Assembly: GCA_028712885.1 (NCBI GenBank)
Contig: JAQTPK010000013.1
Span: 23,336 to 57,710 of the forward strand
Direction: 5' to 3'
DNA length: 34,375 bases
DNA from: Syntrophales bacterium
GTDB taxonomy: Bacteria; Desulfobacterota; Syntrophia; Syntrophales; UBA4778
Shown here: positions 1 to 34,375 of the stretch, one piece after another
Layout of the letters: each line of letters begins with the position of its first letter
Numbering within the stretch: position 1 is the first letter of the stretch
The notes under the pieces: generated by a model
What the model was told of the DNA's origin: nothing
Database searches by the model: none
What the model saw: only the letters and a program-made list of their open reading frames with translations
Position numbers and translations under genes: made by a program

Positions 1-136
1 GTAAGGTGTTTTTCTTAGAGTTATATCTAAGGCGTAAAGCGTAAACCGTAAGGCGTAAGGTGTTTATAAAAGCAGTAACACTTCACGATTCACGCTTCAC
101 GCTTCACGCCTCACGCTTCACGCTTTACGCTTTTAA
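1..136. repeat. Family A degenerate repeat, inverted arrangement, upstream of cinA
   Basis: Words built on GGCGTAA, AGCGTAA and GGTGTTT run forward at 1-10 and 28-64. Their reverse complements (CTTCACG, CTTTACG) run at 77-134, so the segment can fold into a long imperfect hairpin. The reading frame stays open through the right block, which would add 30 residues to CinA if the start were misplaced. The same words recur at 9473-9594 and 12655-12754. The function is unknown. Confidence 0.75.
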
Positions 137-149
137 TAAGGGAGATCGA

Positions 150-1394
150 ATGAACATCGGAATATTGACGATCGGCAACGAACTTCTGACCGGAACGATC
201 CAGGATATCAACTCATCCTATATCGCCCGGCAGATCAAGATCCAGGGATGGAAAATCTCGTCGATGCTCTCGGTCGGCGACAGTGAGGAGGCGATCAGGG
301 ATGCCTTGGCTTTCCTGCTCGCGCGCTCCAACGCCGTGGTCGCCACGGGAGGGCTCGGCCCTACGGCCGACGACATAACAACCGAGGCGATTGCCAGGAC
401 GTTCAGGCTTCCCCTCTACACCGACGAGGAGGTCCTCAAGGAGATACGGTCCCGCTTCGAGCGGTTCCGCTTCGAATGGACGCCGAATAACGCGAAACAG
501 GCCATGTTCCCCGAAGGCGCCCGGACTATCTTCAACCCCTATGGGACCGCGTGGGGGTTTGCTCTCGAATGGGAAGGCAGGCTGATTACGGTTATCCCCG
601 GCGTGCCCGCGGAAGTCAGGATGATCTTCCCGGAGGGGGTCATTCCGCTCCTGAAAGAGCTGTGCGGGACTTCGGACCATGTCCTCACGCGGACGATCAG
701 GCTTTTCGGCATCTCGGAATCGAAAATTGATCAGGCGGTTTCCGGGATAGACCTCGACCTGCCCGGGATCGGGATCGGCTTCTATCCGCGTTTTCCGGAA
801 AACCAGCTCGTGATCTCGTCCTGCAATGTATCTCTCGAACAGGCCGAGCTCAATCTCCGGACGGCTGAGGAGCGAATCACCGCGGCGCTGAGCAAGTACA
901 TCTATGGTTACGATGAAAATACGATCGAGAAGACGGTGGCCGCCCTCCTGACCGAAAAGGGCCTCACCCTCGCCGTCGCGGAATCGCTCACGGGAGGCCT
1001 TATCACCGACCGGCTCACGGACGTTCCGGGGAGTTCGCTTTTCCTCGACCGTGGAATCGTCGCATACAGCAACCGCTGCAAGACCGACCTGCTCGGCGTG
1101 CCGGAGGATGTGCTCCGCAGCCACGGCGCCGTCAGCGCAGAAACGGCCGTGCTCATGGCGGAAGGGGTGCGAAAGCTCGGCGGTACGGACTTCGGCCTGG
1201 CCACGACCGGCATAGCGGGACCGTCCGGCGGGTCGGCGGAAAAGCCGGTCGGGACCGTCTTTGCCGCACTCGCCGGAGGAGGCGAACCCGTGTGCCGGCG
1301 CTTCGCTTTCCGGTGGGACAGGCGCCGCATCAAGGAAGTCACGGCGCACTGGTCGCTGGAAATGCTCCGCCGGAGGCTGACAGGAGATGAATAG
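150..1394 (+). CDS. cinA: CinA family protein (NMN amidohydrolase / competence-damage inducible protein)
   Basis: This 414-residue protein has the two-domain CinA layout. An N-terminal molybdopterin-binding-like domain (COG1058) starts with the motif TIGNELLTG, and a C-terminal PncC-type domain contains AVAESLTGG and the conserved TTGIAGPSGG stretch. Proteins of this family deamidate nicotinamide mononucleotide and recycle pyridine nucleotides in the cytoplasm. The start is placed at the ATG at 150, behind GGGAG at good spacing; the reading frame is open 30 codons further upstream, but that part translates repeat DNA. It leads a cluster with thpR, recA, recX and alaS, and the cinA-recA link is common in bacteria. 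The length is normal for the family, and family membership is near certain. Confidence 0.95.
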   Translation: MNIGILTIGNELLTGTIQDINSSYIARQIKIQGWKISSMLSVGDSEEAIRDALAFLLARSNAVVATGGLGPTADDITTEAIARTFRLPLYTDEEVLKEIRSRFERFRFEWTPNNAKQAMFPEGARTIFNPYGTAWGFALEWEGRLITVIPGVPAEVRMIFPEGVIPLLKELCGTSDHVLTRTIRLFGISESKIDQAVSGIDLDLPGIGIGFYPRFPENQLVISSCNVSLEQAELNLRTAEERITAALSKYIYGYDENTIEKTVAALLTEKGLTLAVAESLTGGLITDRLTDVPGSSLFLDRGIVAYSNRCKTDLLGVPEDVLRSHGAVSAETAVLMAEGVRKLGGTDFGLATTGIAGPSGGSAEKPVGTVFAALAGGGEPVCRRFAFRWDRRRIKEVTAHWSLEMLRRRLTGDE

Positions 1395-1395
1395 G

Positions 1396-1968
1396 ATGGA
1401 GGAAAAGATCCGGACATTTCTCGCCGTGGATCTTCCTGCCGGGATCAAAGAAGGGATAGACAGGATCCGGGAGCGGCTCAAACCGCAGGTGAAAGGAGTC
1501 AGATGGACGGCCCCGGACGGAATCCACCTGACCCTCCATTTTTTCGGGAGCGTTACCGGCCCGGAAATAGCTAAGATCACGGAAATTGCGAAAAAAAACG
1601 TGGAAGGCGCGGCGCCTTTTATGTTAAACGTCGGTTCTCTCGGTACATTTCCCGGACTGCGCCGTCCCCGGGTGCTGTGGCTCGGAATCAACGGCGAGAC
1701 AGAGACCCTGTGCGCACTCCGGGAGGAGATCGAAAAAGACTTGGGCGGTGCCGGATTCCCCTTGGAAAACCGCGCGTTCAGGCCTCATTTGACCCTGGGC
1801 AGGATCAGGGACGCCGCGTCCGTCCGCGGCCTGGAGGAGGCGGTCTCCGCGGGTAATCACATTGCAGGGAGCTTTACCGTGAACAGCATATCGCTCTTCC
1901 GAAGCCGGTTGCGGCCGACGGGGGCCGTTTATACGAAAATTCAGGATTTTGAATTCGGAATCTCCTGA
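1396..1968 (+). CDS. thpR: RNA 2',3'-cyclic phosphodiesterase (2'-5' RNA ligase family)
   Basis: The 190-residue product belongs to the 2H phosphoesterase superfamily. Both signature tetrapeptides are visible, HLTL near residue 42 and HLTL near residue 130, which supply the two catalytic histidines and threonines. The family hydrolyses 2',3'-cyclic phosphate ends of RNA; its physiological role is poorly known. AGGAG at 1382-1386 abuts an ATG at 1387 but lies nine bases before the ATG at 1396, so the second start is preferred. The overlap or near-overlap with the cinA stop suggests translational coupling. thpR commonly follows cinA in this kind of genome. Confidence 0.93.
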   Translation: MEEKIRTFLAVDLPAGIKEGIDRIRERLKPQVKGVRWTAPDGIHLTLHFFGSVTGPEIAKITEIAKKNVEGAAPFMLNVGSLGTFPGLRRPRVLWLGINGETETLCALREEIEKDLGGAGFPLENRAFRPHLTLGRIRDAASVRGLEEAVSAGNHIAGSFTVNSISLFRSRLRPTGAVYTKIQDFEFGIS

Positions 1969-2069
1969 GGCTTTACGGGCGTAAAGAATAAAAAGTGAAG
2001 AGGGAATAGCGGAGAGTGAAATCAGCTTCTTACGGCTTCCCCGGAAAACAAAGGAGGAGATGATAAAAG
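1969..2069. repeat. thpR-recA gap with weak family A repeat
   Basis: The gap holds a perfect small inverted repeat, CTTTAC-GGGC-GTAAAG (about 1975-1990), followed by loosely related words such as AGTGAAGAG and CTTACGG. It resembles a worn copy of the family A repeat seen upstream of cinA. An AAGGAGG ribosome-binding site for recA lies at about 2050-2057. I could not recognise an SOS box or a convincing promoter. Confidence 0.45.
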
Positions 2070-3083
2070 ATGGCAGCAGATGACAGGGAAAAAGCGGTGG
2101 ACCTGGCCATCAGCCAGATCGAGAGGCAATTCGGCAAGGGTTCGATCATGCGGCTGGGGACAACGGATACGCCGGCCGATATTCCGGTCATCTCGACCGG
2201 ATCGCTCAGTCTCGATCATGCGCTCGGCGTAGGGGGCGTTCCCCGCGGCCGCGTCGTTGAGATCTACGGCCCCGAATCCGGGGGGAAAACCACTCTGGCC
2301 CTGCATATCATCGCGCAGGCGCAGAACAGTAACGGTCTCGCCGCCTTTATCGACGCCGAGCACGCCCTGGACGTCGGCTATGCGAAAAAAATAGGCGTAA
2401 ACACGGACGATCTGCTTGTATCCCAGCCGGATACGGGGGAACAGGCGCTCGAGATCGCAGAGGTGCTCGTACGGAGCGGCGCCCTTGACATTCTCGTCAT
2501 CGATTCCGTGGCCGCCCTTGTCCCCAGGTCCGAGCTCGAGGGGGACATGGGAGACGCCCAGATGGGACTCCAGGCGCGGCTCATGTCACAGGCGCTGAGA
2601 AAGCTCACCGGCTCGATCAGCAAGTCGAAGACCACGGTCATCTTCATCAACCAGCTCAGGTCGAAAATCGGCGTCTTCATGGGGAGCCCGGAAACGACCA
2701 CCGGCGGAAACGCCCTGAAGTTCTATGCCTCGATGCGGCTCGACATCCGCAAGATCACACCCATCAAGCAGGGAGACAGCATGGTGGGCTACCGCACGAG
2801 AGTCAAGGTCGTGAAGAACAAGGTCGCCCCGCCCTTCCGCGAAGCGGAGTTCGACATCATCTTCGGAGAGGGGATCTCGCGGGAAGGAGACATGCTCGAC
2901 CTCGCGGTTGAAAACGGCATCGTGGAAAAGAGCGGGGCCTGGTACTCCTATAAAGGGGAGCGGCTCGGCCAGGGCCGGGAGAACGCCAAGGCATTGCTCC
3001 GGGACAACCGCGACATGCTTGACCGCATCGAAACGGAAGTCCGGACGAAGCTGGGCCTGCCTGCCGCTGCAAGCGGGGAATGA
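2070..3083 (+). CDS. recA: Recombinase RecA
   Basis: This is a 337-residue RecA. Walker A reads GPESGGKTT at residues 67-75, with Gly where many RecA proteins have a second Ser. The family signature [11 protein letters not shown] and the loop motif [20 protein letters not shown] are present. It forms the ATP-dependent strand-exchange filament on single-stranded DNA and acts as co-protease in the SOS response. The acidic C-terminal tail is short compared with the Escherichia coli protein. A strong AAGGAGG site precedes the ATG. recX overlaps its stop codon and alaS follows, a conserved order. Confidence 0.98.
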
Positions 3084-3580
3084 GCGGGGGCGGAGAAAAC
3101 ACGCGGGAGAAGGCCATGGGAAAGGCCCTGAGGCTTCTCGCCTTCAGGGCCCGCAGCCGCCATGAAATGCAAAGCCGCCTCGCCGAAAGCGGCTTCAGCG
3201 GGGAATCCGTCAACGCGGTTATCGGCAGGCTGGAAGAGCTGGGGTATATCGACGACGGGGCGTTCGCCGCGAACTGGGCGCGCCATCTCGCCGTCAACAG
3301 GCTTTACGGAAACATCCGGATAGAAGCGAGCCTCCGGGAAAAGGGACTTTCCCGCGAGTTGATCGCGGAGGCAGTTGAAGGGACCCGCGCGGAACTGGGG
3401 GAGAAAAAAAGGATCGGGATCCTCGTGCGAAAGAAAATCGGGGACCGGCCGCCTTCGGCTCTCGACCGCGCGGGGAAAAGACGTCTGGCCCGATTTCTGG
3501 CGGGAAAGGGATACCGGACCGGACTGATCCATGACGTGTTTGGAATGACTGAGGAGGATTTTGAGCATGAAGGGGAGTGA
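3080..3580 (+). CDS. recX: Regulatory protein RecX
   Basis: This 166-residue protein matches RecX: small three-helix repeats with the motifs [15 protein letters not shown] near the N terminus and [14 protein letters not shown] in the middle. RecX binds RecA filaments and limits their activity. The ATG at 3080 overlaps the recA stop as ATGA, which suggests coupled translation. The ATG at 3116 (residue 13) has a better ribosome-binding site, GGGAG six bases upstream, and begins exactly where family similarity starts, so the true protein may be 154 residues. The 3' end overlaps alaS by 14 bases. Confidence 0.92.
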
Positions 3581-6500
3581 CATCAGGAAACTATTCTTGA
3601 AGTATTTCGAAGAAAACGGACACACGGTCGTCCCCAGTTCCTCGCTTGTTCCCAAGGACGATCCGACGCTCCTTTTTACGAACTCCGGGATGGTGCAGTT
3701 CAAGAACCTGTTCCTCGGCCTTGAGGACAGGGGCTATACCAGGGCGGCAAGCTCGCAGAAATGCGTCCGGGCGGGAGGCAAGCACAACGATCTCGAAAAC
3801 GTGGGCTTTACGGCCCGCCATCACACATTTTTCGAAATGCTCGGAAACTTCTCCTTCGGCGACTACTTCAAAAAGGAATCGATCTTCTGGGGCTGGGATT
3901 TCCTCACCAATCGGATGCAGATTCCCAAGGACCGGCTGTGGATTACAATTTACGAGAAGGACGACGAAGCGTTTGAAATCTGGAACAAGATCATCGGCGT
4001 CCCGACCGAGCGGATCGTGCGGATGGGGATGGACAGCAACTTCTGGATGATGGGGGAAACCGGGCCGTGCGGCCCCTGCTCGGAGATCCTCTATGACCAG
4101 GGACCGAGCGTGGGATGCAAACGCCCGGACTGCAGCGTGCTCTGCGACTGCGACCGGCACCTTGAGATCTGGAACCACGTGTTCACGCAATTCGACAGGG
4201 ACAAGGACGGAAATTTCAATCCCCTGCCCAAGCCGAACATCGATACGGGCATGGGTCTCGAGCGGCTCGCCGCCGTCGTCCAGAACAAGACGACGAATTA
4301 CGACACCGATCTCTTCACCCCGATCATCCGGGCCATCGAGAAGATCAGCGGCAGAACGTACGGAGCCGATGCGGACAACGACATCTCGATCCGCGTTATC
4401 GCCGACCACAGCCGCGCCGTGACCTTCCTGATCGGAGACGGCGTGCTGCCGGGCAATGAGGGCCGGGGCTATGTCCTGAGGCGGATCCTGAGGCGCGCCG
4501 CGCGCCACGGCAAGCTCCTCGGCCTCAACCGGCCGTTTTTGAACGAGCTCGTCCCGGTCGTGATCGGTGAAATGAAGGACGCCTATTACGACATAGCGGA
4601 CAAGGAACCGTATGTCCGCAAGGTTATCATCAACGAGGAGCAGCGGTTCAGCGAAACGCTGGATACCGGGCTCAGGATCCTGGGCGAGGAAGTAGCCGCC
4701 CTCAAGAAGGCGGGCGGGAAGGTCGTCCCCGGCGACGTCGTCTTCAAGCTCTACGATACTTTCGGGTTTCCGGTCGATCTCACGGCCGACATAGTCAAGA
4801 AAGACAATCTGACCATCGACCAGGAAGGATTCGAGAAAGCCATGGAAGCCCAGCGCGAGAAGGCCAGGGAATCATGGAAGGGCAGCGGCGAGCAGGCGGT
4901 GGCGGAAACCTACCAGAAGCTGTCCCTGAAGGGGGTCTCCACTGTATTCGCAGGCTACGAGGGAGTGACCGAAGCCAGGTCAACGGTCGCGGCCATCCTG
5001 AAACAGGACCGCGAGACGGATACCCTCTCCGAGGGCGATAACGCCGAATTGTTCATCGAGCACACGCCGTTCTACGGCGAGACCGGCGGCCAGATCGGGG
5101 ATACCGGAGTTATCGAGGGGGACGGATTCCTGTTCGAGGTATGGGATACGCAGCGGCCCCTGGAGGACCTGATCAGCCATATCGGTAAGCTGAAAAAAGG
5201 ATCCATAAAGAAGGGAGACGCCGTCACTCTGCGCGTTGACCCCGAAGTGCGGCGCGCCACGGAAGCGCACCATTCGGGAACGCACGTCCTGAATGCGGCG
5301 CTCAGAAAGATTCTCGGAGATCACATAAAGCAGTCCGGATCTCTCGTCACTCCCGACCGCCTCCGTTTCGACTTCACCCATTTTTCGAAAATAGACGACG
5401 AGGAGCTCCGGAAAATCGAGGAAACGGCCAACCAGTTCATTCTGAGGGATGAGCCGGTCGTCACCAGGATCCTGGGGCGGGAAGACGCCATGAAGACCGG
5501 GGCGCAGGCCGTGTTCGACGAGAAGTACGGCGCCGAGGTGAGACTCGTCCAGATGGGAGATTTCAGCAAGGAGCTCTGCGGGGGGACCCATGTCACCAGG
5601 ACCGGCGAAATCGGGTTGATCAAGATCGTCGGCGAGTCCTCGGTCGCGGCGGGCGTAAGGAGAATCGAGGCGCTGACCGGCAAAGCGGCCCTCGGCTACA
5701 TGCAGCAGCTTGACGGCGAGATTAGAAAGACGGCGTCTCTGCTGAGGACCTCCCCGCTGGAGGTTTCGGAAAGAGTCGACAAAACGCTGCGGCACCAGAG
5801 AGATCTGGAAAGGGAGATAGAAACGCTCAAGGCGAAACTGGCAGCAAAGGATTCCGCGGATATTCTGGCCAAGGTGCGGGAGGTAAACGGAATCAAAGTG
5901 CTTGCCTCGTTGGTGGAAACCCCCGACGCGAAGACGCTCCGGGATTTCGGCGACAAGGTCCGGGACAAGATCCGCTCCGGCATCGTCCTCCTCGGCAGCC
6001 GCGCGGGGGAAAAGGCGATGCTGCTCTGTCTGGTAACTAAAGACCTGATAAGCAAATACGACGCGGGCAAAATCGTCCGGGAAATCGCGCCCATCGTCAG
6101 CGGGAGCGGCGGCGGGCGGCCCGACATGGCGCAGGCGGGAGGAAGCAAACCGGAGAATCTCGACAAGGCCATGGCCAAGTTCATCCAGATGGTGGGCGGA
6201 GATGATAAGCCGGCGGGAAAAGCGCGAAAGGCGGGAAAGGCTAAAGGCGCGGGAAAGGCAAAAACGGCGGGAAAGGCAAAAGAGGCGGGAAAGGCGGGAA
6301 GAGTAAAGACAGTTAAACCCGCGGTGAAAGCCAGGGCGAAATCGGTGAAGAAAGCTGTTTTGAAAACGAAAGCAGTTAAGAAGACCGCCAGGCCGGCAGT
6401 AAAGGCAAAAGCGGCGGGAAACGCGCGAAAAGCAAGAATGGACAATCCCGCCATGGAAAAAACAGCAAAGGCAAAAGCGGGAAAGTCCAGGACAGCCAAC

Positions 6501-6719
6501 CCGGCGGCAAGGAAAACGATAAAGGCAAAAGCGGCGGGAAAGACGGGAAAGGCCGGGACGGCTAAACCGGCCGAAAAGAAAGCGGCAAAGCCGAAAACCA
6601 TCAGGGCCGCGGCGGCGAATAAGACGGTCAGGACGAACGCCGTGAAGGCAAAGGCGAAATCCGTGGGAAAAGCCAAAGCGCCAAAACAGGCCGCCTCAAA
6701 ATCGAAAGGTAGAAAGTAA
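3567..6719 (+). CDS. alaS: Alanine-tRNA ligase with histone H1-like C-terminal tail
   Basis: The protein has 1050 residues; bacterial AlaRS usually has about 875. Residues 1-878 form a complete enzyme: the class II aminoacylation domain from the N terminus, the tRNA-recognition region, the editing domain with HHSGTH and CGGTH metal-binding motifs, and the C-Ala domain ending in GGGRPDMAQAGG. From about residue 879 (base 6201) to the end runs a tail made almost only of Lys, Ala, Gly, Arg, Thr and Pro, with repeats such as AGKAK and VKAKA. This resembles the tails of bacterial H1-like proteins and should be disordered and strongly basic, suited to binding nucleic acid (inference). The ATG at 3567 is chosen because GAGGAGG lies nine bases upstream; a TTG at 3561 is too close. 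It overlaps recX. Confidence 0.97.
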   Translation: MKGSDIRKLFLKYFEENGHTVVPSSSLVPKDDPTLLFTNSGMVQFKNLFLGLEDRGYTRAASSQKCVRAGGKHNDLENVGFTARHHTFFEMLGNFSFGDYFKKESIFWGWDFLTNRMQIPKDRLWITIYEKDDEAFEIWNKIIGVPTERIVRMGMDSNFWMMGETGPCGPCSEILYDQGPSVGCKRPDCSVLCDCDRHLEIWNHVFTQFDRDKDGNFNPLPKPNIDTGMGLERLAAVVQNKTTNYDTDLFTPIIRAIEKISGRTYGADADNDISIRVIADHSRAVTFLIGDGVLPGNEGRGYVLRRILRRAARHGKLLGLNRPFLNELVPVVIGEMKDAYYDIADKEPYVRKVIINEEQRFSETLDTGLRILGEEVAALKKAGGKVVPGDVVFKLYDTFGFPVDLTADIVKKDNLTIDQEGFEKAMEAQREKARESWKGSGEQAVAETYQKLSLKGVSTVFAGYEGVTEARSTVAAILKQDRETDTLSEGDNAELFIEHTPFYGETGGQIGDTGVIEGDGFLFEVWDTQRPLEDLISHIGKLKKGSIKKGDAVTLRVDPEVRRATEAHHSGTHVLNAALRKILGDHIKQSGSLVTPDRLRFDFTHFSKIDDEELRKIEETANQFILRDEPVVTRILGREDAMKTGAQAVFDEKYGAEVRLVQMGDFSKELCGGTHVTRTGEIGLIKIVGESSVAAGVRRIEALTGKAALGYMQQLDGEIRKTASLLRTSPLEVSERVDKTLRHQRDLEREIETLKAKLAAKDSADILAKVREVNGIKVLASLVETPDAKTLRDFGDKVRDKIRSGIVLLGSRAGEKAMLLCLVTKDLISKYDAGKIVREIAPIVSGSGGGRPDMAQAGGSKPENLDKAMAKFIQMVGGDDKPAGKARKAGKAKGAGKAKTAGKAKEAGKAGRVKTVKPAVKARAKSVKKAVLKTKAVKKTARPAVKAKAAGNARKARMDNPAMEKTAKAKAGKSRTANPAARKTIKAKAAGKTGKAGTAKPAEKKAAKPKTIRAAAANKTVRTNAVKAKAKSVGKAKAPKQAASKSKGRK

Positions 6720-6743
6720 AAGCCGAAGCTGAAATAAATCAAC

Positions 6744-6778
6744 AAAAAGCCCCCTTTCAAGCGGGGGCTTTTTTGTTT
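6744..6778. terminator. Bidirectional rho-independent terminator after alaS
   Basis: AGCCCCC (6748-6754) pairs with GGGGGCT (6763-6769) around an eight-base loop, and the stem extends through A/T pairs. A T-run follows on the plus strand (6769-6778) and an A-run precedes the stem, giving a T-run on the minus strand. It can stop both the recA-alaS transcript and the convergent gene at 6827-7213. Confidence 0.92.
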
Positions 6779-6826
6779 GCACTTTCCCTGAAATATTCCC
6801 GGGCAGGGGAAACCCCGGCCGGTATT

Positions 6827-7213
6827 CTATTTCTTGATGAAAACGTAACTGCTGCCATCCCAGGTAACTTCCCATCTCGTATCCCAGCAGCATGTCTGGT
6901 TGCAATCATTTTTTACCCCCATGCATCCCACCCAGATGCCGGGGTAAAGACCTTGGGCTCGAAGCGCCCCCAGGCAACCAGGCATCTTAAATACATGTGA
7001 TTCATACGGCGGGAGGTGCTCAATGCCGCACTGTCTTGTACCCTCGCCTGCAGCAGACTTCCTGCAGTGTACGCTGACGATAATCGTTTCAGTGGGGGAG
7101 ATGTTTTTAACTGTGACATCGTAAGCATGTGAACAGGAAACTCCGCTGCCGATAAAACTGTACGGAATGATAAATAAAGTCATCACGAAAACGGCAAGAA
7201 AGCATTTCTTCAT
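6827..7213 (-). CDS. Small cysteine-rich secreted protein of unknown function
   Basis: I do not recognise this 128-residue protein. It begins with a lysine pair and a hydrophobic stretch (residues 5-26), a clear signal peptide with plausible cleavage after SHA at residue 30. The mature part of about 98 residues has seven cysteines (50, 62, 80, 97, 104, 108, 109), including an adjacent CC pair, and several tryptophans near the end. This suggests a disulfide-stabilised periplasmic or extracellular domain. A GGAGGT site lies at good spacing before the ATG, which supports a real gene. It stands alone, convergent with alaS and sharing its terminator. Confidence 0.75.
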   Translation of the reverse strand: MKKCFLAVFVMTLFIIPYSFIGSGVSCSHAYDVTVKNISPTETIIVSVHCRKSAAGEGTRQCGIEHLPPYESHVFKMPGCLGALRAQGLYPGIWVGCMGVKNDCNQTCCWDTRWEVTWDGSSYVFIKK

Positions 7214-7277
7214 CTCAAGGCACCTCCGGTAATTTATCTGTAACAGGCTGAATGCCGACTCTTCTTCACACTGAAAT

Positions 7278-7295
7278 CGTCTGAAAGATCAGACG
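7278..7295. promoter_or_regulatory. Perfect inverted repeat upstream of the secreted-protein gene
   Basis: CGTCTGA (7278-7284) and TCAGACG (7289-7295) form a seven-base-pair palindrome with an AAGA loop, about 65 bases upstream of the ATG at 7213. It could be an operator or a small hairpin in the 5' leader. Which of these it is cannot be told from the sequence. Confidence 0.3.
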
Positions 7296-7418
7296 CGTCA
7301 ACCGTCCCAAGCATTCGGACAGCAAAGAATGTGCCGGGGGAAAAATAGGATGATCAGGGGTAAATTTTCAAGTTTTTTTCCCATGATCTTTAGGATGTGC
7401 CTACATTGTGGGCAGGTT

Positions 7419-7889
7419 TCAGTCTGATGGCTCCGGATCACAAGCCATCGGCACGAATATGATGCCGTTTTTTTCCTGTAAAGGCCCGGTTGCCCTGAAG
7501 CCCATCCTGGAATAAACAGGTTCGGCAAAAGGAGACGAATTGACGGTAATACGATTTACACCCGGCCTCCTCCTGCGGCATTCCGCCAACGCCCCACGGA
7601 TCAATTCCTTCGCAATCCCTTTCCGGCGGGTGCTTACAAAAAGCATCGCAATGTGATCGCAATTCAGCATTTCGATAACGCCGACAAGGTCGGAATCCTG
7701 CTCGGCGACAAGCACAACCTGTTCCGGGCCGGCACACGCACTCAACGCCTGGGGATTGGCAAACCTGAAGAACTCATTAATCCCGTCCGGGCCTTAATCA
7801 GGGGCCACTAATTCATTAAATACATTTGCAATTAATGCGCAGACCCGTTCTTCTTCTCCGCTTCGCATGAATCTGTACCGAATACTCAT
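7419..7889 (-). pseudogene. GNAT-family acetyltransferase interrupted by one in-frame stop
   Basis: From the ATG at 7889 the frame reads MSIRYRFMRSGEEERV and continues to APD at codon 31. It then meets TAA at 7794-7796 and continues in the same frame as GPDGINEFF down to the natural stop at 7419. The two parts together make a 155-residue GNAT protein of normal length. The downstream part carries the acetyl-CoA binding region (RRKGIAKELIRGAL) and the C-terminal NSSPFAEPVYSRMGF motif. Relatives typically have Tyr at the stop position (APDY), so a single change from TAC or TAT to TAA explains the break. No frameshift or other damage is seen, so the lesion is recent, is a sequencing error, or is read through. 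A truncated product from the TTG at 7745 would lack the N-terminal third. Confidence 0.82.
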
Positions 7890-7948
7890 ATTCGGGAAAT
7901 CCCCTCGGCCTCTCTCTTCACTACTCCTGAAAGCGCTCTCCCGGCAGT

Positions 7949-9250
7949 TTATGGCTTTTCACTCTCGCTTTTCACTTTTTTGCCGAACAGCGCTTTTTCC
8001 AGCACCATCGCCGCCGCCACCCCGATCACGAAACCGTTTCCCGCCAGGGGCCGCAGGGATGACGGGAGCGGATCCAGCGCTGATGGAGGCAGGAATGCCG
8101 TTATCGTACCCAGGGCAACAGGCGCCGCCACCACTATCGCGGTCCGGATTTTTTTATCCGATTCAGGAATGACGGAATATCCGGCCAGGACCTGAAAACC
8201 GAGAATATAGGCAAGAATGCTTCCGATCAGGACGGAAGGCACGGCTTGAGCCAGGTAAATAACCGCGGGGGAAAACGACAGCAGAAGGAGAAGGACGGCG
8301 GCCGGAAAAAGGGCATAACGCGAAGCGCAGCCGGTGGAGGCAATCACGCCCGGACTCAGGGAGTAGTTTACGGGCCCGATCACGCCGAAAATGCCCGAGA
8401 GCAGATTAGCAGCTCCGGTCAGGGCGATCCCGCGGGAGACCCTGCGTTGCCCTTCCCCGGCGGATAGGAGTTCGCTGACAGATTGGATCGATCCCAAATC
8501 GTTCACGGAAAGGGCAAGGTAGCATATCAGGAATGAGAGCATCACGCCTAAATCGAATGCCAGACGGTCAGGAAATATTCCGGCAAGGCCTGATACGGGA
8601 GCAATCCGGCCTGCTGAACCCCAGGTAATGCCTTCCGCGAATACCAGATAATAGACGATTGTCCCCGAGATCATGCCCCACAATATAAGCGTAGATTTCC
8701 ACATTCCTCTCAGAAAGCACTGAAGTAATACCATCGCTCCGATGAACGCGAACGCAAAATACGGGCCGCTTCCGTGGGGCGCGCCGGGGATCTCCGCAGC
8801 GATCAGGCGGATTACCGTCGGCGAGAGCGTGAATGCAATAAGCATCAGCACCACGGCGATGATCCGTCCCGCAAAAAGCCTCCTCAGCCGCTCGAAAGAA
8901 CCGGTTACCCCGAGTATTGCGAGCATGAGCCCGCCCGCAATGATAGCCGAGGAAATCGCCGCAGGGTCGATTCCCGCGCTCGAAACGATTCCAACGAGCA
9001 GAACCGTAGCAGGTCCGGCGATAATGGGGAGCCGATGGCCCCAGACAAGCTGCACCAGGAGCGTAAGCCCCATTATAAAAACCACTTTCTGGAGATAAGC
9101 CGTCTGATTGATGTCGGGGCCGGATTGGAGCGAGCCTGTAACCCTGCCGATGATGATGATCGTGGGAATGGCGATTGCGAACCACTGCAATCCGTAGATG
9201 AAGGTAACTGAAAGGGGCGGGCGCTCGTCGAGACCGTACCGTAACTGCAT
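7949..9250 (-). CDS. Uracil-xanthine permease family (NCS2) transporter, atypical
   Basis: This is a polytopic membrane protein of 433 residues with 12 to 14 hydrophobic segments. It follows the NCS2 pattern: RYGLDERPPLSVTFIYGLQWFAIA at the N terminus, the half-helix GPATVLLVG, and a late motif GVIASTGCASRYAL. NCS2 proteins import nucleobases with protons. Two usually conserved acidic sites look replaced: the late motif commonly reads YSENVGVIA and is YSLSPGVIA here, and the Glu-containing helix before it reads LSVNDLGSIQ. The substrate is therefore uncertain. The ATG at 9250 is chosen because similarity begins there. A GTG at 9328 would add 26 residues translated from repeat-like DNA. Neither start has a good ribosome-binding site. 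Confidence 0.85.
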   Translation of the reverse strand: MQLRYGLDERPPLSVTFIYGLQWFAIAIPTIIIIGRVTGSLQSGPDINQTAYLQKVVFIMGLTLLVQLVWGHRLPIIAGPATVLLVGIVSSAGIDPAAISSAIIAGGLMLAILGVTGSFERLRRLFAGRIIAVVLMLIAFTLSPTVIRLIAAEIPGAPHGSGPYFAFAFIGAMVLLQCFLRGMWKSTLILWGMISGTIVYYLVFAEGITWGSAGRIAPVSGLAGIFPDRLAFDLGVMLSFLICYLALSVNDLGSIQSVSELLSAGEGQRRVSRGIALTGAANLLSGIFGVIGPVNYSLSPGVIASTGCASRYALFPAAVLLLLLSFSPAVIYLAQAVPSVLIGSILAYILGFQVLAGYSVIPESDKKIRTAIVVAAPVALGTITAFLPPSALDPLPSSLRPLAGNGFVIGVAAAMVLEKALFGKKVKSESEKP

Positions 9251-9613
9251 AAGCCAGGGTCCGAAGGTTCGAGGATTCAGGGGGCCGAGGTTTCGAATCC
9301 GGGTTAAAGGGCCCCTGCTCTTCTCCACCCCGGGCCTGATCTGCGCTTCTTGCGATAAACCCTTTTTTTATAGGATGTAAGCCGGGAAAAAGCAACCAAA
9401 ACCGGAGGCGTAACGCGTACTTGCTGTTTCTGCTGCCGGGTGGTAAATAAAAATATCATCTTTGTTTGACCCGTGAGGAGTGAGGCGCGAGGAGTAAGGT
9501 GTTTGAAATAATTGTTTGTGTACATGCGGATGCAAATGAAATATAAGAGTACGCCTTACCTGAATCATTTACACCTTACGCTTCACGCTTTACGAATCTG
9601 CAGGGAAGTATAG
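9251..9613. repeat. Intergenic region with repeat families G and A
   Basis: No gene is evident here. Words of the type GAGGATTCAGGG and GAGGTTTCGAATCC (family G) lie at about 9259-9305. Family A words (GAGGAGTGAGG, GGAGTAAGGTGTTT) run forward at 9473-9504, with reverse complements (ACGCCTTACC, CACCTTACGCTTCACG) at 9551-9594. The arms can form a long imperfect hairpin between two divergently transcribed genes. Promoters for both genes must lie here, but I cannot assign them with confidence. Confidence 0.65.
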
Positions 9614-10453
9614 ATGGTGGAACCCGAAGAAGGCTGGATTGGAACGAGTGCTCTCAGGCTTCATTATGTGGAATGGAGCAAACCGGATCTGCCGGCGGCA
9701 TTGCTCCTGCACGGAATCGGCGATAACGGCCGAATCTGGGACTCTTTTGCGCGGCTTGCTTCTCCGTTTCTCCGCATCATTGCCCTCGATCAGCGCGGGC
9801 ACGGCCTCAGCGAATGGGCGGTTCCTCCGGCGTATTCCGAATCCGAATACGTTTCCGACCTCTGCGCCGCCGTCGAACATCTGAAACTCGACCGGTTTGT
9901 CCTGATCGGCCACTCCATGGGAGCCCTCCACGCAACCAGGTACGCTATGTTGCGTCCGGAGCGCGTCTCCGCTCTTGTGCATGCCGATATCGAGCCCAGG
10001 CCTCCCGACTGGAACCGCAAATATCTCCTCAATCTTTACGATGAGATGCCCGCAACTTATACGAGTCCGGAGGATTACGCATCGGGGGCCGGACTCCATA
10101 GCCCCCGCGCAAAGAAAGAGCTTCTTCTTGAATTTGCCGCCCATGCCCTCGCGAGATCCGAAAACGGGCTTTACCGGCCCCTTTTCGACAGAGAGGTCCT
10201 GAGGTCTTTCGACGGATACGACCTGGTCGCGGACCTTCCCCGAATCAGTTGTCCCGTTCTCGCCGTCCGGGGAGAAAACAGCCGGGTCATGAGCAGGCAG
10301 GCCGCGGAGGAAATGAGCAGGGCGGTTCCCAACGGCAGATTCGCTGAAATCCCGGGCGCGGCGCATCCCGTGCAAACGGAGGACCCGGAGGCCTTTACAA
10401 AGATAGTACTCGATTTTCTGCGTGAAACGGGAATAATCGAAAATTCCAAATAA
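9614..10453 (+). CDS. Alpha/beta hydrolase
   Basis: The 279-residue protein has the alpha/beta hydrolase fold: an oxyanion-hole motif LLHGIGD (His33-Gly34), DQRGHGLS at residues 59-66, the nucleophile elbow GHSMG with Ser101, and a C-terminal catalytic His251 in GAAHPV. The usual acid after strand six or seven is not obvious. The site reads RGENSRVM (220-227), where many relatives have Asp two to three residues later, so Glu221 or another residue may serve. The substrate cannot be inferred. An AGGGA site precedes the ATG. A NUDIX gene follows after 44 bases of repeat DNA. Confidence 0.88.
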   Translation: MVEPEEGWIGTSALRLHYVEWSKPDLPAALLLHGIGDNGRIWDSFARLASPFLRIIALDQRGHGLSEWAVPPAYSESEYVSDLCAAVEHLKLDRFVLIGHSMGALHATRYAMLRPERVSALVHADIEPRPPDWNRKYLLNLYDEMPATYTSPEDYASGAGLHSPRAKKELLLEFAAHALARSENGLYRPLFDREVLRSFDGYDLVADLPRISCPVLAVRGENSRVMSRQAAEEMSRAVPNGRFAEIPGAAHPVQTEDPEAFTKIVLDFLRETGIIENSK

Positions 10454-10490
10454 CAAGCACCAAATTCCAAATAATATCCAAAATTCATGG
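10442..10490. repeat. Family E short repeat (ATTCCAAATAA words)
   Basis: The phrases AATTCCAAATAACAAGC and CCAAATTCCAAATAA occur in tandem, with variants, in the 44-base gap between the hydrolase and NUDIX genes. The first copy includes the hydrolase stop codon. The words are AT-rich, unlike the flanking genes. Confidence 0.6.
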
Positions 10491-10497
10491 TGAATCT

Positions 10498-11040
10498 GTG
10501 AGCAATTCAAAATCAAAAGCGGAAAAAAATAAATCCGTTCCGGTATACAAAAGCCGCATTTTTGAAGTGTACGAGGAAGAAGTAAGGATGCCGGACGGAA
10601 GAAATGTTATGCAGAGCCGGATTGAGCACCGTCCCACGGTCTCCGCGGTTCCGATCGATCCGGACGGTCGCATCCTTCTGATCCGGCAATACAGGTCCGC
10701 CGTCAGAGACTTTCTTCTGGAAATTCCCGCGGGGACATTCGATGAAGGGGAATCCCCGGAAGAGTGCGTCCAGCGGGAACTCGCAGAAGAGACAGGTTTC
10801 AGGGCCGGATCGCTCACAAAAATATATGAGGGATACCTCGCGCCCGGCTACGTTGACGAGTACATGTATTTTTTCCTCGCGGAAGACCTGACCGAATCCC
10901 CCTTGCCTGCCGACGAGGACGAATTCATTGAGACGGTGAGAATTCCATTCGCTGAGGCTCTCTCCCTTATCCGCGAAGGTAAGATCCGGGACGCGAAAAC
11001 AGCGTTGGGCATTCTCCTTGCGGCAAAATTGCTGCAATGA
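10498..11040 (+). CDS. NUDIX hydrolase, ADP-ribose pyrophosphatase type
   Basis: This 180-residue protein contains a complete NUDIX box starting at Gly79. The box has the form G-x5-E-x7-REL-x-EETGF and ends near residue 101, and its glutamates bind the catalytic magnesium. The upstream LLIRQYR and EIPAG motifs are those of ADP-ribose / nucleotide-sugar pyrophosphatases, which hydrolyse ADP-ribose to AMP and ribose 5-phosphate. The start codon is GTG at 10498; the nearby ATG at 10487 runs into a stop after four codons. No clear ribosome-binding site is present, so expression may depend on readthrough from the hydrolase gene. Confidence 0.92.
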   Translation: MSNSKSKAEKNKSVPVYKSRIFEVYEEEVRMPDGRNVMQSRIEHRPTVSAVPIDPDGRILLIRQYRSAVRDFLLEIPAGTFDEGESPEECVQRELAEETGFRAGSLTKIYEGYLAPGYVDEYMYFFLAEDLTESPLPADEDEFIETVRIPFAEALSLIREGKIRDAKTALGILLAAKLLQ

Positions 11041-11185
11041 GTCCATTGCGTCTATTGAGTCCATCGGGTCGTTGGGTCCGTTGCGTTCTTTGCGTCCATT
11101 GCGTCTGTTGAATCCGCTGCACCTGCCGGCGTCGCTATAGTCTTCACGACGCAATAGACGCTATAGACCCAATGACGCAATGGAC
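11041..11185. repeat. Family B degenerate repeat (TTGCGTC words), inverted arrangement
   Basis: Forward words such as GTCCATTGCGTCTATTGAG, GTCCATCGGG and TTTGCGTCC fill 11041-11120. Their reverse complements (GACGCAATAGACG, GACCCAATGACGCAATGGAC) fill 11148-11185. A second array of the same words is at 24751-24897. The two arms can form a long hairpin between the NUDIX and metallohydrolase genes. Confidence 0.75.
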
Positions 11186-11229
11186 TTGTTTTGAAATCAG
11201 AAACAGGAAACCGGAATCCAGAAACTCTG

Positions 11230-11925
11230 ATGATCAGGCAGTTCCGCTATTCCTCCGACAATCTCGGATATTTAATATTCAGCGGAAATTCGGCCGCAGC
11301 AATTGACGGCGGGGCCGTCGAATCCATTATCGATTTCATCGATTCACACGTACTCAAACTCTCCTGGATATCCAATACCCACGAACACCCCGACCACACG
11401 GCAGGAAACCGGCTGCTGATGAGGAAGACGGGAGCCGCCCTGCTCCGGTTCAGCGACCTTCAGGACCGCAGGTCCTTAACTCTGGACGGTATGGCCGTAA
11501 CTGTATACAGGACCCCGGGACATACCCTGGACTCGGTATGTTTTCATGCCGGCTGCAATCTGATCACGGGCGACACCCTGTTTAACGGCACCGTGGGCAA
11601 CTGCTTCACGGGAGATCTTGACGCCTTCTATCGGTCCATTCGCCTGCTGGCGTCATTTCCCCCGGAAACGCGCATTTATGCAGGACACGACTACGTCCGT
11701 TCCTCGATGGAATTCGCCCGGCGCCTCGAGCCGCAGAACAGGGCGATCGACGAGTTCCTGAAAAAATACGATCCGGCCCATGTCTTCTCCACTTTGGAGG
11801 ACGAATTCCGGATGAACCCCTACCTGCGGTTCAACGGACCGGGGATAATCAGGCTCCTGGAATCGAAAGGTCTCCCCCGCGGCACTGAGGAGGAGCGCTG
11901 GAAATCACTGATGAGCATCGACTAA
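11230..11925 (+). CDS. Metallo-beta-lactamase-fold hydrolase, glyoxalase II-like
   Basis: The 231-residue protein has the full binuclear metal site of the family: THEHPDH (His51, His53, Asp55, His56), PGHT (His98), GDTLF (Asp115) and AGHDY (His153). The order and the GDTLF and GNCFTGD motifs resemble hydroxyacylglutathione hydrolases and related thioester hydrolases, but the substrate is unproven. The ATG at 11230 is preferred. A TTG at 11191 would add 13 residues that translate repeat-like DNA (CAGAAACAGGAAACCGG words). No strong ribosome-binding site is seen. Confidence 0.88.
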   Translation: MIRQFRYSSDNLGYLIFSGNSAAAIDGGAVESIIDFIDSHVLKLSWISNTHEHPDHTAGNRLLMRKTGAALLRFSDLQDRRSLTLDGMAVTVYRTPGHTLDSVCFHAGCNLITGDTLFNGTVGNCFTGDLDAFYRSIRLLASFPPETRIYAGHDYVRSSMEFARRLEPQNRAIDEFLKKYDPAHVFSTLEDEFRMNPYLRFNGPGIIRLLESKGLPRGTEEERWKSLMSID

Positions 11926-11937
11926 AAAACGAAGCTG

Positions 11938-12078
11938 CGAGGATGCGGTTTTACTGCCGCACTTGTATAAATTAGCGCGCCAAGACCGTCCTGCAGGCTT
12001 TCCGATCGGCCCCGTGTACCGGCAGAGCATGTCCAGCGGGATGGAGAATTCGAGATGCCAGGTCAGTCCCTCCCGGAT
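11938..12078 (-). pseudogene. Decayed fragment of a carbohydrate-binding family 9-like protein
   Basis: Translating the minus strand from 12078 gives a run that includes TWHLEFSIP, MLCRYTGPIGKP and SWRANLYKCGSKT. I recognise this as the C-terminal part of CBM9-like (DOMON-type) proteins, which typically read WRANFYKCGDKTSHPH here. A TGA at 12079-12081 precedes the fragment. After KCGSKT the similarity stops, and the frame runs on into the antisense of the metallohydrolase gene. There is no start codon and no remaining gene upstream. This looks like a relic left by deletion. The family assignment is from memory of motifs. Confidence 0.55.
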
Positions 12079-12133
12079 TCATAATAATTTATTCGGATGA
12101 GGTCCTGATATCAGAAGATCAGGGAAAAGCCTA

Positions 12134-12162
12134 TTGCGATCTCTCCCATTAGTTACTGTAAT
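12134..12162 (+). promoter_or_regulatory. Candidate sigma-70 promoter of the coiled-coil protein gene
   Basis: TTGCGA (12134-12139) and TGTAAT (12157-12162) are separated by 17 bases and lie about 30 bases upstream of the ATG at 12194. An AGGAGGT site is at 12183-12189. The hexamers match consensus only moderately. Confidence 0.45.
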
Positions 12163-12193
12163 TGTGCAAAAAGGTGCGGAATAGGAGGTCATC

Positions 12194-12655
12194 ATGAAAA
12201 GGAGCAATACGAAGGCGATTTTGATCGGTGTTCTGGCTGCTGCTCTCGTGATTGTCTTATCCTATTTTATCGGTCTGAGACAGGGACGCGCGGAACTGGA
12301 GGCCAGGCAGACCGAATTCCAGAAACAGCTGCAGACGCTTCAGCAACAGGCGTCCGCCGCCGAAAACAGGAGCCTCCTTCTCGCCGCCAGGCTTGACCTG
12401 TACAGAACGGCAATGGATCTGGACCAGAGAAATTTCGGGCTGGCCAACACCCATTTGCAGGGATCGGCCGCACGCCTCTCGCGCGTGAATCCCGCCGCGA
12501 TCGGGGTGGATCCGGCCAAACTGGAAAGCGTCCGCCGCGACATAGCAGGGGCCGGAATAAAAGTCGCGGATAATCTGGAAGAGCAGAGGAACCGGATTCT
12601 CGTCCTCCTGTCGCAAATTGAGGCGCTGGAACCGGCGGCATCGGGCACAAAATGA
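12194..12655 (+). CDS. Membrane-anchored coiled-coil protein of unknown function
   Basis: This 153-residue protein starts with four basic or polar residues and a single transmembrane helix (about residues 8-27). A Gln/Glu/Ala-rich helix that should form a coiled coil follows (about 32-75), then a helical region with NFGLANTHLQ and a final heptad-like segment. It should be anchored in the inner membrane with most of the chain outside the cytoplasm. No enzymatic motif is seen. A strong AGGAGGT site and an own candidate promoter support a real gene. It is convergent with the GNAT gene at 12765. Confidence 0.8.
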   Translation: MKRSNTKAILIGVLAAALVIVLSYFIGLRQGRAELEARQTEFQKQLQTLQQQASAAENRSLLLAARLDLYRTAMDLDQRNFGLANTHLQGSAARLSRVNPAAIGVDPAKLESVRRDIAGAGIKVADNLEEQRNRILVLLSQIEALEPAASGTK

Positions 12656-12754
12656 CGTGAAGCGCAAGGCGTAAAGCGTCAGGTGTAAAGCGCGCACAGA
12701 ACCGTTTGCACGGCGGTTCCCGGTCACCTTACGCCTTACTCCTTACACCTTACG
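12655..12754. repeat. Family A degenerate repeat between convergent genes
   Basis: Forward words (GTGAAGCGCAAGGCG, GTAAAGCGTCAGG) lie at 12655-12692 and reverse complements (CACCTTACGCCTTACTCC, TTACACCTTACG) at 12724-12754. Between them is a further inverted repeat, GAACCG ... CGGTTC. The position between two convergent genes would suit a terminator, but no proper T-run follows the hairpin. Confidence 0.7.
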
Positions 12755-12764
12755 ATTTTTCTTT

Positions 12765-13559
12765 TTATTCCGGCTGCCACAGATAAACGTCCAGCCGGCA
12801 ATATTCCCGGAATCCAAGCTTTTTATAAACCGGCAGTCCCATTTCAGACGAGTGCAGGATAGCGGTTCGCAACCCCGCTTCCCTTGCGCTGTCCAGCGGT
12901 TTCAGGGTCATGGCCGCACCGACCCCCCGTCCGCGAAACTCCGGCGCCACCGCTACATTGTAAATGCCTGCGGCGCTTTCACCCATGAAAACGGAAGAGC
13001 ACGCGACCGGCTTGTCCCCCCGGCAGCCGAGAAAATGCCTGTACGGCCGTCCGGGACCGAAGCCCGCACGGGCCATGGCGATGCTGAAAAAACGGGACGC
13101 CTGTGACGGCACCTCAAAGACATCCCGGAAGATATCTATCCATGCGCCCAGGCCCTCCTTGTCCTTCACCTCACGGAAATCGAATCCCGGCAAAGCAGAA
13201 TCGACGCTCCCGATCAGATGCAGGTCCGCCGCCATGCCAGGAACGGATCCCTCTGCTTTCAACCCGTGCCTTCCCAGGCGTCCTCCCAGACCCGCCGGCC
13301 TTGTCCCCGGTCCCACCCACCAGAGCATCGGCAGCCGGCGGGAAACGAAGGGCGCCATCGCTTTCCGTATATCTTCGTCCAGGCTTCCGGCGGAGAAATT
13401 GGTTCGCATGATGCTGTTGCAGAGGGGATAATCAATGCCGCTGATAAACCGGATCATCTTCGCTTCAGCCTGGTAGTCCACCTCCGGGGCGACGGAAAGA
13501 TATCTCCACGCCTCGAATAGATTTCCTTCTATTGCATCTAAAAACTGTTTTTCGTCCAT
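12765..13559 (-). CDS. GNAT-family N-acetyltransferase with N-terminal extension domain
   Basis: The 264-residue protein ends with a GNAT domain (about residues 130-264). Its acetyl-CoA binding signature is VAPEFRGRGVGAAMT, followed by the typical LHSSEMGLPVYKKLGFRE segment. The first 120 residues, with MLWWVGPGTRPA, resemble the N-terminal half of two-domain GNAT proteins. The acceptor is unknown. The ATG at 13559 follows AGGA at acceptable spacing. Longer frames upstream overlap the neighbouring GNAT gene and are not credible. The gene lies 38 bases downstream of that gene, and the two probably form an operon. Confidence 0.88.
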   Translation of the reverse strand: MDEKQFLDAIEGNLFEAWRYLSVAPEVDYQAEAKMIRFISGIDYPLCNSIMRTNFSAGSLDEDIRKAMAPFVSRRLPMLWWVGPGTRPAGLGGRLGRHGLKAEGSVPGMAADLHLIGSVDSALPGFDFREVKDKEGLGAWIDIFRDVFEVPSQASRFFSIAMARAGFGPGRPYRHFLGCRGDKPVACSSVFMGESAAGIYNVAVAPEFRGRGVGAAMTLKPLDSAREAGLRTAILHSSEMGLPVYKKLGFREYCRLDVYLWQPE

Positions 13560-13597
13560 TCGTTCGTTTCCTCGCCGGGGGAAAATCTCAACTGCTT

Positions 13598-14035
13598 TCA
13601 GCTTATCTTCAGATGCATCGGCACACGGCGCTGGAGGTCCTTGAATCCTGCTTTCCGGTACATCAGGTCGGAAGGGGGTTCCGCAATCAGGCTGATCCAG
13701 GTTATGCCGTCGGCGCGCAGGCAATCGATTATCCTGCCCATGATACTGGAACCGATTCCCCTCCTCCGGTATTTCCCGGCTACTGTGACGTCGTGAACGT
13801 ATGCGTCCCTTGCGCCGTCTGACAGGGCCCTGCCCATCCCGATGATCCCGTCTTCACCGACTGCGACAATGAAACAGTAGCTCCCGGCCACGATCCGCGG
13901 GACAAGGGCGGGAACTTCGTCCTCTTCCGACCACCATCCGGCGGCCTTGTAGAGATCCCGGATCTGATCCGTCTGCTCCTCATCCGGCTGGTTCAATTTC
14001 AAGTAAGTGATCCCGTCTTCACCCGCGGCTTTCAT
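13598..14035 (-). CDS. GNAT-family N-acetyltransferase
   Basis: This single-domain GNAT protein has 145 residues. The acetyl-CoA binding motif VAGKYRRRGIGSSIM is at about residues 86-100, and the C-terminal segment SDLMYRKAGFKDLQ is typical. GGAGGTG precedes the ATG at good spacing. Substrate and role are unknown. It lies directly upstream of a second GNAT gene and 132 bases downstream of the pyrophosphatase-like gene. Confidence 0.9.
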   Translation of the reverse strand: MKAAGEDGITYLKLNQPDEEQTDQIRDLYKAAGWWSEEDEVPALVPRIVAGSYCFIVAVGEDGIIGMGRALSDGARDAYVHDVTVAGKYRRRGIGSSIMGRIIDCLRADGITWISLIAEPPSDLMYRKAGFKDLQRRVPMHLKIS

Positions 14036-14167
14036 TCTTCACCTCCGGACCGGCAGTTTTGCTCTTTGCCGTATTTTCAATGGACCGCTGCTCAAGACAA
14101 GAGTCTGCGAAGGGCATGTTCAGAAAAAATCCCTCTGCTGCCGATTTATCCGGGCGCTTGATGCCGC

Positions 14168-15649
14168 TCAGCCGCAGCCCGCCGCAACCAGGAGAAGCGT
14201 GGCGGCAAATGCGGCGGAGGCCCTGAGAAGACTGCCGCAATCCAGCGCCGCCCGGAAGGGAAAATCCGGGATTTTATCAGCTGAACCGGTCACCCGAAAG
14301 CCCGCCGGAACAGCCGTCAGGACCATTCCGATGAAGAACCCGCTGAGGGCCTCCGTATCGAGGCCGATCGAGGCAAGGTACAGGGCAAGAGACAGAAGGC
14401 ACAGAGACGGATAGGCTTCCCTCCGATCGGAGGGAAAACGTTTTCTGAACGCGCAGACGACGAGCACCATCACTGCTCCGGCGGGGATCATGGTAAAAAA
14501 ATACTCCGGAAAGCTTATCAGGAACGAAGAAAGAGGGACCCCCGCCAGCGCCGCGCATGCGGCGAGAGCTGCTGCTGCAGAAAAGAGCGATCCCGCAACC
14601 GGCGCCGCATTGTCTTCTTCGTCGGGAAAAGCCGCCGGAACCGCAATAAAGCCGATTCCCGCCAGGGCGATCCCGTAAAGCCCCGCAAAGATATAGGCGA
14701 AGCCGATGGCAGCGCAGATGAAAAAGGACGGAAGCAGTATTCTTTCTGTTTTGAAGAAAAGGTGTCCGCCGGCGGCCGGATGCCGGCGGTAGTGCCGGAC
14801 AGCCTGCCGGGCAAGCAGAGGCATGAAAATCCCGACGGCGACGGCCCAGAAAGGCCCGGTCCGGTCCATTATGCCGGCCATCCAGAGGTCGGTTGATCTG
14901 AACCCGGCTATCAGAATTTTCGAGATGAAATAAGCAGCGGCGCATACGGCAATACCGTTGAACCATACTACCCACTCTCCCTTTTTTTTCCTCGACTGCA
15001 CCAGTCCCGGGACGAGCAGAGCGGAGTTTGCCGCAAGGACCCCGGGCGCCAGCAAAGCCGCCGGAAGCATCATCCAGGCGCTCTCACCGCTTTCCATCCC
15101 GACTGCCAGCACGTCCGCCGCCGCGGCAATCACCATCACATCGGCGGACCTGTGAAGAGTGGAATCGGCAACCCTCAAGACTGATTCCGGTAATTGATCT
15201 GTCTTCCTTTTTCGCAAAGCCAGTCGCGATTTCAGATAAAGGGCGCCCGCCCAGCCGCCGGCGGCTCCCGCCGCTGCGCACGCGTTTCCTTCGGAAACAA
15301 AGATCACTGCTCCCAGTGTCGACAGCGCCGGCCCGAACGCAAGGGCGAATGCGGCAAGAGGCGCCTTGATCTTTTCTTTTTCTTCGTGAGTCTGGGAAAC
15401 CAGAAGCCGCCGGCAGGCCAGAGCCGTCAACAGGGAAATAAAAGCCCCTGACAAAAAGGAAACGGCGGTCGCGAAATCGAAAAAAGAGAGAGAGAGCGAA
15501 ATCAGGACCGAGAAAAGAAGCGGCTCCCCCGTGCCGCCTGCCGCGATTTTCCAGGGAATCGCCGCGCGGCCGTCCCTGGCGAAAGCCGATATGAGGGGAA
15601 GCATGGCCAGGACGCCCGAGCCGAGCAGGATATACGCGGAAGCTTCCAT
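14168..15649 (-). CDS. Membrane pyrophosphatase-like protein lacking catalytic motifs
   Basis: This 493-residue polytopic protein aligns by eye along most of its length with proton/sodium-pumping pyrophosphatases, which usually have 650-750 residues. Matching stretches include VSFLSGAFISLLTALA near residue 65, the FICAAIGFAYIFAGLYGIAL helix pair near 315, DNAAPVAG near 350 and ALSGFFIGMVLTAVPAGF near 435. The substrate-binding motif DVGADLVGKVE is missing; the corresponding loop reads SRLALRKRKTDQLPE. The DNVGDNVGD motif is replaced by DSTLHRSAD. The C-terminal part with the last catalytic aspartates is absent. If the homology holds, the protein cannot hydrolyse pyrophosphate in the known way. 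The ATG at 15649 shares its A with the pth stop (TGATG) and follows GAAGGA, so translation is coupled to pth. The intact long frame argues for selection rather than decay. Confidence 0.68.
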   Translation of the reverse strand: MEASAYILLGSGVLAMLPLISAFARDGRAAIPWKIAAGGTGEPLLFSVLISLSLSFFDFATAVSFLSGAFISLLTALACRRLLVSQTHEEKEKIKAPLAAFALAFGPALSTLGAVIFVSEGNACAAAGAAGGWAGALYLKSRLALRKRKTDQLPESVLRVADSTLHRSADVMVIAAAADVLAVGMESGESAWMMLPAALLAPGVLAANSALLVPGLVQSRKKKGEWVVWFNGIAVCAAAYFISKILIAGFRSTDLWMAGIMDRTGPFWAVAVGIFMPLLARQAVRHYRRHPAAGGHLFFKTERILLPSFFICAAIGFAYIFAGLYGIALAGIGFIAVPAAFPDEEDNAAPVAGSLFSAAAALAACAALAGVPLSSFLISFPEYFFTMIPAGAVMVLVVCAFRKRFPSDRREAYPSLCLLSLALYLASIGLDTEALSGFFIGMVLTAVPAGFRVTGSADKIPDFPFRAALDCGSLLRASAAFAATLLLVAAGCG

Positions 15650-16248
15650 CAATCCTTCGTTTCTTCCTGCATGGCGCTGCGCTTCCTGACATTGAAGCGG
15701 TTCATGGCCTCCTGCAGCCCGGAGGAGATGATCGCCGCGACCGCATCGCTTGCCCGGGACACCTGGCCGGCCACTCCTTCCAGCTCGTCCGGCGGGAAAT
15801 GCTGCAGTACATAGTCCTCGACCATTTCCTTCACCGCAGGCTTCCCTATCCCGAGCCTGACGCGGATGAAATCGGGAGTGCCGAGGTGCTCGATTATTGA
15901 TGCGAGTCCCTTATGCCCTCCGGCGCCCCCTCTTTTCCTGATCTGAATCCGGCCCGGTTCCAGGTCCAGATCGTCATGGATGACGATAAGACGGCCCGGC
16001 TCAGGCTTGAAAAAGGACACCGCTTCGCGTACGGAGAGGCCGCACAGGTTCATATACGTGTGCGGTTTGATGAGAACGGCTTTGGCTCTCTCGATGGCAC
16101 CCTCGCCCACCTCGGCCCGGAACTTCTTCCTGGCGGTCTGAATCGCATACCTGCGCGCCAGTTCGTCCACTACCATGAACCCCAGGTTATGCCTGGTCAG
16201 GCAGTAGCGGCCTCCGGGATTGCCAAGCCCGATGATTATATACAACAT
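15649..16248 (-). CDS. pth: Peptidyl-tRNA hydrolase
   Basis: The 199-residue Pth has the signature GLGNPGGRYCLTRHNLGF with catalytic His20 and Asn10. The conserved HTYMNLCG motif and the IHDDLDLEPG and GGAGGHKG segments follow. The enzyme releases peptides from prematurely dropped peptidyl-tRNAs and is essential in most bacteria. rplY lies upstream, but a strong terminator and a repeat separate the two, so pth probably has its own promoter; I could not identify it. The downstream pyrophosphatase-like gene overlaps its stop by one base. Confidence 0.97.
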   Translation of the reverse strand: MLYIIIGLGNPGGRYCLTRHNLGFMVVDELARRYAIQTARKKFRAEVGEGAIERAKAVLIKPHTYMNLCGLSVREAVSFFKPEPGRLIVIHDDLDLEPGRIQIRKRGGAGGHKGLASIIEHLGTPDFIRVRLGIGKPAVKEMVEDYVLQHFPPDELEGVAGQVSRASDAVAAIISSGLQEAMNRFNVRKRSAMQEETKD

Positions 16249-16318
16249 TCCCTCGCTGGTGGATTGTGCGCTGATTAGCAGTAGTTATCGTAATTTGCAA
16301 TATAAAACTGTAATAAAA

Positions 16319-16436
16319 CGGGTTATGGGTCATAGGTCAGGGGTTATGGGTAACTGATAAGAGAATTTGATTTGGATGAGGATTGTAATACTCAGTCTGT
16401 AACCCCATCACCCATAACCCCTGACCCATGACCCCA
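16319..16436. repeat. Family D degenerate repeat (GGGTTATGGGTCA words), inverted
   Basis: GGGTTATGGGTCATAGG and GGGGTTATGGGTAA lie forward at 16319-16352. Reverse complements (AACCCCATCACCC, ATAACCCCTGACCC, ATGACCCC) lie at 16402-16435. The arms could form a hairpin between pth and the rplY terminator. Confidence 0.75.
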
Positions 16437-16443
16437 ATAGGAC

Positions 16444-16468
16444 AAAAAAAAGGCCCCTGCCCGGGGCC
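16444..16468 (-). terminator. Rho-independent terminator after rplY
   Basis: On the minus strand GGCCCC (16468-16463) pairs with GGGGCC (16457-16452) around a five-base loop, followed by eight consecutive T (16451-16444). It ends the htpX/ispE-prs-rplY transcript about 34 bases after the rplY stop. Confidence 0.92.
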
Positions 16469-16501
16469 CTTGGTGATAAAAATTTGTAAAGGAAGTCTGA
16501 T

Positions 16502-17146
16502 TTATTCTTCCTTTTCCTTCGCGGTAATAACCTCCGGCTCCTTCTGTTCCTCTCCTTCTTCGGGAGGCGCTTCCTCCACGGTTACCCGCGTCGCGGATAC
16601 GGTGGCGACGGCTATGTCCGGCGCATCGAGGGCTTCGACCCCTTCCGGCAATTTTATGTCGCCCACCATGACCGTGTCGCCTATTCCGAGACCGCTCACA
16701 TCAACTTCAACGGACTCCGGCATAACAGAAGGGAGTCCGGCAATATTGAGGTCCCTTTTCAAATGGTGCAGCTCACCTCCCATTTCCACCCCGGCCGGAG
16801 TGCCGATGATATGAATGGGGATGCCGAGAGTGATTTTATGGTCCATGCGGACTTCGTAAAAATCGACGTGGTAAGGGCTTCTCGTCACCGGAGAAGTCTG
16901 CAGTTCCTTGATCATGGCCAGCTTCTCAGTGCGATTCTTCCCGTCTTCGATCATGAGTTTTACGAAAACGCTTTCTTTTCTCTCCTTCAGAAAATCCAGG
17001 AGCTCTTCCGTGCTGACGGAAATGCTTATCGAATCGGTTCCGGAACCGTAGAAAACCGCCGGCACCCTTCCACCGGCCCTCAGCCGCCGGGCGGGTCCTT
17101 TTCCGGACTCCTTCCGAATGTTTGCACTTAATTCCATGGTTTCCAT
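16502..17146 (-). CDS. rplY: 50S ribosomal protein L25, long (Ctc/TL5) form
   Basis: The 214-residue protein has the L25 N-terminal domain that binds 5S rRNA (GKGPARRLRAGGRVPAVFYG) and the beta-domain of the long TL5/Ctc form (VDFYEVRMDHKITLGIP). It ends in an acidic tail of about 25 residues rich in Glu. The ATG at 17146 is chosen because AGGAGG lies ten bases upstream; the longer open frame has no support. It lies 35 bases downstream of prs, the usual partner of rplY in this order. Confidence 0.95.
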   Translation of the reverse strand: METMELSANIRKESGKGPARRLRAGGRVPAVFYGSGTDSISISVSTEELLDFLKERKESVFVKLMIEDGKNRTEKLAMIKELQTSPVTRSPYHVDFYEVRMDHKITLGIPIHIIGTPAGVEMGGELHHLKRDLNIAGLPSVMPESVEVDVSGLGIGDTVMVGDIKLPEGVEALDAPDIAVATVSATRVTVEEAPPEEGEEQKEPEVITAKEKEE

Positions 17147-17181
17147 TATGTAAGGCCTCCTGACTGTATCTCTTTTTTTTC

Positions 17182-18126
17182 TCAAACAAAAAGCGAGCTT
17201 ACGGAATCATTGTAGTATATTCTTCTCACCGCCTCGCTCAGATGCACAGCGACCGAGAGTATTTTCAGTTTCTTGCATTGTTCCGTTATAATCATCTGCG
17301 GGATCGTATCCGTTACGATCACCTCTTTTACTTCGGATGAGTTTATCCGGTCAATAGCCGGTCCGGAAAGGACGGCGTGCGTGGCGCAAACGGATACTTC
17401 GACAGCCCCATCGCGGGCCAGGGCTTCAGCGCCCTGGACGACTGTTCCCGCCGTATCGATCATGTCGTCAAGGATGATGACCTTTTTCCCTTTCACGTTT
17501 CCGATGATGTTCATGACCTGGGACTCATTCGGCCCCTCCCGCCTCTTGTCGATAATGGCAAGGGTAGCTCCCACCCTTTTGGCGAAGGCCCTGGCGCGCT
17601 CGACGCCGCCGGTATCGGGCGAGACGATGACCATGTTCTCGGAAGAATAGGCCCGCTTGACATAATCGAGCAGGACCGGCGTCGCAAAGAGGTTGTCCAC
17701 GGGGATGTTGAAAAAACCCTGTATCTGCCCGGCATGGAGGTCCATGGCGAGGACCCTGTTGGCGCCCGCCGTGGTTATCAGATCGGCCACGAGCTTTGCG
17801 GTGATCGGCGCGCGGGGGGCCACTTTCCTGTCCTGCCTGGCGTAACCATAATAGGGTATGACTGCGGTGATCCTGTCCGCGGAGGCCCTCTTCATGGCAT
17901 CCATGAGGATAAGCAGTTCCATGCAGTTGTTGTTCACCGGCGGGCAGGTGGACTGGACAATAAACACGTCCATCCCCCGGACGTTTTCGTTGATTTCCAC
18001 CCGGGTCTCACCGTCGCTGAATGTCGCCACATTGGCTCTTCCCAAAGCTATGCCCAGTTTATCGCAGATCTTCTTCGCCAGTTCCGGATTGGAATTACCG
18101 GAAAAAATCCTCATTCTCTCGAGCAT
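17182..18126 (-). CDS. prs: Ribose-phosphate pyrophosphokinase (PRPP synthetase)
   Basis: This is a 314-residue class I PRPP synthetase. Visible motifs are FSDGETRVEI, YGYARQDRK with the ATP-binding region, MDLHAGQIQGFF, and the ribose 5-phosphate (PRPP) loop VIILDDMIDTAGT. It makes PRPP from ATP and ribose 5-phosphate for nucleotide, histidine and NAD synthesis. The ATG at 18126 follows GAGGA with seven bases of spacing; an ATG at 18114 (MRIFSGN) is also possible. A tRNA-Gln-like remnant lies just upstream, between prs and ispE. Confidence 0.97.
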   Translation of the reverse strand: MLERMRIFSGNSNPELAKKICDKLGIALGRANVATFSDGETRVEINENVRGMDVFIVQSTCPPVNNNCMELLILMDAMKRASADRITAVIPYYGYARQDRKVAPRAPITAKLVADLITTAGANRVLAMDLHAGQIQGFFNIPVDNLFATPVLLDYVKRAYSSENMVIVSPDTGGVERARAFAKRVGATLAIIDKRREGPNESQVMNIIGNVKGKKVIILDDMIDTAGTVVQGAEALARDGAVEVSVCATHAVLSGPAIDRINSSEVKEVIVTDTIPQMIITEQCKKLKILSVAVHLSEAVRRIYYNDSVSSLFV

Positions 18127-18157
18127 CTTCAAATCCTCTGTAGATCTGTCGAAAGTC

Positions 18158-18186
18158 GGCTGGGGCGGGAGGATTCATGCCTCCGA
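18158..18186 (-). pseudogene. Remnant resembling the 3' end of tRNA-Gln
   Basis: On the minus strand a five-base stem GGAGG ... CCTCC encloses a seven-base loop and is followed by CGCCCCA-GCC. This equals the T-stem, acceptor 3' strand and following bases of many bacterial tRNA-Gln genes. The loop reads CATGAAT instead of TTCGAAT, and no anticodon arm or matching 5' acceptor is found at the proper distance. In related genomes I recall a tRNA-Gln gene between ispE and prs. This is probably a decayed copy, but it is only about 29 bases long. Confidence 0.45.
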
Positions 18187-18215
18187 CGAAACCTGTTTTC
18201 TGCCGAACTCCGGGA

Positions 18216-19049
18216 TCAGGTGGAGCGAACGGTCCAAACCGACGCCCCCTCCGATCTCATGGCAATTCCGGCTGCTTCCGCCTGCTCCTTTTCGGCGAAA
18301 ACGCCGAAAACTGTGGGACCGCTCCCCGACATCAGCGCCCCGAGGGCGCCGTGCCGCACTAAACTCTTCTTGATATTGAGCAATTCCGGATGATTTCTCA
18401 ACGTGACCCGCTCGAGATCATTCCGGAGTCCTCCCGCCAAATCTTGCAATGTCAAAAACTTGGGGATGCTAAACTGGATAATATCTTTTGTCAATCCCAA
18501 ATTAAGCCCTTGGTAGACCTCCCTGGTAGATACTTCGAATCCCGGATTGACCAGGACAAGCCACATCGGAGGAACGTCTTCGGCGGGCAGAAGCTTCTCC
18601 CCGATGCCGAGGGCCCAGGCCGCCTTTCCAAGGATGAAAAAGGGGACGTCCGCGCCGGTTTTCACCCCGATTTTCGCCAGGTCTTCCGGCCCCAAACCGA
18701 AGTCGAATATCTCGTTGAGAGCCTTAAGGGCGGTAGCCGCGTTGGAGCTGCCGCCGCCGAGACCGGCGGCAAGCGGGATGTTTTTCCTGATCTCGATTTC
18801 TATGCCCGGCGATGCGCCGACATGGGAGAACAGCAGGGAGGCCGCCTTGAATACGAGGTTCCTTCCGTCTTCAGGCAGAATCCCGCCCGGGCAATTCAAT
18901 CTTATGTCCCGTCCTCCCGGCAGGAAAACCATCTCATCGCAGAGGCTGATTTCCTGCATGAGAGATGCGATCTCGTGATATCCGTCCCGCCTTTTTCCCA
19001 GTACTTCGAGGTACAGATTTATTTTTGCCGGGGATTTCCGGATTATCAT
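18216..19049 (-). CDS. ispE: 4-diphosphocytidyl-2-C-methyl-D-erythritol kinase
   Basis: The 277-residue protein is a GHMP kinase. It starts with SPAKINLYLEVLGKRRDGYHEI, carries the ATP-binding loop PLAAGLGGGSSNAA (about residues 91-104) and TGADVPFF with the catalytic Asp, and ends with the GALMSGSGPTVFG motif. It phosphorylates CDP-methylerythritol in the methylerythritol phosphate pathway for isoprenoids. The start overlaps the DUF1844 gene stop as ATGA. It should be co-transcribed with the genes upstream and with prs. Confidence 0.96.
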   Translation of the reverse strand: MIIRKSPAKINLYLEVLGKRRDGYHEIASLMQEISLCDEMVFLPGGRDIRLNCPGGILPEDGRNLVFKAASLLFSHVGASPGIEIEIRKNIPLAAGLGGGSSNAATALKALNEIFDFGLGPEDLAKIGVKTGADVPFFILGKAAWALGIGEKLLPAEDVPPMWLVLVNPGFEVSTREVYQGLNLGLTKDIIQFSIPKFLTLQDLAGGLRNDLERVTLRNHPELLNIKKSLVRHGALGALMSGSGPTVFGVFAEKEQAEAAGIAMRSEGASVWTVRST

Positions 19050-19459
19050 CCCTTTTCCTTCTCCCGCACGTACCGCATCCTCAGCTCATAAAGGAGTTCC
19101 GTCATCAATTTTTTTTCGTTCTCGTCAAGGTTTCCCCTCGTCTTTTCCTCAAGCATGCTTATGATGTCTATCGACTGCTTGGCCGCATCGAGGTTTCTCT
19201 CCGCTTTTTTGGTCACCGGATCGGGTATATCGCCGAAATGGAAAACGACCGAGGTTCCCAGGGAGAGAATAAAATTTGAAAAGTTGATTTCCGGAACGAT
19301 GCTGCTTTCTTTACTTTCCGGCTTCCGGCCTGCTTTTTCCTCCCTCGGCGGCTGCTCCTTTCCGGCACGGGATTCATCATCTTCCCTCATCGCCCCCGAT
19401 GAATCGAATTGACGCCTGTCCTTTACGACAAAACCCTTATCGTTCTTTACGTCCGACAT
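19046..19459 (-). CDS. DUF1844 domain protein
   Basis: This 137-residue protein has a charged, probably disordered N-terminal half (residues 1-52). The compact DUF1844 domain follows, containing INFSNFILSLGTSVVFHFGDIPDP and the helices AERNLDAAKQSIDIISMLEEKT and ELLYELRMRYV. The function of the domain is unknown; in this group of bacteria it usually sits just before ispE. GGGAGG precedes the ATG. The overlap with ispE and the 28-base gap after the transglycosylase gene indicate an operon. Confidence 0.93.
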   Translation of the reverse strand: MSDVKNDKGFVVKDRRQFDSSGAMREDDESRAGKEQPPREEKAGRKPESKESSIVPEINFSNFILSLGTSVVFHFGDIPDPVTKKAERNLDAAKQSIDIISMLEEKTRGNLDENEKKLMTELLYELRMRYVREKEKG

Positions 19460-19487
19460 ACGAGCCCTCCCGGAGTTTAATTCAGGA

Positions 19488-20120
19488 CTATTCGAATTGA
19501 ATACTGCGGTTCTGGTTCCGGTAATGTTTCAGATAATTGAGAACCCGGCGCACATAAGTCTGTGTTTCCTGATAGGGTGGGATACGGTTGTTGTATTTGG
19601 ATACTGACGCCTCACCGGCATTGTAGGCCGCAAGAGCAAGAGGAAGGTTCCCCCGGTACTGGTCCAGGAGATATTTGAGATAGCGCACGCCCCCGTCAAT
19701 ATTGCTCCAGGGGTCAAAAGTGTCGTCGACGCGGTACGAGTCTGCGGTGCCCGGCATAAGCTGCATCAGTCCCATGGCTCCCGCCCTGGATATGGCAAGG
19801 TGATCGAAATCCGATTCAGCCTTTATCACGGCCTTGATCAAAGCCGAATCGATGCCGTGAATATCCGCCGCTTTCATGATGAGGGTATTGAATTCGGCGC
19901 TGCTCGAGCGCGCGGAACGGGAGGAGTTCTTCGCGGTCCGGCCGGGTTTGACCTCCCGGAGCCAAAGACGGAATTTTCCGTGCATCGGCACATTCGTCAG
20001 GTGAATGACTCCATTGTCGTCCACGTAACGGTAAATATCGGCATAACAGACGGACTCCCCCGCGATCGGTACGGCAAGGACAGCCACCAGAATCGAGATC
20101 AAGACCGTCTTGCGGGCCAC
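19488..20120 (-). CDS. Lytic transglycosylase with DUF4124-like N-terminal region
   Basis: The 210-residue product begins with a signal peptide (residues 1-28). A short DUF4124-like strand motif, DIYRYVDDNGVIHLTNVP, follows. After a serine-rich linker comes an SLT domain: IKAVIKAESDFDHLAISRAGAMGLMQLMPGTA with the catalytic Glu, then ALAAYNAGEASVSKYN. It should cleave peptidoglycan in the periplasm with anhydromuramic acid formation. GTG at 20120 is preferred because AAGGGA lies seven bases upstream and the signal peptide follows directly; TTG at 20159 lacks such a site. It lies 58 bases downstream of htpX. Confidence 0.94.
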   Translation of the reverse strand: MARKTVLISILVAVLAVPIAGESVCYADIYRYVDDNGVIHLTNVPMHGKFRLWLREVKPGRTAKNSSRSARSSSAEFNTLIMKAADIHGIDSALIKAVIKAESDFDHLAISRAGAMGLMQLMPGTADSYRVDDTFDPWSNIDGGVRYLKYLLDQYRGNLPLALAAYNAGEASVSKYNNRIPPYQETQTYVRRVLNYLKHYRNQNRSIQFE

Positions 20121-20178
20121 TGTAATGTCCCTTCGTGAAGATGCGAATAAAGGGGCCAAAGACCCCCCTGTCGCCCCG

Positions 20179-21021
20179 TCAACGGGGAGTCATTCTTCTC
20201 AGCCTGGCAACCCTCTCTTCTATGGGAGGGTGCGTACTGAACAGGCTGGAAAAAGAAACCCCCGCCAGGGGATTAACTATAAACATATGAGCCGTTGAGG
20301 GGCTGGCGTCCATCGGAGCGATCTGGGATGCCCGGGAGAGCTTCTCCAGTGCGCTGGCCAATCCGAACGGTTTTCCGGAAACCCGGGCGCCTTCTTCGTC
20401 AGCAAGATATTCCCGCGAGCGCGAGATCGCCATCTGGACCAGCATCGCCGCGATCGGGGCCAGAATCGCCATCGCGATCAGTCCGATCATCCCGCCCCGG
20501 TCATCGTCATCCCTGCCGACTCCGAAAATCGCCGACCACTTGGCCATGCTAGCCAGCATCATCACGGCCCCCGCCAGCGTCGCCGCGATGGAGCTTATCA
20601 GAATATCCTTGTCCTTTATATGGGCCAGTTCGTGCGCAAGCACGCCTTCCAGCTCATCGCGGTTGAGTATGCGCAGGATGCTGTCCGTCACCGCCACAAC
20701 CGCATGTTTTTCGTTCCTTCCCGTCGCGAAGGCATTGGGGCTGTCCGACTGAATTATATATACTCTCGGCACCGGCAATCCGGCCTTAAGCGCGAGCTTT
20801 CGGACAATGCCATATATTTCCGGATTTTCACTTTCGGACACTTCCGTCGCGCCGTACATCTTGAGGACTATTTTGTCCGAAAACCAGTAGCTTGCGAAAT
20901 TCATGATTGCCGCGAAGAAAAAGGCGATCACGACTCCTTGCTGTCCTCCGAAATAACCGCCGATCAGCATCAGGAGCCCGGTAAGACTGCCCAGAAGCAG
21001 GGCTGTTTTTACGGTATTCAT
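20179..21021 (-). CDS. htpX: Zinc metalloprotease HtpX
   Basis: The 280-residue M48 protease has two N-terminal transmembrane helices, the zinc motif HELAH with the follow-up EYLADEEGA glutamate, and two further helices around residues 150-210. It degrades misfolded membrane proteins at the inner membrane and is heat-shock induced in many bacteria. A GGAGG site precedes the ATG. It may be transcribed with the downstream transglycosylase and ispE genes, and it lies near clpB and rpoH. Confidence 0.96.
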
Positions 21022-21076
21022 ATATCCTCCATCATGTAATTATCGTCTGAAATCAAAAAAAACTCAAGGGGCCTGA

Positions 21077-21272
21077 AGTTCACAGTCTCCAGCTCACAGT
21101 TCACACTTAAAATATCCTGAAAAGGCAAGTGAATACGCCTACTTATTACTTATTCCTTGGGTTTTACTTTACCCCTGCTCGGTCCTAAATAATGAATATT
21201 AAAAGATGGACTCCATTAAGACCCTGGAGCCCATCTTTTCCGTTTCTCAGCTTCTCAACCTCTCAACTTCTA
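21077..21272. repeat. htpX-clpB gap with family F word repeats
   Basis: Two short stuttering blocks flank the clpB terminator: GTTCACAGTCTCCAGCTCAC and CAGTTCACAC at 21078-21106, and TTCTCAGCTTCTCAACCTC and TCTCAACTTC at about 21244-21270. They follow the pattern of the other intergenic word repeats but with different words. No gene is seen in the 257-base gap. Confidence 0.5.
21201..21239 (-). terminator. Strong hairpin terminator after clpB
   Basis: The arms 21201-21215 and 21225-21239 pair over 15 positions (one G-T) around a nine-base loop. The stem ends in an A/T-rich run on each side, so it can act on the minus strand after clpB and possibly in both directions. It lies about 40 bases beyond the clpB stop. 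Confidence 0.85.
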
Positions 21273-21278
21273 TCTTGT

Positions 21279-23870
21279 TCAGGCCGCTTTCCGGAATTCG
21301 ACTTCGCCGCGGTCGTTGATATCCACAATCACGCGATCCCCGTCCCCGAACGTACCTTCGAGCAGCTTCATCGCAAGATTATCCTGGACCAGCTTCTGCA
21401 GCGACCGGCGGAGGGGCCTTGCCCCGTAAGATGGACTGTATCCCACTTTAGAGATATAGTTCTTCGCCTTCTCTGTCAACTCAAGAGTAATCCCCTTTTC
21501 TGAAAGCCTTTTCTGCAGCAAACCGATCTGGATGTTTATAATCCGGTCGATATCGCTTATTGTCAGCGACCGGAAGATGATTATATCGTCAACCCTGTTG
21601 AGAAACTCGGGCCTGAAAGTGCTCCTCAGGGCATCCAGCGTCCGGAGGCGTCTTTCCTCTTCTCCGATAGCGAAATTCTGGATCCATTCGCTGCCGATGT
21701 TGGAGGTCATGATCACGATGGTGTTTTTGAAATTCACCGTCCTCCCGTGCCCGTCGGTCAGCCTCCCGTCTTCGAGTATCTGCAGGAGGATATTGAAGAC
21801 GTCGGGATGGGCTTTCTCTATTTCGTCGAAGAGAAGAACGGAGTAGGGTTTTCTTCTGACTGATTCGGTGAGAAACCCGCCCTCCTCGTACCCGACATAT
21901 CCCGGGGGAGCCCCGATCAGCCGCGCCACCGAATGTTTTTCCATATACTCGGACATGTCTATCCGTATCATCGCCTGCTCGTCATTGAACATGAACCCGG
22001 CCAGAGCCCTCGCCAGCTCGGTCTTGCCGACCCCTGTCGGCCCCATGAAGATGAATGACCCTATCGGCCGGTTAGGATCCTGGAGGCCGGAACGGGCCCT
22101 GCGCAGCGCATTCGATACGGCCGCAATTGCCTCATCCTGGCCGATGACCCGCTGTTTGAGCCTGTCCTCCATTCGGATCAGCTTCTCCACGTCGCTTTCC
22201 ATCATGCGGGAAACCGGAATGCCCGTCCATTTGGCAACGACTTCCGCCACGTCCTCGGCATCGACCTCTTCCTTCAACATCCGCCGGTCTTTCTGGACTT
22301 CAGCGAGCTTTGCATGCTGCGCTTCCAGTTCGCGGTTCAGCTCCACGAGCTTACCGTACCGGATCTCCGCCGCTTTGGCCAGGTTGCCGTCCCTCTGGGC
22401 GTTCATCTCCTCCGTTTTAAGCTCCTCGATCCTGCTCTTGGTCGCCTGTATCTTCCGGATTGATTCCTTTTCGTTGGACCAGTGCAGCATCATGCGGTCT
22501 TTGGACTCCTTCAGCTCGGCAAGCTCCTGATTGATCTTGTCGAGCCGCTCCCGTGACGTGCGGTCGGTATCGTCTTTGAGCGACTGTTTCTCGATCTCCA
22601 GCTGGATGATCCTCCGGTCGATGGCGTCGATTTCGGCCGGCATGCTGTCCAGCTCTATTCTCAGGCGCGACGCCGCTTCGTCGATAAGGTCCACGGCCTT
22701 GTCGGGCAGGAAGCGGTCGCTGATATAGCGGTTTGAAAGGGTCGCGGCGGCGATAATGGCGGAATCCAGAATCCGGACTCCATGATGGACTTCGTAGCGC
22801 TCCTTCAAACCGCGCAGGATCGCAATGGTGTCTTCCACTGTGGGCTCTTTTACCATCACCGGCTGGAACCTGCGCTCCAGGGCTGCATCTTTTTCGATGT
22901 ATTTGCGGTACTCGTTCAGGGTGGTGGCGCCGACGCAGCGGAGATCGCCCCGCGCCAGGGCCGGCTTCAGCATGTTGGAAGCATCCACGGCCCCCTCGGC
23001 GGCACCCGCCCCGACGACTGTATGGATCTCATCGATGAAGAGGATAATCTCTCCCTGGGCGGCAACCACTTCCTTCAGGACCGCCTTCAGCCTGTCTTCG
23101 AACTCGCCGCGGTATTTCGCTCCGGCGATAAGAGCTCCCATATCCAGCGAGACCACCCTTTTGTTTTTTAGGCTCTCCGGGACGTCGCCGTTCACGATCC
23201 GCTGGGCGAGACCTTCGACGATGGCCGTTTTGCCCACGCCGGGCTCGCCAATGAGAACGGGATTGTTTTTCGTCCTGCGGGAAAGCACCTGGATGATCCG
23301 CCTGATTTCCTCATTCCGCCCGATTACCGGATCGAAAAAACCCTTTTTCGCGAGTTCGTTAAAATCGCGCGCATACCGCTTCAGGGCCTGGTACTTCTCT
23401 TCGGGATTAGGATCGGTGACGCGCTGGCTTCCCCTGATATCCACCAGCACCTTGAAAACGGCGTCTTTGGTAACGCCCGCCGATTTGAGAATCTGCGGCG
23501 CGGCGCCGAGCTTCTCATCTGCTATGGCGATCAGGATATGCTCCACGCTTACATATTCATCCGAGAGGCGGCCGGCCTCGGCAACGGCCGAATCGAGGAC
23601 GTTTTTCAGCCGCGGGGTAATATACGTTTGCCCGGAAGGCATCCCGGACACCTTTGGCTGCCTCTGAAGGACATTTTCCACTTCCCGTTCAATTCTACGG
23701 TAATCCGCCCCGAGCCTCTCCAGGATGTCGGGCACGATTCCTTCAGGCTGCCTCAACAGCGCCATAAGGACATGCTCCACGTCCATACCCTGATGTCCGA
23801 GCGACTCAGCCAGTTTCTGGCCCTCGCCCAGCGCTTCCTGAACCTTTAAAGTAAATTTTTCGAATCTCAT
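21279..23870 (-). CDS. clpB: ATP-dependent chaperone ClpB
   Basis: This is a full-length, 863-residue ClpB. It has the Clp N-domain repeats ([10 protein letters not shown] and [10 protein letters not shown]), the first AAA+ module with [18 protein letters not shown], and the long coiled-coil middle domain (about residues 400-530) that distinguishes ClpB from ClpA and ClpC. The second AAA+ module has [15 protein letters not shown] and an intact sensor region. With DnaK it resolubilises aggregated proteins after heat stress. It begins 12 bases after the diadenylate cyclase gene and should be co-transcribed with it. rpoH lies just beyond. Confidence 0.98.
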
Positions 23871-23882
23871 TTTAACCTCTCA

Positions 23883-24755
23883 TTATTCAACGGGCTTTTC
23901 GATGCTGACAAACACTTTGCCCTTGCTGAAGACGCGCACGGTTCCCGTCGATTCCGAAACTACAATGGCGACTGAATCCGTCACGGCCGTGGTTCCGGCC
24001 GCCGCTATGTGACGGCTGCCCAGGCCCTTGGGGAAATCCTTGCTCTCCAGCGCCGCGCTGAGATGAGTTCCGGCGGTAACGACGACCCCGTTTTCTTTTA
24101 TGATGAAAGCCCCGTCAAGCGCGGAAAACTCTCGAATTGTTTCCTTGAGGGAGGGATTGAGAATATTCCTTTCCTCCTCCGGATATCCGGCGAACGGGTT
24201 CATTATAATCTGCCGGGCGTACTGAAGCACTTTTTCGTGATCCCCGATAATGAATATCGTTCCGACGGACCGGCCCTCCCTGCCCTGTGCGCCCAGCTCC
24301 AGCGCGATATTCAGGACCGCCTCGAAAACCTCCGGCTGAATGCCCGCGAAAATTCCCGTAATGTTCTGGGACGTGAGGATTTCAAACTCCTTGCCCACGT
24401 CTATCATCACCATATTGTCCAGGTATCCGAATTTCGGAATGCCGGTCAGGCAGACTACCGTGTCCCCCTTGGACAGAATACCCATGGCGATAGCCTTCGT
24501 AACGGCGATCTTGATCATGCCCGCTCTCGTCAGCTTGAGATTGGGAATTTTCAGTACCGTTCCCATTTTCAGAAGTTCATCCGGGATCCCGGTATCGTAC
24601 CTTGTAGCCAGTATAATCTCGACCCTTGACTCTATCTTGCCGACAGCCGACAAGTCCTGAAACGCATCGGCATAAAGGAGGATCTTTGCCCGGCTCTCCT
24701 CAGCCAGATTGAAGGCAAAATCCATTATCATGCTGCTTAATTTATCCGGAGTCAC
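23883..24755 (-). CDS. Diadenylate cyclase, DacZ-like (PK-C-like domain plus DisA_N domain)
   Basis: The 290-residue protein has two parts. Residues 15-130 resemble the pyruvate-kinase C-terminal fold (VEIILATRYD, IPNLKLTRAGMIKIAV), as in archaeal DacZ. Residues 140-285 are a DisA_N domain with EGRSVGTIFIIGD, the DGA motif at 214-216 and the RHR-type motif at 248-250. That second motif reads RHI, so the third conserved Arg is replaced. The family makes cyclic di-AMP from two ATP; activity of this variant is not certain. The start is GTG at 24755, and AAGGA, which belongs to the family B repeat, sits five bases upstream. The gene shares a transcript with clpB and diverges from rpoH. Confidence 0.85.
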   Translation of the reverse strand: MTPDKLSSMIMDFAFNLAEESRAKILLYADAFQDLSAVGKIESRVEIILATRYDTGIPDELLKMGTVLKIPNLKLTRAGMIKIAVTKAIAMGILSKGDTVVCLTGIPKFGYLDNMVMIDVGKEFEILTSQNITGIFAGIQPEVFEAVLNIALELGAQGREGRSVGTIFIIGDHEKVLQYARQIIMNPFAGYPEEERNILNPSLKETIREFSALDGAFIIKENGVVVTAGTHLSAALESKDFPKGLGSRHIAAAGTTAVTDSVAIVVSESTGTVRVFSKGKVFVSIEKPVE

Positions 24756-24897
24756 TTGCGTCCTTTGCGTCTATCGCGTTCTTTGCGTCTGTGGCGTCCT
24801 TTGCGTCCTTTGCGTCTCTTGCATCTGTGGCGTTCGTTAGACCCAATGGACCCAATGGACCCAATAGACGCTATGGACGCAAATGGATCCGATGGAC
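24756..24897. repeat. Family B degenerate repeat between the cyclase gene and rpoH
   Basis: Forward words (TTTGCGTCC, TTTGCGTCTGTGGCG) fill the first half to about 24839. Reverse complements (GACCCAATGGACCCAATGG, ATAGACGCTATGGACGC) fill 24840-24897. The left end abuts the GTG start of the cyclase gene and supplies its ribosome-binding site. The array shares its words with 11041-11185. Confidence 0.78.
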
Positions 24898-24971
24898 ATA
24901 AATTAAACATGGTCTTTCGACTGTCAAGAAAGGCAAATACCCATTGAGAAAAGGGTTTTCCTTAATCACGC

Positions 24972-25000
24972 TTGACCCTGGCCCGGAAACAACTTATAAT
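24972..25000 (+). promoter_or_regulatory. Near-consensus sigma-70 promoter of rpoH
   Basis: TTGACC (24972-24977) and TATAAT (24995-25000) are separated by exactly 17 bases. The expected transcription start (25006-25009) falls on or just before the ATG at 25009, which predicts a leaderless or nearly leaderless mRNA. The -35 is part of CTTGAC, which also resembles a sigma-32 -35 element, but the -10 is purely sigma-70-like. Confidence 0.85.
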
Positions 25001-25008
25001 TCGAAGGC

Positions 25009-25875
<867 letters not shown>

Positions 25876-25942
25876 TAAAAGTCCCGAATCCAGAGTTGCC
25901 GGGACGTACTGAAGAGGAGGCGAGTGGTTCAATAAAGTCCTT

Positions 25943-25976
25943 AAAAAAGGGAGGCTGAAACGCTTCCCTTTTTTAA
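25943..25976. terminator. Bidirectional rho-independent terminator after rpoH
   Basis: A 13-base-pair stem (25943-25955 with 25962-25974, one G-T pair) encloses a six-base loop. Six A on the left and six T on the right give a T-run in either direction. It serves rpoH and the convergent small ORF at 25989-26177. Confidence 0.93.
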
Positions 25977-25988
25977 TTGAGGTGTTCT

Positions 25989-26177
25989 CTATTGAGCTTC
26001 GTTGAGATCGGTAATTACAATAGGTTCGGTATATTCGACGGCAACTCGGTCAATTTCAACGATTGACATGGGATCTGAAGATGAAGTAGCCCACCTGACG
26101 TCGGAAGACGTTGTGTAATTTTTGTATGGTATACACTTGCCGGAATCTTTTAAAATACTTTCATTACACTGTTTCAT
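25989..26177 (-). CDS. Small orphan protein, 62 residues
   Basis: I do not recognise this ORF. The 62-residue product (starting MKQCNESILKDSG, ending VITDLNEAQ) is polar with two cysteines (4 and 20), a Ser/Thr-rich middle and a Glu/Val/Ile-rich end. It has no signal peptide or membrane helix. AGGGGTG lies a few bases before the ATG at 26177, and a bidirectional terminator follows the stop, so it has the outline of a gene. It is more AT-rich than its neighbours, which may point to foreign origin. A ribosomally made peptide precursor is one possibility, but no modification enzyme is nearby. Confidence 0.5.
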   Translation of the reverse strand: MKQCNESILKDSGKCIPYKNYTTSSDVRWATSSSDPMSIVEIDRVAVEYTEPIVITDLNEAQ

Positions 26178-26225
26178 GGCGCCACCCCTCAAATATTTTC
26201 TGCATTTGTACGCCTGGCTGTGGGC

Positions 26226-26258
26226 CAGCGGGGCCAGGGATTTGAACCCTCGTTAAAT
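26226..26258 (-). other. tRNA T-arm-like sequence
   Basis: On the minus strand AGGGTTCAAATCCCT carries the conserved T-loop bases of tRNA (GGTTCAAATCC), followed by GGCCCCGC, like an acceptor 3' strand. No matching 5' acceptor strand, D arm or anticodon arm is found within 70-100 bases upstream. It may be a tRNA remnant or an attachment-site scar, or chance. It lies about 50 bases upstream of the small orphan ORF. Confidence 0.35.
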
Positions 26259-26344
26259 TCGCCTGAGTCTCGAATTTATGAGAACCGCCTGTGACACTTT
26301 CGACAAGAGCCCTGCGGTCCTTTATCTCAGCTCAACTCAGCTTA

Positions 26345-27709
26345 TCAATAGCGTTCGCCCTGAACGGCCAGATTCTCAAACCGGGTGTATTTTTCCAGAA
26401 ATGCGACTTTGACCGTGCCGGTGGGCCCGTTCCTCTGCTTTCCGATAATCACCTCGGCTATCCCCTTTTCCGGATTGTCCTCCGACTTATTGTAGACCTC
26501 GTCCCGGTACAGAAACAGGATAACGTCCGCGTCCTGCTCGATGGCGCCGGACTCTCGCAGGTCGGCCATCTGGGGCCGCCGGTTTGTGCGGTCTTCCACC
26601 TTGCGGTTCAGCTGAGAGAGCGCCACGACCGGAATGCTCAACTCCTTGGCCAGAGCCTTGAGGGAGCGGCTGATTTCGGAGATCTCCTGCTCCCGGCTTT
26701 CCCGCCCGTCGGTTCCGCGCATCAGCTGCAGGTAATCGAGAATAATCAGACCGAGGCCGGATTCCGCCTTGAGACGCCTCGATTTCGCTTTCATTTCCAG
26801 AACGCTTATCGCCGGAGTATCATCGATGAATATCCGCGTCTCGGAAAGATTCCCGGCCGCAGTGGTCAGTTTGGGCCAATCCGTCTCGCCCAGGAATCCT
26901 TTCCGGATCCGCTGCGAATCCACCCGCGCCTCGGAAGAAAGCATCCTGAGCGCTATCTGCTCCTTGGCCATTTCGAGGGAAAAGATGGCGACGGGCGTTC
27001 CGTCCTGAATGGCCGCATGCTGCGCGATATTGAGCGCAAATGCCGTCTTCCCCATGCTGGGCCGCCCCGCGATGACGATCAGGTCCGAGTTCTGGAGTCC
27101 CGAGGTCAACTCGTCCAGCTTTTCGAACCCGGTCGGGACTCCCGTGATGAGGTCTTTCCTTTCAAAAAGGCGCTCTATGGACTTGAAGCTTTCCTTGATG
27201 ATCTCCTTCATCGGATAGAATGAAGGCCGGATTTTGTTCTGGGAGATTTCGAATATGGATTGCTCGGCTTCGTCCAGGACCTGATCTATTTCGGCGCCGG
27301 GGCTGTAGCTTTTGTTCAGGATCTCCGTTGCGGTGCCGATCAGCCTGCGCAGGATCGACTTCTGTTTGACGATCCGGCAGTAATAGGTGATATTGGCCGC
27401 CGAGGGGACTGAATCCACCAGAGAGGCAAGGTACGCTGCGTTTCCTGCCTGTTCAAGCTGGTTCCTGTTTCTCAGGGCGTCGCTGAGGGTGACCAGGTCG
27501 CAAGGCTCCCTCCTTTCGGAGAGATCGAGGACGGCCGCGAATATCTTCCGGTGGGATTCGCTGTAGAAATCATCAATGGTCAGGAGCTCAAGCACGGTAT
27601 TGAGCGCCTGGTTGTCCAGCAATACGCCTCCGAGGACGGATTGCTCCGCCTCCAGGTTCTGCGGCGGCAGCTTCAACAGCGAAGGATCGATATCCTTTAC
27701 GGCGGGCAT
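26345..27709 (-). CDS. dnaB: Replicative DNA helicase DnaB
   Basis: The 454-residue protein has the DnaB N-terminal domain (PPQNLEAEQSVLGG) and the RecA-like helicase domain with Walker A GRPSMGKTAFALN (about residues 217-229). The LIILDYLQLM Walker B and the AIEQDADVILFLYRDE motif follow. It unwinds DNA at the fork as a hexamer and recruits primase. No intein or truncation is present. The gene starts one base after the rplI stop, as last gene of the rpsF-rpsR-DUF2232-rplI-dnaB operon. Confidence 0.98.
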   Translation of the reverse strand: MPAVKDIDPSLLKLPPQNLEAEQSVLGGVLLDNQALNTVLELLTIDDFYSESHRKIFAAVLDLSERREPCDLVTLSDALRNRNQLEQAGNAAYLASLVDSVPSAANITYYCRIVKQKSILRRLIGTATEILNKSYSPGAEIDQVLDEAEQSIFEISQNKIRPSFYPMKEIIKESFKSIERLFERKDLITGVPTGFEKLDELTSGLQNSDLIVIAGRPSMGKTAFALNIAQHAAIQDGTPVAIFSLEMAKEQIALRMLSSEARVDSQRIRKGFLGETDWPKLTTAAGNLSETRIFIDDTPAISVLEMKAKSRRLKAESGLGLIILDYLQLMRGTDGRESREQEISEISRSLKALAKELSIPVVALSQLNRKVEDRTNRRPQMADLRESGAIEQDADVILFLYRDEVYNKSEDNPEKGIAEVIIGKQRNGPTGTVKVAFLEKYTRFENLAVQGERY

Positions 27710-27710
27710 T

Positions 27711-28160
27711 TCATTGCTGCTCTTCGGCTACTTTCAGGGAAACACTTGCGGTCATACCGTGATACAGCTTTACTTTGATTGTATAATCACCCAGCGTGCG
27801 GATCGGCTCTTCTATTACGATATCCTTGCGTTCGATCCTGATCCCCTGATCCGCCAGCGCTTTTTCTATATCCTTCGACGAAACGGACCCGAAAAGCTTA
27901 TTCTGGTCTCCGCTGCGCCGGTATATGGTGCACGAGAAATCTTTCAGTTTTTCCTGCGTCTCTTCGGCTTTCCTCTTCTCTTTCTCGGCTTTCTTGGCAA
28001 TGACCTGTTTCTGATGATCCAGCGTCCTTATATTCCTGTCGCTCGCTTCCGCCGCAAACCCCTTGGGTATAAGGAAGTTTCTGGCGTAACCGTCGGAAAC
28101 CCTGACCACGTCGCCCATCTTCCCCAGGGACTCGAAATCAGATTTCAAAATAACTTTCAT
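27711..28160 (-). CDS. rplI: 50S ribosomal protein L9
   Basis: This is a typical L9 of 149 residues. The N-terminal rRNA-binding domain has the signature GDVVRVSDGYARNFLIPKG, the long connecting helix (residues 50-75) is rich in Lys and Glu, and the C-terminal domain contains KLFGSVSSKDI. It binds 23S rRNA near the L1 stalk. It lies 15 bases after the DUF2232 gene. Confidence 0.98.
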   Translation of the reverse strand: MKVILKSDFESLGKMGDVVRVSDGYARNFLIPKGFAAEASDRNIRTLDHQKQVIAKKAEKEKRKAEETQEKLKDFSCTIYRRSGDQNKLFGSVSSKDIEKALADQGIRIERKDIVIEEPIRTLGDYTIKVKLYHGMTASVSLKVAEEQQ

Positions 28161-28175
28161 GAAGATACGGCCTCC

Positions 28176-29186
28176 TTACTCAGATTCACCCTTCTCGGCG
28201 GACAGCCCCATTCCGCTGTTCATTTTCCTCAGATCGACCCAGATATCAAAAAAGCCGAGTGCGATCACCAGTATTACAAGAAAATGCTGGGCAAACAGAA
28301 GAAAATAGAACGCGCCGCGCAGAAAAGCCGGAACGGCCTTCTTTTTGAAGAAGAACTGGATTATGGACAAACCCTGGAACATGTATATGAACAGAAAAAT
28401 GATCAGCAGGTTTATCCCGGCGATCCTTAGCCTGTCCGACGGAAACAGAATCAGCGCCCCCGCGGCGATCACAAACCAGACCATCTTGTCCGGTATTTTC
28501 CAGCAGCAGAGGTCGCCGAAGTCGGGGAACGAGATACCCCGCCATGCGAAGATGATTTTAGCCGCCATCAGATTGAGCCAGGCCAGAAAGACCGTAGCGA
28601 TCACGGCAAGCGCCGGGCTTATGTAATAAACGAATTTCGAAATCCGTCCAATATGGCTTTTGAGGAGATCGGCCTGGTCCGTCGCGATTCCAGCTTTCGA
28701 GTAGGCGTCGACGATGTCCCTTATGCCCTGGGAGATCGTCCGTTCCACGAGGGTCCAGGGGTCTTCTCCCAGTTGCAGGCTGTATGACAGCAGAAAAACA
28801 ACCATCATCGAAAATACGATCAGTGCGGAATAGAAGATCGTCTTTTCGATTGCATAGTTCTTCTTCAGCATTTCGGAGATGACAAGTCCGAAAGCCCCCC
28901 AGATGAACAGGAGAGGCAGAGATGCCGTTCTGTCCGCCTGATTGAGGAACACAAGGCTGATAAGCAGGGCGAGCAGGAATACCGCCGTCCCCTGCATCCG
29001 CCCCGACCTGGCGTAATAGATAACCGGAACGGGCGCAAACACCCCGATCAGAATACCCGCTTCGGGGGTAAAAATCGAGGCCAGGAAGACCAGCGTCGTT
29101 ATCGCAACGCCCGCCGCCAGCTCTTTCCACCAGCCCGGGATCGTTTCCTCCTTGCGGACCCAGTCACGTAAAGAATCAATCAGCAT
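28176..29186 (-). CDS. DUF2232 (YybS-like) integral membrane protein
   Basis: The 336-residue protein has about eight hydrophobic segments and the DUF2232 pattern: an N-terminal helix cluster with APVPVIYYARSGR, a periplasmic or cytoplasmic loop near residues 140-190, and a final helix group. The function is unknown. The family is often encoded between rpsR and rplI, as here, and that context is the best support for the call. The start ATG at 29186 has only a weak ribosome-binding site, ten bases after the rpsR stop, so it may be translated by coupling. Confidence 0.9.
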   Translation of the reverse strand: MLIDSLRDWVRKEETIPGWWKELAAGVAITTLVFLASIFTPEAGILIGVFAPVPVIYYARSGRMQGTAVFLLALLISLVFLNQADRTASLPLLFIWGAFGLVISEMLKKNYAIEKTIFYSALIVFSMMVVFLLSYSLQLGEDPWTLVERTISQGIRDIVDAYSKAGIATDQADLLKSHIGRISKFVYYISPALAVIATVFLAWLNLMAAKIIFAWRGISFPDFGDLCCWKIPDKMVWFVIAAGALILFPSDRLRIAGINLLIIFLFIYMFQGLSIIQFFFKKKAVPAFLRGAFYFLLFAQHFLVILVIALGFFDIWVDLRKMNSGMGLSAEKGESE

Positions 29187-29195
29187 CTACAACCA

Positions 29196-29456
29196 TCAAC
29201 TCTCGGATACGGCAAAAGGCAGCAGAGCAATGGCTCTCGCCCTTTTGACGGCAATTGTCAGTTCCCGCTGATGTCCGGCGCAATTGCCCGTAATCCGCCT
29301 TGGAATGATTTTTCCCCGTTCCGAGACAAAGTATTTTAAAGTTCCCGGGTCCTTGTAATCGATTTTCATATTGGAATCCGTACAGAACCTGCAGACTTTC
29401 CTGCGATGGTAAACCCTTCTTTCCTGCCTTTTTTCAGAAGATCTCGTATAGGCCAT
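29196..29456 (-). CDS. rpsR: 30S ribosomal protein S18
   Basis: This 86-residue S18 contains the core motif [41 protein letters not shown], which matches the family throughout. The N-terminal CRFC pair suggests the zinc-binding (C+) form when combined with Cys in the GNCAGH segment. It binds next to S6 on the 30S platform. Its ATG shares one base with the rpsF stop (TAATG), which indicates coupled translation. Confidence 0.97.
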
Positions 29457-29938
29457 TACTCCGCCCCCGTTGTTGCTTCAGATGGTTTAGCCTCCTCCGA
29501 GGCCTTTTTCCTGCCGGGCCTTTTACGGTTGCTATCCTCCGCCCGGGGATTTTCTTTTTCCGCTTCCCCCGGTTCGGCCGCTTCCCTGGCTTCTTCCGTC
29601 TTTTCCTCTTTCGTCCCGGCGATTTCCTTTTCGATCTCCTTCAGGTCGACGGAATCGGCCTTCCGGACCGTCAGGTAACGGAGGATCTTGTCATCGTACT
29701 TGAACCTTCGTTCGAGCTCACCCACAAGGGCGGGTTCGCCGACGACATCGAAAAGGACATAAAAACCCCGGATCTGTTTATTGACCCGGTAAGCAAGCCT
29801 CTTGGCGCCCCATTTTTCAACTTTGATCGGGATTCCCTTGAGATCCCCGACGGAACTTCTGTAGTTCTCGATCAGGCTCTCGATTTCCTCCCTGGGCAGG
29901 TCGGCCTGGATAATGAATATAATATCGTAACGTTTCAA
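29456..29938 (-). CDS. rpsF: 30S ribosomal protein S6 with charged C-terminal tail
   Basis: The 160-residue protein starts with the S6 fold ([49 protein letters not shown]), complete at about residue 100. The remaining 60 residues form a low-complexity tail rich in Glu, Ala and Lys. The E. coli protein also has a tail that is glutamylated, but that tail is shorter. TTG at 29938 is chosen as start because AGGAGGT lies six bases upstream; an upstream ATG would translate the leader. Confidence 0.94.
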
Positions 29939-30017
29939 ATCTGACCTCCTCTCGGCTCTATATCCCGGGCATGGAAACCCGGGCAAGGAGTCCTGATGTG
30001 ATTTTGGAACTTGGTTA

Positions 30018-30044
30018 CTTATAATAAATGGGAAAGGAAATCAA
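30018..30044 (-). promoter_or_regulatory. Weak candidate promoter of the rpsF operon
   Basis: On the minus strand TTGATT (30044-30039) and TATAAG (30023-30018) lie 15 bases apart, about 80 bases upstream of the rpsF start. The spacing is short for sigma-70. It is the best candidate in the gap, but unproven. Confidence 0.33.
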
Positions 30045-30160
30045 GTCTTTTTCGGCGGGAATCCCTCTATTTACGGGAACTCTGAAGGATTCGGCTCCGC
30101 AGGCGGGCCCTCGATTTCGGACGCGTCCGCCCTGCAGGAGCATGAGCAGGATAACATCAA

Positions 30161-31135
30161 TCATCCTGAAGGATAAGGACGGTCCGGCCGTCCGCCGTCC
30201 TTCAAAGAAGCGCCCCCCCTCGCCGTCAGTAATCCGGCTTCGTCCGGGTGCAGGCTGTCTCTCGCCCCCGACAGATACACTTCCAGGCTTTTTCTCCAAT
30301 CCGGCATCCGGTCCATGCCGAGCAGGCCGAGCCTGAGATTCCGGATCATTTCAGAACGGCCGCGCGGAGCCGGAAGGGGAAATTGCGAAGAATCGACGGA
30401 TACGACCTTCACGTCCTCCTGAAGGCCGAGAAGCCTGACAAGCTCGCAGGCGATATCGTACCGGGTCGCCGTGCCTTTGTTGGAGCAGTGATACAGGCCG
30501 TACCGGCCGCTGGAAACCAGGAGAAGCATGTTCTCGGCAAGATCCCAGGTAAATGTCGGGCTGCCGTACTTGTCGTGAACGGCGTAGAGCTCTTTCGCTC
30601 CCGCCATCAACTGTCTGATAAGCTTAAAGACGAATTTCTTGTCGAGATCGTAGCCCCCTATCATCCATCCCGCCCGGACGATGAAATATCGCTCCAGCAG
30701 ACTCCGGACGAGCCTTTCCCCCTCCAGCTTGGCCTTTGCGTATACGTTGACCGGCGCCGGTTCGTCATCTTCGGTGTAAGGTTCCGCCTTATCGCCGGGG
30801 AAGACGGCGGCAGTGCTGACGTACAGGAGAGGCGTATCGTAAACCAAAGCAGCCGTCGCCACGTTTTCCGTTCCCTCTGCATTCACTTTAAATGCATGAT
30901 CCGGCCGCTCCTCGCAGAGGTCCACATTGGTCTCCGCTGCCAGATGGAAAATGAAATCGGGACTGTATTCCCGGACAAAGGCAAAGACGCCGTCCCTGTC
31001 CCGGATATCGAGGCGCATAATATCATCGGCGCCTTGCTGGATATCGGTCTTGACGACCAGGTGATTGTTTCTTTCAAGGACGCGCGCCACGTCGTGGGCA
31101 AGCATTCCCCGGGCGCCCGTAAGGAGGATTTTCAT
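30161..31135 (-). CDS. RmlD-like NAD(P)-dependent nucleotide-sugar reductase
   Basis: This is an extended short-chain dehydrogenase of 324 residues with the N-terminal nucleotide-binding motif TGARGMLA, the LAAETNVD strand, a conserved STAAVF segment and the catalytic VYAKAK (Tyr-x3-Lys). Overall it follows dTDP-4-dehydrorhamnose reductase (RmlD), which makes dTDP-L-rhamnose for cell-surface polysaccharide. No rmlA, rmlB or rmlC is in the window, so the exact substrate is open. The ATG at 31135 follows GGGAG with seven bases of spacing. It lies 64 bases after the diguanylate cyclase gene. Confidence 0.9.
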   Translation of the reverse strand: MKILLTGARGMLAHDVARVLERNNHLVVKTDIQQGADDIMRLDIRDRDGVFAFVREYSPDFIFHLAAETNVDLCEERPDHAFKVNAEGTENVATAALVYDTPLLYVSTAAVFPGDKAEPYTEDDEPAPVNVYAKAKLEGERLVRSLLERYFIVRAGWMIGGYDLDKKFVFKLIRQLMAGAKELYAVHDKYGSPTFTWDLAENMLLLVSSGRYGLYHCSNKGTATRYDIACELVRLLGLQEDVKVVSVDSSQFPLPAPRGRSEMIRNLRLGLLGMDRMPDWRKSLEVYLSGARDSLHPDEAGLLTARGGASLKDGGRPDRPYPSG

Positions 31136-31199
31136 TTTATTCTCCCGCAATGGATTCCGGAAATGAACTGCGGCCTGCGCCTGAGCCGGGATTTTTCCG

Positions 31200-32651
31200 C
31201 TACATCAGAAAGCCCGTTTCTGCGCCTCCTTCCTGGAAAAACACCCGGTCCTTCCCCTGTGATTTGGCGATGTACATGTTCTCGTCCACTCTCCTCAGAA
31301 AAGAGATCAGGTCCTCTTTCGGAAAATACTTGGCCACTCCGATACTGACCGTCAGGTGGAGTTTTGCATCCATCTTGGGGGAAAAGTCCTCCGTCCGGAA
31401 GCTGATTCGGATCCGCTCGGCAACCTGGATGGCGTCTTCGCTTTCCGTTTCCGGCAGTATCACCATGAACTCTTCCCCGCCGTACCGGTAAGCCGAGTCA
31501 ACCTGACGGATGTGGCTGCGGATGATTTCCGCCGCCCGGTACAAAGCGAAATCGCCCTGGGCGTGGCCGTACCGGTCGTTGATTGATTTGAAATTGTCTA
31601 TGTCGAGCATCAGAACGCAGAGCGGGAAATGGTAGCGGTTTACGCGCTCGATCTCCTCTTTAACTCTTTCATAGAAGTAGCGGAGGTTATGGAGCCCGGT
31701 AAGGGAATCCGTGATGCTGAGCTCGAGGTACCTCCGCTCGCTTTCTTCCAGCATCCGCTGGGCCTGCTTCCGTTCGGTGATGTCCCGCACGTATCCTATG
31801 ATTCCGGAAATTTTTCCCCGCGGATCCCGCAACGGCTCAAAAAATGCGTCGAAGTATTTCTCCTGCCCATGCTGCGTGAAGCGCAGCTCCACCCGGCTCC
31901 CCTCGCCTGTCTCGATCACTTTTCTCTTCACCGAGGCAATGAACCCGGCCTCTTCGGTCGGGAAAAGGTCGGCATCCGTCATCCCCGGCTGCATTTCGGG
32001 AAACCCCTCCATGCGGGCCTCGGCAACCCATGTGTAACGGAGATTGCTGTCCTGCTGAAAAAGCTGATCCGGGGAATTCTCGATTACAACGCGCAGCCGG
32101 CTCTCGCTCTCCCGCAGGGCGTCTTCGGCCTCTTTCCTCTCGGTAATGTCGCGGGCGATGATCAGGACGGAAGACACATCGCCCGCCTCGTCGGATTCCG
32201 GCACGATGCGGACATGATAGAACTTCCCATTCTGGTCGGGGGGGTACTCGAATTCCACCGTCTCCCCCCTTCCGTTCCGAAACACGCGCGCCAGGACATT
32301 TTCCCAGAAGTCGAGAATGCCCGGAGGCCAGCCGATCTCGCGCCATCTGCGGCCGGCAAGCTGATCGGGCTGCATCCTGCTCGCTTCCGCCAGGGCGGGG
32401 TTGACGAACAGGAAGCGGAAACCGCGGTCTATCCGTGCGATCAGGTCGGGCGTGTTTTCCGCGAGTGTGCGGAATTCCAGTTCCCGGCACTCCGTTTCCG
32501 CGCGCAGGACCTCATCCGCTGCGCCGGCCAATTCCTCAATGGCATGTTCTATATCGTCAAGGGATCCGGGGGGCAGAGCGCCTTCTTCCCGCATGGATTG
32601 GATGCGAAAACGGGCCTGGCGGAGTCTTCCCAGCCATTGCTGCAGATCCAT
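31200..32651 (-). CDS. Diguanylate cyclase with two PAS domains
   Basis: The 483-residue protein has a helical N-terminal segment, then two PAS domains each ending in a PAC-like DITERK motif (near residues 170 and 290), then a GGDEF domain. The active-site motif is GGEEF. It is preceded at the correct five-residue distance by RQVD, the RxxD allosteric site, so synthesis of cyclic di-GMP with product inhibition is expected. There are no membrane helices, so it should sense cytoplasmic signals. The start ATG at 32651 follows GAGGT at six bases; TTG at 32657 is less likely. Confidence 0.95.
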   Translation of the reverse strand: MDLQQWLGRLRQARFRIQSMREEGALPPGSLDDIEHAIEELAGAADEVLRAETECRELEFRTLAENTPDLIARIDRGFRFLFVNPALAEASRMQPDQLAGRRWREIGWPPGILDFWENVLARVFRNGRGETVEFEYPPDQNGKFYHVRIVPESDEAGDVSSVLIIARDITERKEAEDALRESESRLRVVIENSPDQLFQQDSNLRYTWVAEARMEGFPEMQPGMTDADLFPTEEAGFIASVKRKVIETGEGSRVELRFTQHGQEKYFDAFFEPLRDPRGKISGIIGYVRDITERKQAQRMLEESERRYLELSITDSLTGLHNLRYFYERVKEEIERVNRYHFPLCVLMLDIDNFKSINDRYGHAQGDFALYRAAEIIRSHIRQVDSAYRYGGEEFMVILPETESEDAIQVAERIRISFRTEDFSPKMDAKLHLTVSIGVAKYFPKEDLISFLRRVDENMYIAKSQGKDRVFFQEGGAETGFLM

Positions 32652-33096
32652 CGTCAAACCTCGAAGTTCGACTCATGGCGAAGGTATTCGATCGTGACCC
32701 GCGCAGCTTTTCGCCAGGGAAACAATGTCATTCTGGCGGCTGCCAAGCCGGATTGTCCACTGCGCTATTCCTGATTTTCTTGTTCCAATTACCTGACTCT
32801 GAAAGGAACGAAGATGAGAAGATGCGAAGTTGCGAAGATAGGAAGGCGTAGATCTGCGGAGAGTAGATGCTCTAATCTGGAAGGTAACTCTGGAATCCGG
32901 AGCTGAAAATCAAGTCGGGAGATACGAAGTTACGAGGATAGGAAAGGTTTACAGAACGAAGCCGGAAAAATCAATAGATGGAAATTCAAATGATGAAAAG
33001 GAGTTGAATCGGGAGATGAGAGTCGAAATATGAAGAGTTTAGGCGATATAAAACCCACCTATCCTCGCATCTTCGCAATTTCGCATCTTCGGTCTT
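32652..33096. repeat. Intergenic region with family C degenerate repeats
   Basis: This 445-base gap holds no convincing gene. From 32808 to about 32975 words such as GATGCGAAGTTGCGAAGATAG and TACGAAGTTACGAGG stutter along the strand. Reverse complements (TATCCTCGCATCTTCGC, AATTTCGCATCTTCGG) lie at 33060-33092, next to the stop of the downstream gene. Words like CTGGAATCCGGAG occur in the middle. The promoter of the diguanylate cyclase gene should be near 32700 but is not obvious. Confidence 0.65.
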
Positions 33097-34020
33097 TTAA
33101 GAGGCGGACCGCCTCTGGTCGATTTTATAGCAGCTGTCCCTGAACTGTTTGGCGTATTTCTTCATGTCGGTCGCGGCTTCCGTCATTTCGCCGTAATGGC
33201 GGAAAGGGCCCGCCATTGTATCCGTGATGCCGACTGAAAGACACATGAAGGGGAAATCGAGGCGGTTTCCCTGGCGGTCCCGGGACTGGATGAAACCCCT
33301 CTGGCGATCTTCGGAATCGTAAAAGGTCGGGATGATCTCGTCGAAAGCCTTTACTATTTCCAGGGAGACCCTTTCGATCAGGTCCGTCTCCAGAATATAG
33401 ATGAAGTCGTCCCCGCCGATGTGACCGACAAAGCTCCTGCGGGACCGCATGTTCTTGACCATATTGAGGATGATCCTCCCCGTTATCCGGAGCACCTCAT
33501 CCCCCCTGCCGAATCCGTACTTATCGTTGAAAGGCTTGAAAAAATCTATATCAGCGTAAGCGAGAGCAAAAGACTCGTTCCTGTCCAGGCGGTCCTGTAT
33601 CTGGCGCTGGATGGTGATGTTTCCGGGAAGCCTCGTCAGGGGGTTTATCTCGACAATCCTTTCCGATCGCGAAACGCAAAGATCGGCGCGCGCGGACATT
33701 TCCTGCTTTATATCTTCTTTCCTGATAAAGTCGTCAATGAGAAGACCGTCCCGCTCCCTGTATTCGTAACCGCCCTGCAGTATGGCCAGAATGGGGAGCT
33801 GGCTGAAGAGGGGCTCTTCCTTGAGATTCCTGACCAGAATCTCCGTTTCGGGGTCCCCTTTCTTCATTTCGACGACGACGAGATTCGGCACGGATTCGTA
33901 AATGGAATCAAGGGCTGCCTGGATATTGGGAAAGATTCTTGTACTATAACGCTGCACAAGAAGCTTCTCAACATCACTCGCCAGGGCGAAATCATCGGAG
34001 ATGATCAGTATCTGCTTCAT
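33097..34020 (-). CDS. GGDEF protein with degenerate receiver domain
   Basis: The 307-residue protein starts with a response-regulator-like domain (about residues 1-120). The acidic pair DD at 9-10 is present, but the phosphoacceptor position reads VVVEMKKG, with Glu51 in place of Asp. The C-terminal GGDEF-type domain has the active-site motif GGDDF near residue 203 and DIDFFKPFNDKYGFGRGDE before it. No RxxD inhibitory site is seen. It may be a constitutively signalling cyclase or a receptor. Its ATG overlaps the stop of the upstream HDOD-type gene as ATGA. Confidence 0.88.
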   Translation of the reverse strand: MKQILIISDDFALASDVEKLLVQRYSTRIFPNIQAALDSIYESVPNLVVVEMKKGDPETEILVRNLKEEPLFSQLPILAILQGGYEYRERDGLLIDDFIRKEDIKQEMSARADLCVSRSERIVEINPLTRLPGNITIQRQIQDRLDRNESFALAYADIDFFKPFNDKYGFGRGDEVLRITGRIILNMVKNMRSRRSFVGHIGGDDFIYILETDLIERVSLEIVKAFDEIIPTFYDSEDRQRGFIQSRDRQGNRLDFPFMCLSVGITDTMAGPFRHYGEMTEAATDMKKYAKQFRDSCYKIDQRRSAS

Positions 34021-34375
34021 TCTTCGCTGTAGATTTCCTGGGTAGACTCTATGGAATGCTCGATAATTTTCAATATTTCGCGAAGATCCGATTCCGAAAG
34101 CGCCAGTTTTTCGAAAGCCGACTGGCTGACCGGATAGACAAACGAGTCCCCGGGGAATCCGATTCCCCTTGCCCTGATCAGGACGTCGGAAACGTGGACG
34201 ATCGCCGTCTCGACCGGCACGATGCGTGAGTTTTCCGGTTTGTGATGGTTTTCAATGATCTCCACCAGGGATTTCGGGAAATGCCACTTTTCCGCCAGCC
34301 AGCTTCCCACCCGCGCGTGAGACTCCGGAAACGTCAGCACTTCCGCCTCTGCGATGCTGATCCCTTTTTCGGCCG
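34017..34375 (-). CDS. HDOD/HD-type signalling protein, partial (N terminus beyond window)
   Basis: Only the last 118 codons are present; the frame is open to the window edge. The visible part has EVLTFPESHARVGSWLAEKWHFP and IIENHHKP, then IVHVSDVLIRARGIG. These are the histidine motifs of HDOD or HD-related domains found in bacterial signalling proteins. It is translationally coupled to the GGDEF gene (ATGA overlap), which suggests a joint role in cyclic di-GMP signalling. Confidence 0.8.
   Translation of the reverse strand, partial: AEKGISIAEAEVLTFPESHARVGSWLAEKWHFPKSLVEIIENHHKPENSRIVPVETAIVHVSDVLIRARGIGFPGDSFVYPVSQSAFEKLALSESDLREILKIIEHSIESTQEIYSEE

Follow-up and report, generated by a model that had tools for sequence, protein, structure and literature searches.

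A short homolog of type A membrane pyrophosphatases, probably retained without catalysis, encoded after pth in Syntrophales

Introduction

What is the polytopic membrane protein encoded directly after the peptidyl-tRNA hydrolase gene pth in a Syntrophales bacterium, and how can it resemble a membrane pyrophosphatase (mPPase) while lacking the residues with which these enzymes act on pyrophosphate (PPi)? This question is raised by a window of 34,375 nucleotides (the whole stretch of DNA analyzed, from contig JAQTPK010000013.1 of assembly GCA_028712885.1). mPPases are among the simplest primary ion pumps. The coupling of hydrolysis in their cytosolic half to the gate in their membrane half is still debated (PMC10897367), and PPi metabolism is important in syntrophs (PMC4992975).

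A first-pass annotation of the window proposed a pseudoenzyme family that has kept the mPPase scaffold without its hydrolysis site. Profile matches, together with shortened orthologs in two other genera, support this proposal. We consider it probable (roughly 0.78) that the protein is a descendant of a type A mPPase gene (hppA) kept as a membrane protein without catalysis, and this estimate covers both its identity and the retained loss of catalysis.

An intact reading frame overlaps pth

The gene and its upstream neighbors are arranged as follows.

14168..15649, minus strand: putatively non-catalytic mPPase homolog, 493 aa from the ATG (alternative TTG start at 15652)
15649..16248, minus strand: pth, peptidyl-tRNA hydrolase (PF01195, E 6.9e-66)
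16502..17185, minus strand: rplY-like ribosomal protein L25 (CTC) gene (maximal frame; named by eye, with tblastn synteny)
17182..18132, minus strand: prs, ribose-phosphate pyrophosphokinase (maximal frame; named by eye, with conserved synteny)

An ORF scan places the gene on the minus strand as an open frame of 493 codons with its ATG at 15649 and its stop at 14168, and the alternative frame (14168-15652) begins at a TTG one codon before this ATG. The intact 493-residue frame that had been described as overlapping the pth stop by one base is therefore confirmed, with the short-protein ATG and the pth TGA joined in GATTGATGG. No long open frame was found on the plus strand at 14168-15649, and 493 stop-free codons would arise by chance at the base composition of the window with a probability of ~8e-7. 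The rplY-like neighbor lies upstream and is conserved across the order. Downstream, positions 12765-14035 of the minus strand carry two overlapping frames (319 aa and 145 aa) that appear GNAT acetyltransferase-like by eye. The gene overlap couples translation of the short protein to that of pth, which we read as an inherited operon position and not as a tie to peptidyl-tRNA hydrolysis.

The same shortened form follows pth in two other genera

As the proposal of the first-pass annotation requires, orthologs of the same shortened form are located next to pth elsewhere. Two relatives of ~500 aa are encoded by the Syntrophaceae metagenome-assembled genomes UBA4054 and UBA5761, which belong to two other genera of the same family. 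The gene order prs-rplY-pth-X is common to the window and both relatives, where X is the short protein directly after pth, and its start overlaps or abuts the pth stop in all three genera. The metagenomic origin of both relatives might raise the concern of an assembly or binning artefact. However, three independent assemblies exhibit the same synteny with different sequences, and the chance that an artefact explains the short form is negligible.

The place occupied by the short protein is held by full-length enzymes in other families of the order. Among relatives that carry type A mPPase (the ~690-aa hppA), most sampled loci have a copy with its motifs intact immediately behind pth, whereas most other checked genomes of the order have a ~815-aa type B mPPase after pth instead. 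Because an intact hppA occupies the same place elsewhere, the short protein is the positional ortholog of type A, and the ~690-aa hppA at this place in other families points to conversion in place. Specifically, a pth-linked ~690-aa type A hppA would have become a non-catalytic membrane protein in the common ancestor of a single family.

Known members of the short form number three. A scan of GTDB species genomes recovered just the two known relatives, a whole-phylum sample of 395 genomes yielded no convincing further case, and none was found in the viral contigs searched. A weak profile match in genome G063 was dropped as a further member because it was without BLAST support. Type A remnants located behind type B were also sought in related genomes, and none were found.

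Some neighboring loci carry other arrangements. In another family, a 42-residue piece (L086:2542-2667; genome G152, contig C190, about 18541-18666) matches residues 359-400 of the G001 short protein with 62% identity. It lies within a 94-aa frame adjoining an ABC-type ATPase fragment (named by eye), and may be a relic, a transfer or a misassembly. Genome G036 carries tandem mPPases after pth, type B and then type A (L087:2295-7174), which can be compared with the close locus numbers of SYN_02770 and SYN_02772, the two membrane pyrophosphatases of Syntrophus aciditrophicus, an organism with no soluble one (PMC4992975). Genome G030 has a divergent type A mPPase (L089:1751-3763) that is 48% identical to others and is not near pth on the examined stretch, and it also has a pth-linked type B.

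Homology to membrane pyrophosphatases

In global alignment, the window protein is not clearly more identical to its relatives than locally shuffled controls are, and the case for homology therefore depends on local BLAST and profile scores. In a BLAST search of whole genomes, residues 172-355 of the window protein match ordinary 690-aa mPPases from its own order (E 3e-13), and two further matches are to frames of 504-539 aa from the same family. A profile of the three short proteins aligns by hhalign with ten full-length mPPases at E 2.9e-34, collinear across 493 columns, and scores up to 135 bits against type A mPPases. When this profile was compared with the PDB, the Thermotoga mPPase (4av3, E 5.7e-6) was the only credible match. 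Furthermore, PF03030 is matched by all three short proteins (best E 5e-8), as are several NCBIfam models for sodium-translocating pyrophosphatases. Hydropathy gives 15, 15 and 16 membrane segments for the three proteins, compared with 16 in type A.

The four stretches originally recognized by eye align in order with TM3, TM11, the TM11/12 loop and TM15 of mPPases. At the level of sequences and profiles, the best match is likewise to mPPases and to nothing else. Judged by these comparisons, the short protein is a true but very divergent mPPase homolog by descent. Type B enzymes form a separate group in a maximum-likelihood tree, and the window protein is left unplaced there because of its very long branch.

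Could the protein instead be an unrelated polytopic transporter whose resemblance to mPPases is a coincidence of hydrophobic sequence? The Pfam model PF03030 by itself gives the window protein 14.8 bits, below the curated cut-off of 29.7, and two AlphaFold2 runs with different lead sequences, using the three-sequence alignment only, gave models of very low confidence (mean pLDDT 37 and 38). Both facts would suit a coincidence, but in each of the three members every credible match is to an mPPase family, the alignment is collinear over the full length, and the genomic place is that of an intact hppA. An unrelated transporter is thus already contradicted and scarcely credible.

Loss of the catalytic residues

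Deletions are concentrated in four regions of the protein.

15134..15235, minus strand: remnant of the TM5/6 region, residues about 139-172; DVGADLVGKVE, EDDPRNP and DNVGDNVGD replaced or lost
14591..14629, minus strand: remnant of the TM11/12 catalytic loop, residues 341-353; DNAAPVAG compared with DNAGGIAE...TDGLDAVGNTT
14414..14446, minus strand: remnant of loop 13/14, residues 402-412; loop 62% gapped
14237..14296, minus strand: remnant of the TM15/16 catalytic loop, residues 452-471; NAGGAWDN...GDTVGDPFKDTSGP lost, loop 72% gapped

Averaged over the three short proteins aligned with 22 type A enzymes, ~55% of residues are gone from cytosolic loops, compared with ~8% from helices and ~6% from periplasmic loops. 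The cytosolic parts of TM5/6, TM11/12, 13/14 and TM15/16 that hold the PPi and Mg ligands have been removed. The DxGxDLxGKxE and DNxGDNxGD motifs for PPi and Mg in TM5/6 are deleted or replaced in every member, and most conserved Asp and Lys residues of the acidic/Lys cage in TM11/12 and TM15/16 (DNAGG... and GDTVGDPFKDTSGP) are lost, with the TM11/12 loop 67% gapped over the three proteins. Alignment across the three orthologs therefore bears out the initial observation that the PPi/Mg signature motifs are replaced or absent. The ion gate (R on TM5, D6.50, E6.53/57 and K16.50) is also eroded: E6.53 is lost in both alignable members, the TM5 Arg is not kept, and D6.50 persists in one or two of the three short proteins. 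The worst-kept helix is TM13, which is 38% gapped.

Known mPPase chemistry and structure imply that a protein without the Asp/Lys cage (helices 5, 6, 11, 12, 15 and 16) neither binds nor hydrolyzes Mg-PPi and does not pump at its expense. It follows that the short protein would be without PPi or Mg-PPi binding, without hydrolysis, and hence without PPi-driven pumping.

What was kept and what was gained

Other parts of the protein either retain mPPase character or carry residues that type A enzymes rarely have.

14831..14875, minus strand: start of TM9, residues 259-273 around DRTGPFW; GPFW from mPPases, D262-R263 new and common to three genera
14651..14689, minus strand: TM10/11 hairpin, residues 321-333, FAGLYGIALAGIG; best-kept mPPase stretch
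15290..15292, minus strand: E120, derived acidic residue in periplasmic loop 4/5, common to three genera
14351..14353, minus strand: E433, acidic residue at the periplasmic start of TM15, in 3/3; Glu in just 2/22 type A rows
14222..14224, minus strand: R476, where mPPases have the TM16 ion-gate lysine (K16.50); Lys or Arg in 3/3

The membrane half is best kept at TM9-11 and TM15. E120, D262, R263 and E433, which are common to all three proteins and rare or absent in type A, are predicted to lie on the periplasmic side, and R281 is a shared charged residue of similar rarity on the cytosolic side. Five charged invariant derived columns were observed against 0.07 expected from block shuffles, a comparison in which the bias of an optimized alignment remains.

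Retention or decay of the frame

Perhaps the gene is slowly decaying, and its frame is still open just because the protein tolerates in-frame deletions and needs no more than a hydrophobic composition. The divergence data lend this some weight. Short proteins of different genera are 25-34% identical, where pth reaches 50-72% and type B mPPase 83-88%, and such fast divergence indicates weak constraint on most positions. Codon-position GC of the short-protein gene is flattened relative to pth and type B, and decay could be permitted by redundancy with type B. Relaxed constraint is thus clear, and strong selection is not, for three proteins whose rate of evolution far exceeds that of pth or type B.

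However, decay does not readily account for the open frames. When the three genomes are compared, identity at fourfold sites is at or close to the chance level, in pth and type B as well as in the short protein, and neutral sequence has therefore been largely randomized. Despite this saturation, 0 stops are seen in any of the three short-protein frames where 14-16 are expected in each (probability 6e-8 to 8e-7 each). In addition, deletions have spared helices and periplasmic loops, the derived charged residues are common to all three, and the contact between short-protein start and pth stop has been preserved throughout. We therefore regard decay as rather improbable. As far as three sequences can indicate, the frame appears to have been kept by selection across divergent lineages, as is expected of a retained pseudoenzyme.

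A second pyrophosphatase and possible functions

Each of the three genomes also encodes a ~815-aa type B mPPase on another contig, which we presume to belong to the divergent Na+-regulated H+-PPase group. The copy in the window genome has intact motifs. Family I soluble pyrophosphatase (PF00719) was searched for in the three genomes and is absent. Type B of the short-protein family (L001, L052 and L053) shares 82-86% identity with its pth-linked counterparts in family f6 and genome G117, and only about 55-61% with type B of most other families. It was not seen next to pth, and its location away from that gene may reflect relocation or transfer.

Redundancy provided by the unlinked type B mPPase would have freed the type A protein from catalysis. 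Given that the membrane half is retained and that a charged patch is newly predicted on the periplasmic side, a passive role in that part of the membrane is favored, and the short protein would now work passively at the periplasmic half. Tentatively, it could be a dimeric, non-hydrolytic conductance or a solute or ion sensor, formed by the old exit-channel half (TM9-11, TM15 and the basic residue of TM16) and the new E/D-R/E patch. This specific mechanism is less likely to be right than wrong, and our preference for it over slow decay or a partnership with type B is tentative, with some probability also left to functions other than these three.

Pseudoenzymes often act as dead partner subunits, and the short protein might accordingly serve type B mPPase, or some other membrane complex, as a regulatory or structural partner that forms heterodimers at the TM10/13/15 interface. 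mPPases form homodimers that display asymmetry between their subunits (PMC10897367), the short protein co-occurs with type B in all three genomes, and TM10 and TM15 are among its better-kept helices. Yet TM13, which is part of the same interface, is the most heavily gapped helix. Moreover, the gene derives from type A, an enzyme with only ~28% identity to type B, and lies apart from the type B gene, and no such partner was found in dozens of relatives that have type B. A partner role is accordingly unlikely, although less so than decay.

In a broader proposal, a PPi-independent channel, carrier or periplasmic sensor would have arisen from the mPPase fold once its cytosolic catalytic layer was cut out and a charged site was gained on the periplasmic side, with a new family born at the hppA locus. 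We hold this broader version somewhat more readily, but still at less than even odds.

Comparison with known systems

The mPPase fold is known, but a catalysis-free form conserved at one locus appears to be new. No report of an inactive or pseudo-mPPase was found in a limited literature search covering few subscription journals. In a natural protein that has the membrane half and lacks the catalytic one, the two are separated, and whether it conducts would be a direct test of the bare scaffold. The locus also shows enzyme and pseudoenzyme at one place in related energy-limited syntrophs.

The nearest counterpart is the ~690-aa type A hppA (PF03030), which shares with the short protein its helix order, its patterns at TM3, TM9, TM10/11 and TM15, and its place in prs-rplY-pth-X. 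The short protein differs in being ~190 residues shorter, in having lost the catalytic cytosolic loops and the ion-gate Glu, and in carrying new charged residues mostly on the periplasmic side. Among solved structures, the sole credible match to the three-member profile is the Na+-pumping mPPase of Thermotoga maritima (4av3, 5lzq), which, unlike the short protein, is a catalytically active chain of 735 residues with cage and gate intact. The ~815-aa type B mPPase belongs to the same superfamily but is full length, 83-88% identical between the three genera and only ~28% identical to type A. It is pth-linked in most other checked genomes of the order, a linkage not seen in these three. Finally, the short protein resembles pseudoenzymes in general, which are dead homologs kept by selection, in that the scaffold is kept and the catalytic residues are lost, but it differs from other pseudoenzymes in that entire loops were deleted, where others have lost their catalytic residues through point changes.
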